Origin: Streptomyces sp. NBC_00414
GTDB lineage: Bacteria > Actinomycetota > Actinomycetes > Streptomycetales > Streptomycetaceae
Length of the DNA stretch: 64,000 bases
Assembly: GCF_036038375.1 (NCBI RefSeq)
Contig: NZ_CP107935.1
Span: 9,362,001 to 9,426,000, forward strand
Reading direction: 5' to 3'
The first letter of the stretch is position 1. Each line of letters starts with the position of its first letter. This document shows positions 1-64,000 of this stretch, one piece after another. The position numbers and the translations under genes were made by a program. The notes under the pieces are model-generated. The model saw only the letters and a program-made list of their open reading frames with translations, was not told where the DNA came from and did no database searches.

Positions 1-1
1 G

Positions 2-1270
2 AACCTCACCGGTGACGACCTCGCGTACATCGTCGGCCAGTCGGGCAGCACACTCGTCCTGGCCGACCCGGACCTCGCGGACCGGCTCCCCGACGGCGTC
101 CGGGTGCTGCCGCTGCGGGACGCCGAGGACTCGCTGCTCGCCCGGCTGGAGTCGACACCCGCCTACGACGGGCCCGAGCCGCGCACCGAGGACCTGGTGC
201 AGCTGCTCTACACCTCGGGCACGACGGCACTGCCCAAGGGCGCGATGCTGACCCACCGCGCGCTGGTGCACGAGTACCTGAGCGCGATCACCGCCCTCGA
301 CCTGAGCGCGGGCGATCTGCCCGTGCACTCGCTGCCGCTCTACCACTCGGCGCAGATGCACGTGTTCCTGCTGCCGTACCTCGCGGTCGGCGCCCGGAAC
401 ACCATCATCGACAGTCCCGACGCCGAGCAGCTCTTCGACCTCGTCGAGACCGGCCGCGCGGACAGCCTCTTCGCGCCGCCCACCGTGTGGATCGGCCTGT
501 CGAACCGCCCCGACTTCGAGACCCGCGACCTGAGCGGGCTGCGCAAGGCGTACTACGGGGCATCGATCATGCCGGTGCCCGTGCTGGAACGACTGCGGGC
601 CCGGCTGCCGAAGCTGGCCTTCTACAACTGCTTCGGGCAGAGCGAGATCGGTCCGCTGTCCATGGTTCTCGGGCCGCACGAGCACCGGAAGAAGCGGCTG
701 GACTCCTGCGGGCGTCCGGTGCTCTTCGTGGACGCGCGGGTGGTCGACGAGGACGGCAAGGACGTGCCCGACGGCACCTCCGGTGAGGTCGTCTACCGGT
801 CGCCGCAGCTCTGCGAGGGCTACTGGGACAAGCCCGAGGAGACCGCCGAGGCCTTCCGGGACGGCTGGTTCCACTCCGGCGATCTCGTGGTGCGGGACGC
901 CGAGGGATTCTTCACCGTCGTCGACCGGGTGAAGGACGTCATCAACTCCGGGGGCGTACTGGTCGCTTCACGGCAGGTCGAGGACGCGCTCTACACCCAT
1001 CCCGAGGTGGCCGAGGTCGCGGTGATCGGCCTGCCGGACGAGCGGTGGATCGAGGCGGTCACCGCGGTGGTCGTGCCCCGTGGCGAGGTCACGGAGGACG
1101 AACTGGTCGCCCACGCCCGCGAGAAGCTCGCGCATTTCAAGGCGCCGAAGCGGGTGGTGTTCGTGGACGACCTGCCGCGCAACGCGAGCGGGAAGATCCT
1201 CAAGCGGGAGCTGCGGGACCGGTTCGGGGAGGGCTCCCCTGTGGCGGGCCCCTCCCCGGTGACCGATTGA
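2..1270 (+). CDS. Acyl-CoA synthetase (AMP-dependent ligase), 5' end outside the window
   Basis: Class I adenylate-forming enzyme that activates a carboxylic acid to an acyl-adenylate and transfers it to CoA in the cytoplasm. The reading frame is open from the first bases, so the N-terminus is missing; 422 residues are visible. Seen: the phosphate-binding motif YTSGTTALPKG near visible residue 70, GQSEIGP near 213, the hinge-region GWFHSGDL near 287 and the C-terminal catalytic lysine in NASGKILK near 396. Length and motifs fit a FadD-type ligase. The natural acid cannot be read from the sequence. Two further CoA ligases lie within the next 6 kb, suggesting a region for carboxylic-acid catabolism. 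Family call is firm; substrate unknown. Confidence 0.9.
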   Translation, partial: NLTGDDLAYIVGQSGSTLVLADPDLADRLPDGVRVLPLRDAEDSLLARLESTPAYDGPEPRTEDLVQLLYTSGTTALPKGAMLTHRALVHEYLSAITALDLSAGDLPVHSLPLYHSAQMHVFLLPYLAVGARNTIIDSPDAEQLFDLVETGRADSLFAPPTVWIGLSNRPDFETRDLSGLRKAYYGASIMPVPVLERLRARLPKLAFYNCFGQSEIGPLSMVLGPHEHRKKRLDSCGRPVLFVDARVVDEDGKDVPDGTSGEVVYRSPQLCEGYWDKPEETAEAFRDGWFHSGDLVVRDAEGFFTVVDRVKDVINSGGVLVASRQVEDALYTHPEVAEVAVIGLPDERWIEAVTAVVVPRGEVTEDELVAHAREKLAHFKAPKRVVFVDDLPRNASGKILKRELRDRFGEGSPVAGPSPVTD

Positions 1271-1485
1271 CTCACGGGTGACCTAATCTTTGCCGGCGGA
1301 ATCCTCGCGGGGCTGAACTGAACCCGCTGGTGGGCCGTACCAGTTACGTTACGGCGGTCCGGCCACCCGAGCCTGGTCCGCCCAGTCACCACAGGGTTTC
1401 GCACGGAAGGACCTTCGGGTTGTCTAGCACCACGAACTCTCCCCAGTTGCCGGACCTGGACCGGACAACCCCGAAGGAACCCGAG

Positions 1486-3702
1486 ATGCCCGAGGCACTG
1501 CCTCCGGCGGACAGCCCGTCCACCGAGCAGGCGGACACGCCCGCCGACGAAACGGCCGCGCCCGCGGGGGCGGCGGACACGCCCGCCGACACGGCGGGCC
1601 GACCCGCCGAAGCAGCAGGTGCGCCCACCGAAGAGGCCGGTGCGCCCACCGGGACGGCCGACACGCCCACCGGGACGGCCGATGCGTCCGACGAGATAGC
1701 CGGCGCAGGAGCCGAGACTGTGGACGCGTCGACCGGTGGGGCGGTCACGTCGGCTCAGGCCGAGGACGAGGCCACCCTCACTGAGGACCGGGCCGCACCC
1801 GCCGGCCAGGCGGCAGCAGCCCAAGACGTGTCAGCGACCCAAGCGGCGGCAGCGGCCGAGAGGGACGAGAAGGCCCCGGGGGGCCAGGAGACCGAAGAGA
1901 GCCTGGCGGCCGAAGCGGACCGGGAGCCCGGAGACAGCACGGCGGCCCCGGAGGACCCCGCGCCGGAAAAGGACCCGGCGTCGGAAGCGAGCCCGGCGGC
2001 TCAAGGGGATCCGGCGCCGAAAGAGGACCCGGGGACCGATGCGGCGCCGACCGCCCGCGGCTGGCGGGCCAAGCACCCCGTCGCGGCCCGGAACGTGGCC
2101 TGCACGGTCACCACCCTCGCCGCCGTGCTCGTGCTCTTCGCGCTGCTCATGCCGAACGAACCCGACCGCTTCCGGCCCGCCGTGTTCCTCCGGCTGCCGG
2201 TGGAGGCGATCTTCGGCGCGGCCGTCCTCATGGTCCTGCCGAAGACACTGCGGCTGGTGACGGCGATCCTCGCCGGCCTGAGCCTGGGCGCGATGACCGT
2301 CCTGAACCTCCTGGACCTCGGCTTCAACGAATTCCTCGGACGCGGCTTCAACGTCGTACTCGACTGGGTCCTGTTCGACGACGCCCGGACGTATCTTGAG
2401 GACTCGATGGGCAAGGCCGGCGCGGTCGCCGTCGTGATCGCGGTCATCGTGCTCGTCATCGCGGTGTTCGTGCTGATGGCCCTCTCCGTCGTCCGCCTGG
2501 CCAACCTGCTGGGCCGGCACAGCGGTCGCGCGACCCGTGCCACGCTGGTCGCCGGCACCGTCTGGGTCGCCTGCTCGGCGCTCGGCGTGCAGTTCGCGGG
2601 GGTGCAGTTCGCGGCCCGCAGCACCGCGGGGGCCGTACAGAACCGGGTGGACCGGGTGCAGGCGACGCTGAAGGACGAGGCGGAGTTCGCCAAGATCGCC
2701 AAGAAGGACGCCTTCGCGAAGACGCCGCCGGCGCAGCTCGTCCCCGATCTGCGCGGCAAGGACGTCATCTTCGCCTTCATCGAGAGTTACGGCCGCAGCG
2801 CCATCGAGGACCCGATCATGGCGCCCGGGGTCGACGCCACGCTCGACGACAAGACGGCGGCGCTGACGGAGGCCGGCTACTCCGCCAAGAGCGGCTGGCT
2901 CACCTCGGCGACGTACGGCGGCAGCAGCTGGCTCGGCCACTCCACCTTCCTGTCCGGCCTGTGGATCAGCAACCAGGCCCGCTACCGAACCGTCACCGCG
3001 GGTGAGCACCTGACGCTCACCGGCGCCTTCCAGAAGGCAGGCGCCTGGCGGACCGTGGGCATCATGCCGGGCATCCAGAAGAACTGGCCCGAGGGGAAGT
3101 TCTACGGCCTCGACAACGTCTACGACTCCCGTGAACTCGGCTACCAGGGACCCAAGTTCAGCTGGTCGACCATGCCCGACCAGTACGCGCTGAGCGCCTA
3201 CCAGCGACTTGAGCACGGCAAGAAGCGCGACAAGCCGCTGATGTCGGAGATCATCCTGACTTCCAGCCACCAGCCCTGGGCGCCGATCCCCAAGACGATC
3301 CCCTGGGACGAGGTCGGCGACGGCTCGGTCTACAAGGACATCCAGAAGGACGGCAAGAAGCCCTCGGACGTCTTCTACGACTCCACCAAGGTCAAGGAGG
3401 AGTACGGAAAGTCCATCGAGTACTCGGTGACCAGCCTCATCGACTACGTGGTGAAGTACGGCGACAAGAACACCGTGCTGGTCTTCCTCGGCGACCACCA
3501 GCCCCTGGCCAGGGTCAGCGGCAACCACGCCAGCCGGGACGTGCCGGTCTCGATCGTCGCCCACGACAAGTCCGTACTCGACAAGATCGACGACTGGAAC
3601 TGGACCGAGGGCCTCAAGCCCGACGACTCGGCCCCGGTCTGGCGGATGGACTCCTTCCGCGACCGCTTCCTGACCGCGTACGGCTCGACGCCCCACCCGT
3701 AG
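1486..3702 (+). CDS. Membrane-anchored sulfatase/LtaS-like protein with a long Pro/Ala/Glu-rich N-terminus
   Basis: 738 residues from ATG 1486, which has GAAGGA 7 nt upstream. A TTG at 1420 behind GGAAGGA would add 22 residues and is a real alternative. Layout: about 190 residues of low-complexity Ala/Pro/Thr/Glu repeats (ADTP, GAPT, GTAD units), then about five hydrophobic segments (roughly 206-225, 240-252, 258-277, 314-337, 355-378), then an extracytoplasmic alkaline-phosphatase-superfamily domain from about 425. That domain contains FAFIESYGRS, YGGSSWLGHSTF near 480 and FLGDHQP near 669, as in sulfatases and polyol-phosphate transferases. The role may be in cell-wall polymer or lipid headgroup transfer; this is inference. 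The N-terminal tail should lie on the cytoplasmic side and looks disordered. Confidence 0.78.
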   Translation: MPEALPPADSPSTEQADTPADETAAPAGAADTPADTAGRPAEAAGAPTEEAGAPTGTADTPTGTADASDEIAGAGAETVDASTGGAVTSAQAEDEATLTEDRAAPAGQAAAAQDVSATQAAAAAERDEKAPGGQETEESLAAEADREPGDSTAAPEDPAPEKDPASEASPAAQGDPAPKEDPGTDAAPTARGWRAKHPVAARNVACTVTTLAAVLVLFALLMPNEPDRFRPAVFLRLPVEAIFGAAVLMVLPKTLRLVTAILAGLSLGAMTVLNLLDLGFNEFLGRGFNVVLDWVLFDDARTYLEDSMGKAGAVAVVIAVIVLVIAVFVLMALSVVRLANLLGRHSGRATRATLVAGTVWVACSALGVQFAGVQFAARSTAGAVQNRVDRVQATLKDEAEFAKIAKKDAFAKTPPAQLVPDLRGKDVIFAFIESYGRSAIEDPIMAPGVDATLDDKTAALTEAGYSAKSGWLTSATYGGSSWLGHSTFLSGLWISNQARYRTVTAGEHLTLTGAFQKAGAWRTVGIMPGIQKNWPEGKFYGLDNVYDSRELGYQGPKFSWSTMPDQYALSAYQRLEHGKKRDKPLMSEIILTSSHQPWAPIPKTIPWDEVGDGSVYKDIQKDGKKPSDVFYDSTKVKEEYGKSIEYSVTSLIDYVVKYGDKNTVLVFLGDHQPLARVSGNHASRDVPVSIVAHDKSVLDKIDDWNWTEGLKPDDSAPVWRMDSFRDRFLTAYGSTPHP

Positions 3703-3722
3703 GCGTTCTCGTCACCCGACAG

Positions 3723-3746
3723 GCGCCCGCGGGCTACCGCGGGCGC
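3723..3746. terminator. Bidirectional hairpin between convergent genes
   Basis: GCGCCCGCGG and its exact reverse complement CCGCGGGCGC are separated by the loop GCTA: a perfect 10-bp stem. It lies 20 nt after the sulfatase-like gene and contains the TAG stop of the convergent phenylacetate-CoA ligase (3734-3736) in its loop. No T-run follows, as is common in Streptomyces. Confidence 0.7.
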
Positions 3747-5029
3747 AGGTCCACGATGCGCTTGATCTTGCCCACCGACCGTTCCAGGGACTCCGGCTCG
3801 ACGATCTCGACCAGCGCCGAGACACCGATGCCGTCCTTCACGGCCGCCGCGATGGCGCGCGCGGCGGCGTCGCGGATCTCCGGGGTGGCTCCGGCGCGCG
3901 CCTCGGCCCGTACGGTGAGCGAGTCGAGGCGGCCCTCGCGGGTCAGCCGCAGCTGGAAGTGCGGGGCGACGCCCGGAGTGCGCAGGACGATCTCCTCGAC
4001 CTGGGTGGGGAAGAGGTTCACGCCGCGCACGATGACCAGGTCGTCGCTGCGGCCGGTGATCTTCCGCATCCGGCGGAAGACGCGGGCCGTGCCGGGCAGC
4101 AGCGTCGTCAGGTCCCGGGTCCGGTAGCGGATCACGGGCATGGCCTCCTTGGTGAGGGAGGTGAACACCAGCTCGCCCTCCTCGCCGTCCGGCAGCACCT
4201 CGCCCGTGATCGGATCGACGACCTCCGGGTAGAAGTGGTCCTCCCAGATGTGCAGTCCGTCCTTCGTCTCCACGCACTCCTGGGCCACCCCGGGGCCGAT
4301 CACCTCCGACAGCCCGTATATGTCGACGGCGTCGATGGCGAACCGCTCCTCGATCTCCCGGCGCATCTCCTCGGTCCAGGGCTCGGCACCGAAGATGCCC
4401 ACGCGGAGCGAGGTGCCGCGCGGGTCCACGCCCTGCCGCTCGAACTCGTCGAGGATCGTCAGCATGTACGAGGGCGTCACCATGATGATCCCGGGCTTCA
4501 GGTCCTGGATCAGCTGGACCTGGCGCGCTGTCATGCCGCCCGACGCGGGGATGACCGTACAGCCGAGCCGTTCGGCGCCGTAGTGCGCGCCGAGCCCGCC
4601 GGTGAACAGGCCGTAGCCGTACGCCACATGGGCTGTGTCGCCGGGCCGGCCGCCCGCCGCGCGGATCGAGCGGGCCACCATGTCGGACCACATGGACAGG
4701 TCGTTCTCGGTGTACCCGACGACCGTGGGGAGTCCCGTGGTGCCACTGGAGGCATGGATGCGGCGGATACGGTCCCGGGGCACGGCGAACATCCCGTACG
4801 GGTAGTTGTCGCGCAGGTCCGCCTTCGTGGTGAAGGGGAAGCGGGCCAGATCGGCGAGGGAGCCGCAGTCCTCGGGCCGCAGCCCCGCCTTGTCGAAGGA
4901 GTCGCGGTAGAACGGCACGTTGTCGTACGCGTGCCGCAGGGTGGCCCTCAGCCGCTCCAGCTGGAGTGCGCGCAGCCCGTCCGCGTCGAGCCGCTCGCCC
5001 GCGTCCAACAGATCCGTCGAATCCGCCAC
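3734..5029 (-). CDS. paaK: Phenylacetate-CoA ligase
   Basis: 431 residues, the usual size for PaaK. It activates phenylacetate (or a related aryl acid) to its CoA thioester with ATP, the first step of the aerobic phenylacetyl-CoA pathway. Seen: HASSGTTGLPTVVGYT at 92-107 (ATP phosphate-binding loop), YGLSEVIGPG near 240, the C-terminal RGVNLFPTQVEE segment typical of this family, and GKIKRI at the end. The GTG start at 5029 follows GAGGGAG in the leader. No other paa genes are present, so it may act as a stand-alone aryl-CoA ligase. A perfect palindrome upstream (5063-5080) suggests control by a TetR-type repressor. Confidence 0.88.
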   Translation of the reverse strand: MADSTDLLDAGERLDADGLRALQLERLRATLRHAYDNVPFYRDSFDKAGLRPEDCGSLADLARFPFTTKADLRDNYPYGMFAVPRDRIRRIHASSGTTGLPTVVGYTENDLSMWSDMVARSIRAAGGRPGDTAHVAYGYGLFTGGLGAHYGAERLGCTVIPASGGMTARQVQLIQDLKPGIIMVTPSYMLTILDEFERQGVDPRGTSLRVGIFGAEPWTEEMRREIEERFAIDAVDIYGLSEVIGPGVAQECVETKDGLHIWEDHFYPEVVDPITGEVLPDGEEGELVFTSLTKEAMPVIRYRTRDLTTLLPGTARVFRRMRKITGRSDDLVIVRGVNLFPTQVEEIVLRTPGVAPHFQLRLTREGRLDSLTVRAEARAGATPEIRDAAARAIAAAVKDGIGVSALVEIVEPESLERSVGKIKRIVDLRPR

Positions 5030-5062
5030 AGGCCTGCTCCCTCACCCACGCGCCATTTCGGG

Positions 5063-5080
5063 CGACCGATCATTCGGTCG
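5063..5080. promoter_or_regulatory. Perfect palindrome upstream of paaK, likely TetR-family operator
   Basis: CGACCGA, four bases TCAT, then TCGGTCG: 7-bp arms match exactly. The site is 34 nt upstream of the paaK GTG, where a repressor would block transcription. ACCGA-N4-TCGGT half sites are typical of TetR regulators of acyl-CoA and phenylacetate genes in actinobacteria (family knowledge). The regulator itself is not in the neighbourhood. Confidence 0.6.
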
Positions 5081-5222
5081 TGTCTTCGGAGATCAAGTAA
5101 TCCAGCCGTACGGGCGGCCGTCAAGGCGTGCGGCGGGAACCGGGCCTCCCGTTCGTCCCTCTTCCCTTCCGAACGGTCGGCGGGTGACGGTCGACGGATG
5201 TCTGGGGGATGGAGGAGTACGG

Positions 5223-5720
5223 GTGTCGCGCACCGGGAGGAGAGCCGCCGGGGTGGGCGGGCTGGTCGCCGTACTGGCCTCGGCCTGTCTCGGTTGGGCG
5301 GTCTGGGCGGTGGCTTCCGCCGGGCTCGATGGCGACGGCGCGGACGGGCGGACCGGAGGAGGGCGGGCCGAGGACTCGTGGGCCGCAGGGGCGAAGGTGC
5401 CGTGCCGGGAGGCGCTGCGATTCGCGGACCAGGAGCGGCTGCCCGCCGGGGCGGAGGATGCCGCCTGTGTGATCCAGCGGGGCATCGACACGCTGTACGA
5501 CATCCGGTTCCGCATCGGCGAAGCAGGCCTCGACGCATGGCTGACCGGCGCCTATCCCGACATGAAGCTGCGTTCGGACTGCGCTCAGGAGGACGCCGAC
5601 CGCTGCGGACACGTGACGCTGGACCCGTACGCCGAAGGAGGCGCCGTGGCGGTGGAGATCACGGTGCGGGACGACGGCGACGGCCGCGCCCTGGTGCACT
5701 ACCGGCCCTTCAACACGTGA
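5223..5720 (+). CDS. Small secreted or membrane-anchored protein of unknown function
   Basis: 165 residues from GTG 5223, chosen because GGAGGAG ends 5 nt upstream. The N-terminus has arginines followed by a hydrophobic stretch (GLVAVLASACLGWAVWAVA, about residues 11-29), a signal peptide or anchor, then a Gly/Asp-rich linker. The exported part has four cysteines (VPC, AAC, SDC, DRC), which could form two disulfides. I recognise no catalytic motif. It sits alone between divergently and convergently oriented CoA ligase genes, so context does not assign a job. Confidence 0.7.
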   Translation: MSRTGRRAAGVGGLVAVLASACLGWAVWAVASAGLDGDGADGRTGGGRAEDSWAAGAKVPCREALRFADQERLPAGAEDAACVIQRGIDTLYDIRFRIGEAGLDAWLTGAYPDMKLRSDCAQEDADRCGHVTLDPYAEGGAVAVEITVRDDGDGRALVHYRPFNT

Positions 5721-5753
5721 AAAGGCCCCTCGGCCGACACGAGAACAGGCCCC

Positions 5754-7373
5754 TCAGCGCGCGGCCTCCGCCGCCACCGACCGGGCCCACCGGTAGTCCG
5801 CCTTGCCGCTCGGGGAGCGCTGGATCGATTCCGTGATCACCAGTTGGCGCGGGATCTTGTAGCCGGCCAGTTGTGTACGGCAGTGGGTCTGGATCTCGTC
5901 CAGGGAGGGCCGTCCGCCGCCTTCGCGCAGTTGCACCACGGCCGCCACATGGTTGCCCCACGTCTCGTCGGGCACTCCGGCCACGAGTGCGTCGTACACG
6001 TCGGGGTGCGACTTGAGCGCCTGCTCGACCTCTTCCGGATACACCTTCTCCCCGCCGGTGTTGATGCACTGCGAGCCGCGGCCCAGGACGGTCACGATGC
6101 CCTCCTCGTCGACGGTCGCCATGTCGCCGAGCAGCACCCACCGCTCACCGTCCTTCTCGAAGAAGGTCTCGGCGGTCTTCCGCGGGTCGTTGTAGTAGCC
6201 CAGCGGCACGTGTCCGCGCTGGGCGATGCGGCCGGGCTCGCCGACGGCGACCGGCTCGTGCGTCGCCGGGTCCACCACCTGGGTGCGGGAGTTGACCTGG
6301 ATGCGGAAGCCGCGGGCAGGACCCGAGTCGTCCGTCGCCGTGCCGTTGAAGCCGGACTCCGATGAGCCGAAGTTGTTGAGGAGCATCACGTTCGGCACGA
6401 GGGCCTGGAACTGTGCGCGCACCGTCTCCGACATGATCGCGCCGGACGAGGAGACGCTGAACAGGGAGGAGCAGTCGGTGCCCTTCATGGGTCCCTTCAG
6501 TGCGTCGATCAGGGGGCGCAGCATCGCGTCGCCGACCAGCGAGACGCTGGTGACCTTCTCCTTCTCGATGGTCCGCAGCACCTCCTCGGGCACGAACTTG
6601 CTGTGGATCACGATGCGTTGGCCGAAGTGGAAACCGATGAAGGCGGTGAGGGTCGAGGTGCCGTGCATCAGCGGAGGGGTGGGGAAGAAGGTGATCCCGT
6701 CCCCGCCCGCCGCCACCCGCTCGGCGAGCTCCTCCGGCGTCTTCACCGGCTCCCCGGTCGGAGCGCCACCGCCGAGGCCCGCGAAGAACAGGTCCTCGTG
6801 CCGCCACATCACGCCCTTCGGCATCCCGGTCGTGCCGCCGGTGTAGATGATGAACTGGTCGTCGGCCGACCGTGCCGGGAAACCCCGCCCGGCGGAACCG
6901 GTGGCCTCGACGGCCGCGAAGTCCAGCGCAGGCAGCGGGGGCGCGTCCGGTGCCGGGGCGCCCACCCGTATGAGGAGCCGTAACTTGGGAGCGCGTGGCA
7001 GGGCCGCGGCGACCCGCTCGGTGAACTCCGCGTCGAAGACCAGCGCGACCAGGTCGGCGTCCTGGTAGAGGTAGACCAACTCCTCCTCGACATAGCGGTA
7101 GTTGACGTTGACCGGTACGACCCGAGCCTTCAGGCACCCCAGGACGGTCTGCAGGTACTCGATGCCGTTGTAGAGGTGCAGTCCGAGGTGTTCACCGGGC
7201 CGGACACCGCTGTCGATCAGGTGGTGGGCGACACGGTTGGCCGCCGCGTCCAGCTCCGCGTACGTGAGGCGGCGTTCGGCCCCCGTACCGGGATGGTCGA
7301 CGTGGACGAGCGCCTCGCGGTCGGGGACCACGTCGACGACCGACTCGAACAGGTCGGCAAGGTTGTACTCCAC
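5754..7373 (-). CDS. Acyl-CoA synthetase, FadD19-like (steroid side-chain CoA ligase type)
   Basis: 539 residues from GTG 7373 (GGAGGAG just upstream), giving the N-terminus VEYNLADLFES typical of FadD19-like ligases; an ATG at 7394 is possible. Seen: YTGGTTGMPKGVMW near 174-187, FGSSESGFNG, the hinge aspartate in LGDMATVDEEG and the C-terminal SGKADYRW lysine. It should form an acyl-CoA from a long or steroidal acid. Context supports a sterol-type substrate: the divergent neighbours are an EchA19-like hydratase, a DUF35 protein and two Ltp-like thiolases. Codon 131 (6981-6983 on the plus strand) is a rare TTA leucine codon, so full translation should need the bldA tRNA. The substrate is inferred only. 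Confidence 0.82.
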   Translation of the reverse strand: MEYNLADLFESVVDVVPDREALVHVDHPGTGAERRLTYAELDAAANRVAHHLIDSGVRPGEHLGLHLYNGIEYLQTVLGCLKARVVPVNVNYRYVEEELVYLYQDADLVALVFDAEFTERVAAALPRAPKLRLLIRVGAPAPDAPPLPALDFAAVEATGSAGRGFPARSADDQFIIYTGGTTGMPKGVMWRHEDLFFAGLGGGAPTGEPVKTPEELAERVAAGGDGITFFPTPPLMHGTSTLTAFIGFHFGQRIVIHSKFVPEEVLRTIEKEKVTSVSLVGDAMLRPLIDALKGPMKGTDCSSLFSVSSSGAIMSETVRAQFQALVPNVMLLNNFGSSESGFNGTATDDSGPARGFRIQVNSRTQVVDPATHEPVAVGEPGRIAQRGHVPLGYYNDPRKTAETFFEKDGERWVLLGDMATVDEEGIVTVLGRGSQCINTGGEKVYPEEVEQALKSHPDVYDALVAGVPDETWGNHVAAVVQLREGGGRPSLDEIQTHCRTQLAGYKIPRQLVITESIQRSPSGKADYRWARSVAAEAAR

Positions 7374-7539
7374 CGCTCCTCCAGACCCCGGCATGCGTCG
7401 GCGAACATCGGCGTACAGCGATGAACTCCGGCGCATACCGGCGAGCATCGACGTGCGTCGGCGAGTGGACGTGCGTCACCGCTTCGCCGGTCATCAGAGC
7501 AAAGCCCGCCACAACTGTGAAGGGTCCGCGCAGAAGAAA

Positions 7540-7556
7540 TCTGACTGCCTGTCAGA
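7540..7556. promoter_or_regulatory. Inverted repeat in the divergent fadD19-like/echA19-like promoter region
   Basis: TCTGAC, five bases TGCCT, GTCAGA, flanked by AA on both sides. It lies 65 nt upstream of the hydratase start and 167 nt upstream of the ligase start. A TetR-family operator controlling both directions is plausible. It does not match the KstR core (AAC-N2-GTT), so the regulator may differ from the mycobacterial one. Confidence 0.45.
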
Positions 7557-7620
7557 AAACCCTTGTACTGCTTCGGCGCCTCCTGCAACCTGTTCTCGTT
7601 CCTGAGACGGGAGGACGGCA

Positions 7621-8421
7621 ATGGGTGGGACGGAACACCTCACCGTGCAGCGCGAAGGCGCCACACTGGTGCTCACGCTCAACAGGCCCGAGGCCAAGAA
7701 CGCGCTCTCGCTGCCGATGCTGGTCGGCCTGTACGACGGCTGGGTCGAGGCCGACGAGGACGACGCCGTCCGCTCGATCGTCCTGACCGGTGCGGGCGGC
7801 GCGTTCTGCGCGGGCATGGACCTCAAGGCCCTCGCGGGCAAGGGGATGGAGGGACAGCAGCACCGGGACCGCCTCACGGCCGACCCCGATCTGCACTGGA
7901 AGGCGATGCTGCGCCATCACCGGCCGCGCAAACCGGTGATCGCCGCGGTCGAGGGCCACTGCGTGGCCGGCGGGACCGAGATCCTCCAGGGGACCGACAT
8001 CCGGGTCGCGGGGGAGTCCGCGACCTTCGGGCTGTTCGAGGTGAGGCGCGGGCTGTTTCCGATCGGCGGCTCGACGGTCCGTCTTCAGCGGCAGATTCCG
8101 CGGACGCACGCGCTGGAGATGCTGCTCACCGGGCGGCCGTACTCGGCGCGGGAGGCGGCCGGCATCGGGCTGATCGGGCATGTCGTGCCCGACGGGACCG
8201 CGCTGGAGAAAGCCTTGGCCATCGCCGAGCAGGTCAACGCGTGCGGGCCGCTGGCCGTCGAGGCCGTGAAGGCGTCCGTGTACGAGACCGCCGAGATGGG
8301 CGAGTCCGAAGGGCTTGCCGCCGAGCTGAAGAGGGGGTGGCCCGTGTTCGACACGGCTGACGCGAAGGAAGGTGCGCGGGCCTTCGCGGAGCGGCGGCCG
8401 CCGGTGTATCGGCGGGAGTGA
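7621..8421 (+). CDS. Enoyl-CoA hydratase (crotonase family), EchA19-like
   Basis: 266 residues; ATG 7621 preceded by GGGAGG. It hydrates a 2-enoyl-CoA to a 3-hydroxyacyl-CoA in beta-oxidation. Seen: the oxyanion-hole segment GGAFCAGMDLKAL near 58-70, and both catalytic glutamates of true hydratases in context, one in VAGGTEIL near 120 and one in FGLFEVRRGLFPIGG near 140. A functional hydratase is therefore expected rather than an isomerase-type crotonase. Size and neighbours match EchA19 of the mycobacterial sterol side-chain cluster, which I use as analogy. Transcribed with the downstream DUF35 and Ltp genes, although a 165-nt gap with a repeat separates them. Confidence 0.85.
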   Translation: MGGTEHLTVQREGATLVLTLNRPEAKNALSLPMLVGLYDGWVEADEDDAVRSIVLTGAGGAFCAGMDLKALAGKGMEGQQHRDRLTADPDLHWKAMLRHHRPRKPVIAAVEGHCVAGGTEILQGTDIRVAGESATFGLFEVRRGLFPIGGSTVRLQRQIPRTHALEMLLTGRPYSAREAAGIGLIGHVVPDGTALEKALAIAEQVNACGPLAVEAVKASVYETAEMGESEGLAAELKRGWPVFDTADAKEGARAFAERRPPVYRRE

Positions 8422-8446
8422 CGTGCCGTCGGCGGGTCGGTTCGTG

Positions 8447-8495
8447 GCTGCGGGTCCGTCGTGGCCGGTCGCGCGGTTCCCCGCGCCCCTGGCGG
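8447..8495. repeat. Dispersed Streptomyces intergenic repeat
   Basis: The stretch contains GGCTGCGGGTCCGTCGTGG followed by CCGGTCGCGCGGTTCCCCGC and GCCCCT. It includes a short hairpin GCGCGG-TTC-CCCGCGC. This string, with small variations, is one I recognise as widely scattered in Streptomyces intergenic DNA. It fills much of the 165-nt space between the hydratase and DUF35 genes. Function unknown; it may act as an RNA-stability hairpin or be a non-autonomous repeat. Confidence 0.5.
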
Positions 8496-8586
8496 GGCGC
8501 GCTGTCCCTGAGCGGGGTTGTAAGCCCCCTGAAGGTGCGCTGCCCCTGACCGGGGTCGAAAGTTCCCTGTGTGTGAGGAGATCCCC

Positions 8587-9531
8587 GTGCCCGAAGTGCT
8601 GAAAGCACCCCTTGTCGTCGAGTTTCCCTTCACCCGGTCCCTCGGGCCCGTGCAGAGCGCGTTTCTCACCGGGCTGCGCGAGCGCGTCGTCCTGGGGGTG
8701 AGGACCGCGGACGGGCGGACGCTGGTTCCGCCCGTCGAGTACGACCCCGTCACCTCCGAGGAGATCGGCGAACTCGTCGAGGTCGCGGCCACCGGGACCG
8801 TCACCACCTGGGCCTGGAACCACGACCCCCGCCGTGGGCAGCCGCTGGACCGGCCCTTCGCCTGGGTCCTGGTACGGCTGGACGGCGCCGACACCGCCCT
8901 CCTGCACGCCCTGGACGCGCCCGGCGGGGCCGACTCCGTGCACACCGGCATGCGGGTCCGGGTCCGCTGGGCCGAGGAGCGCACCGGTGCCGTCACGGAC
9001 ATCGCCTGCTTCGAACCGTACGACGGCGCCACCGCCGAACTCACCGGCAGCGAGGGGCGGTTCGAGGACCTGGTGACGGGCATCGTCGCGCCCGCCCGGC
9101 TCGACTACACGTACTCACCGGGCCGCGCCCAGACCGCCTACATCCAGTCGCTCGCCGAGCGACGGGTCATCGGGGAGCGCTGCCCCTCGTGCCGCAAGGT
9201 GTACGTCCCGCCGAGGGGCGCGTGCCCCACCTGTGGTGTGGCCACGTCGGAACGGGTGGAGGTCGGCCCGCGCGGGACCGTCACGACCTTCTGCATCGTG
9301 AACATCAAGGCGAAGAACCTCGACATCGAAGTGCCGTACGTCTACGCGCACATCGCCCTCGACGGCGCCGACCTCGCCCTGCACGGCCGGATCGGCGGCA
9401 TCCCCTACGACCAGGTGCGCATGGGGCTGCGCGTCGAGCCGGTGTGGTCGGACGGGGGCGGCCACCCCGACCACTACCGGCCCACCGGCGAACCGGACGC
9501 CGACTACGACACGTACAAGGAGCTGGTCTAG
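8587..9531 (+). CDS. Two-domain DUF35/OB-fold protein (acyl-CoA binding partner of thiolase-fold enzymes)
   Basis: 314 residues from GTG 8587 with GAGGAG 6 nt upstream. DUF35 proteins pair with Ltp thiolase-fold proteins and contribute a zinc ribbon and an OB fold that binds acyl-CoA. Two DUF35-like halves are visible. Residues about 15-155 have the OB-fold pattern but no zinc-ribbon cysteines. Residues about 185-314 contain a complete ribbon (RCPSCRK then GACPTCG near 198-217) and a second OB fold. The next gene starts one base after this stop codon and the following one overlaps it, so the three products are made together. Length and order match the protein preceding Ltp4 and Ltp3 in mycobacteria. 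A catalytic role of its own is unlikely. Confidence 0.82.
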   Translation: MPEVLKAPLVVEFPFTRSLGPVQSAFLTGLRERVVLGVRTADGRTLVPPVEYDPVTSEEIGELVEVAATGTVTTWAWNHDPRRGQPLDRPFAWVLVRLDGADTALLHALDAPGGADSVHTGMRVRVRWAEERTGAVTDIACFEPYDGATAELTGSEGRFEDLVTGIVAPARLDYTYSPGRAQTAYIQSLAERRVIGERCPSCRKVYVPPRGACPTCGVATSERVEVGPRGTVTTFCIVNIKAKNLDIEVPYVYAHIALDGADLALHGRIGGIPYDQVRMGLRVEPVWSDGGGHPDHYRPTGEPDADYDTYKELV

Positions 9532-10596
9532 ATGCCCGCACCGAGGCCGCTCAGGGACATCGCCGTCGTCGCCTTCGCGCAGACCGACCACCGGCGCACC
9601 AGCGACGAGCTCTCCGAGGTGGAGATGCTCATGCCGGTCCTGCACCGGGTCCTGGCGCAGACCGGGCTGAAGACCAGCGACATCGGCTTCACCTGCTCCG
9701 GCTCCACGGACTATCTCGCGGGCCGGGCGTTCTCCTTCACCATGGCCCTCGACGGCGTGGGGGCCTGGCCGCCGATCTCCGAGTCGCACGTGGAGATGGA
9801 CGGCGCGTGGGCGCTGTACGAGGCCTGGACGAAGCTCCTCACCGGCGACGCGGACACCGCGCTGGTGTACGCGTACGGCAAGTCGTCGCCCGGCTCCGTA
9901 CGCGACGTGCTGACCCGGCAGCTGGACCCGTACTACGTCGCGCCCCTGTGGCCCGACTCGGTCGCCCTGGCGGCCCTCCAGGCGCAGGCGCTCATCGACG
10001 CGGGTGACACGGACGAGCCGGCGCTCGCCGCCGTCGCCACCCGCAGCCGTACCTCCGCCACCGGCAACTCCCATGCTCAGCTGCGCGGTTCGGTGCCGCA
10101 GGGCGACTACGCCGTGCGCCCCCTGCGCACCGGAGACTGCCCGCCCATCGGGGACGGCGCGGCGGCCGTGATCCTCGCCGCGGGGGAGCGGGCCCGTGAA
10201 CTGTGCGAGCGGCCCGCCTGGATACGGGGCATCGACCACCGCATCGAGGCACACGGACTCGGCGTACGGGATCTGACCGACTCGCCGTCCACACGGCTGG
10301 CGGCGGAACGGGCCGGACTCTTCGAACGGCCCGTGGACACAGCCGAGTTGCACGCACCGTTCAGCTCCCAGGAAGTGGTGCTGCGCAAGGCCCTGCGGCT
10401 GGACGGCAGTGTCGACGTCAATCCGTCCGGGGGAGCGCTCGCCGCCAACCCCATCATGGCCGCGGGCCTCATCCGCATCGGCGAGGCAGCCGACCGGATC
10501 CGGCGCGGTGACTCCGACCGGGCGCTGGCGCACGCCACTTCGGGTCCCTGTCTGCAACAGAACCTGGTCGCCGTACTGGAAGGAGAACCGCGATGA
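9532..10596 (+). CDS. Thiolase-superfamily lipid-transfer protein, Ltp4-like
   Basis: 354 residues, starting immediately after the preceding stop codon, with AAGGAG inside the upstream gene's end. Thiolase fold of the SCP2/Ltp branch: NPSGGALAANPIMAAGLIRI near 301-320 and a C-terminal SGPCLQQN segment. Where classical thiolases have the nucleophilic cysteine (a Cys-Ala-Ser/Thr-Gly type motif), this protein reads ESHVEMDGAWALYEAW, with no cysteine. That argues against ordinary thiolysis and for an aldol-lyase role with the DUF35 partner, as established for some steroid Ltp proteins. Homologous Ltp3/Ltp4 pairs are linked to C24-branched sterol side-chain cleavage in Rhodococcus. The substrate here is not proven. 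Confidence 0.8.
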   Translation: MPAPRPLRDIAVVAFAQTDHRRTSDELSEVEMLMPVLHRVLAQTGLKTSDIGFTCSGSTDYLAGRAFSFTMALDGVGAWPPISESHVEMDGAWALYEAWTKLLTGDADTALVYAYGKSSPGSVRDVLTRQLDPYYVAPLWPDSVALAALQAQALIDAGDTDEPALAAVATRSRTSATGNSHAQLRGSVPQGDYAVRPLRTGDCPPIGDGAAAVILAAGERARELCERPAWIRGIDHRIEAHGLGVRDLTDSPSTRLAAERAGLFERPVDTAELHAPFSSQEVVLRKALRLDGSVDVNPSGGALAANPIMAAGLIRIGEAADRIRRGDSDRALAHATSGPCLQQNLVAVLEGEPR

Positions 10597-11807
10597 GCCC
10601 CGCGACGAGTTCCACGCCGAGCCCCGCGACGAGTCCCGCGGTGGGCAAGGAGCCCGTGGCCGTCGTCGGGATCGGCCAGACCAAGCACGTCGCCGCCCGA
10701 AGGGACGTGTCCATCGCGGGACTCGTCCGCGAGGCCGCCCAACGCGCTCTCGAAGACGCCGAGTTGACGTGGGCGGACATCGACGCCGTCGTCATCGGCA
10801 AGGCGCCCGACTTCTTCGAGGGCGTCATGATGCCCGAGCTCTACCTCGCGGACGCCCTCGGCGCGGTCGGCAAACCGATGCTGCGCGTCCACACCGCGGG
10901 CTCCGTCGGCGGCTCGACCGCGCTCGTCGCCACGAACCTGATCGCGGGCCGCGTCCACGGCACCGTACTGACCCTCGCCTACGAGAAGCAGTCCGAGTCG
11001 AACGCCATGTGGGGCCTGTCCCTGCCCATCCCCTTCCAGCAGCCGCTGCTCGCCGGCGCGGGCGGCTTCTTCGCGCCGCACGTGCGTGCCTACATGCGCC
11101 GCACCGGCGCCCCCGACACGGTGGGCTCCCTGGTCGCGTACAAGGACCGCCGCAACGCGCTCAAGAACCCCTACGCGCACCTCCACGAGCACGACATCAC
11201 GCTGGAGAAGGTCCAGGCCTCGCCCATGCTCTGGGACCCGATCCGCTACTCGGAGACCTGCCCGTCCTCCGACGGAGCCTGCGCGATGGTCCTCACCGAC
11301 CGTGCGGGGGCGGCCCGTTCACCGCGGCCACCCGCCTGGCTGCACGGCGGCGCGATGCGCAGCGAACCGACGCTCTTCGCCGGCAAGGACTTCGTCTCCC
11401 CGCAGGCCGGCAAGGACTGCGCGGCCGACGTGTACCGGCAGGCGGGCATCGCGGACCCGCGCCGCGACATCGACGCGGTCGAGATGTACGTCCCGTTCTC
11501 CTGGTACGAGCCCATGTGGCTGGAGAATCTGGGCTTCGCCGAGGAGGGCGAGGGCTGGAAACTCACCGAGTCCGGGGTCACGGAACTGGACGGCGATCTG
11601 CCGGTGAACATGTCGGGCGGGGTGCTCTCCACCAATCCCATCGGGGCCTCCGGGATGATCCGGTTCGCCGAAGCCGCACTTCAGGTGCGTGGCCAGGCCG
11701 GGGAGCACCAGGTCGACGGCGCCCGCCGGGTCCTCGGGCACGCCTACGGCGGCGGCTCCCAGTTCTTCTCGATGTGGCTGGTCGGGGCGGCGCCGCCCGC
11801 CTCGTGA
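10593..11807 (+). CDS. Thiolase-superfamily lipid-transfer protein, Ltp3-like
   Basis: 404 residues; ATG 10593 overlaps the previous stop as ATGA and follows AAGGAG, so translation is coupled. The first 20 residues (SPAT repeats) look like an unstructured extension. Thiolase fold: VAVVGIGQTKH at the start, LRVHTAGSVGGSTALVATNL at the usual nucleophile position but without cysteine, NMSGGVLSTNPIGASGMIRF and GHAYGGGSQFFSMW at the C-terminus. The paired, cysteine-free Ltp proteins probably form a heteromeric lyase or thiolase-like complex with the DUF35 protein. Followed by 83 nt before a gene of a different kind, so this is likely the last gene of the operon. Confidence 0.82.
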   Translation: MSPATSSTPSPATSPAVGKEPVAVVGIGQTKHVAARRDVSIAGLVREAAQRALEDAELTWADIDAVVIGKAPDFFEGVMMPELYLADALGAVGKPMLRVHTAGSVGGSTALVATNLIAGRVHGTVLTLAYEKQSESNAMWGLSLPIPFQQPLLAGAGGFFAPHVRAYMRRTGAPDTVGSLVAYKDRRNALKNPYAHLHEHDITLEKVQASPMLWDPIRYSETCPSSDGACAMVLTDRAGAARSPRPPAWLHGGAMRSEPTLFAGKDFVSPQAGKDCAADVYRQAGIADPRRDIDAVEMYVPFSWYEPMWLENLGFAEEGEGWKLTESGVTELDGDLPVNMSGGVLSTNPIGASGMIRFAEAALQVRGQAGEHQVDGARRVLGHAYGGGSQFFSMWLVGAAPPAS

Positions 11808-11890
11808 GGGGTAGACCCTGTCGTGGCCTGTGCGCGGCAGGTGCCGAAAGCTAGGCTGGCCGCGGACGACGAACCGGGAGGAGCACGGAC

Positions 11891-12133
11891 GTGGCCGAGA
11901 GCACCATCCAGCAGCACCCGCTCGCGGGCTGGGACAAGCCGGAGCTTGACCTCAGCAGCGCCGACTGGCATTCGAGCAGCCGTGGGCTGGGGGATGTCCA
12001 GATCGCCTTTGTCGAGGGTTTCATCGCGATGCGCAACAGTGGCCGCCCGGAAAGCCCCTCCTTGGTCTTCACACCAGCGGAGTGGGGCGCGTTCGTGTCG
12101 GGGGCGCGGGAAGGGGAGTTCGACCTCACCTGA
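11891..12133 (+). CDS. DUF397 small protein
   Basis: 80 residues from GTG 11891 behind GGGAGGAG. It has the DUF397 pattern: W-K/E-DLSSADWHSSS in the first half, VQIAFVEGFIAMRNS in the middle and LVFTPAEWGAFVSGAREGEF at the end. Most DUF397 proteins in Streptomyces lie next to an XRE/helix-turn-helix regulator and modulate it. Here no such partner is adjacent, so it is an orphan copy. The gene's last codon and stop lie inside a 23-bp tandem duplication. Confidence 0.8.
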   Translation: MAESTIQQHPLAGWDKPELDLSSADWHSSSRGLGDVQIAFVEGFIAMRNSGRPESPSLVFTPAEWGAFVSGAREGEFDLT

Positions 12134-12173
12134 GAGGGAGCGTCGGCCGCACCTGAGAGAGGGCGTCGGCCGC
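12128..12173. repeat. Two tandem 23-bp copies spanning the DUF397 stop codon
   Basis: Copy 1 (12128-12150) and copy 2 (12151-12173) share ACCTGAGAG at the left and GCGTCGGCCGC at the right, differing at a few central bases. Copy 1 includes the last codon and TGA stop; copy 2 repeats that arrangement just downstream. Confidence 0.75.
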
Positions 12174-12190
12174 ACCTCTTTCCCGCTCGT

Positions 12191-12224
12191 GCAACCATTG
12201 GCATGCACGTGTGCTAATGGTTGC
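12191..12224. promoter_or_regulatory. 34-bp imperfect palindrome upstream of the CGNR regulator
   Basis: GCAACCATT and its exact reverse complement AATGGTTGC form 9-bp outer arms, with a further GCA/TGC pairing inside around a CACGTG centre. It ends 21 nt before the GTG start. A TATCAT (12234-12239) sits 6 nt before the start codon, so the transcript may be leaderless with the palindrome covering the promoter. Likely an autoregulatory operator. Confidence 0.55.
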
Positions 12225-12245
12225 AACGGGCCGTATCATTAGTCC

Positions 12246-12980
12246 GTGAACGACTCCCTCGGCGCGGACGCACGGCTCTCCCTGGACCTCGCCCTGACCG
12301 TCCGCCCCGACGGGCGGGGCGGCGTGGCTGACGATCTCGCCACCGCGGAAGGCCTCACGGAGTGGGTGCGCGCGCACCCGGAGACCGTGGTGGCCGGGAG
12401 CGGCCGAGCCGTCGAGCCCGGCGTCCTCGGATTCCGCGCGGGCGATGCCGAGCTGGCCGCGGTTCGTGAGGTACGCGCTGCCGTGCGCGCCCTGTTCGCC
12501 CACGCCGTGCGCCCCGGCGAGCCGAGCCCGGCCGACGCCGCCCGGCTGCTCCCGCCGCGGGACGCGGTCGCACTGCTCAACACCCGGGCGGCCCTGGTCC
12601 CGACCGTCCCCGTCCTGTCGTGGACCGAGGGCGCCGATCCCGTCGTACGCCAGGAGCCCGTCGGGCGGCAAGGATCTGCCGTGCACCCGGGATCCGTTGC
12701 GCACCAGGGGCCCGTAGCGTCCCTGGAATCCCTCGTGCACCAGGAACCCGTCGTGTCCCCGGAACCCGTGGGCGAGGGAGCCGACCTCGTGGCGGCCCTG
12801 GCCCGTGCCGCCATCGCCTTTCTCGCGAGCCCCGACCGGCAGCGGTTGCGGGCCTGCCACGCGCCGCGCTGCGTGCGCTACTTCCTCAAGGACCATCCGC
12901 GCCAGGAGTGGTGCACACGCTCGTGCGGCAACCGGGCCCGTGTCGCCCGCCATCACGAGCGGCACAAGAAATCGGCATAA
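12246..12980 (+). CDS. CGNR zinc-finger (ABATE-domain) transcriptional regulator
   Basis: 244 residues from GTG 12246. The N-terminal about 130 residues fit the ABATE ligand-binding region of this family (TAEGLTEWVRAH, LAAVREVRAAVRALF, LLPPRDAVALLN). The C-terminal finger CHAPRCVRYFLKD then WCTRSCGNRARV (about 202-235) gives the CGNR motif and four cysteines needed for zinc and DNA binding. In between, about residues 135-178, is an unusual linker of repeated QEPV, HPGSVAH, HQGPV, HQEPV units not usual in the family, encoded by imperfect DNA repeats. Probably controls itself through the palindrome at 12191-12224. The effector is unknown. Confidence 0.82.
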   Translation: MNDSLGADARLSLDLALTVRPDGRGGVADDLATAEGLTEWVRAHPETVVAGSGRAVEPGVLGFRAGDAELAAVREVRAAVRALFAHAVRPGEPSPADAARLLPPRDAVALLNTRAALVPTVPVLSWTEGADPVVRQEPVGRQGSAVHPGSVAHQGPVASLESLVHQEPVVSPEPVGEGADLVAALARAAIAFLASPDRQRLRACHAPRCVRYFLKDHPRQEWCTRSCGNRARVARHHERHKKSA

Positions 12981-12989
12981 CCTCCTGGC

Positions 12990-13415
12990 ATGAGCAGCAC
13001 GAGCAGTGGAACGGACGCGGAACGTGACCTCGGTCGACTGCTGAGCGGTATGGAACCCGCCCTGCACCCCGGCCGCTACGTCTTCACCACCGTCCCCGGC
13101 AGCACAGCGCCACCAGGACTCTCACCCGTCGTCACCGTCGTCGAGGACGAGGGCCTCACCCTCGTCGTCGAACAGGAGGACGCCGACACCGCACGCCTGG
13201 CCTACGACTATGTGGCCGGGTGGATCACCCTGCGCATCCACTCGGTGCTGGACGCCGTCGGACTCACGGCCGCCGTCGCCCGAGCACTCGCCGACGCGGG
13301 CCTGAGCTGCAACGTCGTCGCGGGCTTCCACCACGACCATCTCTTCGTCCCGCACGAGCGGGCCGCCGAGGCCGTGGCCCTGCTGGAACAGTTGGCAGAC
13401 CGCTCCGGTCAGTAA
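12990..13415 (+). CDS. ACT-domain protein
   Basis: 141 residues; ATG 12990 lies 9 nt after the upstream stop. There is no purine-rich leader in front of it, but a CATAAC just upstream may give a leaderless message. The sequence has the beta-alpha-beta arrangement of paired ACT folds (YVFTTVP, VVTVVEDEGLTLVVEQ, AGWITLRIHSVLDAVGLTAA, GLSCNVVAGFHHDHLFVPHE). Small stand-alone ACT proteins bind amino acids and are widespread in bacteria without known partners. A 20-bp hairpin follows the gene. Confidence 0.75.
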   Translation: MSSTSSGTDAERDLGRLLSGMEPALHPGRYVFTTVPGSTAPPGLSPVVTVVEDEGLTLVVEQEDADTARLAYDYVAGWITLRIHSVLDAVGLTAAVARALADAGLSCNVVAGFHHDHLFVPHERAAEAVALLEQLADRSGQ

Positions 13416-13485
13416 CGGTCGGAAGGGCCCGTGGCACTCGCCCCCGGCGTACGCTGAGGTGCCTGTAAGCCACGGTGCGCACCGT

Positions 13486-13537
13486 CTCCCCGCGTCGGCC
13501 GCACCCCCTGCCACGGTGGTGCGGCCGACGCGGGGAG
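13486..13537. terminator. 20-bp perfect stem-loop after the ACT gene
   Basis: CTCCCCGCGTCGGCCGCACC (13486-13505) is followed after 12 nt by its exact reverse complement (13518-13537). It lies 70 nt after the ACT stop and just before the homology to LuxR-type regulators begins, so it also marks the boundary of the truncated gene downstream. Confidence 0.8.
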
Positions 13538-13540
13538 CGC

Positions 13541-14689
13541 GCCCTGGCCGGCGGCTTCGGCTGGGCCGAGGCCGACCGCGGCTTCGAGGTGCCCGTCCTC
13601 GTCGCCCTCACCTTCATGTACGCCGACCGGCCGGGACGCACCGAGGAACTGTTCGCCGCCGGGATCGCCGACTTCGAACGGCAGGGCTGGCACGGCGCCC
13701 ACCTCTCCTTCGGCTACACCCTCCTCGCGTACGTACGCTTCCGCCGCGGCCGGCTCGCCGAGGCCGAGGACTTCGTCCGCGCGGGGCTCAGGCTCGCCGA
13801 ACGGGTCGGCCCCGGCACCCCCGCCCACTGGTACGCGGTCGGCATCCTCGTCGAGATCCTGCTCGCCCGCGGACGGCTCACCGAGGCCACCCAGACCGCC
13901 GAGGACTACGCCTTCGAGCAACCGTTCCCCGCCGCCGTCGTCTTCCCCGACTCCCAGACCGTGCACGGCGAGCTGCTGCTGGCCCGCGGCCTGGCGAAGG
14001 ACGCCGCCGCCGAACTCGCCGCGGCCGGGCGCCGCCTCGACCCGCGCGGCATGCGCAACCCCGCCTGGTGCCCGTGGCAGCTGCACCTCGCCCGCGCCGA
14101 GAGCCACGACAGCCCCGAGCGGGCCGTGGCCACGGCCGCCGACGCGGTGCGGCGGGCCCGGCTGTACGGTGCGCCGTCGGCGGTCGGCCAGGCGCTGCGC
14201 GCGGCGGCCGACGTCTCCTCGGGCTCGGCCCGCGTCAAACTCCTCGAAGAGTCCGTCGACCACCTGGAACGCTCCCCGGCGGCGTACGAACTGGCCTGTG
14301 CCCTCGTCGCCCTCGGCGCGGAGCTGCGCCGCGGCAGTCGTCCCGGGGAGGCAGCCGAGCATCTCTACCGGGGGCTCGACGCGGCCGTGCAGTGCGGCGC
14401 CGACGGTCTGGCCGAGGCGGCACGCGACGAACTCGAGGCCGCCGGGCTGCGGCCCCGCCGGCTGCACAGCGCCGAGACGGACACGCTCACCGCCCGGGAG
14501 CGCGCGGCCGCGGAACTGGCCGTGCGCGGCCTCACTGCGGCGACCATCGCCGAACAGCTCGGCACGGAGGAGGCGACGGTGGTGCGCCTGCTGTCGGCGG
14601 TGTACCGGAAGGTGGGAACGGAGCGCTCGGGGCTGGGGGCGGCACTGGGGACGGCAAGGAGGGGGAGCCCCGGGGCCCAGAGCGTCTGA
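13541..14689 (+). pseudogene. 5'-truncated LuxR-family (LAL-type) regulator remnant
   Basis: An open frame of about 380 codons matches only the C-terminal part of large LuxR/LAL regulators: TPR-like helical repeats (GRTEELFAAGIADFERQG, RGRLAEAEDFVRAGLRLAE, AAYELACALVALGAELRR) and a C-terminal helix-turn-helix region (LTARERAAAELAVRGLTAAT then VVRLLSAVYRKV). Intact relatives are usually about 900 residues with an N-terminal ATP-binding domain. Here neither Walker motif nor a start codon with a ribosome site precedes the homology, which begins right after a strong terminator hairpin. The recognition helix is also weakly conserved. I read it as a deletion remnant; expression of a C-terminal fragment cannot be excluded. 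Confidence 0.65.
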
Positions 14690-14710
14690 TCGACGGGTCG
14701 TGTCGACGCG

Positions 14711-14743
14711 CGACGGCCGGTGTCCGGGAGGCGGGGGCCGTCG
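14711..14743. terminator. Hairpin after the LuxR remnant
   Basis: CGACGGCC and GGCCGTCG form an exact 8-bp stem with a 17-nt loop, 22 nt after the frame's stop codon. Confidence 0.4.
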
Positions 14744-14807
14744 ACCGTGGGGCCGATGGCCGCCGACCCCACGGCAGTACACCCCCCGGTGCACGTACCA
14801 TTGCGGC

Positions 14808-15305
14808 ATGTCCTTCCTCCGCCGCCGCAGCGCCACTCCCGCCGGGCCAGACTTCGATGTTCTGGCCATGGATCCGGGCGACTGGCCGGGCAATCTCGGC
14901 GCGGGCCTGCTGCCCGCACTCGATGGCAGCTGCCAGGGCGTGTTCCTGCGCTACGACCTGTTCGGCGGCCGCGGCCCGGCGATGATCATCGGCAATCTGC
15001 CGGAGGGCTCCCCGGCCCGGGACATCGCCGAGGGAGAGGTCCCGTTCGAGGTGGCCCAGCTGCTGCTGGCGCTGGAGAACGACGAAGAGGTCACCGTCAC
15101 CGGCGCCGAGGACATGCCGGTGATGCAGGGAGACAACCTCCTCATCGTGCGCCGCCTCAAGCTCACCGAGACGCGTATCTCCTGTGTGCAGTTCGACCGC
15201 AGCGACAAGGTCCTGGTGACGATCGCAGCCTGGGACCGCCCCATCACCGACGACCTGTACGCGCTCCTGAAGCCGCTGCCCGCGGAGCTGTTCCAGCAGG
15301 GCTGA
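14808..15305 (+). CDS. Conserved hypothetical actinobacterial protein
   Basis: 165 residues from ATG 14808. A TACCAT hexamer (14796-14801) lies 6 nt upstream, so the mRNA is probably leaderless. The protein begins [13 protein letters not shown], then an alternation of short beta strands and helices ([76 protein letters not shown]). No catalytic motif, signal peptide or membrane segment is visible, so it is likely cytoplasmic. I recognise it as the kind of protein conserved across Streptomyces but cannot assign a function. Confidence 0.75.
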
Positions 15306-15358
15306 ACCTCTCGGCCGGTGCACCACCGCTCCGCCGTCCTCCGTCTTTGTCATGACCC

Positions 15359-15388
15359 TTGCCGCTTGGGTGATCGGACCTCTAGCGT
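15359..15388 (+). promoter_or_regulatory. Possible promoter of the GH95 gene
   Basis: TTGCCG (15359-15364) and TAGCGT (15383-15388) are separated by 18 nt, and the ATG is 9 nt after the second hexamer, which would give a leaderless or nearly leaderless transcript. Confidence 0.35.
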
Positions 15389-15396
15389 CAGGGGTC

Positions 15397-17847
15397 ATGT
15401 CGTTTCAGTCACCTGAATCACCTGAGTCATGTGAACCGCACGATGCGCAGACGACCCCTCAGCCTTCCCGAAGAGCCACGCTGATAACCGCAGTCGGCGG
15501 GGCGGCCGGCCTCGCCCTGGGCTCCGGGGCCCTGGCGTCCACCGAGGCGGTGGCCGCAGATACATCGGATGTGTCGTCGCTTCCGTCCCCCGGACTCTCC
15601 TCCCTCTGGTACACCACCCCGGCCGGCGACTGGGAGCGTGAGGCGCTGCCCATCGGCAACGGCGCCCTCGGCGCCACGGTGTTCGGCACCCTCGCCTCCG
15701 AGCGGCTGCAGTTCAACGAGAAGACCCTGTGGACCGGCGGCCCCGGTTCGGCTCAGGGATACGACCACGGCAACTGGCGCGACGCCCGCCCCGGCGCGAT
15801 CACCGCCGTGCAGGACCGTATCGACGCCGGGACCCGTCTCTACCCCGAGGCGGTGGCCGACGAACTCGGCCAGCCGAAGGCCGGGTACGGCGCCCACCAG
15901 ACCTTCGGCGATCTCCACATCGACGTTCCGGACGCGCCGACGGCGCCCCCGGAGACGTACCGGCGCGAGCTCGACATCGCCAACGCCATGGCCACCGTCG
16001 TCTACACCCACCAACAGGTACGCCATCAGCGGGAGTTCTTCGCCTCGTACCCCGACGGCGTGATCGTGGGACGGCTGAGCGCGGACCGGCCGGGCCGTGT
16101 CGCCTTCACCCTTCGTTACTCCTCGCCCCGCAGCGACTTCACCGTGACCGCGTCCGGCGGAAAGCTGACGGTCCGCGGCGCGCTCGCCGACAACGGACTG
16201 CGCTTCGAGGCGCAGATCCGCGTACGGGTACGGGGTGAAGGGGGCACCGTCACCTCGAACCCCGACGGCACCGTCACTGTGACGGGCGCCGACAGCGCCT
16301 GGTTCGTGCTGGCCGCCGGTACGGACTACGCCGACACGTACCCCGACTACCGGGGCGAGGACCCGCACGCCGCCGTCTCCCGCGCCGTCGACGAGGCGGG
16401 CGAACGGTACGAGTCGCTGGTGGCCCGTCATGTGCGGGACCACCGCGCCCTGTTCGGCCGGGTGGCCCTGGACATCCGCGCCGAGGTTCCCGAGGTCCCG
16501 ACGGACCGGCTGCTGGCGGGCTACACCGGCGGCACCACGGCCACGGACCGCGCCCTGGAAGCCCTCTACTTCCAGTACGGCCGCTACCTCCTCATCGCGT
16601 CCTCGCGCCCCGGCTCGCTGCCCGCCAACCTTCAGGGCGTGTGGAACAACAGCACGTCACCGCCCTGGTCGGCCGACTACCACGTCAACATCAACCTGCA
16701 GATGAACTACTGGCCGGCCGAGGCGGCGAACCTCGCCGAGACCACGGCGCCGTACGACCGCTTCGTCGAGGCACTGCGCGCACCCGGACGCCGTACGGCG
16801 AAGGAGATGTTCGGCTCGCGGGGCTGGGTCGTGCACAACGAGACCAACCCGTACGGCTTCACCGGCGTGCACGACTGGGCCACCGCCTTCTGGTTCCCCG
16901 AGGCGGCCGCGTGGCTGACCCAACAGCTGTACGAGCACTACCGGTTCGGCGGGTCCGTCGACTACCTGCGCTCGACCGCGTACCCGGTGATGAAGGAGTC
17001 CGCCGATTTCTGGCTCGACAACCTGCGCACCGATCCGCGCGACGGCACACTCGTCGTCACGCCCAGCTACTCGCCCGAGCACGGGGACTTCACCGCGGGC
17101 GCCGCCATGTCCCAGCAGATCGTGCACGACCTGCTGACCAGCACCCTTGAGGCGGCCCGCACCCTGGGCGACAGCCCCGCGTTCCGCGCAGAGCTGGAGA
17201 AGGCCCTCGCCGGCCTCGACCCCGGCCTGCGGATCGGCTCCTGGGGCCAGCTCCAGGAGTGGAAGGCGGATCTGGACGACCCCAAGGACGACCACCGGCA
17301 CGTCTCCCACCTCTACGCGCTGCATCCCGGCCGTCAGATCGAACCGGGCAGCGCATGGGCCGACGCCGCGAAGGTCTCACTCACCGCCCGCGGTGACGGC
17401 GGAACCGGCTGGTCCAAGGCCTGGAAAATCAACTTCTGGGCCCGGCTGCGCGACGGCGACCACGCGCACAGGATGCTCGGCGAACAGCTCAAGTCCTCGA
17501 CCCTGCCGAACCTCTGGGACACACACCCGCCGTTCCAGATCGACGGCAACTTCGGAGCGACCTCCGGAGTCGTCGAGATGCTGCTGCAGAGCCAGTACGA
17601 CGTCATCGAGATCCTCCCGGCGCTGCCCGCCGCCTGGCGGGACGGCTCGGTCAGCGGGCTGCGCGCCCGCGGCGGCGCCACCGTCGACATCGAATGGGCC
17701 GACGGCCGCGCGACCCGCATCACGCTGACCGCGTCCCGCACACGGCGCCTCACCGTCCGAAGCGACCTGCTGCCGGACGGCGGGACGACGTTCAAGGCGA
17801 TCGCGGGACGGAGGTACGTCTGGGGCGAACAGCCCGACAGGACCTAG
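15397..17847 (+). CDS. Secreted glycoside hydrolase family 95 (alpha-L-fucosidase type)
   Basis: 816 residues from ATG 15397. Twin-arginine signal: [10 protein letters not shown] then a small-residue hydrophobic core ending in ALAS near 50, indicating folded export by Tat. The mature part has the GH95 order: N-terminal beta domain ([33 protein letters not shown]), (alpha/alpha)6 catalytic barrel with [18 protein letters not shown] near 430-447, HNETNPYG near 484, and [15 protein letters not shown] near 712-726 containing the conserved catalytic-site aspartate, then a C-terminal beta domain. GH95 enzymes release terminal L-fucose or L-galactose from plant, algal or mucin glycans. No sugar transporter or regulator is adjacent. 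Confidence 0.9.
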
Positions 17848-19055
17848 GCCGGCGCTCCCAGGAAGTGGAAGCCGGGCCGCGGATGCATGAGGAAGTCGTG
17901 ATGGGAGATGTTCCACGCGTACGCACCCGCGAGCCCGAACGCCACACGGTCGCCCGCCCGGAGCGCCGACGCGGGCACGTTCCGGGCCAGGACGTCCTTC
18001 GGAGTGCACAACTGGCCGGTGAGCGTGACGAGTTCGCCTCGCGCGACCGGCCGGGCCCATGGGTGCGGCCAGCCCTCCACCCTCAGTAGCGTGCAGGGCT
18101 GGTCGTGCCCCTTGGTCGCCGGAGTGCGCAGGTGGTGCGTCCCGCCGCGCACCACGGCGAACTCCTCTCCGTGGCTGCGTTTCACGTCCAGCACCTCGGT
18201 CGCGTACCAGCCGCAGTACGCCGTCAGCGCCCGCCCGGGCTCGATACGCAACGTCAGAGCCGGGTGTCGCGACAGGAGTTGCGCGAGGCCGACGCCGTAC
18301 ACGCTCCAGTCGAACCGCTCGTCGGGAGCCGCGTAGTCGACCGTCATGCCCCCGCCGACGTTCACCTCCGCCGGCCGCACCCCGTGCCGCTCCGCCAGGC
18401 GAACGGCCCAGTCCACGATGGACTCGGCCATCGCGAGCTGCTCCGGAGCCCGCAGCCCGCTCGCCAGGTGAGCGTGCACGCCCTTGAACTCGAGATGTGG
18501 ATAGGTGCCGTCGGTGAGCAGCCCCATCACCGTGTCCGCCTGGGCCGGGTCCATGCCGAAGGGGCTGGGGCGCCCGCCCATCGCGAGGGCGCTCGCCGCC
18601 AACGAGGCCGACGTCACAGGGAGGTTGAAGCGCGGCAGAACCCCCACCCGGCCGTCCGGAGCTACCTGCCGGGCCAGTTCGGCCAGCACGTGCAGTTCGT
18701 ACTCGCTCTCCAGATGGAAGCGCTCCACGCCCAGCTCCAACGCGGCCACGATCTCGGCGGGAGTCTTGCCGGGGCCGCCGAAGGCCAGCGGGCGGCCCGG
18801 CACCGCCTTGGCGACATGGGCGAGTTCACCGCCCGACGCGACCTCGTAGCCGTCCACGTACGGGCCCAGCGCGGCCAGGATCTCCGGCTCCGGGTTGGCC
18901 TTCGCCGCGTAGTACAGCTCGACGCGCTCGGGCAGGGAGGCCCGCACGGTCGCTGCGTGCGCCCGCAGCGCCGCCAAGTCATAGACGTACGCGGGTAGTT
19001 CGTCGGAGGTCAGGGAGAGTACCCGGTCCCGTACGGCGTCGGTGGGATCGGTCAT
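17844..19055 (-). CDS. PLP-dependent type III (alanine-racemase fold) decarboxylase, PvsE-like
   Basis: 403 residues; the ATG at 19055 overlaps the upstream NIS synthetase stop as ATGA, so the two are co-translated. It should decarboxylate an amino-acid-derived intermediate during siderophore assembly. Seen: the PLP lysine in [11 protein letters not shown] near 50, [10 protein letters not shown], the phosphate-binding glycines in [11 protein letters not shown] near 232, RIEPGRAL near 270, and the second-subunit active-site cysteine in [10 protein letters not shown] near 347. Family: DAP/ornithine decarboxylases. In vibrioferrin synthesis the equivalent PvsE acts on O-citryl-serine; the match of gene order suggests a similar step. 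Convergent with GH95, sharing the palindrome CTAG as both stop codons. Confidence 0.88.
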
Positions 19056-20986
19056 CGGGTACTCCCGGTGGTGGTGGAGGGCGCGGTCATGGCCGCGCTC
19101 GTGTGGCGCGGGATGCCTTCGCCGAGGGGTGAGGCCAGACGGACGTATCCGGCCTCGCGGTCGGCCATGCGCTCCCAGCGGGTGAGGAGGTTCGTCTTGG
19201 CGGGCAGCGGCACTCCCGCGAGCAGCGCGGCAAGCGGCGGCGGGCAGCCGTACCGGTCGGCGTACGTCCGGAGGGTGCCGCGGACCTCCGCCCACAACGC
19301 GGCCTCGGCGTGCGGATGCAGATCGGCGATGGCGGCGAGCAGCTCGGCGACGTGGTTCACGAGCAGGCAGTAGACGACCCGGTCCCAGCCGCGCTGCGCG
19401 TCGTACGTCATCGGGGCCGCGACCTCGGGCGGCAGCGAGGCGAGGGTCCCGGTGTGCCGCTCGGGCACGAGCTTGGTGCCCTCCAGGTCCCGGAAGAGGA
19501 CCTGGGCGGGCATGCCGTCGCCGTCGACGCAGATCAGCACGTTCTGCAGATGGGGTTCCAGCACCAGACCGTGGTCGAAGTAGGCGGCGAGGACCGGCGG
19601 CACGAGCAGCCTGAGGTAGGCAGCCCACCAGTCGAGCGCGGCTCGCGGCCCGGCCCCGCCGAGGAGGCGGGAGATGTGCGCCGGACCGGTGGGGTACTCG
19701 TCCGCCACGGCCGCCGCGAGCAGCGGGGTGGTGCCGGGCAGGAGCCGTCGGCCCAGGCCCTCGCGGACGATGACGCCGAAGCCTTCGAGCAGCTCTCGGT
19801 CCGGTGTTCCGTCCGGGCCGGGCAGGGCGAGGCTGCGGTAGGCGGGTTCGCGGAGCACCGCGCTGCCGGGGAACCGGTCGGCCAGGTCGGCCAGCACCGG
19901 GCCCAGCACACGGGTGAGGGCGACGGCGCCGGACAGCTCGTAACTGGCGTTCTTGCGCAGGCAGTTGGTGATCCTGATGTTCAGGCTGAACTTCAGGAAC
20001 GACTCGCCGTCGTACAGGGTCCGCACGGATGCGGTGGCGGCGAAGGGCCTGCCGCTCGGCCCTAGGTCGAGGATGTCCCCGCGTCCGAGAGCCGCACGCA
20101 GCGCCGGGTGCTCGCGCAGCATCTCGAACTGCCAGGGGTGCGCGGGCAACAGCCGGTACCCCTCGGGGACGGTGGCGATGTCCTGCCCGGCCTGCCTGCC
20201 CTGCCCGGTCGGCCGGTCGCGTGGGTCCCGTGGGTCCCGTGGGCCGAGTCGGCCCAGCCGGTCGAGCGCGTCCAGGGCGCCGGGCTCCGCGGACTCCTCC
20301 GCGATCAGGTGTTCGCGCACGGCGAGGTGGCGCAGCGGGAAGACCGCGGCCGCCTCCGGCGCGTAGGCAGGCCAGGAGTCCGCGTCCCCGGTGCGCGCCT
20401 TGGGAGTGGGATGGAAGCGGTGCCCGAACAGCAGCGACTGTTCGGAGGCGAGATAGGCGGCGACGGGCGTGTCCGCCGGCGCGGGGCCGCTCCCCGGCTG
20501 TACGGGGTGGGCAGTTGGGGCGGTCCCGGTCGTCCGTACGGGGAGGGTCGCGGCGACGCTCCGGTGGCTGGAGTCGACCTGCTCCAGGAACTCCTCGTTG
20601 CGCACTCCGGTACGCAGGGACAGCTCGTCCTGCGTGTGCTCGGCCAGCCGCCGCCAGCCGATCTCGCTCCAGCCACCGTCCGCCGTCTGCTCACTCACCG
20701 GCCCGGTGAAGCGGTGTGCGCCGAGCATCGACGTACGGCGCAGCGCGACACGCAGCAGCACACCGCACCGGGGCAGCCGCAGCAGCAGATGGCGGTCGGT
20801 GAGCGCGCTCTGGTGCTCGGGGGCCGACACCTCGCGCAGCAGACAGTTGAGGAGGGTGTGGGTCACGGCCTCGTCCGCGGAGGGGAGTTGAGGGGGCTGT
20901 GCGGCGGGACCGGGGGCGGGGCCGAGGACGCGGCTGGGGGCGGTGGAGAGGGAAGTGCTACCGAGCGACTCGGTCAGCGAGGGCAT
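19052..20986 (-). CDS. NRPS-independent siderophore (NIS) synthetase, IucA/IucC family, PvsD-like position
   Basis: 644 residues from ATG 20986 (GGAG 6 nt upstream); a TTG at 21007 would add seven residues. NIS synthetases adenylate a carboxylate, usually citrate or a derivative, and condense it with an amine or alcohol. Seen: GHRFHPTPKAR (ATP-binding region), LLPAHPWQFEMLREHP near 285, FLKFSLNIRITNCLRKNASYE near 330-350, LVLEPHLQNVLICVDGDG and VLFRDLEGTKL. The order of these segments is full-length. An insertion of charged DPRDPRDRPTGQGRQAGQ repeats (about 255-272) precedes the HPWQ motif. By position it corresponds to PvsD (citrate plus serine). Separated by 120 nt from the upstream NIS gene. 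Confidence 0.9.
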   Translation of the reverse strand: MPSLTESLGSTSLSTAPSRVLGPAPGPAAQPPQLPSADEAVTHTLLNCLLREVSAPEHQSALTDRHLLLRLPRCGVLLRVALRRTSMLGAHRFTGPVSEQTADGGWSEIGWRRLAEHTQDELSLRTGVRNEEFLEQVDSSHRSVAATLPVRTTGTAPTAHPVQPGSGPAPADTPVAAYLASEQSLLFGHRFHPTPKARTGDADSWPAYAPEAAAVFPLRHLAVREHLIAEESAEPGALDALDRLGRLGPRDPRDPRDRPTGQGRQAGQDIATVPEGYRLLPAHPWQFEMLREHPALRAALGRGDILDLGPSGRPFAATASVRTLYDGESFLKFSLNIRITNCLRKNASYELSGAVALTRVLGPVLADLADRFPGSAVLREPAYRSLALPGPDGTPDRELLEGFGVIVREGLGRRLLPGTTPLLAAAVADEYPTGPAHISRLLGGAGPRAALDWWAAYLRLLVPPVLAAYFDHGLVLEPHLQNVLICVDGDGMPAQVLFRDLEGTKLVPERHTGTLASLPPEVAAPMTYDAQRGWDRVVYCLLVNHVAELLAAIADLHPHAEAALWAEVRGTLRTYADRYGCPPPLAALLAGVPLPAKTNLLTRWERMADREAGYVRLASPLGEGIPRHTSAAMTAPSTTTGSTR

Positions 20987-21106
20987 GTGCGGCTCCAGCA
21001 AGTGCAAATGAGAGCGAAGTATGGTCGCGCGTACGGAGGTCGGGGCGACGGCGATGGCCGCGCCGATCCGGGCGGGGAGGGGGCCGGCAGGGCTGCGCCT
21101 CGGGGC

Positions 21107-23035
21107 TCAAGCCGAACCCCCGGTCTGCAGCAGGTAGTTGGGTCCAGTGGTGTAGTGCTTGTTGATGTCCGCCGCGCCGGACCGTGCCTTGGTGAGGAGC
21201 GTTCCGGCGGTGACCATCGCCTTGACCGGCAGACGCGGTGCGTCCAGCACCCGGGCACGCAGCACGGCGCCGGGCTCGCCCGGTCCCGTCCCCAGCCGTT
21301 CGATCGCCTCGGCGAGCCGGTCACGCACGAGCCGCAGCAGCACCGGCAGCGGCGCGCGGCCGTGTCTCGCGAGCCCGAAGGCGTAGGCGCCCGCGCACAG
21401 ATGGACCGTGATCGTCGTGAACAGGTCGACGACCGGCCCGTCCCCCTCGGTGAAGGTCCGGACGTCGTCGAAGTCTCCGGGCCCCGGAGCGGCGGCCCCC
21501 AACCGGTCGCTCAGACGCGCGCCGTTGATGCGCGGCCCGTCGTTGTCCTTCAAGAGCAGCCGCAGCCTCGTACGGCCGTTGTGCTGCCGGTCGAGGACCA
21601 TCGAGACGTTCTGCTGGTGCGACTCAAGCGCGATTCCGTACCCGAACAGCGTGGTCTGCCAGTCGAAGAGCAGGGTCAGACAGGCGTCGAGCAGCCCGAG
21701 GACGTCACCGGAGTAGAAGCGGTCGGCCAGGTGGTCGACGACCAGCCGTCCGCCGGGCGCTTCGGCGAGCAGCGCGGCCATGGGCACGACGACGGAGTCC
21801 TGGAGGCCGTCCGGGTAGCGCCGGAACAGCGCGGCGAGCAGTTCGTGCCCGGCATGCGCGTACACGGTCTCGTCGGCGTGCAGGATCGTGCTCCGGAAGC
21901 GCGGCTCGCGGGCGATGATCTGCTCGATCAGCCGCTGTCCCGCGGCCCCGTCGAGGAGTGTGCCGGGTTTGATCGTCCGCCGGTTGAGCAGCCCCAGTGT
22001 GGCGGTGGCCAGGGGGAGTTTGACATGCAGGGACGGCTCCGCGGACAGGGCCACGGTACGCATCGACAGGGTCGACACGGCTTCGAGACGGGCGCGGTCG
22101 GCGAGCACGGCCCGGTCCGTCAGGCCCGTGGCGCGCAGGGCTCCTTCCAGCGCGGGGCCGACGGTCAACGGGTGTACGGGCAGCGCCACATGCGTACGGT
22201 CGAGCCCCGCGAGCCCGAGTCGCGCGGGCGTCGGCCAGCGGTCCGGAAGTGTCCCGGTGACCGCCTCCTGCGGCACGGCGAGCCAGCGCAGAGCGAACCG
22301 GGGCGCCGACTCCGGGGCGTACAAGATGAGTTGCCGCTCGTTCAGCCCGGACCGGCCGCGTGCGGTGGGGTAGACGGGGTGGTCCAGGCGGGCGGCGAGG
22401 GCGTCGTACGCCATTCCTCCGGCCAGCCCCGACCAGGCGGCCGGATCGTTGCCATGACGCTCCGTCAGCCGCTCGGCCGTCGCGTCCCGGGTCGCGGTGT
22501 GCAGCCGCATGGTGGCCAGCGTCTGCCGGCACTCGACGGCGAACGCGTCGAACCCTTCCCGGTCGAGGGGGTGGGCGAGGACGCGCAGGGCGCCGAGGAT
22601 CGCGTCGCACGTCCCGTGGACCACGGGCGCGGCTCTCCCTGCCCCCTCGGCTCCCCTGAACCCCTGGCGCCCTTCTGCTTTCCCGGATCCCTCGGTCCCC
22701 TCGGCGCTCCCGGATCCCTCGGCGCTCCCGGACCCCTCGGTCCCCTCGGATTCCCGCACGAGCATGGGCAGTCGGGCCGCGTACTCGCATTGGAACCCGT
22801 CCGCGACGACCGGCAGCAGCAGAGACTGGCCCTTTCCGGCGGCCCGTCGAAGCCAGGCGCCGTCCGGCCGGTGCACGAGCCTGCCGGACGAGCGCAGGCC
22901 GACGACGTCCTCGCGGAGCAGGGCGCTGAGCACCCGGATCACCAGTTCGCCCTCGGTGGCATCAGTGGCGTCGGCCTCCGGGGGCGTGCCGCCTTGGCCG
23001 CCACCGGCGCCGGTATCGGTGAAGGAGACGGTCAC
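21107..23035 (-). CDS. NRPS-independent siderophore (NIS) synthetase, IucA/IucC family, PvsB-like position
   Basis: 642 residues from GTG 23035, which overlaps the upstream ATP-grasp stop as GTGA; a GTG at 23050 with no better leader is less likely. Core motifs: VALPVHPLTVGPALEGAL, LHVKLPLATATLGLLNRR, TIKPGTLLDGAAGQRLIEQI near 350-370, YGIALESHQQNVSMVLDR and LLLKDNDGPRINGARL. This is a complete NIS synthetase of a different subtype from its partner. About residues 90-125 carry a striking low-complexity insertion of EGTEGSGSAEG-type units encoded by tandem repeats of a GGATCCCTCGG-like motif. In the vibrioferrin model this enzyme would add the last carboxylate (2-oxoglutarate). The substrate here is unproven. 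Confidence 0.9.
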   Translation of the reverse strand: MTVSFTDTGAGGGQGGTPPEADATDATEGELVIRVLSALLREDVVGLRSSGRLVHRPDGAWLRRAAGKGQSLLLPVVADGFQCEYAARLPMLVRESEGTEGSGSAEGSGSAEGTEGSGKAEGRQGFRGAEGAGRAAPVVHGTCDAILGALRVLAHPLDREGFDAFAVECRQTLATMRLHTATRDATAERLTERHGNDPAAWSGLAGGMAYDALAARLDHPVYPTARGRSGLNERQLILYAPESAPRFALRWLAVPQEAVTGTLPDRWPTPARLGLAGLDRTHVALPVHPLTVGPALEGALRATGLTDRAVLADRARLEAVSTLSMRTVALSAEPSLHVKLPLATATLGLLNRRTIKPGTLLDGAAGQRLIEQIIAREPRFRSTILHADETVYAHAGHELLAALFRRYPDGLQDSVVVPMAALLAEAPGGRLVVDHLADRFYSGDVLGLLDACLTLLFDWQTTLFGYGIALESHQQNVSMVLDRQHNGRTRLRLLLKDNDGPRINGARLSDRLGAAAPGPGDFDDVRTFTEGDGPVVDLFTTITVHLCAGAYAFGLARHGRAPLPVLLRLVRDRLAEAIERLGTGPGEPGAVLRARVLDAPRLPVKAMVTAGTLLTKARSGAADINKHYTTGPNYLLQTGGSA

Positions 23036-24207
23036 GGCTGGATCTCCCACCGCTGCTCGGCCAGGAACCCGGCCACCGCCTTGTCCACGTCCTCCTGGAC
23101 GGTTCCGGTGGCCCTCACCACGCCGAGGAAGTCACGGTTGGTGCGATACACCTCGTGCCGCTCGCCGACCTCCCGCAGCGGACGGTAGGTCAACCGCACA
23201 CCCCCGACCGTCAGTTCGGTTGCGGCCGGGGCGGCGGTCAGCGTTCCCGCGCTCGCGGCGCACGGGTAGTCCAGCCGGGCCACGCCGTCGCTCCGCGCGC
23301 CGAGCGAGGCGGGCAGGGGCTCACCCAGGTGCGTACGCAGGATGTGCTCGAAGAGCGGGATCTCCAGCAGGTGGGCCAGCAGCAGATCGCACTGGTCGCC
23401 GATGGCGCGGTAGTTGACCTCGATGATTCTCGCCCGGCCCTCGTGCACCACGAACTCGGTGTGGCAGGCGCCGAAACCGACTCCGAGCACGTCGAGTTGC
23501 GCCAGCACCTGGGCCACGACCGCTTCGGGATGGGCCGCGACGAAGGTCAGCCGCTCCTCGACGAAGTACGGCGGCGGGGACAGCACGGTGTGGAAACCGC
23601 CCAGCACATGGCGCACGCGACCGTCCCCGAGCGTCTCCAGGGTGTAGAGCTCCCCGGGCAGATACTCCTCGACGACCAGGGCGGCCCCGGGGCGCCGGCC
23701 CCGGATCTCCGCGCAGCGCGCCACCAGCTCCTCGGCCCCCTCGACGCGTACGACGTCCTCGCTGGCCACGCCCTCACGCGGCTTGACGACACACGGGTAC
23801 GGCACGTCGAGGGCGGCCACGTCCGTGTCCTCGGTGACTTCGGCCGACCACACCGTGTCCGCGCCGGAGGAGGCGAGATGGCGCCGCATCTCCGCCTTGT
23901 CCTTGGTGCGCAGGGTGACCCACCAGTCCTTGCCCGGCAGGCCGAAGTAGTCGGCGGCCAGGGCGGCCTGGGTCTGCAGGTGATCGCTGTTGGAGAAGAC
24001 CGCCTCGGGACGGCCCAGCGTCGAGATCCGGGTCACGACGGAGCGGAAGTCGCGGACGTCGCACTCCAGGACCTCGATCCCCGGATACACGCGCCGATGG
24101 GCGTCCGGCTGGTCGGTGAGCACGGTCACGTCCAGGCCCAGCCGCGCGGCGGCGGGCAGAAACCCTTCGGTGACGGAGTCGGTGGGGTTGAGGGCAAGCA
24201 GATACAT
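23032..24207 (-). CDS. ATP-grasp ligase, PvsA-like
   Basis: 391 residues from ATG 24207 (a GTG at 24213 is possible). The N-terminal Rossmann-like part (MYLLALNPTDSVTEGFLPAA) is followed by an ATP-grasp fold: AEMRRHLASSGADTVW, PYPCVVKPREGVASEDVV (lysine and glycine-rich loop), ALVVEEYLPGELYTLETL, and GFGACHTEFVVHEGRARIIE then NYRAIGDQCD (metal-binding glutamate and asparagine). It should join a carboxylate to an amine through an acyl-phosphate. In vibrioferrin synthesis PvsA adds L-alanine; the position as first gene of a coupled four-gene operon matches. The last residues overlap the next gene's start. Confidence 0.85.
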   Translation of the reverse strand: MYLLALNPTDSVTEGFLPAAARLGLDVTVLTDQPDAHRRVYPGIEVLECDVRDFRSVVTRISTLGRPEAVFSNSDHLQTQAALAADYFGLPGKDWWVTLRTKDKAEMRRHLASSGADTVWSAEVTEDTDVAALDVPYPCVVKPREGVASEDVVRVEGAEELVARCAEIRGRRPGAALVVEEYLPGELYTLETLGDGRVRHVLGGFHTVLSPPPYFVEERLTFVAAHPEAVVAQVLAQLDVLGVGFGACHTEFVVHEGRARIIEVNYRAIGDQCDLLLAHLLEIPLFEHILRTHLGEPLPASLGARSDGVARLDYPCAASAGTLTAAPAATELTVGGVRLTYRPLREVGERHEVYRTNRDFLGVVRATGTVQEDVDKAVAGFLAEQRWEIQP

Positions 24208-24586
24208 GCGCACGCGGGGGAACAACTTCCGCTCGTAGGTAGGCGGTTGATGGTGAGCTGGTGAGACGGGGCTCGGCCCGCGGACGCACGGAACATGCGG
24301 GGGCTCCGGCGCCGGCGGAGAGCACGGATGCGTGCGGGCGCCGGGCGGTACGCGGGCGCGCACCCGTAGGCGCGGCCCGCGCAGGTGCGACCTGTTCGGC
24401 CGCGGTCACATTGAGTGAGATCAGCTTAGGCATGTTCTGTTTCTCGACCAGCTATGAATCCACTGTGACGTGCACCTCCCTTGATCGTTGTCTCGGGGGT
24501 GCCGTCACGCGCTGCTGTTGGCGATCTCTATACTAAGGTAAGCCTTACCTGCTTTTCTCGCTTTGTCCCCATGCACAGGAGTACCG
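24208..24586. other. Divergent intergenic region of the siderophore locus
   Basis: The 379 nt between the ATP-grasp start and the FhuF-type gene hold the iron box (24534-24552) and a TATACT hexamer at 24529-24534. The ATP-grasp-proximal 170 nt are GC-rich, with no clear second iron box; TTAGGC near 24425 is at best a half site. A frame starting ATG at 24433 on the minus strand (MPKLISLNVTAAEQ) has no ribosome site and I do not call it. Confidence 0.6.
24534..24552. promoter_or_regulatory. DmdR1/IdeR-type iron box
   Basis: AGGTAAG-C-CTTACCT (24536-24550) is a perfect 15-bp palindrome, and the surrounding 19 nt match most positions of the actinobacterial iron box TTAGGTTAGGCTAACCTAA. It overlaps the end of a TATACT -10-like hexamer and lies 36 nt upstream of the FhuF-type start codon. 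Iron-loaded repressor bound there should switch off the reductase, and possibly the divergent siderophore operon, when iron is plentiful. Confidence 0.82.
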
Positions 24587-25441
24587 ATGACCGTGGCCCT
24601 GGAGACTCAGCCGACCGGTGCGCCCACGACCGTGTCCGGCCTGCTCTCCGACACGTACCGACAACTGGCCGAGGTGTGCCGGGCGTTGACGGTGCGTGTG
24701 GCCGACCCGGCGGCGTTCTTCACCCAAAAGGGCCTGAGCGGCGCGGAGTTGACGAAGGATCAAGTGGCCCTTGAGGCCTTCCTCTCGGCCGAGGACCTGC
24801 GCATCAGGGAACGCTACGACCACGTCCCCCGCCGGGACGTCGCCGCGTCCCGCGCCCTCCACGACTACGCGTGGTCGGTCGGCCTGCTGATGAGCGGCGT
24901 CTGGTACCTCACCGGCCGGGTGCCGCGCATCCGCCCCGAGGACGTACGCATCGACCTGGCGTCCGGCACGTTCGAGATCAACCCCGGACCGGACCTGGCC
25001 TGTCTGCCGGACGATCCGGCCGGCGCTCTCCCCGGAGTCCTGACCGTCCCTCACGAGGAGGCTCTGCGGGCGGAGTTGAGGGTCGCCGTCGCCGATCACA
25101 TGGAGCCGCTGCTCTCCGCGATCGCCCCGTACATCAGGCGTGGTCCGCGCGCACTGTGGGGCCTGGTCACCGACGACCTCGTCTCCGGCATCTGGTACCT
25201 CGGCCGCATGCTCGGCCGGGAACAGGAATCCGTGCGGGCCGCGACCGCACTGCTGCCCTCCGCCGTCCCGCCCTTCCCCGGGGGAGCGGACTTCCGCCAC
25301 CTCACCGGTGGCGACGGCCGACAGCATCCGACCCGCACCCGTATGGGCTGCTGCCTCTACTACACGATCCGCCCCGCCGAGGCCTGCGCCACCTGCCCGC
25401 GCACCTGCGACGCCGAGCGGCTGCGCCGGATCGAGTCCTGA
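24587..25441 (+). CDS. FhuF-type [2Fe-2S] ferric-siderophore reductase
   Basis: 284 residues from ATG 24587 with AGGAG 5 nt upstream. FhuF-family proteins reduce ferric siderophores at the cytoplasmic side and release Fe(II). The diagnostic C-terminal cluster ligands are present: GCC, ten residues, then C-ATC (Cys-Cys-x10-Cys-x2-Cys, about residues 256-271). Upstream helices DLVSGIWYLGRML and GLLMSGVWYLTG resemble the family core. It is transcribed away from the siderophore biosynthesis operon across an iron box, which makes it the likely reductase for the product of that operon. Confidence 0.85.
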   Translation: MTVALETQPTGAPTTVSGLLSDTYRQLAEVCRALTVRVADPAAFFTQKGLSGAELTKDQVALEAFLSAEDLRIRERYDHVPRRDVAASRALHDYAWSVGLLMSGVWYLTGRVPRIRPEDVRIDLASGTFEINPGPDLACLPDDPAGALPGVLTVPHEEALRAELRVAVADHMEPLLSAIAPYIRRGPRALWGLVTDDLVSGIWYLGRMLGREQESVRAATALLPSAVPPFPGGADFRHLTGGDGRQHPTRTRMGCCLYYTIRPAEACATCPRTCDAERLRRIES

Positions 25442-25508
25442 GCCCCGCAGCACACCGGCCCGCGCCGCTTGCCGAGCCGCGTCACCCGCCGAGTCCCCGT
25501 CACACGCT

Positions 25509-25542
25509 GAGGGGCCGACGGACGGAACGCCGCCGGCCCCTC
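25509..25542. terminator. Bidirectional hairpin between fhuF-type gene and amidase
   Basis: GAGGGGCCG and CGGCCCCTC form an exact 9-bp stem with a 16-nt loop, 67 nt after the reductase stop and 24 nt before the convergent amidase stop. Confidence 0.6.
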
Positions 25543-25565
25543 CGTGAGAGCGTCCACGCAAACGC

Positions 25566-27605
25566 CTACGCGGACGGCATCACCCGCACATCGGCGGCCC
25601 GTACGAACGCCACCCGGTGCCCGAACTGGATCTCGTAGTACATGTCCGAACCCCGCACCACCCGGTGCGGCGTCGTGTCGAAGGTCGGCGCGTAGAAGTA
25701 CTCGCCCGGCACCTTGTCACCGGCCGCGTACTTCTGCCCCGCGAGCAGCTTGTACGGCAGCGGCGAGACCGTCTGGACGGGCACTCCCTCCGGGTAGGCC
25801 TCCTTCTCCGGGTAGGCACGTCCGTAGACGGGGATGTCGGTCAGCCCGGCCTTCGGGGTGATGACGGCGCCGGCCGCGTTCACCGCCGTCGGCTGCTTCG
25901 CCGGATTCTTGAACCAGGCCTTCTGACCGAGGTACCAGATCGCGGTCCAGTCGCCGTCGCGCCCGGCGACCGCGTACCGCTGACCGGTGGAGACACGCGA
26001 GCCGAGGTCGTTCACGCCGGTCGTGGAGTCGCCGCCGCCGGGCCGCAGACCGATGTCCTTGACGAGCGGGGCGTCCTCGCGCGGCTCGGTGTAGAGGCGT
26101 ACCGCGCTCGATCCGTGTGCCGCGCAGGGCTCGCCCGCCGTGACGCAGCCGGTGAACACCGGCTTGTTCGTGGCGTAATCCGGCGCGATGGTCACCAGCC
26201 CGCCCTTCGGTCCCGCCGTGGCGCGCAGCGGCTTGCCGAGCAGTGCGAAGTAGTGCTGCCAGTCCCAGTACGGGCCGGGGTCGGTGTGCATCCCCGGGAT
26301 GGTCGCGGTCGTCGTACCGGGCACGGTGTCGTGGCCGAGGATGTGCTGGCGGTCCAGCGGGATGCCGTACTTCTTGGACAGGTACGTCACCAGCCGCGCA
26401 GACGACCGGTACATCGCCTCCGTGTACCAGGTGTCGGGCGCGGTCAGGAATCCCTCGTGCTCCAGGCCGATCGACTTGGCGTTGATGTACCAGTTGCCCG
26501 CGTGCCAGGCCACGTCCTTGGCCTTCACGTGCTGGGCGATGTGCCCGTCGGTGGAGCGCAGGGTGTACTGCCACGACACGTAGGTCGGGTCCTGCACCAT
26601 GTCGAGGACGCCGTCCCAGGCGCCCTCGGTGTCGTGCACGACGATGTACTTGATGCTCTGGGACTTCGGCCGGTCGCCCAGGTCGTGGTTGCCGTAGTCG
26701 CCGTCCCCGAACTCCTCGTACGGCGCCGGGATCCACTCGCAGGACACGGTCGCCGGACACTCGGTGGCGCCCGCGGCGGGCGCGCGCAGCCCCGCCGTCC
26801 TCACCTGCGCCGTCTCCGCGCGCAGCCGCGGCTGCGCGCCGAGCGTGATCCGCTGCCCCGAGTCCGTCGTGCGCCGCTCGCCGCGGCGGATCACGTCGAA
26901 GACGTCGTCGGCGTACGTCGCCGCCGTCGCCGTGTCGTCGGCACCCGAGTAGCGCGCCACCGCTCCGTACCAGTCGGCCGCGTCGTCGGTGAGCGGCTCG
27001 CCGAGCTGCTTCTGGGCCGCGGCGAGCAGCGCGGCACCGCCCGCCACATTCGCGGCCGGGTCCGTGCGCAGCCGCTCCGCGGGGACGCCGGTCAGCGCGG
27101 CGGCCTTCGTCAGCGTCTTGAGGCGCGCCGGAAGCCGGTCGTTCTCCGGAACCGTCGTGTCCGAGGTCTTCGCGCTCCGGGCCTTCGTGTCGGGCAGGAG
27201 GGCGTCACGCGATTCGTCGCCCCGCGCGTCCTCCGTACCGTCGCTGTGGTGCGGTGCGACGGTACGGGCGATCGCCGTGCGGGCGTCGGTCAGATGCATC
27301 GGGCCGTAGCCGCCCGTGACGCTCGGCGCCCCGTCGTGCGCGTCCCACCGGGACTGCAGATAGGAGACGGCGAGGAGCACGCTCTGCGGTACGTCGTACT
27401 CGTCGGCCGCGTCGGCGAAAGCATTCTGCAGCTTCCCGGAAGGCAACTGCCCGGAGGACGCGGACGCCCGCCCGTCGGCGCCGCCGTCGTACGGGGCGGC
27501 CCCGAGCAGGGGCAGCAGCAGCGCGGCCGAGGCGACGGCACCCGCGGTCCGGCGGGCACGTCTGTGCCGGGCGGAAGGGCTGGGGTCGGTGGGGGATCCT
27601 CGCAA
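25566..27605 (-). CDS. Secreted N-acetylmuramoyl-L-alanine amidase (amidase_2 family)
   Basis: 679 residues. The start is TTG 27605, decided by a full AGGAGG 6 nt upstream. The N-terminus has a basic stretch and hydrophobic core (RRTAGAVASAALLLPLLGAAP), a signal peptide. Residues about 55-230 form a helical region with a lytic-transglycosylase-like look (YDVPQSVLLAVSYLQSRWDAH, YGPMHLTD). The amidase_2 domain starts near 318: KYIVVHDTEG supplies the first zinc histidine, VAWHAGNWYIN the substrate-side histidine, GHDTVPGTTT and GMHTDPGPYWDW the remaining ligands. A C-terminal SH3-like segment follows. It cleaves the lactyl-alanine bond of peptidoglycan outside the cell. Monocistronic between terminators. 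Confidence 0.88.
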   Translation of the reverse strand: MRGSPTDPSPSARHRRARRTAGAVASAALLLPLLGAAPYDGGADGRASASSGQLPSGKLQNAFADAADEYDVPQSVLLAVSYLQSRWDAHDGAPSVTGGYGPMHLTDARTAIARTVAPHHSDGTEDARGDESRDALLPDTKARSAKTSDTTVPENDRLPARLKTLTKAAALTGVPAERLRTDPAANVAGGAALLAAAQKQLGEPLTDDAADWYGAVARYSGADDTATAATYADDVFDVIRRGERRTTDSGQRITLGAQPRLRAETAQVRTAGLRAPAAGATECPATVSCEWIPAPYEEFGDGDYGNHDLGDRPKSQSIKYIVVHDTEGAWDGVLDMVQDPTYVSWQYTLRSTDGHIAQHVKAKDVAWHAGNWYINAKSIGLEHEGFLTAPDTWYTEAMYRSSARLVTYLSKKYGIPLDRQHILGHDTVPGTTTATIPGMHTDPGPYWDWQHYFALLGKPLRATAGPKGGLVTIAPDYATNKPVFTGCVTAGEPCAAHGSSAVRLYTEPREDAPLVKDIGLRPGGGDSTTGVNDLGSRVSTGQRYAVAGRDGDWTAIWYLGQKAWFKNPAKQPTAVNAAGAVITPKAGLTDIPVYGRAYPEKEAYPEGVPVQTVSPLPYKLLAGQKYAAGDKVPGEYFYAPTFDTTPHRVVRGSDMYYEIQFGHRVAFVRAADVRVMPSA

Positions 27606-27816
27606 AGCAGGCCTCCTGGGACGATCGGGCGTGACGGTGCGTACGGGGGCGGGTGTGCGTCAGTGGTATCTGCTCTCCGACGATCCGTCAATCATTCCCA
27701 GAGGCGGACGATTTCCCACGTCAGCGGCAGGCGTTCACCGCTTTCGGTGCGGTGGTGACCCGGCCTGCGAGGCGTCAGTGGAGTGGACCTTTGATGAAAC
27801 GGCGGCGGACACGACG

Positions 27817-27860
27817 AAGGTCCGCGATGCGCCGCTGTCCCTGGGCGCACCGCGGACCTT
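27817..27860. terminator. Long hairpin after the phosphotransferase gene
   Basis: AAGGTCCGCG pairs exactly with CGCGGACCTT; inside, after one mismatch, TGCGCC pairs with GGCGCA around a 10-nt loop. It lies 9 nt beyond the stop codon of the minus-strand gene that ends at 27869. Confidence 0.72.
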
Positions 27861-27868
27861 CGTCCCCG

Positions 27869-29011
27869 TCAGCGAGTACCGACCGCCGCGCGAACGGCCT
27901 TGCGGGCCATCTGGCAGTCGTCGTGCAGCCGCCTCAGCAGCAGCCGCTGTTCCTCGCCGGACGGCGCGGCACCCGGATGGGCCGGTCCCGGTGCCGTCGG
28001 GGTCGTCTCCTGCATCGAACGCTGCACGGCCGTCTCGTACGTACGGATCTCCCTGGTGAGGACGAGCATCAGGTTCACCAGGAACGCGTCACGTGCCGCG
28101 GGTCCCGCCGACTGGGCCAGCTGGCTGATCTGCCGGCGGGCGGCGGGCGCGTCCCCGAGGACCGCCCACAGCGTCGCCAGGTCGTAGCCCGGCAGATACC
28201 AACCCGCGTGCTCCCAGTCCACCAGCACTGGACCGGCCGGTGAGAGGAGCATGTTCGACAGGAGGGAATCGCCGTGACAGAACTGGCCCATGCCCTGGCG
28301 GCCGGCCGAGTGCGCGATGCCGTGCACCAGCTTCTGCAGGTCGCCCATGTCCCGGTCGGTGAGCAGTCCCAGCTCGTGGTACCGGGAGATCCGCGCCGCG
28401 TAGTCCAGCGGGGCGTCGAACGTCCCCGCCGGCGGCCGCCACGCGTTGAGCCGGCAGATCGCGCCGAGCGCCGCCCTGATGTCCGCGCGGGGCGGCGCTT
28501 CCACCGGATGCCGGTTCAGCGCCGCCACCCGTCCCGGCATCCGCTCGATCACCAGGGTGCAGTTGTCCGGGTCCGCCGCGATCAGCCGGGGCACCCGCAC
28601 CGGCGGCCGGTGCCGCACGAACGAGCGGTATGCCGCTATCTCGTGCCGGATCCGCTCGGTCCACACGGGGGAGTGGTCCAGTAAGCACTTGGCGACCGCG
28701 GTGCTGCGCCCTGTCGTACCGACAAGGAGCACGGAGCGTCCGCTGCGGCGCAGCACCTGCACCGGAGCGAACTCCGGGCAGATCCGGTGCACCGACGCGA
28801 TCGCCGTACGCAGCTGGGCGCCCTGGGGGCCGGACAAGTCGAGTCTCCCGCTGAGCGGTGGCGTGCCGAGTCCCGGAATGCGCCGCGTCCGGCCGGCGCC
28901 GAGCACGGGAGCCGCCGTGGGTCGCGCGGGGTCGAGGTAGGGGCCGCCACCGACCGGGCGGGCGTGCAGCGACCGAGGTGGGGCGGACACGGAGGACGAT
29001 GCTGTGTACAT
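27869..29011 (-). CDS. Aminoglycoside-phosphotransferase-fold kinase
   Basis: 380 residues from ATG 29011, whose leader has AAGGGA rather far (12 nt) upstream. After a Ser/Pro-rich N-terminus of about 60 residues, the APH/choline-kinase fold follows: TAVAKCLLD (phosphate-side lysine), [11 protein letters not shown], the catalytic [12 protein letters not shown] near 247-258 (HGD-x4-N) and [18 protein letters not shown]. The substrate is unknown; these kinases phosphorylate small molecules or antibiotics. Codon 110 (28682-28684 on the plus strand) is TTA, so expression should be bldA-dependent. It is divergent from the NsdA-like regulator, which may suggest developmental expression. Confidence 0.8.
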
Positions 29012-29162
29012 GGGCGAAACAGATCCCTTCGTGTGCCGGCGAGTTGCCGCGCTACCCGCCCCGGTCACGCCGGTACACCCTGGGGAATGTCCCTCGGTGA
29101 CCGGGTCGGGGTGGCGCGTTCCTACCTGACACCCGGCGCCCACTGGCACACCATCTGGCGTG

Positions 29163-29182
29163 CCCTGGCGAACCCTGGCGAA
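29163..29182. repeat. Tandem CCCTGGCGAA x2 upstream of the nsdA-like gene
   Basis: Two exact adjacent copies of the decamer CCCTGGCGAA lie 62 nt before the GTG. Just downstream, TGACAG-N7-CTGTCA (29198-29216) is a small inverted repeat. Either could be a regulator site. Confidence 0.45.
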
Positions 29183-29243
29183 TAGTCGCTCAGCAACTGA
29201 CAGGCGGTTACTGTCAACTCAGCCGAGAACCTGGGGGCTTGAC

Positions 29244-30743
29244 GTGAGCGGACAACCCAACACCCGACTGTCGGACCTGTTCGGCCTGGCCGGCTGGTCC
29301 AAGGGCGAACTCGCGAGGATGGTGAACCGGCAGGCGGCGGCCATGGGCCACCCCCAGCTGGCGACGGACACCTCAAGGGTGCGGCGGTGGATCGACATGG
29401 GAGAGATCCCACGCGATCCGGTGCCGCGGGTGCTGGCAGCACTGTTCACCGAGCGTCTCGGCCGTGTCGTGACCATCGAGGATCTCGGTCTGGTCCGGCA
29501 CGGGCGTACGGGGAAACGGCCGAGCGGCGGGAGTGCGGAACATCCCGACGGTGTGCCGTGGGCGCCCGAGCGGACTGCCGCGGTCCTCACCGAATTCACG
29601 GGAATGGACCTCATGCTCAACCGACGCGGCTTGGTGGGCGCGGGCGCCGCGCTCGCCGCAGGATCCGCAATCAGCAGCTCCATGCACGAGTGGCTGCACA
29701 CCGACCCGGCCCTCGTGGCCGACGCCCCTGAAACCGACGATCCCCTGCACGCCGACCCCGCCGGGTTCGACCGCTACGAGGCCGCCCCCATCGGGTCGCA
29801 GGAGATCGAGGAACTGGAGCGCTCGGTCGAGGTGTTCCGGGCCTGGGACGCGGCCCGCGGTGGCGGACTGCAGAGAAAGGCTGTCGTAGGACAGCTCAAC
29901 GAGGTGGGAGGCATGCTCTCCTACCGACATCCCGACCATCTGCAGCGGCGCCTGTGGGGCGTCGCCGCCAACCTCGCCGTCCTCGCGGGCTGGATGTCGC
30001 ACGACGTCGGCCTGGAGCCCACGGCTCAGAAGTACTTCATCATCGCCGCCCACGCGGCCCGAGAAGGCGGTGACCGGCCCCGTGCGGGCGAGGCGCTCTC
30101 CCGAGCGGCCCGTCAGATGGTGCACCTGGGCCGGCCCGACGACGCGCTCGACCTCATGAATCTCGCCAAGTCGGGATCCGGCGACGAGGTCCTGCCCCGT
30201 ACGCAGGCCATGCTCTACACCATCGAGGCCTGGGCACAGGCGTCGCTGGGCAAGGGCCAGGCCATGCGGCGCACCCTGGGCGAGGCGGAGGACCTCTTCG
30301 TCTCGGACAAGGGCGACGTGCCGCCGCCGAGCTGGATGCAGTTGTTCGACGAGGCGGACATGCACGGGATGCAGGCCCTGGCCTACCGGACGCTCGCGGA
30401 GCACGACCCGGCCGCGGCCGCCGTCGCGCAGCGCCATGCCAAGGAGGCGCTGGCCCTGCGGGAGAAGGGCCGGGACCGGTCGAAGATCTTCGACCACCTC
30501 TCGCTCGCCTCGGCGTGCTTCATCGCCGACGACCCCGAACAGGCCGACCGTTACGCACGCCTGGCCCTGACGTCGATGGGTTCGAACTCGTCCCATCGCA
30601 CCTGGGACCGGCTCCGGGAGATGTACCGGCTGACGGGGCAGTACTCCAGCTATCCGAAGATCCACGATCTGCGTGAGGAGATCAAACTGTCCCTGCCCAA
30701 GGGTTCGTTGAAGCCGAGGGGCAACAACAGCGCACGGGCATGA
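29244..30743 (+). CDS. nsdA: NsdA-like TPR regulator of development and antibiotic production
   Basis: 499 residues from GTG 29244 (GGGGG in the leader). The N-terminus SGQPNTRLSDLFGLAGWSKG continues with RWIDMGEIPRDPVPRVLAALF, a helix-turn-helix-like region, then a short Gly/Ala-rich hydrophobic stretch near 135-150 and about 300 residues of TPR-like helices (LWGVAANLAVLAGWMSHD, AREGGDRPRAGEALSRAARQ, DDPEQADRYARLALTSMG). Length and the N-terminal sequence match my memory of NsdA, a negative regulator of sporulation and antibiotic production in S. coelicolor. This identification is from memory and needs an alignment. Convergent with the SpoIIE-type phosphatase. Confidence 0.62.
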   Translation: MSGQPNTRLSDLFGLAGWSKGELARMVNRQAAAMGHPQLATDTSRVRRWIDMGEIPRDPVPRVLAALFTERLGRVVTIEDLGLVRHGRTGKRPSGGSAEHPDGVPWAPERTAAVLTEFTGMDLMLNRRGLVGAGAALAAGSAISSSMHEWLHTDPALVADAPETDDPLHADPAGFDRYEAAPIGSQEIEELERSVEVFRAWDAARGGGLQRKAVVGQLNEVGGMLSYRHPDHLQRRLWGVAANLAVLAGWMSHDVGLEPTAQKYFIIAAHAAREGGDRPRAGEALSRAARQMVHLGRPDDALDLMNLAKSGSGDEVLPRTQAMLYTIEAWAQASLGKGQAMRRTLGEAEDLFVSDKGDVPPPSWMQLFDEADMHGMQALAYRTLAEHDPAAAAVAQRHAKEALALREKGRDRSKIFDHLSLASACFIADDPEQADRYARLALTSMGSNSSHRTWDRLREMYRLTGQYSSYPKIHDLREEIKLSLPKGSLKPRGNNSARA

Positions 30744-30832
30744 GGGCCCGCGCACAGGCGCCTGCAGGGGCCCGTGGAAACACTCACGTCCGGAATCACG
30801 CACGTCGCGTGGGACGGGTCCGGTAGGAGCAC

Positions 30833-32311
30833 TCAGGTGGTGACCCGGGCGACGAGTACGCAGGCGTCGTCCTCGCGGTCCGTCTCGCCGAACTCCTCCA
30901 CCACCGTCCGTACGCAGTCCTGTGCCGTGCGGGCCCGGTGGAAGCGGGGGGCCAGGTCGAGGAGACGGCTGACGTCCCCGGTGGTGCCTTCTCCTGTGCC
31001 GGCGGCGTCCGTGTCCGGGTGGCGGGACCCCCACCGTGGGGGGACCAGCCCGTCGGTGTGCAGGAGCAGCAGGTCGCCCGGTTCGAGCGGCACTTCGGCC
31101 TGCCCGTAGACCGGACCCGAGGTGGCACCGAGCAGGACGCCGTCCGGCGGAGCCAGCATGCGCCCCGTCCCGTTGCGGAACAGCAGCGGGGCGGGGTGTC
31201 CGGCCTGCGCCCAGACGAGGGTCCGGCTCTCCGGCCGGTAGCGGCAGCACACCGCGCTGCCCAGGGCCGGCTGGACGGAGGCGTCGAGTAACCGGTTCAG
31301 CCAGGACATGAGCTGGCCGGGCTCGGTGCCGGCCACGGCCATGCCGCGCAGCGCGCCGAGCAGCATCGCCATGCCCGAGGTCACGGTGACGCCGTGGCCG
31401 GTGAGGTCGCCCACGCTCAACAGCGTCTGCCCGTCGGGCATTTCGAGTGCGTCGTACCAGTTGCCGCCGATGAGCGCGCTGGTCGACGAGGGCAGATAGC
31501 GGGCGGCCAGGTCCAGCGTCCCCGGGCCCTGTTGCGGGAGCAGCGGGGAGCCGCGCCACGGGGGCAGGACGGCCTCCTGCAGCTCGACCGCGAGGCGGTG
31601 CTCGGTCTGTGCGGCCTGCCGCTGTCGCTGCAGCGAGTCACGGGTCTCGGTGACGGTCCGCTGGCTGCGGCGCAGTTCGCTGACGTCCCGCAGCACGGCC
31701 CACATCGAGGCGGTGCTGCCGTCCGCGTCGAGCACCGGCTCGCCCATCATGTGCACGGTCCGTACGCCGCCGTCGGGCCGGACCATGCGGAACTCGCCGT
31801 CGATCGGTTTGGCGTCGATCAGACAGTCCGTGACCATCGAGGTCAGCCTCGGCCGGTCCTCGTCGAGGACGACGGAGGGGAGTTCGTCGAGGGTGAGCGG
31901 GGGAGCGGCGGGATCCCGGCCGAGGATCTGGTAGAGCTCACCCGACCAACTCGCCTCGTCCGTCAGCAGGTTCCACTCGGCACTGCCGACCCGGCTGATC
32001 AGCGAGCCGCGCCGGGAGGCCGCGGGAGGCGCGGCTCGTACGGCGGGTGCTGCTGTTCCGTGCTCGGCGGGCACGGGCGGCGGGCCGTCCCTCAGCTGCG
32101 CCAAGTGTGCGTCGAGGTCGTCGAGTTGATGCATGGCCAGGTCGCACAGGGCGCGCTGCCAGCGTCCCTCGGGGTCCGTGCCGTCGGCCGTCGCGTCGCG
32201 TCGTACGGCGTCCATGTCGCCCCGGAGCCGGCGCGTCTGCGAGATGAGCGCGTCGACCGAGCCGCGCGGCGGCTGGGCGGCAGGGTGGTCCGCCGAGAGA
32301 TGGGACGGCAT
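30833..32311 (-). CDS. PAS-SpoIIE (PP2C) serine/threonine phosphatase
   Basis: 492 residues from ATG 32311 (GGAG 6 nt upstream; a GTG at 32332 lacks a ribosome site). Layout: helical N-terminus to about 95, PAS domain about 105-215 (SAEWNLLTDEASWSGELYQI then GEFRMVRPDGGVRTV), a coiled linker rich in Arg/Gln near 216-240, and a SpoIIE phosphatase domain to the end with GDLTGHGVTVTSGMAMLL, AGHPAPLLF, LLLHTDGLV and DREDDACVLV. The usual metal-binding GGDWYD reads GGNWYD near 282, replacing the first aspartate with asparagine. Such proteins dephosphorylate anti-sigma antagonists. Codon 341 is TTA (31289-31291), so bldA control is likely. Confidence 0.83.
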   Translation of the reverse strand: MPSHLSADHPAAQPPRGSVDALISQTRRLRGDMDAVRRDATADGTDPEGRWQRALCDLAMHQLDDLDAHLAQLRDGPPPVPAEHGTAAPAVRAAPPAASRRGSLISRVGSAEWNLLTDEASWSGELYQILGRDPAAPPLTLDELPSVVLDEDRPRLTSMVTDCLIDAKPIDGEFRMVRPDGGVRTVHMMGEPVLDADGSTASMWAVLRDVSELRRSQRTVTETRDSLQRQRQAAQTEHRLAVELQEAVLPPWRGSPLLPQQGPGTLDLAARYLPSSTSALIGGNWYDALEMPDGQTLLSVGDLTGHGVTVTSGMAMLLGALRGMAVAGTEPGQLMSWLNRLLDASVQPALGSAVCCRYRPESRTLVWAQAGHPAPLLFRNGTGRMLAPPDGVLLGATSGPVYGQAEVPLEPGDLLLLHTDGLVPPRWGSRHPDTDAAGTGEGTTGDVSRLLDLAPRFHRARTAQDCVRTVVEEFGETDREDDACVLVARVTT

Positions 32312-32642
32312 GACGTACTCCGATACAGGCACGGTACGACCAAGGCAGAGGGAAGGACCGTTACGACTGTTGCACAGCCCGCGACGCGCTGTAAGGGATT
32401 TGGCAACACGCGGCAGCGTGGTGCCCGTGGCATGTGCCGCAGTCCTCGCGCGGGGCCTGACCGGGGCGATTCCAGTACGTGAAACCGGCGCCCAAGTCGT
32501 ACTGCACTTGGGCGAGTTGAACGGGAAGCCGAGTGCTCGACGACGTTCTCAAGCATATGTTCGGTCGGTCGTTTGTGCGGGCGTTTCGCATCGCCATCCG
32601 GGCCGGACGACGGGCGCCCACCCGGTCGGCATCACCAGGTGC
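32312..32642. other. Intergenic region between phosphatase and HAD genes
   Basis: 331 nt of lower GC than its surroundings. It should hold the phosphatase promoter. TGTTGC and GCAACA (about 32368 and 32403) are spaced inverted repeats that enclose CAGC and GCTG. An open frame on the minus strand (32361-32621, with a CGTCH string) has no ribosome site and I do not call it a gene. Confidence 0.4.
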
Positions 32643-33377
32643 TCACACCCCGGCCAGCCGCAGCACCGCGTCCAGCCCCCGGTGCGCACCCGGAGCGGCT
32701 CCGGCGGGCAGCACATAGGCCCGCAGCCCGGCACCGGCCGCACCGCCGTCCTTCGCCGGATGGTCGCCCACCATCAGCGTCTGCGCGGGCTCGACCCCCA
32801 ACTCACGGCAGGCGTACGAGAAGAGCACCGGGTCGGGCTTCTCCGTGTCGTGCTCGTAGGAGTGCACCCACGACGAGAAATGCCGATCGAGCCCGTGGTG
32901 CGCGAACGTCGCCCGCAGATCCCAGCCCACGTCACTGACCACGCCGAGCGCGATCCCCTCGTCGGTCAGCCGTGCCAGCGCGGCTCCCGTGTCCGCGTAC
33001 GGCACCCAGTGTTCGGGAGCCTGCAGCTGCGCGTAGAGCGCGTCCGCGTACGGCGCGAGCTCCCGTACCGACGCGTACCACGTGGTGAACGCGTGCCGGT
33101 GTGCCCGCGACGACACATCGCGCCCGCGCTGCGCCTCGACCACGTCCGGGTCGGCCAGCCCCCTCTCCAGCCCGGTCAGGAGCTCGTCCATCTCCCGCTC
33201 GCCGACCGGGCGCCGGAGCGCGGCGCGGATCCGGTCCGCGTACGTGCCCATCTGGAAGAGCGTGCCGCCGAAGTCGAAGAGCACGGCCCTGACGGTGACG
33301 GGGGACGGGACCCGCGCGGAGGGCGTGGCGCGCAAGGGCCCCTCGGGGCCGCAGACCGGGAGCGGGGAGCGAGTCAT
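32643..33377 (-). CDS. HAD-superfamily hydrolase
   Basis: 244 residues from ATG 33377 with AGGAAG 5 nt upstream. Haloacid dehalogenase fold with a helical cap: motif I VLFDFGGTLF near 33-42 (nucleophile Asp; the usual second Asp is Gly), motif II in GVVSDVGWDL, motif III lysine in DTEKPDP, motif IV VGDHPAKDGGAAGAG. The Asp-to-Gly change in motif I occurs in many HAD phosphatase-like proteins and may change the leaving group or activity. The substrate is unknown. No operon partner is evident. Confidence 0.82.
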   Translation of the reverse strand: MTRSPLPVCGPEGPLRATPSARVPSPVTVRAVLFDFGGTLFQMGTYADRIRAALRRPVGEREMDELLTGLERGLADPDVVEAQRGRDVSSRAHRHAFTTWYASVRELAPYADALYAQLQAPEHWVPYADTGAALARLTDEGIALGVVSDVGWDLRATFAHHGLDRHFSSWVHSYEHDTEKPDPVLFSYACRELGVEPAQTLMVGDHPAKDGGAAGAGLRAYVLPAGAAPGAHRGLDAVLRLAGV

Positions 33378-33450
33378 CCGATCTTCCTGGCCGCTCGGTG
33401 CGGCAGGGGCAATCCCCGTGCTCCGCCCGGCGCTTCGGGCGCGTGTCGGG

Positions 33451-34080
33451 TCAGTACCGCTGGGCCTGGGACAGCTTCGGGGTCAGGGGCGGTTCGGCCG
33501 GCTTGCGGCTGACGGCGAGAGGCTGGGCGCGCTCACCCGGCGCGAGGTCCTCGGCGCCGACGTACCTCGTCTCCACCGTCTTGCCGGAGGAGTCGAGGAA
33601 ATCGACCCGCACGGCGTACGAGGCCTCGCTGTCGGTCTTGTTGGTGATGTTCACGAGGACGACGAGCAGGCCGCCGGTCCCGGACCTGGGTTTGCCGGTC
33701 ATGGAGACGTCGGACATCGCGTTGCCCTGGCCCTTGACGTCCTTCAGCTCGTTCTCGGCGGCCTTGTTCGCCCGCTCCACCTCCGCCGACACGGACGCCT
33801 CGAAGGAGGAGGCGGCGGCCGAGGCGGACGACGCGGCCGCGGAGGCCGCGGCGCGTGCGGACTCGACGACCGACTCCTTCATGGAAGGGGCCGTCCCCGA
33901 AAAGGACGCGGTGTCGGGAGGCGACGGACGCTCGCTGAACGACGGGGTGGAGGTGTCCGAGTCGCTGTCGGTGCTGCACGACGTGACGGCGCCGGCGACC
34001 GCGGCCACGGCCGCCATCGCGACGACAGTCGAGCGCGTACGACCCGGCCGGCGGGGCTTGAGGGGCGGTGGTGTGTCCAT
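33451..34080 (-). CDS. Lipoprotein with Ala/Ser-rich helix and FxLYD-like domain
   Basis: 209 residues from ATG 34080 (GAGGA in the leader). Arginine-rich n-region, hydrophobic core (STVVAMAAVAAVAGAV) and a lipobox-like VTSC near 37 indicate lipid attachment. Next come Ser/Thr/Pro residues, then about 50 residues of Ala/Ser-rich helix ([20 protein letters not shown]), then a beta-rich C-terminal domain (LVVLVNITNKTDSEASYAVR then FLDSSGKTVETRYVGAEDLA) like FxLYD/DUF4352 domains. Surface-exposed protein of unknown role. A set of 12-bp repeats lies in its upstream region. Confidence 0.75.
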   Translation of the reverse strand: MDTPPPLKPRRPGRTRSTVVAMAAVAAVAGAVTSCSTDSDSDTSTPSFSERPSPPDTASFSGTAPSMKESVVESARAAASAAASSASAAASSFEASVSAEVERANKAAENELKDVKGQGNAMSDVSMTGKPRSGTGGLLVVLVNITNKTDSEASYAVRVDFLDSSGKTVETRYVGAEDLAPGERAQPLAVSRKPAEPPLTPKLSQAQRY

Positions 34081-34150
34081 CGAGTGCTGTCCTCGCTGTC
34101 GATGAGCCGGAGAGGCCGGACGGTCGAAATGAACCTTATGCCGGAAAATT

Positions 34151-34186
34151 CGGTGAGGCACTCGGTGAGGCACTCGGTGAGACATT
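34151..34186. repeat. Three tandem 12-bp repeats
   Basis: CGGTGAGGCACT twice exactly, then CGGTGAGACATT. They lie 71 nt upstream of the lipoprotein start, in the divergent promoter region shared with the PLC-like gene. Confidence 0.8.
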
Positions 34187-34288
34187 CCGAGCGGGCTCGC
34201 CCGTCCGGTCTGCGGGCCCGCACGGAATGGCTCACCCGTTCCCCCGCCGGGGCTCGCCGCCGCATGATCCCTGGGGCAGCATGAGGGC

Positions 34289-36445
34289 ATGGTCGTGCCG
34301 ACCCGGATACGGGCGCTGCGCTGCGGGGCCTGGATCTGTGCCGTCCTGTGCGTCGTGGTCGTGGTCGTGGGAATGACGGCCACCGCGCGCGCTACCGTGC
34401 TGAACGCAGGCTTCCACCGTGCCGTGCTGGCCGACGAGCACGCGTACGACCGGCTCTACAACCAGGTGCTGGTCGACCCGGGCAGCACACCGGTCACCCG
34501 CGATCTGCTGGGACGGCTGCCGGTCTCCGAGGCCGTACTGACCTCCAACCTCAAGACGGTCCTCCCGCCCGAGACCCTGCGCGCACTGACGGACCAGCAG
34601 ATCGGGCATCTCGTCGACTATCTGCGGGGCGACACGGACGACCTGCGGCTCTCCGTCGACCTGCGGCCCGTCATCGCCAACGTCACCGGCCTGACCTCTG
34701 CGTACTTCGGCGACCTCGTCTCCTCGCTCCAGGAGCGGCAGGAGCCGGACTTCCCGGCCTTCCTCGCCGACCTGGAGGACGCGGTGGGGCAGATCGCCGC
34801 CGGGCGGCCCCCGGCCGGGCTGCCGACGCTGGCCCTGTCGAAGGCCCAGGCGGCCACCGCCGCCGACGCCCTCCTGCGGGCCGCCCCCGAGGACGTACGC
34901 GGCACACTGCGCCCGGAGGTCACGGTCGCCCTGGAGAACGGCGACGTGGCCACCGCCCTCGCCGCCGTCGGACCGGCGGCCTTCTCGGAGCGCACCCGCG
35001 ACGCCGCCGCCCGGCTGCGCACCGTCGCGGACGGCGGCACCTGGAACATCGCCGCCGACCTCGAACTCGACGAGCTGCGTCAGGTCCGCGCGGCCACCCG
35101 ACTCACCCTGGACGTCGTCGAACCCCTGGCCGCGGCCCTCGGCATCGCGGCCCTCGCCGCACTCTGGTTCACCGGACCCGACGCCCGGCCCCGGCGCCTC
35201 AGGCACCTCGGCTGGGCACTCGCGGGCGGCGGACTGTGCACCGCGCTCCTCGCGCTCGCGATCCTCCGGGCCGTGGGCCGCAGCCCCGTCGAGATCTCCG
35301 CGGCCTGGCCGGACTCGGCGGCCCGGCTGCTCGACGACCTGCAGACCACGGCGATCGACCGCTTCCTCGCGGCAATGCTGACCGCCGCACTCGTACCGGT
35401 GGTGGCGGGGGCACTCCTGGTCGGCCTGGCGTGGGCGGGGGAGCGCCGCAAGACGCCCGTACGCCGCGCGTGGCCGACGGGGATCGGGCCCGCGGCAGGC
35501 GCGGCGGCACTCGCCCTCGCGGGGGTCGCCCTCGTGCCGGTCGCCTTCTCCGACGACGCCCCGCGCGTCTGCCAGGGCAGCCCCCACCTGTGCGACCGGC
35601 GGTACGACGAGGTCGCCCAGCTCACCTCGCACAACGCCATGTCCACCACGGCCGACAAGTTCATCGGCCCCCTCCAGGACCCCGTCGTCGTCGACCAGCT
35701 CGACGCGGGTGTACGCGCCCTGCAGATCGACACCTACCGCTGGGAGCGGCCGGAGGACCTGACCGACCGGCTCGACGAGTCGGACTTCCCACCCGAACTG
35801 CGCCGGCAGATCACCGCCGCCGTCAAGGGGTTCAATCCGCCGCGGCCAGGCCTGTGGCTCTGCCATTCCGTCTGCCGCGCCGGCGCCCTCGAACTGGTGC
35901 CGGCGCTGCGGCAGATCGGCGACTGGCTGCGCGCCCACCCGAGTGAGATCGTCACGCTGATCATTCAGGACGCCGTCAGCGGCGAGGACACGCAGGGCGC
36001 GTTCCGCGAAGCGGGCCTGCTGGACCTGCTGTTCACACCGGACGAGGACCCCGACCGCCCCTGGCCGACACTCGGCGAGATGATCGACGGCGACCGTCGT
36101 CTCGTCGCCCTCGCCGAGCGGGCCGACGGGCCGGCGCCCTGGTACCGCAACTTCTACCGGTACGCCATGGAGACGCCGTTCGCCTTCCGCGCGCCCGGCG
36201 AACTGAGCTGTGTCCCGCACCGCGGCGGCACGGACAAGCGACTGTTCCTGCTCAACCACTTCATCACCATCGACGGCGGCAGCCGTCTCGACGCGGGCTC
36301 GATCAACACCCGCCAGGCGGTGCTGGACCGGGCGCACGCCTGCGAACGCGAGCGGGGCCGGCCCGTCAACTTCGTCGCCGTCGACTACCTGACCGTCGGA
36401 GACGCGAAGGCCGCCGTGGACCGGCTCAACGCGGAGCGGCACTGA
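34289..36445 (+). CDS. Membrane protein with C-terminal PI-PLC X-like domain
   Basis: 718 residues from ATG 34289. The N-terminal hydrophobic segment (WICAVLCVVVVVVGMTATA, about 14-32) is followed by a helical extracytoplasmic part to about 270, then about four membrane segments (280-297, 310-330, 360-386, 398-420). The C-terminal 290 residues resemble a phosphatidylinositol phospholipase C X domain: LTSHNAMSTTADKF near 443 with the first catalytic-type histidine, GVRALQIDTYRW, and LWLCHSVCRAG near 522 with the second. It may cleave phosphodiester lipids at the outer face; activity is inferred. Large membrane-plus-PLC proteins occur in Streptomyces but are uncharacterised to my knowledge. Confidence 0.75.
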   Translation: MVVPTRIRALRCGAWICAVLCVVVVVVGMTATARATVLNAGFHRAVLADEHAYDRLYNQVLVDPGSTPVTRDLLGRLPVSEAVLTSNLKTVLPPETLRALTDQQIGHLVDYLRGDTDDLRLSVDLRPVIANVTGLTSAYFGDLVSSLQERQEPDFPAFLADLEDAVGQIAAGRPPAGLPTLALSKAQAATAADALLRAAPEDVRGTLRPEVTVALENGDVATALAAVGPAAFSERTRDAAARLRTVADGGTWNIAADLELDELRQVRAATRLTLDVVEPLAAALGIAALAALWFTGPDARPRRLRHLGWALAGGGLCTALLALAILRAVGRSPVEISAAWPDSAARLLDDLQTTAIDRFLAAMLTAALVPVVAGALLVGLAWAGERRKTPVRRAWPTGIGPAAGAAALALAGVALVPVAFSDDAPRVCQGSPHLCDRRYDEVAQLTSHNAMSTTADKFIGPLQDPVVVDQLDAGVRALQIDTYRWERPEDLTDRLDESDFPPELRRQITAAVKGFNPPRPGLWLCHSVCRAGALELVPALRQIGDWLRAHPSEIVTLIIQDAVSGEDTQGAFREAGLLDLLFTPDEDPDRPWPTLGEMIDGDRRLVALAERADGPAPWYRNFYRYAMETPFAFRAPGELSCVPHRGGTDKRLFLLNHFITIDGGSRLDAGSINTRQAVLDRAHACERERGRPVNFVAVDYLTVGDAKAAVDRLNAERH

Positions 36446-36454
36446 CCCGGTGAG

Positions 36455-36469
36455 GCACCGCCCCGGTGC
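36455..36469 (+). terminator. Short hairpin after the PLC-like gene
   Basis: GCACCG-CCC-CGGTGC, a 6-bp exact stem 9 nt after the stop codon. Weak by itself. Confidence 0.35.
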
Positions 36470-36583
36470 GGCAGACCTTCTTGCGGTGTCGGCGCGGTCT
36501 GCTGTATCCGAGTTCTGCACAGTCCTGCGCGGTCCCGCACAGTCCGGCGACGCCCCGTGCCCGCCGCGAGCGAGGAGGACTTG

Positions 36584-37792
36584 ATGGCCCCACCGGTGCA
36601 CGTCGTCGAGATGAGTCCCGCCGAGCGCGAGCAGGCGTTCGCGACCTGTCGCCAACTGGCCGAGGAGTTCGGCAAGGCCGGGCCCCAGCACGACGTGGAG
36701 AACTCGTTCCCGTACGAACTGGCCGAGCGTGTGCGCGCGTTGCGGCTGCCGGGCCTCAACGTTCCGAAGCGGTACGGCGGGTGGGGCGCCGACATCGCGA
36801 CCACCGCGCGGTGCGTGGAGCTGCTGGCGTACGGCGATCCGGCGATCGCGCTGGCGTTCAACATGCACTGGGGCGTGATCGGCTTCTTCCGCGGCATGTG
36901 GAGCGAGGAACACCAGGAGCGCTTCTTCCCGGGCGTGGCGCGCGACGGGCACCTGTTCGACGGCGCCTACAGCGAGACCCGCGCCGGTGTGATCGGCCTG
37001 GCCGACACCCGCGCCGTACCGGTCGACGGCGGTTTCCGGGTCAGCGGGCGCAAGAGCTGGGGCACCCTGGCGCCGGTGGCGGACTTCCACACCTTGAACG
37101 CGACGATCACCGAGCCCGACGGCGAACTGCCGGCCGACCACGCGGTGCGCGCGACGCGCGAGGTGCTGCTGGTGTGTCCGGCCTCGGCCGAGGGTGTGCG
37201 CGTCGAGAAGACCTGGGACGCGCTCGGCATGCGCGCGACGGGCACCGAGACCGTGGTGTTCGAGGAGGTGTTCGTACCGGCGGGCGACCTGGTGTCGCCG
37301 GAGTTCCGGCCGGGTCTGTTCGCGAACCTGGAATGGCAGACGCTGAGCTTCGCGTCGGTCTACCTCGGGCTCGCACGGCGTGCGTACGACGAGACGCTCG
37401 CGATCCTGCGTACGAAGCGACTCGGCGCGGTGCCCGAGGCCGCCGACGTCAAGGTGAGCGACCAGCAGCTGGTGCAGGCCGGTGTCGGTGAGATGCGCGT
37501 GCTCGTCGAGACCGCGGCCAACACGATCGAGGTCGCCGCCGCGCGCCTCAACGAGCGGCGCGATCTCCCGGACGACCCGGCACGCCGGCTCGGCGCGCTG
37601 GAGATCCCGAAGGTCGTGGCGACCGAGAACGCGATCCGCGTGGTCGACATCGGCATGCGCCTGGTCGGTGGCGGCGCCTACCGTCGCGGCCACCCGCTGG
37701 AGAAGCTGTACCGCGACGCGCGCAGCGGACCGTTCCACCCGCTGACCACCGACCAGCTCATGCAGCACCTCGGGAGCGCGGAACTGGGCTGA
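36584..37792 (+). CDS. Acyl-CoA dehydrogenase family flavoprotein
   Basis: 402 residues from ATG 36584 with GAGGAGGA 4 nt upstream. FAD enzymes of this family oxidise acyl-CoA or related substrates. Seen: N-terminal helical domain (FATCRQLAEEFGKAG, NVPKRYGGWGAD), middle beta domain (DGAYSETRAG, GGFRVSGRKSWGTLAPVADF, WDALGMRATGTETVVFEEVF) and C-terminal helices (QLVQAGVGEMRVLVETAANT, VVDIGMRLVGGGAYRRGHPL, KLYRDARSGPFHP). The usual catalytic glutamate position before the C-terminus is not obvious, so a monooxygenase-like or other activity is possible. Stands alone, ended by a strong hairpin. Confidence 0.82.
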   Translation: MAPPVHVVEMSPAEREQAFATCRQLAEEFGKAGPQHDVENSFPYELAERVRALRLPGLNVPKRYGGWGADIATTARCVELLAYGDPAIALAFNMHWGVIGFFRGMWSEEHQERFFPGVARDGHLFDGAYSETRAGVIGLADTRAVPVDGGFRVSGRKSWGTLAPVADFHTLNATITEPDGELPADHAVRATREVLLVCPASAEGVRVEKTWDALGMRATGTETVVFEEVFVPAGDLVSPEFRPGLFANLEWQTLSFASVYLGLARRAYDETLAILRTKRLGAVPEAADVKVSDQQLVQAGVGEMRVLVETAANTIEVAAARLNERRDLPDDPARRLGALEIPKVVATENAIRVVDIGMRLVGGGAYRRGHPLEKLYRDARSGPFHPLTTDQLMQHLGSAELG

Positions 37793-37842
37793 ACGAGTCG
37801 CTCCGAAGCGACCGGGCCCGTGTTCCGTGCTCCGTGTTCAGC

Positions 37843-37870
37843 AACGGGTCCGCCCAGTACCGGACCCGTT
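37843..37870. terminator. Bidirectional hairpin between acyl-CoA dehydrogenase and baeRF3 genes
   Basis: AACGGGTCCG, eight bases, CGGACCCGTT: an exact 10-bp stem between convergent genes. Related CAGTACCGGAC copies follow. Confidence 0.7.
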
Positions 37871-37903
37871 GAGTACCGGGCCCGCCCGGTGCCGGACCCG
37901 CTC

Positions 37904-37936
37904 GGTTCAGTACCGGACGACCGGTTCAGTACCGGA
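37904..37936. repeat. Direct repeat GGTTCAGTACCGGA x2
   Basis: Exact 14-bp copies at 37904-37917 and 37923-37936. The second includes the stop codon of the minus-strand gene ending at 37926. Confidence 0.75.
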
Positions 37937-39020
37937 GTACTCCGGCGATGCCCTCCGCGTCGGCCAGCGTCCCGTCCGGGACGAAGCGGACCTGCGCGCC
38001 GGTGTCCAGGCACTGCTCGACGATCTCGTCCACGATGTCGACCCGGGCGTCGAGATCGTCGCCGTCGGCCGGGACGAGATGGTCGCCGCCGTCGCGTACC
38101 GTCACGCGGTAGTTCTCCTCCACGGCCAGCAGACGCACGCGGCCGGCGGTCGCGTTCTGCCACACCTCGTCGACGCCCGCCGCGAACTCCCGGCGGCCCC
38201 GGGCGGTTTCCAGCTCCCGTGTCAGACTGTCGACGCTTCTGCGGTCCTCGGCCATGACCAGTGGACGGACCGCCTGCCACACCGCCTCGGCCCCGGCGTG
38301 CCCGAGACCGCCGTGCGGGACATGGACGGCGTCCTTCGCGGCGGTGCCGACCTCGTCGAGAAGCGAGAGCGCGGCCGGTTCACCCGAGATGTACACGGGC
38401 CGCGGTGCGGAGCGCAGGACGGCGGCGAGCATGGTGTCGGCGTCCCGCAGGAAGCGGCGCGTCTCCTCGTCGCGGAAGGTGCTCGGCACCTCGCCGACAC
38501 GTTCCTCGCGCTCCACGTCCTGGGGTTCCAGGCTTCGCGTCAGCGGGAATCCCGCCGTCTTCGCCTCGACGACGTGCCCTCCGCCACCGCTCCACAGCGC
38601 CATCCGGTCCGCCGAGACCGTCAGAACCCAGAACGGGCTCTCGGCGGCCTGCGCGGCGACGAGATTGCGGGTCAGGAACGTGTCCGACAGGACGACGCGC
38701 TCCGGAACGGTCCGGGCCAGCGACCACACCTGGTGCTCCCCGGGAGCGGCGAAGATCGCGAGCCCGTCCTCGGAGTGGCTCAGGTCGACCTCCGCCAGCG
38801 CCTGTTCGAGCTGTTCGACGACGTCGATCCGCCGCTCACGGGTGACCGAGGGGTCGGATTCCAGTTGCTTCTTGGCCTCGGCCACGACATTGCGCAGCCG
38901 GACGGGATCCTGCGCCTTGTCGGGCTCTCTGCGGTGGGTCGGCGTCAGCACCGACACCGCGGGATAGGGCCGCGGCCGACGCAGTTCGGTGAGGGTGGCG
39001 GGGCTCAGAACATGCTCCAT
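37926..39020 (-). CDS. baeRF3-type protein (bacterial archaeo-eukaryotic release factor fold)
   Basis: 364 residues from ATG 39020, probably read from a leaderless mRNA. The protein starts MEHVLSPATLTELRRPRPYP, then AVSVLTPTHRREPDKAQDPV, LSHSEDGLAIFAAPGEHQVW, and a C-terminal VRLLAVEENYRV segment. It has the pattern of the baeRF group, paralogues of archaeal/eukaryotic peptide release factor domains proposed to act on stalled ribosomes. No GGQ motif is visible, so hydrolysis of peptidyl-tRNA is not supported by sequence. Divergent from the arginine transporter gene. Confidence 0.7.
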   Translation of the reverse strand: MEHVLSPATLTELRRPRPYPAVSVLTPTHRREPDKAQDPVRLRNVVAEAKKQLESDPSVTRERRIDVVEQLEQALAEVDLSHSEDGLAIFAAPGEHQVWSLARTVPERVVLSDTFLTRNLVAAQAAESPFWVLTVSADRMALWSGGGGHVVEAKTAGFPLTRSLEPQDVEREERVGEVPSTFRDEETRRFLRDADTMLAAVLRSAPRPVYISGEPAALSLLDEVGTAAKDAVHVPHGGLGHAGAEAVWQAVRPLVMAEDRRSVDSLTRELETARGRREFAAGVDEVWQNATAGRVRLLAVEENYRVTVRDGGDHLVPADGDDLDARVDIVDEIVEQCLDTGAQVRFVPDGTLADAEGIAGVLRY

Positions 39021-39026
39021 AGATGC

Positions 39027-39032
39027 ACCATA
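39027..39032 (-). promoter_or_regulatory. -10 hexamer for leaderless baeRF3 transcript
   Basis: On the minus strand TATGGT lies 6 nt before the ATG, the spacing expected when transcription begins at the start codon. Confidence 0.4.
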
Positions 39033-39146
39033 TGACTGAATCGGCGGCGAGGCATTCGGGGGAATCGAATCGGGCAAAAGGGGCATTTGGTTGTTACTGT
39101 CGCCGGGCAGTCGCCTCGTGTCTCCCCGCCACGCCCGAGGACCCAT

Positions 39147-40586
39147 ATGAGCCAGGCCGAGACCGGAAACGGGACCGGGACCGAGTCCCGGACATCCGCA
39201 GCCAAACTGACCCTGCCCACGCTGACCACGATGGTCGTCGGCTCCATGGTCGGTGCGGGTGTCTTCTCGCTGCCCCGGCGCTTCGGCCAGGAGACCGGCG
39301 TGGCCGGCGCGCTCATCGCGTGGGCGGTGGCCGGCACCGGAATGCTCATGCTGGCCTTCGTCTTCCAGCGGCTGGCGCTGCGCAGACCCGACCTCGACGC
39401 CGGTGTCTACGCCTACGCGAAGGCGGGCTTCGGCGAGTACCTCGGCTTCTTCGCCGCCTTCGGCTACTGGGCGAGCGCCTGCGTCGGCAACGTCACGTAC
39501 TGGGTGCTGATCATGTCGACGATCGGGGCCATCGCCCCGGCGCTCGGCGACGGCGACACCGTCCTCGCCATGCTGCTCTCCTCGGCCGGTCTCTGGGCGT
39601 TCTTCCTGCTCATCAGCCGTGGAGTGAAGGAGGCCGCGGCCATCAACCGGATCGTCACGGTCGCCAAGGTCGTGCCCATCCTGGTCTTCGTCCTCATCGC
39701 GCTGTTCTGCCTCAAGCCGCACGTCTTCGCCGAGAACTTCGCCGGGGCCGACTACGCCGGCTCACTGTTCCAGCAGGTCAAGGGCACCATGCTGGCAACG
39801 GTCTTCGTGTTCCTCGGGGTCGAGGGCGCCAGCGTCTACTCCCGGCACGCCAAGCGCCGCGAGGACGTCGGCCGCGCGACCGTCCTGGGCTTCCTCTCCG
39901 TCTTCGCGATCTTCGCCTCGGTCACCATCGTGTCGTACGGCATCCTGCCGATGAGCGAGATCGCCGAGCTGCGGCAGCCCTCCATGGCGGGTGTCCTGGA
40001 GGAGGCGGTCGGCACCTGGGGCAAGGTGTTCGTCAGCGTCGGACTGATCATCTCCGTCCTCGGCGCCTACCTCGCCTGGACCCTCATGGCCGCCGAAGTG
40101 CTCTTCGTCGCCTCGAAGGACGAGGACATGCCCCGCTTCCTGGGGCGCTCCACGGCGGCCGACGTGCCCGTACCGGCCCTGGTGATGACCACCGTCCTCA
40201 CCCAGATCGTGCTCGTCGTCACCCTCTTCTCGGACGACGCGTTCAACTTCGCGCTGGATCTGACCAGCGCCCTGACCCTCATCCCGTTCCTGCTGGCCGC
40301 CGCCTTCGCGGTGAAGGTCGCCCGGTCCGGCGGCGCGGGCCGGTGGGACCTCCCCATCGCCGCCCTGGCCACCTTCTACACCGCGTTCCTGCTCTACGCG
40401 GCCGGCCTGAAGTACCTCCTCGTGTCCCTCATCATCTACGCGCCCGCCACGGTCCTGTTCGTCATGGCCCGCCGCGAGCAGGGCAGACGGCTCTTCTCGC
40501 CCCGCGAACTCGTCGTCCTCACGGTCTCGGTAGCCGGGGCCGTCGTGGGTGTCGTGGCCCTCGCGACGGGCTGGATCAGCCTCTGA
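39147..40586 (+). CDS. arcD: APC-family amino acid transporter, ArcD-like arginine/ornithine antiporter
   Basis: 479 residues from ATG 39147 (GAGGA 6-8 nt upstream). About 12-13 hydrophobic segments, beginning with the APC signature TLTTMVVGSMVGAGVFSLP near 28-46 for substrate binding, followed by FVFLGVEGASVYSRHAKRRE, the typical basic amino acid/polyamine antiporter segment, near 240. The next gene, 83 nt downstream and co-directional, is arginine deiminase, which supports arginine uptake with ornithine or citrulline export. Exact substrates are inferred. Confidence 0.8.
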   Translation: MSQAETGNGTGTESRTSAAKLTLPTLTTMVVGSMVGAGVFSLPRRFGQETGVAGALIAWAVAGTGMLMLAFVFQRLALRRPDLDAGVYAYAKAGFGEYLGFFAAFGYWASACVGNVTYWVLIMSTIGAIAPALGDGDTVLAMLLSSAGLWAFFLLISRGVKEAAAINRIVTVAKVVPILVFVLIALFCLKPHVFAENFAGADYAGSLFQQVKGTMLATVFVFLGVEGASVYSRHAKRREDVGRATVLGFLSVFAIFASVTIVSYGILPMSEIAELRQPSMAGVLEEAVGTWGKVFVSVGLIISVLGAYLAWTLMAAEVLFVASKDEDMPRFLGRSTAADVPVPALVMTTVLTQIVLVVTLFSDDAFNFALDLTSALTLIPFLLAAAFAVKVARSGGAGRWDLPIAALATFYTAFLLYAAGLKYLLVSLIIYAPATVLFVMARREQGRRLFSPRELVVLTVSVAGAVVGVVALATGWISL

Positions 40587-40669
40587 CACCGCAGCACTCG
40601 ATCAAGTGACACCACAGAACTCGGTCAAGGCCGCCCGGTGGCCGCTCCCGACTCCGCGAAAGGCAGACC

Positions 40670-41932
40670 GTGACCAGACAGGACACCCCGCCCCGGCCCG
40701 CGTACGGCGTCCACTCCGAGGTCGGCAGACTGCGCAAGGTACTGGTCTGCGCGCCCGGCCTCGCCCACCGCAGACTCACCCCCACCAACTCCGACGACCT
40801 GCTCTTCGACGACGTCATGTGGGTGGAGAACGCCCAGCGCGACCACGCCGACTTCGTCAACAAGATGCGCGAGCGGGACGTCGACGTCGTCGAACTGCAC
40901 GACCTGCTCGCGCAGACCATGGCCGACCCGGAAGCGCGCACCTGGCTGCTCGACCGCAAGATCACCGCGAACGAGGTCGGCCTCGGACTCCTCGACGACA
41001 CCCGCGCCTTCCTGGAGTCGCTGGAACCCCGCAGGCTCGCCGAACACCTGATCGGCGGCCTGAGCACCGTCGACCTGCCCGACGAGTTCCGCGACGGCTA
41101 CGTCGCCCTGGCCCGCGAATCGACCGGCGTACGCGAGTACCTGATGCCGCCGCTGCCGAACACCCTCTACACCCGGGACACCACCTGCTGGCTGTACGGG
41201 GGACTCACGTTCAATCCGCTGTACTGGCCAGCCCGGCACGACGAGACGCTCCTCATGAAGGCGATCTACACCTTCCACCCGGACTACCGGGGCTCCTCCG
41301 TGTGGTGGGGGGACCCCGAACTCGACTGGGGCCAGGCCACGTTCGAGGGCGGCGACATCATGCCCGTCGGCAACGGCGTGGTCCTCATGGGCATGAGCGA
41401 GCGCACCTCCCGCCAGGCGATCACCCAGGTCGCGGCCGCCCTGTTCGCCAACGGGGCCGCCGAGCACGTCATCGTGGCGGGCATGCCCAAACTGCGCTCC
41501 GCGATGCACCTCGACACCGTCTTCACCTTCGCCGACCGGGACCTGGTGACGCTGTACCCGACCATCATGGACGGGGTCCACACCTTCTCCCTGCGGCCCG
41601 CAGACAAGGCGCCCGGCATCGAACTGACCGACGAGGGCTCCCGCCCCTTCGTGGACGTCGTGGCGAAGGCCCTGGGGCTCGCCGCCCTGCGGGTCGTCGA
41701 GACGGGCGGCGACGTCTACGCCTCGGAGCGGCAGCAGTGGGACAGCGGGAACAACGCCGTCGCGCTGGAGCCCGGCGTGGTGTTCACGTACGACCGCAAC
41801 ACACAGACCAACACCCTGTTGCGCAAGGCGGGTGTCGAGGTCATCACCATCGTCGGCGCCGAACTGGGACGAGGGCGGGGCGGCGGGCACTGCATGACAT
41901 GCCCGATCGTGCGCAATCCGGTCGACTTCTGA
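40670..41932 (+). CDS. arcA: Arginine deiminase
   Basis: 420 residues from GTG 40670. It hydrolyses L-arginine to citrulline and ammonia, the first step of the arginine deiminase pathway. Seen: [19 protein letters not shown] at the N-terminus, [51 protein letters not shown] near 224-244, [15 protein letters not shown] and the catalytic cysteine in [17 protein letters not shown] near 408. Complete and of the usual length. No ornithine carbamoyltransferase (arcB) or carbamate kinase (arcC) is adjacent, so ATP-generating completion of the pathway is not encoded here. Confidence 0.95.
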
Positions 41933-41959
41933 ACCGCCCCACCCCTCCCTGCACGTGGC

Positions 41960-43600
41960 TCACTCCTCCGAGCCGCACGATTGGCCGTCGGCCGGCAGTC
42001 GCCCGTACAGCAGGAAGTCGTCGACCTTCCGGTGCACGCACTTCGAGGAGGAGTAACCGGTGTGGCCCTCGCCCTTGTTGTCGAGGACGACGGCCGACGG
42101 GCCGAGCCGGTCCGCGGTCTCCGTGGTCCAGCGGTACGGCGTGGCGGGGTCGCCACGGGTGCCGACGAGGAGCATCTTCGGTGTGTCGACGTCCCGGACC
42201 TCGTCGCGGATGTACGTGGTGCCCTTGGGGCGTCCGTAGCACATCAGGGCCTGGGCGAGCCGGTAGCGGCCGAAGACCGGTGACGCCTGCTCGTACTCGG
42301 CACGCAGCCCGTCGAGGGTCTCGGTGATCCGGTCTGCGGTGGGCCGGTCGGGGTCGTCGGCGCAGTTGATGGCCATGAGCGCGGCCGGGAGGTTGTCGAG
42401 GGGGATCTCTCCCTCGTCGACGAGGCCGCCATCGGCTCCGCCCCTTCCCTGGTCTCCGTTGTCGTGGGGGAGCGCGCTGCCGCCGACGTAGAACCCCATG
42501 ATGCCCCGGGTGTCCCCGTCCTGGACCAGCGAGGTGAGCGCCTGCGAGAGGGCGGGCCACAGTTCCTTGCTGTAGAGGGCCTGCCCTATGGCGCCCACCA
42601 GGTCCTGGCCGGAGAACGGTATGCCGAAGTCCGAGGGCACCGGGTCCTCGTCCAGCGAGCCGATCAGCCGGACCACCTCCTCCCGGGCCGAGCGCGGGTC
42701 CTGGCCGAACGCGCAGTTGACGTCCTCCGTGCACCAGTCGAGGAAGTCCTCCAGGGCGGTCTGCTGGCCCTGGGCGCCGACGACGCCCTGTTTGCTCAGC
42801 GGTTCGGTGAGGGTGTCCACGCCGTCGAGGACCATGCGGCCGGTGTTCTCGGGGAACTGGGCCGCGTACACCGCGCCCAGCCGCGTTCCGTACGAGAAGC
42901 CGAGGTAGTTGAGCTTCTTGTCGCCGAGGGCCGCGCGCATCACGTCGAGGTCGCGCGAGGCGTCGACCGTACCGATGTGGGGCAGCACCGGCCCGGAGTG
43001 CTCGGCGCATTCCGCGGCGAGCTTGCGCAGCACTTCGAGAGCGGCCTGCGGATCGCTGCTCTCGTCCGCGCCCGTCTCCGCCCCCGCCTCTGATTCCTCG
43101 TGGGAGCCGGAGCCGGAGCCGGAGCCGGACTCGGCATCGGGGTCGGTGGCGTCCGGCGCTTCGTCCATTCCCTCGCCGCAGCTGACCGGGGAACTCCGGC
43201 CGACACCGCGCGGATCGAAGGTCACCACGTCATAGCCGTTCGTGAGGCCCATGAAGTCGTCGCCGCCGTCGGCGAGTTCGCCCACTCCCGGACCGCCGGG
43301 ACCGCCGAAGTTGAGCAGCACCGAACCTCGGGATTCGCCGGTCGCCCGGAATCTGGCCATGGCCAGGTCGAGCGTCCCGTCGTCGGGTTTCGTGTAGTCG
43401 ACGGGGACGGTCACCTTCCCGCACTGCAGGCCGTCGGGCAGTCCGTCGCCCGGGCAGGCCGCCCATTTGATCGTCTGGTCGTGGAAGCGGGACAGGTCGG
43501 GTCGGTCGGCGGCGGCCGCGGCCACCGACGGCAGCCCTGCTCCCAGCAGGGCCAGCGTCATGGCGCAGGTGAAGGCGCGGCGTTGGTGCGTGCTCAGCAT
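41960..43600 (-). CDS. Secreted alpha/beta-hydrolase, TAP-type tripeptidyl aminopeptidase family
   Basis: 546 residues from ATG 43600 behind GGGAGG. Signal peptide: RRAFTCAMTLALLGAGLPSV then AAAAA. The mature enzyme has the S33-type fold: VLLNFGGPGGPG (oxyanion region) near 93, DPRGVGRSSPVSC, nucleophile serine in LGFSYGTRLGAVYA near 233, the aspartate in LVGTRGDPATPYRW near 480 and the histidine in GEGHTGYSSSKCVH near 509, with a TAP-like C-terminal domain. A Ser/Gly/Glu-rich insertion (SGSGSGSGSHEESEAGAE) near 155-175 is unusual. Probably removes short peptides from protein N-termini outside the cell. Confidence 0.87.
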   Translation of the reverse strand: MLSTHQRRAFTCAMTLALLGAGLPSVAAAAADRPDLSRFHDQTIKWAACPGDGLPDGLQCGKVTVPVDYTKPDDGTLDLAMARFRATGESRGSVLLNFGGPGGPGVGELADGGDDFMGLTNGYDVVTFDPRGVGRSSPVSCGEGMDEAPDATDPDAESGSGSGSGSHEESEAGAETGADESSDPQAALEVLRKLAAECAEHSGPVLPHIGTVDASRDLDVMRAALGDKKLNYLGFSYGTRLGAVYAAQFPENTGRMVLDGVDTLTEPLSKQGVVGAQGQQTALEDFLDWCTEDVNCAFGQDPRSAREEVVRLIGSLDEDPVPSDFGIPFSGQDLVGAIGQALYSKELWPALSQALTSLVQDGDTRGIMGFYVGGSALPHDNGDQGRGGADGGLVDEGEIPLDNLPAALMAINCADDPDRPTADRITETLDGLRAEYEQASPVFGRYRLAQALMCYGRPKGTTYIRDEVRDVDTPKMLLVGTRGDPATPYRWTTETADRLGPSAVVLDNKGEGHTGYSSSKCVHRKVDDFLLYGRLPADGQSCGSEE

Positions 43601-43849
43601 CAGGCCTCCCGGGACGCCCCGGCCCGCGGCCGGGGATTCCCCCTCGATCACGATAAGGGGGCACCTGCGGCCACGCCTCCCGGCGAGCGAACGGGCGAAA
43701 CAGGCCTTACCCTCCGCCGCCCACTCGGCACTCACCCGGTATCCAGGCGGTCTTGATCCAGCAGCCGTCCGACACCTGTCCCGCACCCGTCCGGCACCCG
43801 TCCGGTATCTGTTCGACATCCGCTCGAAGGGGGCGTTTGCCGGATCGGC

Positions 43850-43877
43850 CATAACCTGCGTGGTTTGCCCGCGTTTA
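43850..43877 (+). promoter_or_regulatory. BldN-type promoter of the chaplin gene
   Basis: CATAAC (43850-43855), exactly 16 nt, CGTTTA (43872-43877). The BldN consensus I recall is CGTAAC-N16-CGTTGA, so both hexamers differ slightly but the spacing is exact. It lies about 48 nt upstream of the start codon of a chaplin, a class of genes known to be BldN targets. The rest of the 325-nt space to the peptidase gene has short CACCCGTCCGG repeats near 43790 and nothing else I can name. Confidence 0.55.
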
Positions 43878-43925
43878 AACGGTGCGGGCGCCTGCTCGCG
43901 ACCATGTCTGGAAGGCAGGGAACCG

Positions 43926-44651
43926 ATGAAACGGGTTGCCCGAAGTGGTTTGATCATCGTGGCCGCCGCCTCCGGCGCCGTGGCCGTGACGATGCCGGTG
44001 TACGCGGACTCCGCGGCCGACGGTGGCACGGCCGACTCGCCCGGTGTGATCTCCGGCAACACCATTCAGCTCCCGGTACACGTTCCGGTGAACGCGTGCG
44101 GGAACACCGTGAACGTGGTCGGCCTCCTCAACCCCGCGGCGGGCAACAGCTGCGCCAACGAGGGCGGCGACGGCAAGGGAGGCGACCACCACGGCTCCGC
44201 GGGAGCGGTCGCCGAGGGTGCCGAGAAGGATTCACCGGGCCTGATCTCCGGCAACGGTGTGCACCTCCCGGTCCAGCTTCCCGTGAACATCACCGGCAAC
44301 TCGGTGAGCGTCGTGGGCATCGGCAACCCCTCTGTCGGCAACGAATCCACGAACACCTCGGCGGACGGGCCGCAGCTCCCGGACACGCCGTCCGGCCCGA
44401 AGCCCGCCCAGCCGTCGGAGCGGCCCACCGACCCCGCGGACCCGGCCGACCCTGCCGACCCGGTGGAGGCGGAGGGGCCGCAGATCCTGCCGCAGGGTGT
44501 CCCCAAGGCCGCCCTCGCCCAGACCGGCACGGACCTCATGGGTCCGACGGCCGCCGCGAGCGCCGCGCTGATGCTGGGCGGAGCCGCGCTGTACGGCCGC
44601 TTCCGGCCCGCCGCCGTACAGCGGCGGTCGGGGCGCCGGGACGGGCGCTGA
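43926..44651 (+). CDS. Long chaplin, cell-wall anchored, two chaplin domains
   Basis: 241 residues from ATG 43926. Chaplins are amyloid-forming surface proteins that let aerial hyphae break surface tension. Signal peptide RSGLIIVAAASGAVAVTMPV; chaplin domain 1 about 38-78 (SPGVISGNTIQLPVHVPVNA then CGNTVNVVGLLNPAAGNSC) with its two cysteines; a Gly/His linker; chaplin domain 2 about 100-140 (SPGLISGNGVHLPVQLPVNI then TGNSVSVVGIGNPSVGN), where both cysteines are replaced (NITGN, NESTN); a Pro/Asp/Ala stalk; sortase signal LAQTG near 200 followed by a hydrophobic segment and RRSGRRDGR tail. This is the layout of ChpA/B/C-type proteins, linked to the wall by a class E sortase. Confidence 0.92.
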   Translation: MKRVARSGLIIVAAASGAVAVTMPVYADSAADGGTADSPGVISGNTIQLPVHVPVNACGNTVNVVGLLNPAAGNSCANEGGDGKGGDHHGSAGAVAEGAEKDSPGLISGNGVHLPVQLPVNITGNSVSVVGIGNPSVGNESTNTSADGPQLPDTPSGPKPAQPSERPTDPADPADPADPVEAEGPQILPQGVPKAALAQTGTDLMGPTAAASAALMLGGAALYGRFRPAAVQRRSGRRDGR

Positions 44652-44970
44652 CCCGAATCCGCCGACGCGCCGAAGCAGGCGTGCCGAAGCAGGAGCGCTG
44701 AAGCAGGCGCGCTGAACCGGTGTCGGACGTGAGCGAGGCGTCGATCTCCGGCCGAGCGACACCTTCGAACGGAAGGCTCCACCGGTCACCGCGACCGGCG
44801 GGGCCTTCCGTGTGCGAGCGTGTGACGCCGAGGGCCGCATCCGTCTCTCCACCTTCCTTCCGACGACCCGCGCACCCACGAACCCGCGAACCCGTGAGCC
44901 CCGAAGGCGCGGACCCCGCACCCGTGAGCCCCGAACGTGCGGGCCCCGAACCCCCGAACGGAGCGCATCG
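44652..44970. other. Repeat-rich intergenic region between chaplin and GNAT genes
   Basis: Directly after the chaplin stop come three degenerate copies of a GCCGAAGCAGGC-like unit (44665-44710). Then the hairpin at 44770-44810. Finally, 44870-44960 has reiterated GAACCCGCGAACCCGTGAG and CCCGTGAGCCCCGAA blocks. No ribosome site or coding signal is visible before the GNAT start. Confidence 0.5.
44770..44810. terminator. Two-part hairpin downstream of the chaplin
   Basis: CGGAAGGC pairs with GCCTTCCG (outer stem), and CCGGTC pairs with GACCGG inside around ACCGC. It lies 118 nt after the stop codon. Confidence 0.6.
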
Positions 44971-45834
44971 ATGACCTCTCCGAGCCCCGCAGGTCTCGTC
45001 GTCACCCGGGCCTCGCTCGACGACTGGCCGGTGATCAAGGCATGGGCGGCGGCCGAGGGATGGGATCCGGGAGTGTCGGACGGGCCGAGCTTCTTCGCCC
45101 AGGACCCCGAGGGCTTCTTCCTCGGCCGGATCGACGGCGAGCCGGTCTCGGCGATCTCCGTCGTCAACTACGGTGCCGATTACGCCTTTCTGGGCTGTTA
45201 CCTCGTCCGCCCGGACCTGCGCGGTCGCGGTTACGGAATCACCACCTGGAGAACGGCCCTGGCCCACGCGGGCGGACGGACCGTCGGACTCGACGGCGTG
45301 GTCGCACAGCAGGGCAACTACCGGCAGTCGGGATTCGAACTCGCCTACAAGACCTTCCGGTTCGGCGGAGTCCCGACACCGGGTGCCGCCCCTGCCGGCG
45401 CCACCGGCGTCCGCGGCGCCGAGGACAGCGACCTCAAGGCGGTCATCGCGTACGACAGCGGCTGTCACCCGGCCGACCGCCCGCAGTTCGTGGAGAGTTG
45501 GCTCTGCGCCACCGGGCACCGTGCCCTGGTCCGGGTCGTCGACGGGCGGCTCACCGGCTACGGCGTGATCCGGCCCACCGCCGGCTCCCCGCGCATCGGC
45601 CCGCTGTTCGCGGACACCCCGGACGACGCCCGTGCCCTGTTCGCCGCGTTGATCGGCGAAGCCGAGGGCCGACGGGTCTCCATCGACATCCCCGAGACGC
45701 ACACGGCGGCCGTCGCCCTGGCCGAGGAGCACGGCCTCACCCCGTCGTTCGAGACGGCCCGTATGTACACCGGTCCCGTCCGGCCGTACGCCACGGACCG
45801 CGTGTACGGAGTCACGACACTGGAACTCGGCTAG
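44971..45834 (+). CDS. GNAT acetyltransferase with two-part (DUF1248-like) architecture
   Basis: 287 residues from ATG 44971 (GGAG 9 nt upstream). The first half is a GNAT domain: ISVVNYGADYAFLGCYLVRP then the acetyl-CoA pyrophosphate loop LRGRGYG near 84, followed by GLDGVVAQQGNYRQSGFELA. The second half (about 135-287) is a GNAT-like C-terminal domain (GPLFADTPDDARALFAALIG, ARMYTGPVRPY) found in the YitH/HolE group. The substrate is unknown. Convergent with the acyltransferase gene; the two coding ends overlap by 4 nt. Confidence 0.82.
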   Translation: MTSPSPAGLVVTRASLDDWPVIKAWAAAEGWDPGVSDGPSFFAQDPEGFFLGRIDGEPVSAISVVNYGADYAFLGCYLVRPDLRGRGYGITTWRTALAHAGGRTVGLDGVVAQQGNYRQSGFELAYKTFRFGGVPTPGAAPAGATGVRGAEDSDLKAVIAYDSGCHPADRPQFVESWLCATGHRALVRVVDGRLTGYGVIRPTAGSPRIGPLFADTPDDARALFAALIGEAEGRRVSIDIPETHTAAVALAEEHGLTPSFETARMYTGPVRPYATDRVYGVTTLELG

Positions 45835-46961
45835 CCCCGGCCTGATTTGGTCAGGCCGGGCCGGTCCTCGTTGTCGCGGCTGAACATCCACTCCACGCGT
45901 GGCTCGACGACGAACCGGAACACCGTGCGGACCGGACCGGAGCACAGTGCGGTGATGAGGCCCACGGCGGCGGCGGTGACGGCCAGTTCGCCCGGCGCGG
46001 TGTGCAGCCAGGGGTGGTCGTACCAGTCCCAGAAGCGGGAGGCCTTGATGACGAAACCGTGCAGCAGATAGCCGTACATCGTGCCCGCGCCCAGTGCCGT
46101 GAACCACAGGTGCCGGCCGGGAACCCAGGACAGGAAGCAGGCCGTCAGGACCAGGGCGAGGCAGAACAGCGCCGGAGTGCTGAACAGCCCCACCCAGTTC
46201 GGCGCGCCCTGGCCCGTGACACTGCCCCGGTGGTAGAGCCACCCGGCGCTGAACCAGGGCGCCACCAGGTACGCCGTGACCAGTGCCGCCGCTCCCACCG
46301 GCAGCGCGAGCAGCCGTACGCGCCGGGTCCGCAGCCGTTCGAAGTGCTCGGCGCGCAGGGTGAGGCCGAGCACGAAGAACGGCAGGAATCCCAGCACCCG
46401 TTGGATGGAGATGTCTCCGCCCAGATCCGGTGAGACGGCGGCCAGCACGGCCAACCCCAGTGCGATTGGCACCGGGTGACGCAGTGTCAGCCAGATCGGT
46501 GTGGTGATGCGCCAGACGAAGAGCGCGAGCAGGAACCACATCACGTACCACGGGTCCAGCAGACTCAGCGGATAGCCGGGATCGTCCTGCGCCCACCGGT
46601 AGAACAGTGTGTACGCGGTCTCGAACACCAGATACGGCACGACGACGCTCGTCAGGAGCCGGCGCACCCGGCCGGGCGCCATGTCGAAGCTCCGCGAGAA
46701 ATAGCCGGAGACGAGCGCGAACGCGGGCATGTGGAAGGCGTAGACGGTCAGATACGCGGCGGTCGCGAACCGGCTCCCGTGGGTCAGGGGTTCCCAGGCG
46801 TGACCGCAGGCCACCAGCACGATGGTGAGGTACTTCGCGTTGTCGAAGTACGGATCCCGGCGGGCGGACGCCGACCTGGCCGGGGACGCCGGCTCGGCCA
46901 GGACCTCGGTCAGGCCTTTCCGTGGCGCGGTCGGTGCGGGGGCTGACAGGTCGTGCGACAC
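45831..46961 (-). CDS. Acyltransferase 3 family integral membrane protein
   Basis: 376 residues from GTG 46961 (AGGAG 5 nt upstream). About ten membrane segments. Motif region: RDPYFDNAKYLTIVLVACGH near 35-54, with the N-terminal N-A-K and catalytic-type histidine of acyltransferase 3/OafA proteins, then AYLTVYAFHMPAFALVSGYF near 67-86, and a late SWVPGRHLWFTALGAGTMYG then YLLHGFVIK. These enzymes transfer acyl groups to extracytoplasmic sugars or other acceptors. The acceptor is not indicated by neighbours. Confidence 0.85.
   Translation of the reverse strand: MSHDLSAPAPTAPRKGLTEVLAEPASPARSASARRDPYFDNAKYLTIVLVACGHAWEPLTHGSRFATAAYLTVYAFHMPAFALVSGYFSRSFDMAPGRVRRLLTSVVVPYLVFETAYTLFYRWAQDDPGYPLSLLDPWYVMWFLLALFVWRITTPIWLTLRHPVPIALGLAVLAAVSPDLGGDISIQRVLGFLPFFVLGLTLRAEHFERLRTRRVRLLALPVGAAALVTAYLVAPWFSAGWLYHRGSVTGQGAPNWVGLFSTPALFCLALVLTACFLSWVPGRHLWFTALGAGTMYGYLLHGFVIKASRFWDWYDHPWLHTAPGELAVTAAAVGLITALCSGPVRTVFRFVVEPRVEWMFSRDNEDRPGLTKSGRG
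45836..45860. terminator. Bidirectional 10-bp hairpin in the acyltransferase stop region
   Basis: CCCGGCCTGA-TTTGG-TCAGGCCGGG, an exact 10-bp stem. It begins 2 nt after the GNAT stop and encodes the last residues (GLTKSGRG) of the minus-strand acyltransferase, so the element is both coding and terminating. Confidence 0.72.
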
Positions 46962-47022
46962 CACATCTCCTGGCCTCGGTGACGGTGAGCCGATCTCTCC
47001 CGCCTGCCCCCTCACGTACGGC

Positions 47023-48270
47023 TCAGTCGTGCCCCGCGTTCGCTCTCAAGTCCGCTCGCACGTCAGAGGGGCGTCCCGGCGGAAACGCACGGCGGTGGCC
47101 CGCGGCGACGGTCAGCAACGTCACCGTGATCAGCAGGAGCGTCGTCCAGGGAAGGGCCTCGGAGTCCGAACTCCCCAGGATCAGACCGCCGGTGAGGGAA
47201 CCGGCCGCGATGCCCGCGTTGTAGACGGTGGTCTGCAGCGAGGTGGCCACGTCGGCGTTCGCGGTGCCCGAGGCGTCGACCAGGGCGGTCTGGACCAGCG
47301 TCGGCGCACCGCCGAACGCCACACCCCACAGGGCGACCGCGGTCAGCAGGACGGCGGCATGCCCGGCCCAGGAGCCCAGCGCGAGCATCGCGGCCGCGAG
47401 CAGGGCCAGCGCTCCCAGCAGGGTCCGCCGCAGGTGCCGGTCGACCAGGGCGCCGGTGAGCCAGATCCCGGCGACGGTCGCGACCCCGAACACCAGCAGC
47501 ACCAGGCCCGTACGGCCGAAACCGGCGTCCTTTGCGAAGGGCGCGACGTACGTGTACATCACCTGATGGCCGACGAGCAGCGTCAGCGTGACGGACAGCA
47601 CCGTGCCGATCCCGGGCAGCGCGGCGACGCGGAGCAACGGCACACGCTCCGCGGGCGGTTCACCGGGAAAGCCCGGCACCCGGCGCCGTACCCACACCAC
47701 GAGCAGCACGGCCGACACCGCGGGCGCCGCGAACGCGGCACGCCAGCCGAGCGCGTCGGCCAGCGCCGTGCCCGCGGGAAGGCCCAGGGAGAGGGCGAGT
47801 GTGATGCCCGCCAGCACGACGGCGATGGCCCGGCCGCGCCGCTCCGCGGGCACCATCCGGGCCGCGTACCCGACGAGCATGGCCCACAGCGTGCCGCCCA
47901 TCACCCCGGCCGTCAGCCGCGCCGCGAACGTCAGCCCGTACGACGAGGACAGCGCGGTGACGGTGTCGGCCGCCGCGAAGCCGAGGAGCGCGCCGATGAG
48001 GACGGGGCGCCGGGGCAGACCCCGCAGGGCGGCCGTGAGCGGGATCGCGGCGAGGAACGACGCGAGCGCGTAGCCGGTCACCAGATAGCCGACCCGTGCC
48101 TCGGAGACCCCGAGATCCGGCGCCATCCGGGGCAGCAGGCCGGCCGGAAGGAGTTCCGTCAGCACGGCGGTGAAGGCGGCCGTGGACAGCGCGAGCAGCC
48201 CGGAGAGCGGAAGCCGGGGCGGGGGAGCGGCGGGCGTGCCGGCGCCACCGGAGACAGAGGCGGTCGTCAT
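47023..48270 (-). CDS. MFS efflux transporter (drug:H+ antiporter type)
   Basis: 415 residues from ATG 48270 (a GTG at 48288 is possible; no strong leader for either). Twelve hydrophobic segments: LSGLLALSTAAFTAVLTELL at the start, the MFS motif A-like LRGLPRRPVLIGALLGF between helices 2 and 3, MGGTLWAMLVGYAARMVPAE then RRGRAIAVVLAG, and a second half beginning near 205. Closest in appearance to Cmx/CmrA/AraJ-like exporters. The substrate is unknown. Not next to a biosynthetic cluster. Confidence 0.85.
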   Translation of the reverse strand: MTTASVSGGAGTPAAPPPRLPLSGLLALSTAAFTAVLTELLPAGLLPRMAPDLGVSEARVGYLVTGYALASFLAAIPLTAALRGLPRRPVLIGALLGFAAADTVTALSSSYGLTFAARLTAGVMGGTLWAMLVGYAARMVPAERRGRAIAVVLAGITLALSLGLPAGTALADALGWRAAFAAPAVSAVLLVVWVRRRVPGFPGEPPAERVPLLRVAALPGIGTVLSVTLTLLVGHQVMYTYVAPFAKDAGFGRTGLVLLVFGVATVAGIWLTGALVDRHLRRTLLGALALLAAAMLALGSWAGHAAVLLTAVALWGVAFGGAPTLVQTALVDASGTANADVATSLQTTVYNAGIAAGSLTGGLILGSSDSEALPWTTLLLITVTLLTVAAGHRRAFPPGRPSDVRADLRANAGHD

Positions 48271-48472
48271 CGGACCAGGCTGGAACACTCACATCAGTGT
48301 GAAGGCAAGCCCCGCCGGTTCGAGCGCTCTCGCCCCCGGTTCGAGCGGCCTCGCCCGCCGGTCCGAGCGGTCTCCCCCCCCGGTCGGGTCCGCGTCCGAA
48401 TCCCGCCAGCATCCGTGATCGTGCCCGCCCATCATGGGAAGTGGCACGAAACCGCAGGAAAGGGAGGCGACG

Positions 48473-48979
48473 ATGACCGCCTGGACGACGATCGACAGCC
48501 CACTGGGCGAACTGCTGCTGGTCGGCGAGGAGACCCCGGACGGTGCGACGACACTGACGTCGCTGTCCATGCCGGGACAGCGCGACGCCCCCGCACCGAG
48601 GGCCGGTCGGCGGCGGGACCCCAGCCGTCTCGCCGACGTCGGACGACAGCTGACCGCCTACTTCGCCGGTGAACTCACCCGGTTCGACATCGAGTTCACC
48701 CCGACCGGTACGGATTTCCAGCGGCGTGTGTGGCACGCCCTGGAGGAGATTCCCTACGGTACGTCGACCACGTACGGCGCGCTCGCGGAGCGGCTCGGGC
48801 TGCCCCGCGAGCGGATCCAGGCCCTGGGCGCGGCGATCGGTGCGAACCCGCTGCTCCTCGTCCGCCCCTGCCACCGTGTGATCGGCGCGGACGGGTCCAT
48901 GCGCGGCTACGCCGGCGGTGTCGAGCGCAAGGTCCGGCTGCTCACGCACGAGGGAGCCCTGCAGCCGACCCTCCTCTGA
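48473..48979 (+). CDS. ogt: Methylated-DNA-protein cysteine methyltransferase
   Basis: 168 residues from ATG 48473 with AGGGAGG upstream. It transfers alkyl groups from O6-alkylguanine (or O4-alkylthymine) to its own cysteine in a suicide repair reaction. The C-terminal DNA-binding and active-site domain is complete: FQRRVWHALEEIPYGTSTTY then GALAERLGLPRERIQALGAA, NPLLLVRPCHRVIGADGSMR (acceptor cysteine near 139) and GYAGGVERKVRLLTHEGA. A short Arg-rich linker follows the N-terminal domain. No AdaA/AlkA partner is adjacent. Confidence 0.93.
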   Translation: MTAWTTIDSPLGELLLVGEETPDGATTLTSLSMPGQRDAPAPRAGRRRDPSRLADVGRQLTAYFAGELTRFDIEFTPTGTDFQRRVWHALEEIPYGTSTTYGALAERLGLPRERIQALGAAIGANPLLLVRPCHRVIGADGSMRGYAGGVERKVRLLTHEGALQPTLL

Positions 48980-49052
48980 CCGCCTGGCCCCAGGGGCGCG
49001 CGGCCGCCGAAACTCCGTTGCCCGATCGGTCCGCGGATGCTGGAGTGGCCGG

Positions 49053-49832
49053 ATGGATCACGAAGCGGTACTGGCACTGTTCGACCGGGACATGCGTGAG
49101 GGCGCGCGCCCCTTCGGCCCCGACTCCGTGGTGGAGCGCGTCGGCGGGGTGGTCCGGCACGTGGGTTCCGAGCAGGGCTGGAACGGGGTGCTCTGGTCGG
49201 ACCTCACGGAGTCCGACGCGGACGCGGCGATCGCCGAACAGACCCGCCATTTCGCGGGGCTCGGCCGCGAGTTCGAGTGGAAGCTGTACGGGCACGACCG
49301 GCCGCACGATCTGGGGCAGCGCCTGCTGGCCGCCGGGTTCACCCCTGAGCCGGCCGAGACCTTGATGATCATCGAGGCCGCCGAGCTGGATCTCGACGCC
49401 GAACCACCGGCGGGTGTCGAGCTGCGGCCCGTCACCGACGCCGCCGGCGTCGACCTCGTGGTCGACGTCCACGAACAGGCCTTCGGCACGTCCGGCGCCG
49501 GGCTGCGCCACCAGCTGCTCGCCCAGCTCGACGACGCCCCGGACACCGTGGTCGTGATCGTGGCCCTCGCCGACGGCGTCCCGGTGAGCTCGGCCCGGAT
49601 GGAACTCATCCCCGGCACCCGGTTCGCGGGCCTGTGGGGCGGCGGCACGGTCGAGGCCTGGCGGGGCCGCGGCATCTACCGCGCGATGGTCGCCCACCGG
49701 GCCCGTATCGCCGTCGACCGCGGCTACCCCTACCTCCAGGTCGACGCCTCCGACCAGAGCCGCCCCATTCTCCAGCGCCTGGGTTTCGCCCCGCTCACCA
49801 CGACCGTCCCGTACGTCCACCCGGCGCCGTAA
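49053..49832 (+). CDS. GNAT acetyltransferase
   Basis: 259 residues from ATG 49053. The N-terminal half is a helical/GNAT-like domain (MDHEAVLALFDRDMREGARP), and the C-terminal GNAT domain from about 120 has VELRPVTDAAGVDLVVDVHE, GGGTVEAWRGRGIYRAMVAH with the acetyl-CoA loop WRGRGIY near 205, and YLQVDASDQSRPILQRLGF. The acceptor is unknown. The start lies 73 nt after ogt in the same direction; co-transcription is possible. Confidence 0.83.
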   Translation: MDHEAVLALFDRDMREGARPFGPDSVVERVGGVVRHVGSEQGWNGVLWSDLTESDADAAIAEQTRHFAGLGREFEWKLYGHDRPHDLGQRLLAAGFTPEPAETLMIIEAAELDLDAEPPAGVELRPVTDAAGVDLVVDVHEQAFGTSGAGLRHQLLAQLDDAPDTVVVIVALADGVPVSSARMELIPGTRFAGLWGGGTVEAWRGRGIYRAMVAHRARIAVDRGYPYLQVDASDQSRPILQRLGFAPLTTTVPYVHPAP

Positions 49833-49861
49833 CCCGAGCTGCCGCCCGAGCTTCGCTGAAA

Positions 49862-49935
49862 CAGGACGTCTCCGGCACGGCCGAACGCGAACTGCGGGGA
49901 AACCCGCAGACGCCGGCCATGACGGAGACGTCCTG
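49862..49935. other. Nested double hairpin between convergent genes
   Basis: Outer stem: CAGGACGTCTCCG (49862-49874) pairs exactly with CGGAGACGTCCTG (49923-49935). Inner stem-loop: CTGCGGG-GAAA-CCCGCAG (49892-49909), 7 bp with a GNRA-type tetraloop. A CGGC/GCCG helix lies between them. It starts 29 nt after the GNAT stop and ends 50 nt before the stop of the minus-strand gene. Either an elaborate bidirectional terminator or a structured RNA. Confidence 0.7.
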
Positions 49936-49985
49936 CAAGAACTCTTCACAGGCTGCCGCGCCGAACGCGCCGCGAACCGCTCTCG

Positions 49986-50252
49986 TCAGCGGCGGCCCGC
50001 CTTCGACCTGTCCAGCGCCGCGACACCGAGCGCCGCGAGACCGATCTGGATCAGCCACTCGATCCAGTCCACCCCGTCGGTGTCGCCCACGTCGAACGCG
50101 TTCGCGAGCACCGACCCGATGAGTGCGGCCACGATGCCCACCGCGATCGTCCACAGAATGCCGATGCGCTGACGGCCCGGAACCACGAGCCGGCCCAGCA
50201 CACCGATGACAATGCCGATCACGATGGCACTGATGATGCCCGAGATCTCCAT
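49986..50252 (-). CDS. GlsB/YeaQ/YmgE family small membrane protein
   Basis: 88 residues; ATG 50252 preceded by GAGGGG. Three hydrophobic helices: GIISAIVIGIVIGVLGRLVV, ILWTIAVGIVAALIGSVLAN and WIEWLIQIGLAALGVAALD, with the family glycine pattern and the conserved arginine after helix 1 (VVPGRQRIGI). Called transglycosylase-associated by convention; members are often stress-induced. No enzymatic motif. In Streptomyces such genes tend to be general-stress genes. Confidence 0.85.
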   Translation of the reverse strand: MEISGIISAIVIGIVIGVLGRLVVPGRQRIGILWTIAVGIVAALIGSVLANAFDVGDTDGVDWIEWLIQIGLAALGVAALDRSKAGRR

Positions 50253-50374
50253 CTCAGCCCCTCTTCGTCGTACTCCTTACGCATAGGAGTGCCCCCCGAA
50301 GCCGAGTGCAGTCCGAGTGGTTCTCAACTCACAGGCAGCCGCTCCCGCGACTCACCGGTTGCCGTTCCTCCGCC

Positions 50375-50920
50375 TCAGCGGCCGGTGTGCGGGACCCAGC
50401 CCGTGACCGCCAGTACGTCGCGCGCGATGTCGATCACCTCGCGGTCGTCGGTGACCACGCGCACGGTGTCGGCGGGCACGCGTTCCTCCAGCAGCCGCGC
50501 CTTGTTCGCGCTGCCCCGCAGCTCCTGTTCCAGCTCCGAGCCGATCTCGCGGCCCTTGAGGCGCTTGGCCGCGGTGGCGTCGGTCGCGGTGAGAAGCACC
50601 CGTACGAGTCGCACGTCCTCGCCGATCGCCCGTTCGAACATGCCCGCCGCCTCGGCCAGCACGCTCACGGTGTTCGTGTAGACGAGGCGCCGGTGGCCCA
50701 GCTCGGCGAAGTTCCCCCACACCGCCGACAGATTGCGCTCGGTGATGAGGGCCCGGTGCGGGTCGTCCTCCGGCGCCGGATGCACCTGCCCCATGAAGTC
50801 GCCCTCGATGACGGCGTGCGCGACCGCGGCCCTGCGCAGCCGTGCCGACACCTCCCAGCCGACCGTCGACTTTCCGACGCCGGCCCGTCCGCCGATGAGC
50901 AGCACCTCCGTGAGTCCCAT
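50375..50920 (-). CDS. P-loop nucleotide kinase-like protein
   Basis: 181 residues from ATG 50920. Walker A GGRAGVGKSTVG at residues 10-21, then VIEGDFMGQVHPAPE (Asp in the lid/substrate position), LVYTNTVSVLAEAA and LVRVLLTATDATAAKRLKGR, and a C-terminal VRVVTDDREVIDIARDVLAV. It resembles small adenylylsulfate/gluconate-type kinases and AAA_33 proteins. Likely phosphorylates a small molecule; which one is unknown. No gene partner. Confidence 0.78.
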   Translation of the reverse strand: MGLTEVLLIGGRAGVGKSTVGWEVSARLRRAAVAHAVIEGDFMGQVHPAPEDDPHRALITERNLSAVWGNFAELGHRRLVYTNTVSVLAEAAGMFERAIGEDVRLVRVLLTATDATAAKRLKGREIGSELEQELRGSANKARLLEERVPADTVRVVTDDREVIDIARDVLAVTGWVPHTGR

Positions 50921-51050
50921 GTGAGCAGCCTGCCAGGCACAGCCCGGACCGCGCGATCGAGAGGGGCCCCGAAGAGTTAGAGCCCGCGCGGACACGGGCC
51001 CCTCGTGCGGACGCCCTCGTGCGGACGCAGGCCTTCGCGGACGCGGGCTC

Positions 51051-51608
51051 TCAAGGGTTGCTGGTGAGACTCCACGTCCGCAGCGAGATCTCACGCCCTC
51101 GCGACATCCGGAGGACGGGCTCGTCGTCTGTGAGGGCGAATCCGGCGGCCCGGGCGACGGCCGCACTGGCCGTGTTGGCCTCCTCGATGCAGAGCACCAC
51201 CCGGCGGGCTCCCGTCTGGCGCTCGGCGTAGGAGGACAGCAGCCGGACGGCCCGGGAGGCCAGACCCCGGCCACGGTGGGCGGCGCCGACCCCGTACGCG
51301 ATCTCGACGTCCCGCTCGTCGGCCTTGCTGCGGAACAGCAGCACCTCGCCCTTCGGCAGGACACCGTCCGTGGTGATCGCGAGCTGCACCTTGCGTCCCT
51401 GGGCCCGCGCCTCCTGGGCCTCGGCGAGATAGACCTGCGCGGCGGGCGGGTCGAACGGTGAGGCCACCGGTGTCCAGCGGGCGATCTCGGGGTCGTCGTA
51501 CACCGCGATCAGGGCGTCCAGGTCGTCCCGGGACCATTCGCGCAGGTGAACTCCCTCTCCTTCGAGCCGGAGGTGCGCAGGGGCGGCGAGTGTCAGCGGA
51601 CTGTCCAT
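51051..51608 (-). CDS. RimJ-type GNAT acetyltransferase
   Basis: 185 residues from ATG 51608 (AGGA 7 nt upstream). GNAT fold of the RimJ/RimL group: LEGEGVHLREWSRDDLDALI at the N-terminus, WTPVASPFDPPAAQVYLAEA, VEIAYGVGAAHRGRGLASRA with the acetyl-CoA loop HRGRGLA near 120, and VLCIEEANTASAAVARAAGF. It could acetylate a protein N-terminus or a small amine. Transcribed from the same strand as the APH-type gene upstream (53 nt gap), perhaps in one message. Confidence 0.83.
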   Translation of the reverse strand: MDSPLTLAAPAHLRLEGEGVHLREWSRDDLDALIAVYDDPEIARWTPVASPFDPPAAQVYLAEAQEARAQGRKVQLAITTDGVLPKGEVLLFRSKADERDVEIAYGVGAAHRGRGLASRAVRLLSSYAERQTGARRVVLCIEEANTASAAVARAAGFALTDDEPVLRMSRGREISLRTWSLTSNP

Positions 51609-51661
51609 GGGGTGATCCTGCCCCGCGTGCGGGTGGGCGGCCAAGAGCGCGTGTCCCACGC

Positions 51662-52897
51662 TCACACCGCCACGGTGCGCCCCGGCCCGGCGAGAGAGGG
51701 GTCGGGAGCGGTCGCGCGGCGGACGGCCTCACGGATCGCGGCCGCGGGATCGCCCTGGTGGTAGACCCGCTCCGACGGTTCGACGCCGTCCAGGAACTCC
51801 TGGTAACGCACCGCGAACGCGAGCGGCGCGAGCGGTTCGGCGACGGCCAGGGCGCGGACCGGATCGCTGCCGGGGACCTGCTCCCGCCACGCGTCGGCCC
51901 AGGCGCGGGCGGCGCTCGCGCGCACTGGCTCGGGGAGGAAGGAGCAAAGACGCAGAGCGTCCAGGACCGGGTTTCCCCAGTGTGCGTCGGCGAAGTCGAC
52001 AACGACCGGCGGCCCGCCGTCGGCACGCCAGTTACCGGGGTGGAAGTCGCCGTGCACGACCGTGTCCGGCAGGCCGCACTCCTCCAGCAGCGGCCGGCGA
52101 TCGGCCAGCTTCCGGGCCAGACCGACCTCTTGTGCCGTGAGCTCGGCGCGGACAGGCCCGTCGAGCAGCTCCCTCACCCGCTCGGCGAGAACGGACACCC
52201 GCCGGTCCGGTACGGAGGAAGGCCGCTCCAGCGGGCGTTCCGCGAGGACCGCCTGCGCGGCGACGAACCGTCTCACCCCCGAGGCGGCGGTCCGCGCCGA
52301 CGCCCTCCAGCAGTCCTCGCCCGGAATGTGCTCCATCAGGAAGCGTCCCTCGGCGGAGCCCACGACGGTCGGCACCAGCCCCGGGTCGACGCGGGCGAAC
52401 GCGGCGATCACCTCGGCCTCGTCCGCGGCGAAGCCCGGGGTGGCCTTGAGCCAGACCGCCCCGCGGTCGGTCGGCAGCCGGAAGAGCCCGGCCAGGTTCC
52501 AGGTGCGGAGCTGTTCCACCGGGCCGGTCACCGGCCGCCCCGCCGCGGCGAGGGTGCGTGTCGACCAGTCGAGGAGTTCCCGTAGCCCGTCGATGTCGGC
52601 CCACGGCGCCCGCAGTGCCTGCTCCCCTTCCAGCAACCCCGGATCCGCGGGCAGTTGGAGCAGCACGTGCGGACGCTCCAACGCCTCGACGTGGTAGGTC
52701 ACATGGCCGTCGCGCCCGCCCTCCCCGCCGTCCACGGACAGCAGGCGCAGCACCAGGACCCGTACGTTCAGGGCCCGTTGCAGTCGCAGGACGACCGGTT
52801 CGACCTCGGGCCATCTCGGTACGTCGACGGCGAAGGGGCCGGCGACGCCGAGGAAGTCCTCGCCCGACGTCACCCACGCGCTGAAAGTTCGGCTCAC
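51662..52897 (-). CDS. Aminoglycoside-phosphotransferase family protein
   Basis: 411 residues from GTG 52897. There is no Shine-Dalgarno; a CACACT hexamer 6 nt upstream suggests a leaderless message. The first about 140 residues (VSRTFSAWVTSGEDFLGVAG, DGHVTYHVEALERPHVLL) form a domain I do not recognise. The kinase fold follows: GAVWLKATPGFAADEAEV, FLMEHIPGEDCW, catalytic VVHGDFHPGNWRADG near 286-300 and VVVDFADAHWGNPVLD. Substrate unknown. Divergent from the ArsR-SRPBCC gene. A longer frame continues upstream but crosses the neighbour's operator and has no start signal. Confidence 0.8.
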   Translation of the reverse strand: MSRTFSAWVTSGEDFLGVAGPFAVDVPRWPEVEPVVLRLQRALNVRVLVLRLLSVDGGEGGRDGHVTYHVEALERPHVLLQLPADPGLLEGEQALRAPWADIDGLRELLDWSTRTLAAAGRPVTGPVEQLRTWNLAGLFRLPTDRGAVWLKATPGFAADEAEVIAAFARVDPGLVPTVVGSAEGRFLMEHIPGEDCWRASARTAASGVRRFVAAQAVLAERPLERPSSVPDRRVSVLAERVRELLDGPVRAELTAQEVGLARKLADRRPLLEECGLPDTVVHGDFHPGNWRADGGPPVVVDFADAHWGNPVLDALRLCSFLPEPVRASAARAWADAWREQVPGSDPVRALAVAEPLAPLAFAVRYQEFLDGVEPSERVYHQGDPAAAIREAVRRATAPDPSLAGPGRTVAV

Positions 52898-52985
52898 CGC
52901 GACAGTGTGGGCGAGCGGGCCGGGCGCGGCCAGCGAATTTCGCCTCCGTGCGCACTCCACCACGAGCCCCTCCGGCCGCCGGTGA

Positions 52986-53015
52986 TTGACATGCAGGTAA
53001 TCACCTGCATAACGT
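52986..53015 (+). promoter_or_regulatory. Promoter with overlapping ArsR operator
   Basis: A consensus -35 TTGACA (52986-52991) and TAACGT (53010-53015) are separated by 18 nt. Almost the whole spacer is a perfect 20-bp inverted repeat ATGCAGGT-AATC-ACCTGCAT (52991-53010). A bound ArsR dimer would block RNA polymerase, so autorepression of the downstream fusion gene is the simplest reading. Confidence 0.78.
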
Positions 53016-53080
53016 TGAGTGTGCGATCGGATGAGGGAACAGAGGCGGAGAGCGAGCCGGGCCCGACCAGGGGTCCGGAC

Positions 53081-53845
53081 ATGGACCAGGTCTTCAAGGC
53101 GCTGGCCGACGGGACGCGCAGGCGGCTGCTCGACAGGCTGCACGAGCACAGTGGGCAGACGCTGGGCGAGCTCTGCGAGCACATCGACATGACCCGCCAG
53201 TCGGTGACCCAGCACCTGTCCGTACTGGAGGCGGCCAACCTGGTCAGCACGGTGCGGCGAGGACGGGAAAAACTGCACTACCTCAATCCCGTACCGCTCC
53301 ACGAGATCCAGGAGCGGTGGATCGACAAGTTCGAGCGTCCGCGCCTTCGTGCGCTGAGCGCACTCAAGCGACGAGCCGAGGAAGACATGACCGACAAGCC
53401 GACATTCGTGTACGTCACCTACATCGCCAGCACGCCGGAGAAGGTCTGGGACGCGCTCACCGACGCCGACCTGACCGCCGCGTACTGGGGCCACAGCAAC
53501 GTCTCCGAGGACTGGCGTCCGGGCTCGCGGTGGGAGCATCGACGCATCGACGGCTCCGGCGTCGCCGACGTGGTCGGCTCCGTCGTGGAGAGCGAGCGGC
53601 CCACCCGACTGGTGGCCACCTGGGCCTCGCCCGAGGAGGAGGGGCAGCGGGACAAGCACTCCAGGGTCACCTATGACATCCGGCCGCACGGTGACATCGT
53701 CCGGCTGACCGTCACCCATGAGGACCTGGCCGACGAGAGTGCGGTCAAGGAGGTCTCCATCGGCTGGCCGGCCGTCCTGGCCAACCTGAAGTCGCTCCTG
53801 GAGACCGGCAGCCCGCTGCCGCAGGAGCCGTGGCTCGTTCCCTGA
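53081..53845 (+). CDS. ArsR-type regulator fused to SRPBCC (AHSA1-like) domain
   Basis: 254 residues from ATG 53081 (GGGG 7 nt upstream); a GTG at 53021 at the predicted transcription start would add 20 residues. Residues 1-100 are an ArsR winged helix: MDQVFKALADGTRRRLLDRL, TLGELCEHIDMTRQSVTQHL, VLEAANLVSTVRRGREKLHY. No metal-binding cysteine motif is present. Residues about 104-254 are an SRPBCC/AHSA1 pocket: FVYVTYIASTPEKVWDALTD, AAYWGHSNVSEDWRPGSRWE, VKEVSIGWPAVLANLKSLLE. In many actinobacteria these are two adjacent genes; here a single frame. The pocket may sense a hydrophobic ligand. Its operator is at 52991-53010. Confidence 0.87.
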   Translation: MDQVFKALADGTRRRLLDRLHEHSGQTLGELCEHIDMTRQSVTQHLSVLEAANLVSTVRRGREKLHYLNPVPLHEIQERWIDKFERPRLRALSALKRRAEEDMTDKPTFVYVTYIASTPEKVWDALTDADLTAAYWGHSNVSEDWRPGSRWEHRRIDGSGVADVVGSVVESERPTRLVATWASPEEEGQRDKHSRVTYDIRPHGDIVRLTVTHEDLADESAVKEVSIGWPAVLANLKSLLETGSPLPQEPWLVP

Positions 53846-53867
53846 CACCCGCTGCGGGAGCATATGC

Positions 53868-53903
53868 CGGCCGGCCCGCGGTGGTGGGCGCGCGGACCGG
53901 CCG
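53868..53903. terminator. Hairpin between convergent ArsR-SRPBCC and SPW genes
   Basis: CGGCCGG and CCGGCCG form a 7-bp stem with a GC-rich 22-nt loop, 22 nt after the fusion gene's stop. Confidence 0.4.
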
Positions 53904-53947
53904 ACGAACCTGATGTGCCTTCCGTCCTCACGTGTGCGGGAGCCCCG

Positions 53948-54388
53948 CTACGTCTGCTGTGTGCTCTTCGACGAGGTGGCCGCGCAGAGGAACCCCATCA
54001 CCACCGCCAGGACGCCGATGACGATGTTGTTGAGCACGACACCCGCGTCGGGGCTACTGCCCACGATCCACGGAGAGACGATCATCCACGCGCCCATGGC
54101 GCACATGGCCCAGCTCAGGCCGTACATCCGTGCCGGGTTCGTGGTGAATCCGAGGGCCAGTGCACCGATGGCGATACCCATGATGAGGTTGTGCGTCACC
54201 ATGGCGGGCTGGCTCGTCGTGTAGTGGAGGATCCACGGCGAAGCGGCGCAGTACAGACCGAGCAGGAAAACCGGTCCGTCCACGAGCGCCACATCGCGAC
54301 CACCGAGCATGCGGGCATAGCGGTCCCGCATCTCGGGCACATCGGGGTGCCGGGTGATGTCACCTCTGGTGTTCGAGACGTTGGCCAT
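53948..54388 (-). CDS. SPW-repeat integral membrane protein
   Basis: 146 residues; ATG 54388 behind AAGGAG. Four hydrophobic helices and two copies of the SPW motif: CAASPWILHYTTSQP near 49 and MIVSPWIVGSSPDAG near 104, each before a loop and the next helix, so the protein is an internal duplication of a two-helix unit. The family is widespread and uncharacterised. Upstream, ATAAGGG occurs twice 11 bp apart on the minus strand. Confidence 0.85.
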   Translation of the reverse strand: MANVSNTRGDITRHPDVPEMRDRYARMLGGRDVALVDGPVFLLGLYCAASPWILHYTTSQPAMVTHNLIMGIAIGALALGFTTNPARMYGLSWAMCAMGAWMIVSPWIVGSSPDAGVVLNNIVIGVLAVVMGFLCAATSSKSTQQT

Positions 54389-54475
54389 GGCTCGACTCCT
54401 TTGTCTCTGCAGGTGTCACTGCAGGTCTGACCGCGACTGTGCGGTATGCGGTAGACGCCGCTTAGATACATTCTG

Positions 54476-54493
54476 CCCTTATTTATCCCTTAT
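54476..54493. repeat. CCCTTAT direct repeat, one helical turn apart
   Basis: CCCTTAT at 54476-54482 and 54487-54493, start to start 11 bp, in an AT-rich patch unusual for this GC-rich DNA. It lies between the divergent SPW and FAD oxidoreductase genes, at promoter distance from both. Confidence 0.5.
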
Positions 54494-54527
54494 GTGTAGA
54501 GGTGTGGGCGACCTGTCGGAGACCCGG

Positions 54528-54556
54528 CCAATCCGTGCCTGCCGCAGCTTCGGAAT
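54528..54556 (+). promoter_or_regulatory. Candidate SigK promoter of the fatty-acid modification operon
   Basis: CCAATCC (54528-54534), 16 nt, CGGAAT (54551-54556), 42 nt before the first gene's ATG. The same two blocks with the same 16-nt spacing (CCAATCC-N16-CGGATT) precede sigK. Mycobacterial SigK promoters, as I recall them, resemble CCATCC and CCGAAT. Confidence 0.7.
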
Positions 54557-54598
54557 ACCCACGACGACTCCGAGTGGAGACGGCTGGGAGGAAGCACG

Positions 54599-55978
54599 AT
54601 GGCATCAGCGTCACACGACGCCACGGCGGAGGACGGGGAGGACATACCAGGGCGCACGGACCGGACCGGGCGAGTGGAACGGGCCGGGCGAGCGGAACGG
54701 GCAGGGCGTCGCACGGCGGTCGTCGGCTCGGGCGTCGCCGGACTCACCGCCGCGTACGTCCTCGGCCGCGAACACCGGGTGTCCCTGTACGAGGCGGACG
54801 AGCGGCTCGGCGGACACGCCCACACCCATGAACTGACGTCGTCGGACGGCCGGGTGCACCGCGTCGACTCCGGCTTCATCGTCCACAACCGCCGTACCTA
54901 TCCGAACCTGCTCCGGCTCTTCTCCGAGCTCGGCGTCGCCACGCAGGAGTCGGAGATGAGCATGTCCGTGCGCTGCGACGGCTGCGGCCTCGAATACGCG
55001 GGCGCGCGGGGCGCCGCCGGACTCCTCGCCCAGCCCCGGAACGCGCTGCGGGGCCCGTACCTGCGCATGCTCGTCGAAGTACCGGTCTTCCACCGCGCCG
55101 CGCGGCGACTGCTCGCCGAGGCGGACGCGGGAGCCGGGGGAGGGGACGGCTCCCTCACCCTGGGCGAGTTCCTGGCCCGGCGCCGCTTCTCCGCCTACTT
55201 CGTCGCCCACTTCATGACCCCCATGGTGTCGGCGGTGTGGTCCTGCGACGCCGAGACGGCCCAGCGCTATCCGGCCGCCTATCTGTTCCGGTTCCTGGCG
55301 AACCACGGAATGCTGTCGATCGGCGACTCACCGGCCTGGCGCACCGTCACCGGCGGCTCGCGCGAGTACGTGGACCGTGTCGCCGAACACGTCGACGCGG
55401 TGCACACCTCGACCCCTGTCCGTGCCGTCCGACGGCACCACGACCGCGTCGAGATCACCACCGAGGACGGCGCCACGGACACGTACGACTCCGTGGTGCT
55501 GGCCGTCCACCCCGACCAGGCACTGCGCCTCCTGGCCGATCCCACCGAGCAGGAGCGCGAGGTGCTCGGCGCGTTCCGCTACTCCCGCAACACCACGCTC
55601 CTGCATACCGACACCTCGCCGCTGCCGCGCGCCCGCGGAGCACGGGCCTCCTGGAACTACCTGATGCCGTCGTGCGCCGCGAACGCCGACCGGGTCCGGG
55701 TCAGTTACGACATGAGCCGGCTCCAGCGCCTCGACGCGGCCGAGACGTACGTCGTCACCCTGGGCGGCCTGGACCGCGTCGACCCCGACCGCGTCCTCGC
55801 CCGCATGGTGTACGAACACCCCGTCTACACACCCGAGTCGGTGGCCGCCCAGCGGCGACTCCCCGACCTGAACAGCGCCGTCACCGCGTACGCGGGCGCC
55901 TACCACGGCTGGGGCTTCCACGAGGACGGCTGCCGTTCCGGCGTGGCGGCGGCCGAGGCTCTGGGGGTGACCTGGTGA
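54599..55978 (+). CDS. FAD-dependent oxidoreductase (amine-oxidase/desaturase-like) of the sigK module
   Basis: 459 residues from ATG 54599 with GGGAGG upstream. After an Arg/Gly-rich leader (RTGRVERAGRAERAGRR) comes the dinucleotide-binding fold TAVVGSGVAGLTAAYVLG near 39-56, EADERLGGHAHTHE, DSGFIVHNRRTYPN, and the C-terminal AYAGAYHGWGFHEDGCRSGV FAD-contact region. It is the homologue of the first gene of the M. tuberculosis sigK operon and of flavoproteins in proteobacterial singlet-oxygen operons that modify unsaturated fatty acids. Likely acts on acyl chains together with the downstream methyltransferases. The next gene overlaps by 4 nt. Confidence 0.87.
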   Translation: MASASHDATAEDGEDIPGRTDRTGRVERAGRAERAGRRTAVVGSGVAGLTAAYVLGREHRVSLYEADERLGGHAHTHELTSSDGRVHRVDSGFIVHNRRTYPNLLRLFSELGVATQESEMSMSVRCDGCGLEYAGARGAAGLLAQPRNALRGPYLRMLVEVPVFHRAARRLLAEADAGAGGGDGSLTLGEFLARRRFSAYFVAHFMTPMVSAVWSCDAETAQRYPAAYLFRFLANHGMLSIGDSPAWRTVTGGSREYVDRVAEHVDAVHTSTPVRAVRRHHDRVEITTEDGATDTYDSVVLAVHPDQALRLLADPTEQEREVLGAFRYSRNTTLLHTDTSPLPRARGARASWNYLMPSCAANADRVRVSYDMSRLQRLDAAETYVVTLGGLDRVDPDRVLARMVYEHPVYTPESVAAQRRLPDLNSAVTAYAGAYHGWGFHEDGCRSGVAAAEALGVTW

Positions 55979-56718
55979 CCCCCGCCCTGGCTTCCGCTCC
56001 CGCCCTGTACCCGTCCACGGTCACCCACGTCCGTACCGCGCCGACCCGGTACACCCTGCGCCACCGCACCTACCTGTGGCTCATCGACCCCGACCGGCCG
56101 CCGGAACTGCCGTGGTATCTGCGCCCGTTGGCCAGATTCGACGCCCGCGACCACTTCGGCGGCGGCGCGCCGACCATCCGCGAGGGCCTGGACCGCTTCC
56201 TCGCCTCGCGCGGCGTCCATCTCGACGGCGGACCGGTGTCGATGCTCGCCCACGCCCGCGTGTTGGGCCACGTCTTCAACCCGCTCAGCCTCTACTGGTG
56301 CCACGACCCCCAGGGCGAACTGCGCTGTGTCGTCGCCGAGGTCCACAACACCTACGGGGAGCGGCACAGTTATCTGCTGACCCCGGACGAGGCCGGCGTG
56401 GCGCGCACCGACAAGGAGTTCTACGTCTCGCCGTTCTTCCCCGTCGACGGCGCCTACCGCATGCGCCTGCCCGCGCCGGACGGCCGCCTCGACCTGAGCG
56501 TGCGGCTGGAGCGCGACGGCGGCCGGCCGTTCACCGCGACCGTCCACGGCACCCGCCGCCCCGCCACCGCGGGCGCGCTGGTGCGCGAGGCACTGCGCCA
56601 CCCGTGGTCAACCGCGGCCGTCTCGGCCGCCATCCGCGTCCACGGCGTACGCCTTTTCCTGCGGGGACTGCCCGTCCAGCCCCGCCCCCGTCACCGATCC
56701 CAGGAGAGTGCCGAATGA
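55975..56718 (+). CDS. DUF1365 protein
   Basis: 247 residues; GTG 55975 overlaps the preceding TGA as GTGA. Family pattern: LYPSTVTHVRTAPTRYTLRH, RTYLWLIDPD, GHVFNPLSLYWCHDPQGEL, VAEVHNTYGERHSYLL, KEFYVSPFFPVDGAYRM. DUF1365 genes almost always accompany the FAD oxidoreductase and a Cfa-type methyltransferase. The biochemical role is unknown, but a part in making or moving modified acyl chains is the standard guess. Translational coupling on both sides supports a shared pathway. Confidence 0.88.
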   Translation: MTPALASAPALYPSTVTHVRTAPTRYTLRHRTYLWLIDPDRPPELPWYLRPLARFDARDHFGGGAPTIREGLDRFLASRGVHLDGGPVSMLAHARVLGHVFNPLSLYWCHDPQGELRCVVAEVHNTYGERHSYLLTPDEAGVARTDKEFYVSPFFPVDGAYRMRLPAPDGRLDLSVRLERDGGRPFTATVHGTRRPATAGALVREALRHPWSTAAVSAAIRVHGVRLFLRGLPVQPRPRHRSQESAE

Positions 56719-57983
56719 GGACAGCGGAGCCCGGTTCCATCGCCGGACGGCGGATGGACGTGGATCCCGAGCTCTGGCCGGACGTCGTCGGACGGCCGGG
56801 TGCCTCGCGCGCCCGGACCGCTGTCACCCGGGCCGTGCTGCGCAGGGCGCTCGAACGTCTGCCGCTGCGCGTGAAGTTCCCCGACGGCAGCCAGCTCGGC
56901 GCGGGCGGGCCGCTGGTCGAGATCCACGACGCCGAGGCGTTCCACGGGCGTATCGGAACCCAGGGGCTGATCGGCTTCGGCGAGTCCTACATGGCGGGGG
57001 AGTGGGACGCGCCCGACCTGGTCGCCGCCCTCACCGTCCTCGCGGGCAGCCTGGCGGAGCTGATCCCGGCACCCCTCCAGCGGCTGCGCGGACTGTGGGC
57101 CCCCAAACAGCCGGGCGCCCAGCGCAACACCCCCGGTGGCGCCCGCGACAACATCAGCCGCCACTACGACCTGTCCAACGAACTGTTCGCCCTCTTCCTC
57201 GACGAGACCCTCAGCTACTCGGCGGCCCTGTTCCGGGGCTTCCCCGCCACCTGGCCGCTCCTGGCCACCGCACAGCACCGGAAGATCGACCGCCTGCTGG
57301 ACCTCGCCGAGGTCGGCGAGGGCACCCGGCTGCTGGAGATCGGCACCGGCTGGGGCGAGCTGGCCCTGCGCGCCGCCGCCCGCGGCGCCCACGTCACCTC
57401 CCTCACCCTCTCCCGCGAACAGCGCGACCTCGCGATCGAGCGGGTACGCGAGGCGGGCCACGCCGACCGGGTCTCCGTCGAACTGTGCGACTACCGCGAG
57501 GCCACCGGGACGTACGACGCGGTGGTGAGCGTCGAGATGATCGAGGCCGTGGGCGTGGAGTTCTGGCCCGTGTACTTCCGCACCATCGACGCCCGCCTGG
57601 CCCCCGGCGGCCGGGCCGCGCTGCAGGCCATCACCATGCCGCACGAACGGATGCTGGCCGCCCGCCACACCTTCACCTGGATCCAGAAGTACATCTTCCC
57701 CGGCGGACAGGTGCCCTCCGTCGAGGCGGTGGAAGAGACCGTCCGCGACCACACCCGGCTGAGCGTCACCCGCCGCGACGCCCTCGGCGCGCACTACGCG
57801 GAGACCCTCCGCCTGTGGCGCGAACGCTTCACCGACCGAGCGGACGACGTCGACGCGCTCGGCTTCGACGAGACCTTCCGGCGCATGTGGACCTTCTACC
57901 TGTCCTACTCGGAAGCCGGGTTCCGCTCCGGCTACCTCGACGTCCAGCACTACCTGTTCACGAAGGAGAACCCGCCTCGATGA
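56715..57983 (+). CDS. Cfa-family SAM methyltransferase, UfaA1-like
   Basis: 422 residues; ATG 56715 overlaps the preceding stop as ATGA, with AGGAG 8 nt upstream. SAM-binding motif LLEIGTGWGELALRAAARGA near 205-224; Cfa fold motifs ISRHYDLSNELFALFLDETL, SVEMIEAVGVEFWPVYFRTI and TFTWIQKYIFPGGQVPSVEA. The active-site segment reads YSAALF where true cyclopropane synthases have YSCGYW, so the bicarbonate-site cysteine is absent, and the EHVG motif reads EAVG. This subtype methylates cis-unsaturated phospholipid acyl chains and need not make a cyclopropane. It is the counterpart of ufaA1 in the mycobacterial operon. Confidence 0.88.
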   Translation: MRTAEPGSIAGRRMDVDPELWPDVVGRPGASRARTAVTRAVLRRALERLPLRVKFPDGSQLGAGGPLVEIHDAEAFHGRIGTQGLIGFGESYMAGEWDAPDLVAALTVLAGSLAELIPAPLQRLRGLWAPKQPGAQRNTPGGARDNISRHYDLSNELFALFLDETLSYSAALFRGFPATWPLLATAQHRKIDRLLDLAEVGEGTRLLEIGTGWGELALRAAARGAHVTSLTLSREQRDLAIERVREAGHADRVSVELCDYREATGTYDAVVSVEMIEAVGVEFWPVYFRTIDARLAPGGRAALQAITMPHERMLAARHTFTWIQKYIFPGGQVPSVEAVEETVRDHTRLSVTRRDALGAHYAETLRLWRERFTDRADDVDALGFDETFRRMWTFYLSYSEAGFRSGYLDVQHYLFTKENPPR

Positions 57984-59290
57984 GTACCGCCCGCCCCGCC
58001 CGAACCGGGGCCGCCCACCGGCTCGCCGCGCTGGCCGAGGACGCGCTCGGCGGCCGGCTGCCGGTCCGGCTGCGCGCCTGGGACGGCAGCGAGACCGGCC
58101 CCGCCGGCACCCCCGTGATCGTCGTACGTTCACGGCGCGCCCTGCGCCGGCTGCTGTGGCAGCCCGGTGAACTGGGCCTGGCCCAGGCCTACGTCACCGG
58201 CGAACTCGATGTCGAGGGCGACCTCGCCCAGGGCCTGCGGACCCTGTGGGGAGCCGCACGCGAACGAGGCGCGGACACTCCCCGGTTCACCCCCGCCGAC
58301 CGCGTCCGGGCGGCCGGGACCGCCCTGCGGCTGGGAGCCGTCGGCCCGCGCCCCGCCACGCCCGCGTCACAGGCACGCCTGAGGGGCGGCCTGCACAGCA
58401 AGGCCCGCGACCGGGCCGCCATCAGCCACCACTACGACCTGTCGAACGACTTCTACCGGCTGCTCCTCGACGACACCATGGCGTACTCGTGCGGCTACTG
58501 GACCGATGACGAGGCGGACTTCACCGACGCCGACGCCCAGCGGGCGAAGCTGGAACTGATCTGCCGCAAGCTGGATCTCGTCCCCGGCGCCCGGCTGCTC
58601 GACATCGGCTGCGGCTGGGGCTCCCTCACGCTGTACGCCGCCGAACAGCACAAGGCACAGGTCACCGCGGTCACCCTGGCTCGCGAACAGGCCGAGTACA
58701 TCCGGGAACAGGTCCGCGAGCGCGGCCTGGAGCACCAGGTGGACGTGGTGTGCCAGGACTACCGGGACATCACCGGCGGAGCCTACGACGCGGTCGCCAC
58801 GGTCGAGATGGGCGAGCACGTGGGAGACGCCGAGTACCCGGCGTTCGCCGCCGCCCTGCACCGCCTGGTGCGACCGCGCGGCCGTGTCCTCGTCCAGCAG
58901 ATGTCACGGGGGACCAACGCCCCGGGCGGGGGCGAGTTCATCGAGGCGTACATCGCTCCCGACATGCACATGAGACCCATGGGACAGACCGTCGGCCTGC
59001 TGGAGGACGCCGGCCTCGAAGTGCGGTCCGTGGAGTCGATGCGCGAGCACTACGTCCGTACGATCGAGGGCTGGCACCGCACTCTTGAGGAGCACTGGGA
59101 CGATTTCGTCCGGCTCGTGGGCGAGGAGACCGCCCGGGTGTGGCGGCTGTACCTGGTCGGCGGCGCCCTCGCTTTCGAGGAAGGGCGCATGGGTGTCGAC
59201 CAGATCCTCGGCATCCGTCCGGCGCCGGGCGGCGACAGCGGAATGCCGCCCTCGCAGCGCTCCTGGTACACGGCCCTGGACGGACGATGA
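57980..59290 (+). CDS. cfa: Cyclopropane-fatty-acyl-phospholipid synthase (second Cfa paralogue)
   Basis: 436 residues; ATG 57980 overlaps as ATGA, with AAGGAG upstream. Canonical Cfa features: AISHHYDLSNDFYRLLLDDT, MAYSCGYWTDDEADF with the cysteine of the bicarbonate site, SAM loop LLDIGCGWGSLTLYAAEQHK near 205, TVEMGEHVGDAEYPAFAAAL with intact EHVG, and ESMREHYVRTIEGWHRTLEE. It should transfer a methylene group from S-adenosylmethionine to phospholipid double bonds. The mycobacterial sigK operon has one such gene; the second, canonical copy here is an addition. Confidence 0.9.
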   Translation: MSTARPARTGAAHRLAALAEDALGGRLPVRLRAWDGSETGPAGTPVIVVRSRRALRRLLWQPGELGLAQAYVTGELDVEGDLAQGLRTLWGAARERGADTPRFTPADRVRAAGTALRLGAVGPRPATPASQARLRGGLHSKARDRAAISHHYDLSNDFYRLLLDDTMAYSCGYWTDDEADFTDADAQRAKLELICRKLDLVPGARLLDIGCGWGSLTLYAAEQHKAQVTAVTLAREQAEYIREQVRERGLEHQVDVVCQDYRDITGGAYDAVATVEMGEHVGDAEYPAFAAALHRLVRPRGRVLVQQMSRGTNAPGGGEFIEAYIAPDMHMRPMGQTVGLLEDAGLEVRSVESMREHYVRTIEGWHRTLEEHWDDFVRLVGEETARVWRLYLVGGALAFEEGRMGVDQILGIRPAPGGDSGMPPSQRSWYTALDGR

Positions 59291-60102
59291 GCGGCTTCCC
59301 CTGGGCGGCCTTCGCCCAGAACCTCGCATTCGCGGCCGCCGCCGCGCTGACCGTCATGCTCGTCACCTTCGCCGTCGCCGTCCGCAAGGGCATGCACCGC
59401 GTCGTGGACGTCGCCTGGGGGATCGGGTTCACCGGCGTCGCCCTCGTGTCCTTCCTCGCGTCCGCCGGTGAGGGGGACGAAGGGCGACGCCTGCTGGTCA
59501 CCGTACTGACGGCGGTCTGGGGGCTGCGGCTGGCCGCGCACATCGCGTGGCGCGGCCGGGGACACGGTGAGGACCCGCGCTACGACGCGATGCTCGCCAA
59601 GGCCCCCGGCAGCCGCGACCTCTACGCGCTGCGCATGGTCTACCTCTTGCAGGGGGCCCTCGTGTGGCTCGTGTCGCTGCCCGTCCAGGCCGCGCAGTAC
59701 GTGTCCGGTCCCCTGAGCGGACTCGTGTGGGCCGGGGTCGCGCTGTGGGCGGTCGGGATGTTCTTCGAGACGGTCGGTGACCACCAGCTCGCCCGCTTCA
59801 AGGCGGACTCCGCGAACCGGGGCCGGATCATGGACCGCGGTCTGTGGAGCTGGACCCGGCACCCCAACTACTTCGGCGACTTCTGCGTCTGGTGGGGCCT
59901 GTTCCTGCTGGCCTGCGACTCCGGCGCGGCTGCCGCGGTGACCGTGCTGTCTCCGCTCGTGATGAGCTACCTGCTCATGAACGGCAGCGGAAAGCCCATG
60001 CTGGAGCGGCACATGTCGGAGCGTCCGGGATTCGCCGAGTACCGGGACAGGACCAGCGGGTTCTTCCCGCGACCGCCGAAGCGGCCGAGGTCGAGCGGCT
60101 GA
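59287..60102 (+). CDS. DUF1295 membrane protein (steroid 5-alpha-reductase-like)
   Basis: 271 residues; ATG 59287 overlaps the previous stop as ATGA. About six membrane segments. Signature of the family near the C-terminus: GRIMDRGLWSWTRHPNYFGD near 180-199, then YLLMNGSGKPMLERHMSERP and EYRDRTSGFFP. Related membrane enzymes use NADPH to reduce double bonds or methylate isoprenoids. In this operon it could reduce a methylated acyl intermediate, which is inference from context. Last gene before an 18-bp terminator. Confidence 0.88.
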   Translation: MSGFPWAAFAQNLAFAAAAALTVMLVTFAVAVRKGMHRVVDVAWGIGFTGVALVSFLASAGEGDEGRRLLVTVLTAVWGLRLAAHIAWRGRGHGEDPRYDAMLAKAPGSRDLYALRMVYLLQGALVWLVSLPVQAAQYVSGPLSGLVWAGVALWAVGMFFETVGDHQLARFKADSANRGRIMDRGLWSWTRHPNYFGDFCVWWGLFLLACDSGAAAAVTVLSPLVMSYLLMNGSGKPMLERHMSERPGFAEYRDRTSGFFPRPPKRPRSSG

Positions 60103-60114
60103 CGCCACAGGACA

Positions 60115-60161
60115 GGCCGTGCCGCCCCCTCCTCGCCGGGGAGGGAGGGGGCGGCACGGCC
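60115..60161. terminator. 18-bp perfect bidirectional terminator hairpin
   Basis: GGCCGTGCCGCCCCCTCC (60115-60132) and its exact reverse complement (60144-60161) surround an 11-nt loop. It lies 12 nt after the DUF1295 stop and 5 nt from the stop of convergent rskA, separating the two transcription units. Confidence 0.85.
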
Positions 60162-60166
60162 GCGGG

Positions 60167-60922
60167 TCAGGCGGGGAAGGTCAGCAGGGCCACGGGATCG
60201 GAGGTCGGTTCGGCCGAGCCACCGGCCGGTTCCACGGTGATGCCCATGCCGGAGGCCCGGTCAACGGCGCCCTCCAGGAGGACAGCCTCGGCCGTCCGGT
60301 GGGAGTCCATCAGCCCGGCGGACCGCATGGTGCCCGCGTCGTTGAACCACAGCTGGTAGACCTTGCCGCTCGGCGGGCTCGCCATGCCCGAGGCGATGAA
60401 GACCGCCTCGTCACGGCGCTTGGACACCACGACCGTGCCACGGGCCCCGTCCGCCAGCTCGGCGGTGCGGGTCCTCGCGTCGGAGGCGGCCAGTACCGCC
60501 GCGATCGCGTCCGAGCGCCGCTCCGACCGCTGCGCCTGCTCATGGGCGTCCTGCGCCCGGTCGTACTGCCAGACCGTCGTGCCACCGAACGCGGCCACTG
60601 CGGCGAGACAGGCGGCGAGCGCCCACCGGGACAGCCTGCGGGCACGGACGCTGCCGCCCAGGGGCCGCGCCGGGGACACGACCCGCGGGCTCTCCTGGCG
60701 GACCGTCGTGATCCGCCCCATGACCCGGCCCTTGAGCGCGGCGGGCGGGATCACGGAGACCGCCAGAGCGAGCCGGGCCGCGGTCTCGCTCAGTTCGAGA
60801 GCCTCCTGCGCACAGGCCTCACAGTCCGCGGCGTGCCGTTCGAACTCGCCCCGCTCGTCGTCGGAGAGCGCGTGCAGTGCGTACGCGCCCGTCAGCGTGT
60901 GCAGGTCGACCGTGCCGCTCAT
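60167..60922 (-). CDS. rskA: Anti-sigma-K factor, RskA-like
   Basis: 251 residues; the ATG at 60922 overlaps the sigK stop as ATGA. N-terminal anti-sigma domain with zinc-binding HAADCEAC (His30, Cys34, Cys37), one membrane helix about 100-118 (WALAACLAAVAAFGGTTVW), a short coiled region, and an extracytoplasmic RskA domain (VFIASGMASPPSGKVYQLWF then GITVEPAGG) typical of this family. It should hold SigK inactive at the membrane until released by regulated proteolysis. The pairing with sigK and the domain layout make the call firm. Confidence 0.9.
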   Translation of the reverse strand: MSGTVDLHTLTGAYALHALSDDERGEFERHAADCEACAQEALELSETAARLALAVSVIPPAALKGRVMGRITTVRQESPRVVSPARPLGGSVRARRLSRWALAACLAAVAAFGGTTVWQYDRAQDAHEQAQRSERRSDAIAAVLAASDARTRTAELADGARGTVVVSKRRDEAVFIASGMASPPSGKVYQLWFNDAGTMRSAGLMDSHRTAEAVLLEGAVDRASGMGITVEPAGGSAEPTSDPVALLTFPA

Positions 60923-61503
60923 GCGGCCACCCCCAGGCAGTCACGCAGGCGGATGAGGCCGTCGCGCAGCCGGGTCTTGACCGTACCGAGAGGCAGCGCG
61001 AGCGACTCGGCCACCTCGCGGTAGGTCATGCCGCGGTAGTACGCCAGCGTCACGGACTCACGCTGCAGTTCCGTCAGGGTGCGCAGACAGCGTCGAACCT
61101 GTTCGCGTTCCAGCCGGGCTTCCACCTGTTCCGTCACCTCGTCGTACTCGGGGGAGTGGTCGAGCAGGGCCGCCTTGTGCTCACGCGCGGCGGAGGCCTC
61201 GACCGAGCGGACCCGGTCGACGGCACGCTGATGGGCGAGTGTGAGCACCCAGTTGATCACCGAGCCGCGGTCGTGCCGGTAGCGGGCGGCGGACCGCCAC
61301 ACCTCGACCAGTACTTCCTGGGCCACTTCCTCCGACTGGGCCTGATCGCGCAGCACCCTGCGCACGACGCCGATGACGGGGCCCGCCACGACGTCGTAGA
61401 GCCCGGCGAAGGCCTGCTGGTCACCGAGGGCGACACTGCCCATCAGATCCTGCAGGTCCGGTTCGGCCGAGGGGTTCTTGCCGATGTGCACGGCTTCTTT
61501 CAC
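60919..61503 (-). CDS. sigK: ECF RNA polymerase sigma factor SigK
   Basis: 194 residues from GTG 61503 with GGAGG 9 nt upstream. Sigma region 2 (AFAGLYDVVAGPVIGVVRRV, EEVAQEVLVEVWRSAARYRH, GSVINWVLTLAHQRAVDRVR) and region 4 (LTELQRESVTLAYYRGMTYR, EVAESLALPLGTVKTRLRDG). It is transcribed with its anti-sigma gene. The same set of neighbours (FAD oxidoreductase, DUF1365, UfaA1-like, DUF1295) forms the M. tuberculosis sigK operon, which supports the name. Its own promoter region carries the element also found before the lipid operon, suggesting positive autoregulation. Confidence 0.88.
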   Translation of the reverse strand: MKEAVHIGKNPSAEPDLQDLMGSVALGDQQAFAGLYDVVAGPVIGVVRRVLRDQAQSEEVAQEVLVEVWRSAARYRHDRGSVINWVLTLAHQRAVDRVRSVEASAAREHKAALLDHSPEYDEVTEQVEARLEREQVRRCLRTLTELQRESVTLAYYRGMTYREVAESLALPLGTVKTRLRDGLIRLRDCLGVAA

Positions 61504-62006
61504 GAGGGGGTCCTCCGGGAGGCGAGCTTCGTACGGCTGGAATCCGTTGCCGGGGCGCCGGCGGATTGGTCAGGGGCGGCTCTCTCTGCCCACCCGTCCG
61601 TACCGGGTCGCGTCGGCCGAAGCCCGAGTCCGGGGCGCCGTCGATGGTCCGGGACGGCACCCCGGGCTGCTGGGCCGGACCGGCGGGCCGAACGCCGGCG
61701 CGGCCTCCCCTCCCGATACAGCCGACTGCCCCGGGAGGGGGGTCCGAAGGAGCGGTGTCACGTCTCTCCGTGGCCCGGAGACCCGGGCGGTGCCGCTCCC
61801 TGTCCTCCGCTCTTCCGGTGGGACGGGGCGCCCGGATGCACGAAGACGAGTCCGGTGCGCGCCGAGCCGAAAACGACCCGTATCGAAGCGAAATCGGCAT
61901 GCATCGAAACGGGACCGATCCGATTGGTGATGCTGGGGAAAAAGATGCAGCGTTTTTGCGTCGAACTGAGTCACGCGGAGCGTGTACCCGCCCGACGGGT
62001 GCCATG
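61504..62006. other. Intergenic region between sigK and the second ECF sigma gene
   Basis: 503 nt. The sigK-proximal part holds the promoter element at 61541-61569. The far part (61870-61990) is richer in A and T, with TATCGAAGCGAAATCGG and CATCGAAACGGG look-alikes and GCAGCGTTTTTGCGTCGAAC. A small ACCCG/CGGGT hairpin near 61987 may end the sigma transcript. A minus-strand frame (61570-61974) encodes Arg/Phe-rich repeats, has no ribosome site and is not called. Confidence 0.5.
61541..61569 (-). promoter_or_regulatory. Candidate SigK autoregulated promoter
   Basis: On the minus strand CCAATCC (61569-61563), 16 nt, CGGATT (61546-61541), then 37 nt to the sigK GTG. Blocks, spacing and leader length match the element before the lipid operon at 54528. 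Confidence 0.68.
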
Positions 62007-62636
62007 TCAGCCGCCCGCTTCGCGGCGCAGCCCGTGCCGCAACTGGTGCAGCCCGCGGCGGGCGTGGCTCTTGACGGTCCCCAGCGGCATACCGGTGCGC
62101 CGGGCGATCTGCGTCTGGGTGAGGTCCTCGTAGAAGGCGAGGCGCAGAACCCGCTGCTGGGTGCTGGGCAGCTTGGCCATCTCGCGTCCCACCAGCACCC
62201 GGTCGAGCACGGACTCGGGCCGCTCCTGCCCGGGATCGGCCAGCACCAGGACGGCCCCCGCCGAGGCGACGAGTTCGGCGCGTCGGGTCCGGGCCGCGAG
62301 GGCGTCGGCGATCTTGCGCTTGGTGATTCCGACGATCCAGCCGACGATCGCGCCCCGCTCGGGCCGGTAGCCGTGACGGCCGCGCCAGATGCCCAGGAAG
62401 ACCTGCTGGGTGACGTCCTCCGCCTCCCTGTCGTCACCCAGCGCACGCCGGGCGAGCGTGTGCACCAGGGGCGACCACCGGTCGTGGGCGGCGGCGAGAC
62501 AGGACTCGTCGCCGCCCACCAGGCCCCGGGCCACCTCCGCGTCGGTGAGCGGCTCCTCCAGCAGCACCCGCCGGGGCGCGGACATCCGCGCGGACAGCTG
62601 CTCGGGCATCGGTTGTCCGGTCGTGTGTCCGGTCAT
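62007..62636 (-). CDS. ECF RNA polymerase sigma factor, LitS-like by context
   Basis: 209 residues from ATG 62636 (AGGAG 9 nt upstream); an internal ATG at residue 10 is possible. Region 2: DESCLAAAHDRWSPLVHTLA, DREAEDVTQQVFLGIWRGRH, GAIVGWIVGITKRKIADALA. Region 4: LPSTQQRVLRLAFYEDLTQT, QIARRTGMPLGTVKSHARRG. No anti-sigma gene follows. It is divergent from a MerR/B12-binding regulator, the arrangement of litS-litR that controls light-induced carotenoid genes in Streptomyces. I therefore suspect LitS but cannot confirm it without comparison. Confidence 0.85.
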   Translation of the reverse strand: MTGHTTGQPMPEQLSARMSAPRRVLLEEPLTDAEVARGLVGGDESCLAAAHDRWSPLVHTLARRALGDDREAEDVTQQVFLGIWRGRHGYRPERGAIVGWIVGITKRKIADALAARTRRAELVASAGAVLVLADPGQERPESVLDRVLVGREMAKLPSTQQRVLRLAFYEDLTQTQIARRTGMPLGTVKSHARRGLHQLRHGLRREAGG

Positions 62637-62818
62637 GGCTCACGGCTCCTAGCCTCGGACGACGGCGTCCCGGCCGCGCGGGGCGGCCCTGTACGGCACC
62701 TCCGGACCGCGGCAGTACGGTCCCGGGATGTCGGTCCGGGGCATCCCGCGCATCGCCTCGGTGCGGTCATCGTGGGAGCGAGTGGGCAAAGGCATCAAAC
62801 CGCGTCGATTCTGCGTCG

Positions 62819-62824
62819 TATAGT
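62819..62824 (+). promoter_or_regulatory. -10 hexamer of a leaderless MerR-type gene
   Basis: TATAGT ends 6 nt before the ATG at 62831. Upstream, GCGTCG occurs twice (GCGTCGATTCTGCGTCG), and short inverted repeats GGGATG/CATCCC and CCGGACC/GGTCCGG lie between 62690 and 62750; any of these could be regulator sites. Confidence 0.42.
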
Positions 62825-62830
62825 CGCTCC

Positions 62831-64000
62831 ATGGATGAGCCGAGGGGGAAACCCGCGCCGGAACCGACGTCCGAATCGACGGGTGAGCCGGTCGGTACGG
62901 GGATCACGACCGGGGGCCTGGCCCGCCGGCTCGGGGTCTCGCCGACCACGCTGCGCTCGTGGGACCGCCGGTACGGATTGGGCCCCGCGGTCCGTGCGGA
63001 CGGGCGGCACCGCCGCTGGACCCCCCAGGACGTGGCGGTGCTGGAGGCGATGTGCCGCCTCACCTCGGCCGGAGTGCCACCCGCCGAGGCGGCACGCGCC
63101 GCCAGAGCGGGAGCCACCGGAACGATGGCCGCCACTGACGGAGCCCGTGCGGCCACTTCAGGCCGGTCGGAGAACGACCGGGCCCTCAGTGGGAACGACC
63201 GGGCCCTCACGGCGGACGATCGGGTCCTCACGGTGGCCGACCGGTCCCTCACGGTGGCAGGCCTGTCACCGGCGGCGGGGCCCGCTGCCGCGCCGCCCTC
63301 GTCCGACGACCGGACGTCCGGGAGCGGCCGGCGCTCGCAGGCGGCGGGGACTCTGCCCCTCGGCGATGTGCGCCAGGAATGCCGTGGACTGGCCAGGGCG
63401 GCCGTGCGGCTCGACGCCCCGGCCGTGGACGGCCAGCTGGCCTCGGCCGTCGAGCGGTACGGCCTCGCCGTCGCCTGGGAGGAGGTGATGGTGCCGACCC
63501 TGCACGCCGTCGGGCGCAAGTGGGCGTCGTCCGGTGACCGCTATGTCGAGGTCGAGCACCTGCTGTCCTGGCACATCTCCACCGCGCTCCGCCGTGTCAC
63601 CCCGGTCTTGCGGACGGTCGTGTCGGACACCACGCCGGGGCCCGTGGTCCTGGCCTGCGTGCCGGGTGAGCAGCACACCCTGCCGCTGGAGGCGCTCAAC
63701 GCCGGGCTCACGGAACACGGCATGCCCACCCGGATGTTCGGCGCGGCGGTGCCGGCGGAAGCGCTCACCGCGGCGGTACGCCGCCTGGGACCCGCGTCGG
63801 TCGTCCTGTGGGCCCAGGCACGCTCCACGGCGAGCCTCCCCCTGGCCCGGCACGTCGCCGCCACCCAGTGGGGCGTGCGGGGCGCGCGCAGGCATCCGAT
63901 GGTCGTCCTCGGCGGCCCCGGGTGGGCGGGCCGTTCGGCCCAGGGCATGCTCCGGCCGCCGAGCCTGAAGGAGGCCCTGTCCGTCATCACGGCCCGCCAG
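62831..64000 (+). CDS. MerR-family regulator with cobalamin-binding-like domain (LitR/CarH type), 3' end outside window
   Basis: 390 codons visible, no stop before the window end. The N-terminal MerR helix-turn-helix reads GGLARRLGVSPTTLRSWDRR then YGLGPAVRADGRHRRWTPQD. A linker about 115-150 has repeated NDRALSG, NDRALTA, DDRVLTV, DRSLTVAG units. The C-terminal part has the light-sensing B12 layout: helical bundle with WEEVMVPTLHAVGRKW and VEVEHLLSWHISTALRRVTP, then a Rossmann-like VVLACVPGEQHTLPLEALNA. The cobalt-ligand motif E-x-H is present, but the following glycine is proline, and the Trp-to-Glu-His spacing looks one residue longer than in CarH. Probably represses the divergent sigma gene in the dark. 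Confidence 0.82.
   Translation, partial: MDEPRGKPAPEPTSESTGEPVGTGITTGGLARRLGVSPTTLRSWDRRYGLGPAVRADGRHRRWTPQDVAVLEAMCRLTSAGVPPAEAARAARAGATGTMAATDGARAATSGRSENDRALSGNDRALTADDRVLTVADRSLTVAGLSPAAGPAAAPPSSDDRTSGSGRRSQAAGTLPLGDVRQECRGLARAAVRLDAPAVDGQLASAVERYGLAVAWEEVMVPTLHAVGRKWASSGDRYVEVEHLLSWHISTALRRVTPVLRTVVSDTTPGPVVLACVPGEQHTLPLEALNAGLTEHGMPTRMFGAAVPAEALTAAVRRLGPASVVLWAQARSTASLPLARHVAATQWGVRGARRHPMVVLGGPGWAGRSAQGMLRPPSLKEALSVITARQ

Follow-up and report, generated by a model that had tools for sequence, protein, structure and literature searches.

What becomes of a siderophore gene cluster when the genes whose products would carry its molecule out of the cell, and back in again, are gone? The question is raised by an operon in the stretch of Streptomyces DNA analysed here, 64,000 nucleotides at 9.36–9.43 Mb of a single 10.35-Mb contig, which is called the window and whose own numbering is used for all features below. 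Siderophore clusters are usually pictured as units for making, exporting and re-importing; here synthesis and a cytoplasmic reductase have outlasted the transporters, and have done so under selection.

The operon and the relics in and beside it

Four enzyme genes occupy the minus strand from 24213 down to 17844, all with open frames, and are in sequence of PvsA, PvsB, PvsD and PvsE type. The first, for an ATP-grasp ligase (23032–24213; Pfam ATP-grasp_4), starts with GTG at 24213, the ATG at 24207 that had earlier been taken as its start being internal. It is followed by a PvsB-type NIS synthetase gene, NIS-1 (21107–23035; Pfam IucA_IucC and FhuF domains), then by a second NIS synthetase gene, NIS-2 (19052–20986; the same two domains), assigned by phmmer matches to AcsD to the PvsD/AcsD, citrate-activating type A, and finally by a PvsE-type gene for a PLP-dependent decarboxylase (17844–19055; Pfam Orn_Arg_deC_N and Orn_DAP_Arg_deC). 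Open frames and Pfam matches bear out the order ATP-grasp, NIS, NIS, PLP decarboxylase given in the earlier note, and the 120-nt gap that it placed between the two NIS genes is exact (21106–20987). Its three overlapping junctions need amendment: the operon has three junctions in all, those at 23032–23035 and 19052–19055 are overlaps of 4 nt, and the third is the 120-nt spacer itself. A further 4-nt overlap, at 17844–17847, lies outside the operon, between the 3′ end of the decarboxylase gene and that of a convergent GH95 (alpha-L-fucosidase-type) gene at 15352–17847. NIS-1 carries at residues 94–135 (about 22630–22755) a low-complexity insertion of ~40 residues, rich in Ser, Glu and Gly, that is missing in the homologue at locus L050. 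The same genome has two more IucA/IucC gene pairs, at 3036841–3040749 and 2432634–2434929 (G000:C1; L002, L003, L005, L006, L077), and a single strong IucA/IucC match at 6.50 Mb (L001), with seven NIS domains in total.

Did the spacer once hold a gene? In a first set of 40 stretches, of which 39 belong to other genomes or contigs and the last is another NIS site of this genome, a gene of ~1.2 kb stands exactly between NIS-1 and NIS-2 in ten. Nine of these are single reading frames with 7–9 predicted membrane segments, and L042, the tenth, has its MFS match divided between frames. The gene is Pfam MFS_1, with 33–47% identity to PvsC references and far less closeness to SbnD. At L039, the sister locus and the closest with complete data, an intact PvsC-type exporter gene lies exactly there, and the spacer of the window (20987–21106, minus strand) aligns locally, over nearly its full length, to the 3′ end of that L039 gene with a score of 96.5, the best of 500 shuffles reaching 54.5. 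The alignment was repeated against 42 intact exporter genes, and the relic is common to the S. tauricus, S. dioscori and S. apricus loci. The earlier note had read the spacer as a sign that a gene was lost or replaced and proposed looking for an MFS gene at this place in other Streptomyces; about 40 have an intact PvsC-type exporter gene there, and, to judge by the relic together with these homologues, the spacer is what remains of a deleted pvsC. The same relic test gave nonsignificant or marginal results at L040/L142, L046, L053, L061, L070, L111, L144, L164, L168 and L183, and we claim no relic there.

That pvsC had simply moved elsewhere was considered and rejected: this genome has no other PvsC homologue (best match 24 bits), and whole-genome searches of 25 exporter-less genomes found no match in 24 and a relic only in one, with nine of nine exporter-bearing controls positive. 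Clustering of the genes that neighbour exporter-less clusters revealed no common replacement exporter. One group of complete clusters (L048, L050, L051, L054, L058 and others) has, on the far side of fhuF, an ABC transporter built like an exporter (ABC_membrane and ABC_tran), as have two exporter-less loci, L121 and L122.

The earlier note limited the loss to pvsC, and this is where its account, right about that gene, falls short in extent. Complete Streptomyces clusters have two FecCD permease genes, an ATPase gene and a binding-protein gene between the fhuF-like gene and pvsA. In the window, 24553–24267 aligns to L123 from the iron box and leader into the first codons of its intact permease gene, with a score of 130.5, to which the conserved promoter contributes a part, against 65.5 for the best shuffle, and the ATG at 24433 matches the start of the L123 permease gene. 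The 5′ end of a FecCD-type permease gene, the first of the importer, is thus recognizable on the minus strand between 24433 and about 24267, so that the four-gene ABC importer is evidently deleted here too. Apart from this permease relic no cognate importer genes were found beside the operon, and at L039 the importer is reduced to a relic in which permease and binding-protein fragments are fused. Many exporter-less genomes encode an unlinked substrate-binding protein 45–49% identical to the lost one; this genome is not among them and has no orthologous binding protein, the nearest substrate-binding protein being 32% identical. In three exporter-bearing loci (L116, L148 and L162) the importer is just 46–60% identical to the usual one, perhaps through non-orthologous replacement.

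Between the fhuF-like gene and pvsA there now stands an iron-box-like palindrome, AGGTAAGCCTTACCT (24536–24550, plus strand), in the divergent promoter. A pattern search of the window finds it as the sole match at up to one mismatch, where 0.01 is expected, and it is identical in L039; the full 19-bp iron-box consensus has no match in the window at up to 3 mismatches, and the 15-bp core alone matches. The palindrome, which we take to be the site of a DmdR/IdeR-type regulator, would place the operon under iron control. The divergent gene (24563–25441, plus strand) encodes a FhuF-like ferric-siderophore reductase with a 2Fe-2S C-terminus (Pfam FhuF_C) that scores below the NCBIfam cut-offs for FhuF, and a gene of this kind adjoins most relatives of the operon.

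Recurrent loss of transport, and selection on what is kept

How often has this happened? A close NIS-1 homologue is present in about 48 of 199 Streptomyces genomes, about a quarter. A second scan, of named genomes, added 80 loci, partly from the same genomes as the first set, and at least 501 related stretches were found. Of the 83 loci tabulated, 38 have the exporter and the importer intact and 31 have neither; six keep the exporter without the importer and none keeps the importer without the exporter, the remainder being undecided where contigs end. L105 and L114 are counted here as exporter-lacking, though with contigs that end before the exporter place they are really undecided. Of the six with exporter only, L039 and L109 have importer relics, and L130 and L177 are close to the ends of their contigs; L176 is partial, and in L178 (Austwickia) there is no importer of this type. 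The one-sidedness of this table (six against none), together with the intermediates L039 and L109, suggests that the importer was lost first and the exporter second.

Dollo parsimony gives 19 exporter losses, or 18 with L114 set aside, and Fitch parsimony gives 18 exporter changes as against 28 for shuffled labels; the tree behind these counts is approximate, with some weak nodes and some loci at contig edges, and the figure serves as a guide. The exporter would thus have been independently lost about 18 times. The relics end at different points in L045, L049, L121 and the window, which shows that several of the losses were independent. L060–L072 form a separate, mostly exporter-less group whose operon lies elsewhere on the chromosome, next to a 522-aa gene resembling, by eye, an acyl-CoA carboxylase subunit.

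Are the remaining genes still of use to the cell? Median pairwise dN/dS values for pvsA, pvsB, pvsD, pvsE and fhuF are 0.23–0.32 for exporter-less pairs and 0.20–0.30 for exporter-bearing pairs. Between the window and S. tauricus they are 0.12 for pvsA, 0.33 for pvsB, 0.22 for both pvsD and pvsE, and 0.19 for fhuF; for pvsA against its nearest relatives the range is 0.12–0.25, and for the FhuF-like gene 0.19–0.28. Purifying selection on the enzyme genes and on that for the FhuF-like reductase is as strong here as where the clusters are complete.

We hold it probable that the PvsA-B-D-E pathway still yields, when iron is limiting, a vibrioferrin-like citrate/2-oxoglutarate carboxylate siderophore, the importer and then pvsC having been deleted, and that unlinked transporters move the product. 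The ancestral unit would have comprised fhuF on one side of the iron box and, diverging from it on the other, two permease genes, those for the ATPase and the binding protein, and pvsA, pvsB, pvsC, pvsD and pvsE. In the lineage of the window the importer genes, then pvsC, would have been deleted, with short relics left and pvsA brought near the iron box. The product would now most likely be carried by non-dedicated transporters encoded elsewhere, and the retained FhuF-like protein would free the iron in the cytoplasm. We infer in this way the product, reaction order, regulation and replacement transport of the window operon, gene order, subtype, both relics, the lack of a pvsC relative and purifying selection being what the analysis itself demonstrates; for transport, substitution by unlinked transporters is the simplest view.

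However, the co-loss of the transporters raises the question of how, or even whether, the molecule leaves and re-enters the cell. Might it have been repurposed, staying inside as a chelator or buffer of iron or another metal, so that the cell no longer needed a dedicated exporter and importer and lost them repeatedly, with synthesis kept? Importer and exporter have been lost together many times and the exporter never ahead of the importer, the exporter-less genomes searched have no homologous exporter elsewhere (24 of 25 without a match, one with a relic), the enzymes are under purifying selection and the cytoplasmic FhuF-like reductase is mostly kept, all of which fits such a role. Against this, unrelated transporters could serve, and many exporter-less genomes, though not this one, do have the unlinked binding protein (45–49%); repurposing is to be reckoned a small chance. 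The broader proposition is also unlikely, namely that many Streptomyces have freed vibrioferrin-type synthesis from dedicated transport by repeated, ordered deletion, of importer and then exporter, and that synthesis was kept under selection since the carboxylate product acts intracellularly as an iron chelator or buffer and not outside as a secreted siderophore. The complete clusters, the intermediates that have lost the importer and the stripped ones form a natural series for testing either dedicated transport or an intracellular chelator role.

Is the cluster instead on its way out, transport having gone first and the enzyme genes now decaying or lately freed from selection? Two deletions have already occurred, and the insertion in NIS-1 (residues 94–135, missing from the L050 homologue) could be taken in the same sense. 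However, dN/dS among the window, S. tauricus and S. dioscori (0.12–0.33) is that of exporter-bearing pairs, and decay of the enzyme genes was not supported by this test; frames and conserved NIS residues are intact, and all four genes are kept in whole exporter-less clades. A dying cluster is accordingly quite improbable.

Enzyme family, gene order and the proposed pathway

The Pvs references were annotated plasmid clusters of Vibrio, Cupriavidus, Rhodococcus, Pantoea and Piscirickettsia, named from their gene order, neighbouring genes and annotation rather than from chemistry; those of other types were for staphyloferrin B (Pseudonocardia), achromobactin (Sodalis) and aerobactin (E. coli). 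All four window proteins find their best matches in the Pvs set, Rhodococcus first (PvsA 51, PvsB 41, PvsD 47 and PvsE 55% identity). The PvsA-type protein is also 49% identical to that of Cupriavidus and 35% to that of Vibrio, and the PvsE-type protein 43% identical to that of Vibrio. For NIS-1 the bit score is 351 with PvsB and 97 with SbnC, and in an IQ-TREE phylogeny NIS-1 falls in the PvsB clade, with bootstrap 99 for its grouping with Rhodococcus PvsB and 100 for its separation from SbnC and the achromobactin enzyme. NIS-2 is in the PvsD and AcsD clade (bootstrap 100; phmmer E about 1e-67 to the AcsD structures 2w02 and 3ffe), and the decarboxylase matches 6knh, presumably SbnH, with E 2e-75. 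The conserved NIS residues are all kept save one L-to-V change in NIS-2. The vibrioferrin subtype called in the earlier note, which had suggested alignment with Pvs and Sbn enzymes, is in this way supported by pairwise scores and by the NIS tree: the four proteins are best with Pvs, NIS-1 is apart from SbnC, and in place of a grouping with the staphyloferrin B or aerobactin type NIS-1 goes with PvsB and NIS-2 with PvsD. The operon belongs to the Pvs enzyme family, not to the complete Pvs system, because the MFS exporter PvsC that characteristically lies between B and D is in the window a 3′ relic only, and is without a homologue in the genome.

Enzymes of achromobactin and staphyloferrin B also give good scores with NIS-2 and the decarboxylase, so might the pathway be a different one? 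Staphyloferrin B was rejected as the window has no significant SbnA or SbnB match and two NIS genes, not three; achromobactin, as two NIS genes and an ATP-grasp gene are found where three NIS genes and no ATP-grasp gene are expected, with NIS-1 outside the achromobactin clades; and aerobactin, as ATP-grasp and decarboxylase genes take the place in the operon of lysine hydroxylase and acetyltransferase, and the NIS proteins do not group with IucA/IucC. With the PvsA-type ATP-grasp present and NIS-1 beside PvsB at bootstrap 99–100, another NIS pathway is very improbable.

The A-B-D-E order is seen again in nearly all Streptomyces relatives examined, and in its full form, A-B-C-D-E, in Rhodococcus, Cupriavidus, Pantoea, Piscirickettsia and Vibrio; given this recurrence it is no chance arrangement. 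That no gene ever stood in the spacer, and that exporter and importer were gained jointly in the lineages with both, is hardly credible, for although gain by transfer could also yield the interleaving of presence and absence on the tree, several exporter-less loci (among them L045, L049, L121 and the window) have exporter and importer relics with differing end points, and the order with C is that of Rhodococcus, Cupriavidus, Vibrio and others.

If the pathway is of vibrioferrin type, what would its steps be? The basis for the PvsD step, in which citrate is joined to serine, is the AcsD model. If the steps resemble those for vibrioferrin and achromobactin, PvsD would activate citrate and couple L-serine to it, and PvsE would decarboxylate the PvsD product to a citryl-ethanolamine ester. 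The ATP-grasp enzyme PvsA may then add an amino acid, which in vibrioferrin is alanine, and PvsB 2-oxoglutarate. The building blocks of vibrioferrin are citrate, ethanolamine, alanine and 2-oxoglutarate (PMC5577590); the same paper gives an enzyme order other than the one proposed here and calls the enzyme functions untested.

The operon beside known systems

The earlier note held a vibrioferrin-type cluster to be notable for an actinomycete. That has not stood: besides its presence in about a quarter of the 199 Streptomyces genomes, a vibrioferrin-like cluster of S. avermitilis, SAV_7320-7323, has already been named avs (PMC9394381), and weak vibrioferrin similarity was reported by antiSMASH in another Streptomyces (PMC7385001). 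A vibrioferrin-like cluster in an actinomycete is already known; the notable part is the recurrent loss of dedicated transport with synthesis kept, and one open-access library yielded no description of recurrent, ordered loss of the transport genes of this cluster.

In the V. parahaemolyticus model, vibrioferrin is served by pvsABCDE and the importer pvuABCDE (PMC5577590, PMC8875612). The window agrees with it in its four enzyme families and in their order, with 32–43% identity to the Vibrio proteins, and the place of the lost gene is that of pvsC, the PvsC-type MFS proteins of the relatives being 36% identical to the Vibrio one. Unlike the Vibrio cluster, pvsC is a relic in the window, there is no TonB receptor (the cell is Gram-positive), an FhuF-like reductase gene is divergent, and the importer of the lineage, now deleted, stood upstream of pvsA. 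The avs cluster is like the window by description: its gene list has three siderophore synthetase components, then a diaminopimelate-type decarboxylase, and no MFS gene (PMC9394381). Plasmid pRWAY01 of Rhodococcus sp. WAY2 (L080) provides the best matches for all four window proteins (41–55% identity); unlike the window it keeps pvsC and the ABC importer, and it has an extra gene of the aldolase/citrate-lyase family. In complete Streptomyces clusters (such as L050, L119 and that of S. cyaneochromogenes, L147) the same operon, with enzymes 65–81% identical to those of the window, is found with pvsC and the four importer genes intact.

Follow-up and report, generated by a model that had tools for sequence, protein, structure and literature searches.

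Hairpins enclosing a promoter are known from phage T4, in which a gene has its own promoter inside a hairpin, and the hairpin silences the transcripts that reach this gene by read-through. Other hairpins, located past the stop codons of genes, occur at the transcript ends of Streptomyces. According to PMC12207403, PMC8269248 and PMC8914203, the terminators of Streptomyces are U-poor (3-4 U in 10 nt) and possess the longest and most stable hairpins, and some of the 3' ends are possibly I-shaped or Rho-dependent transcript ends. In PMC8269248, the HS-U-rich ends are defined by an energy of at most -23 kcal/mol over the 40 nt preceding the end and by at least 3 U among the 8 nt that follow the stem; this threshold of 3 U in 8 was applied in S. 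clavuligerus. The role of such U-poor hairpins in GC-rich bacteria is debated.

The hairpin dealt with here occurs at positions 49862-49935 of a 64,000-nt stretch of DNA (hereafter the window) from the 10.35-Mb single-contig chromosome of Streptomyces sp. NBC_00414. It is probably a low-U 3'-end or terminator hairpin of a glsB-like gene, and appears to derive from another gene, designated geneX, of which it was the promoter, leader and start region. In other relatives, geneX is a two-domain acetyltransferase gene which separates the GNAT and glsB-like genes that are direct neighbours in the window; its protein matches Pfam GNAT in two stretches, and the gene lies downstream of the glsB-like gene and is transcribed in the same direction. 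The features of the locus are the following:

49053..49832, forward strand: GNAT acetyltransferase gene (Pfam PF00583, E 1.3e-5), stop codon 29 nt ahead of the hairpin
49859..49861, reverse strand: short TTT read from the sequence, directly past the stem in the glsB direction
49862..49935, reverse strand: whole nested hairpin, read the way the glsB-like gene is transcribed
49862-49874 / 49923-49935, forward-strand fold: outer helix, 13 bp without mismatch
49862..49874, reverse strand: 3' arm of the outer helix, aligning with the Shine-Dalgarno sequence and start codon of the relatives' geneX
49923..49935, reverse strand: 5' arm of the outer helix, aligned to the relatives' geneX promoter at the last part of the -35 box and at the -35/-10 spacer
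Between outer and inner helix, forward-strand fold: middle helices of 2 bp, 5 bp and 3 bp
49892..49909, reverse strand: inner 7-bp helix (49892-49898 / 49903-49909), present in the folds of both strands
49899-49902: loop of the inner helix, GAAA on the forward and TTTC on the reverse strand
49910..49915, reverse strand: changed -10 box CGGCGT (TAGCGT, TAGCTT, TAGGTT or TTGGCT in relatives with geneX)
49933..49938, reverse strand: retained -35-like hexamer TTGCAG, from sequence and alignment (TCACAG in S. tauricus)
49986..50252, reverse strand: 88-aa YmgE/GlsB-like gene (NCBIfam PRK10457, E 1.4e-8), stop codon 50 nt ahead of the hairpin

The fold put forward in the first-pass annotation, a 13-bp outer helix, a short middle helix and a 7-bp inner helix closed by GAAA, is recovered at exactly the same coordinates and between the convergent genes that it had recognized. 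Its description as perfectly paired is overstated, since 60 of the 74 nt are paired and 14 are not. The forward strand folds at -55.9 kcal/mol (z -10.25) and the reverse strand more strongly, at -59.5 kcal/mol (z -10.9), with none of 200 shuffles equally stable in either case; a chance hairpin is ruled out by these shuffles and by the genome-wide rank of the z-score. Concerning the gene located upstream on the reverse strand, the PRK10457 match of its 88-aa product stays far under the curated cut-off (35 vs 129 bits) and a Pfam search at 0.001 gave no match; we take the gene, by name, to be GlsB/YeaQ/YmgE.

Raw folding energy discriminates poorly in this GC-rich DNA, in which the energy of the hairpin is ordinary (182 coding hairpins of the genome sample reach -55 kcal/mol), and z-scores were therefore used. 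The sample consisted of 20 fragments of 20 kb plus the window, amounting to 464 kb with 372 genes called by codon usage, and yielded a list of 1416 local, single-loop hairpins on the forward strand with a span of at most 100 and an energy of -35 kcal/mol or lower, each compared with 40 dinucleotide shuffles. By its z-score, the hairpin ranks 5th out of these 1416. Hairpins with a z of -5 or lower occur at 0.91/kb in convergent junctions (9 in 9.9 kb), compared to 0.20/kb in divergent intergenic DNA (4 in 20.0 kb), 0.18/kb in tandem intergenic DNA (8 in 43.7 kb) and 0.06/kb in coding DNA (21 in 375 kb), with 3 more at fragment edges. Taking together its rank and the density peak at convergent junctions, the hairpin therefore represents an extreme case of a class associated with convergent gene ends. 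In this respect, the statement that normal terminators of this DNA are single stems is only partly true, as very long hairpins are also present at further convergent junctions of the genome.

Past the stem, the reverse strand reads UUUCAGCG, which contains 3 U in 8 (S. tauricus has 2) and whose U-run, a mere UUU, speaks against a terminator, and the forward strand CAAGAACT, which is assigned to the U-lack class because it contains only 1 U in 8. With regard to the HS-U-rich definition, the reverse strand displays the 3 U and an energy of -59.5 kcal/mol, which applies to the whole stem and not to a 40-nt window before a mapped end. No canonical intrinsic terminator, i.e., a GC-rich stem followed by at least 5 T in 8, occurs in 49000-51000. 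The hairpin resembles the published HS-U-rich and HS-U-lack ends and I-shaped terminators as a very stable GC-rich structure located past stop codons, with few Us and a short loop; it differs from them in being longer and nested (74 nt), in its promoter/leader origin, and in being known here from sequence alone. Convergent genes and a stem folding on both strands, which together form the structural criterion of a bidirectional terminator, are both found at this locus. With the bidirectional transcript ends presented in PMC8269248, the hairpin shares the convergent genes and the near-symmetrical stem on both strands, whereas it has no A-tract/U-tract pair beyond a one-sided AAA/TTT. The hairpin would be mainly transcribed in the reverse direction, from the glsB-like gene, whose transcription it presumably terminates. 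Since the stem forms on both strands, the forward transcript of the acetyltransferase gene is probably ended by the same hairpin, which would thus work in both directions.

The origin of the hairpin was approached through the related loci. At E 0.001, the GNAT protein (49053-49832) has a match in 163 of 199 genomes sampled within the genus; out of 195 related loci, the analysis retained 80, all from Streptomyces except one from Wenjunlia and one from an actinobacterium. A similarity search with the hairpin DNA itself matches 2 of 100 genomes, its own included. In S. tauricus (L035), a homologous hairpin of 73 nt is located 3' of the glsB-like gene; its outer 13 bp are identical to those of the window, and its inner stem shows a compensated change from U-A to C-G. 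In the relatives possessing geneX, the hairpin aligns to the promoter and leader of this gene, including the Shine-Dalgarno sequence and start codon: a -35 box TTGCAG, an 18-nt spacer and a -10 box TAGCGT, followed by GGAGAC and a start codon that is either TTG or GTG. A direct DNA match of 33 nt (91%, E 2.3e-5) connects the hairpin of the window with the geneX leader of L006/L100. Judging from their sequence and conservation, these boxes presumably form a working promoter. geneX is absent from the genome of the window (best match E 3.2e-6), where, besides the -35-like hexamer, part of the Shine-Dalgarno sequence is retained (GGAG, 49870-49873, reverse strand), and CTG occupies the place of the start codon (49862-49864, reverse strand) instead of the TTG/GTG of the relatives. 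S. tauricus similarly displays CGGCGC at the place of the -10 box and CTG at the start, and has also lost the -35 box. Folding energies reach -62.0 and -61.1 kcal/mol in the window and S. tauricus, both without geneX, vs -40.5 to -52.5 kcal/mol in six homologues with geneX. A hairpin probably already overlapped the geneX promoter, downstream of the glsB-like gene, in the ancestral state, and geneX loss would have been followed by decay of the -10 box and start codon and by lengthening of the stem. The locus would then offer a traceable case of how a long Streptomyces terminator possibly originates, from the pre-paired promoter and ribosome-binding site of a neighbour, freed by gene loss. S. 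aurantiacus (L005/L036) possesses an internally shortened geneX, with an N run across it, and another hairpin just past glsB. Between the GNAT stop codon and the hairpin of S. tauricus (L035:3780-4084), tandem degenerate copies of the right-arm motif are observed, namely GGCGGAGACGTCC, AGGCGGAGACCTCC and AGGCGTAGACGTCC.

All eight homologues that were folded (the window, S. tauricus and the six with geneX) form long stem-loops of stacked helices. The GNRA loop, to which the first-pass annotation attached some significance, is not conserved: in the forward sense, the loop is AAG in L035 and L038, and the 6-nt GGGAAA in L144. The pairing itself is kept across genomes with compensatory changes, as the same annotation had proposed to check. 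Nine aligned sequences were compared over 15 named pairs with 500 shuffles; the set was chosen for aligning arms (L100 and L197 were dropped as near-duplicates, L041 and S. aurantiacus as divergent), the same nine sequences also served to draw the structure, and phylogeny is not fully corrected. The covariation score amounts to 0.244 vs 0.159 in the shuffles, the paired cells to 93.3% vs 88.5, and the cells with a two-sided change to 6 vs 1.8, each value being reached by 0 of 500 shuffles; four of these six cells are contributed by L071 and L198, which look alike. Slid registers score 0.026-0.100. Two measures are weaker, i.e., the pairs with a two-sided change (4, reached by 23 of 500 shuffles) and the further pair types (9, reached by 170 of 500). 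Covariation is thus recoverable for a U-poor hairpin. On the reverse strand, G-U cells outnumber C-A cells (8 vs 5, four of the C-A cells occurring at the weakest end pair), which constitutes a slight RNA-strand signal.

The extent of this pairing among the geneX leaders was assessed on 36 distinct leaders with a callable promoter (including L086, whose promoter is mis-called), out of 45 gathered with glsB upstream. Pairing between the -35/-10 spacer and the 5'UTR of the same leader averages -25.6 kcal/mol, vs -21.5 kcal/mol with the UTRs of other species (Wilcoxon p 2.7e-4, n=36), the own-species pairing being the better one in 26 of the 36. The difference persists when the leaders are thinned to 24 (p 0.006) or deprived of the aligned clade (28 leaders, p 0.018), these lists being the author's own choice by likeness, on rounded values and with phylogeny not fully corrected. 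Strong pairing, at -25 or lower, occurs in 20 of the 36 leaders with glsB upstream vs none of the 4 callable ones without it (p 0.015), a small control drawn from 13 geneX copies with a somewhat wider caller and including one promoter of different appearance (L201). A stem serving geneX itself would be expected in every geneX leader, with or without glsB. That strong promoter-overlapping pairing is missing in 16 of the 36 counts against the terminator of promoter/leader origin. Among promoters of the window's genome, the 6 that were callable, too few to generalise, show a spacer-to-leader pairing of -15.5 to -6.6, none reaching -25. Long stems occur at the geneX promoter despite quite different sequences, e.g., in L108, L199 and L075. 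In geneX leaders such as those of L108, L199 and L049, long palindromes are centred on or lie beside a TAGCTT/TAGCGT -10 box, so that promoter and hairpin share bases. Leader pairing is inversely correlated with the presence of a strong hairpin upstream, between glsB and the -35 box (rho -0.38, p 0.025), over 35 leaders, L194 not being placeable and four leaders with at most 25 nt upstream receiving a placeholder value, and similarly over the 31 leaders whose upstream stretch could be measured (rho -0.40, p 0.025). The stem thus seems to fade where another hairpin occurs upstream, which is a hint rather than a proof because p rises to 0.17 once each look-alike group is reduced to a single leader (24, again selected by likeness and on rounded values) and is 0.22 when the trade-off is expressed as a 2x2 table (1/9 vs 8/22). 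In the direct gaps of 40-480 nt between GNAT and glsB genes (n=28, including the window and S. tauricus), the best hairpin reaches a z of -2 or lower in only 7, which also counts against the proposed terminator, and at most 10 of 200 shuffles are as stable in 9.

A more tentative proposal concerns what the hairpin does in the species that still possess geneX, where a fast-evolving hairpin with conserved pairing would extend from the -35 box of geneX to its start codon. It is possible, with considerable doubt, that this hairpin silences read-through from glsB while sparing the transcript of geneX, and became a convergent terminator upon geneX loss. Read-through RNA coming from the glsB-like gene would be terminated or left untranslatable, whereas the own transcript of geneX, begun inside the stem and devoid of the 5' arm, would be free; loss of geneX would then convert the promoter-embedded hairpin into the convergent terminator encountered in the window and S. 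tauricus. In the predicted folds of L038, L144, L039, L148, L145 and L071, the stem spans the stretch between the -35 box and the start codon, so that the start site would be hidden in read-through RNA alone. These six predicted folds resemble the phage T4-type hairpin, from which the geneX hairpin differs by its chromosomal location, its putative silencing and, in the window, the disappearance of the gene. The right arm covers the Shine-Dalgarno sequence and reaches the start codon in six species, and the long stem stops before the Shine-Dalgarno sequence in six others (L108, L199, L075, L049, L078, L107), although in L108, L075 and L107 it is included when a wider local stretch is folded; hiding of the start site is thus possible, and not clearly a common denominator. 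If this ancestral arrangement is true, terminator and promoter occupy the same bases and the proposal can therefore be tested by mutation of a single arm. A literature search on terminator-promoter overlap returned nothing relevant, and the arrangement is not claimed as unreported.

Other explanations have to be weighed against a terminator of promoter/leader origin. The hairpin might merely protect a 3' end, transcription ending further on, by Rho or by collision, with exonucleases trimming the RNA back to the stem. We regard this as rather unlikely; PMC8269248 and PMC8914203 consider that structured U-poor 3' ends may be Rho-dependent transcript ends, PMC3765725 describes convergent transcript overlap as common in Streptomyces, and the present tests give no point against such protection and do not separate it from intrinsic termination. 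The palindrome could also be a DNA operator for a geneX regulator, kept after the loss of the gene, and the relatives' arms, which cover the -35/-10 spacer and the Shine-Dalgarno sequence and enclose the -10 box, would suit such a function. However, across species the sequence changes and the pairing stays, the distance between the -35 box and the start codon is variable (about 80-116 nt), and the excess of G-U cells slightly favours the RNA strand, which leaves the operator little probability.

An independent small RNA, some 70-90 nt long, would account for an isolated, stable stem-loop with covariation, and was suggested in the first-pass annotation along with a stable 3' end. The compensatory changes and the location are in keeping with a structured RNA or 3' end, whereas a small RNA is very improbable: in the 64-kb window, no Rfam match lies above the gathering threshold (two microRNA models reach 18.9 and 23.6 bits vs a cut-off of 100), neither a consensus promoter nor a T-run was found in 49000-51000, and in the relatives the homologous DNA serves a protein gene as promoter and leader. 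As for a mobile palindromic repeat of the REP or MITE-like type, which the abundance of hairpin repeats of other sequence in this genome could bring to mind, its probability is close to nil. A single place in the whole genome matches the hairpin, the 13-nt arm having three exact occurrences of which two are within the hairpin, and the absence of dispersed copies already refutes the repeat element that had been named as an alternative; moreover, the alignment places the arms on a promoter and leader resident at the locus, and no target-site duplication was seen by eye around the hairpin.

Two hairpin families of other sequence are dispersed in this genome. The 17-mer GCGCAGTTCCCCGCGCC occurs 388 times (reversed control 0), in many cases as facing pairs, with examples at convergent gene ends (L125:18960-19046 and L129:4115-4213). 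Similarly, GTCCGGCGTTTGAGGAC occurs 110 times (reversed control 0), with many facing pairs tens of bp apart, e.g., at L119:16008-16097 and L128:17763-17861. The core 15-mers of both families were not found printed in the literature searched. The window itself contains one single-mismatch copy of GCGCAGTTCCCCGCG, at 8471-8485.
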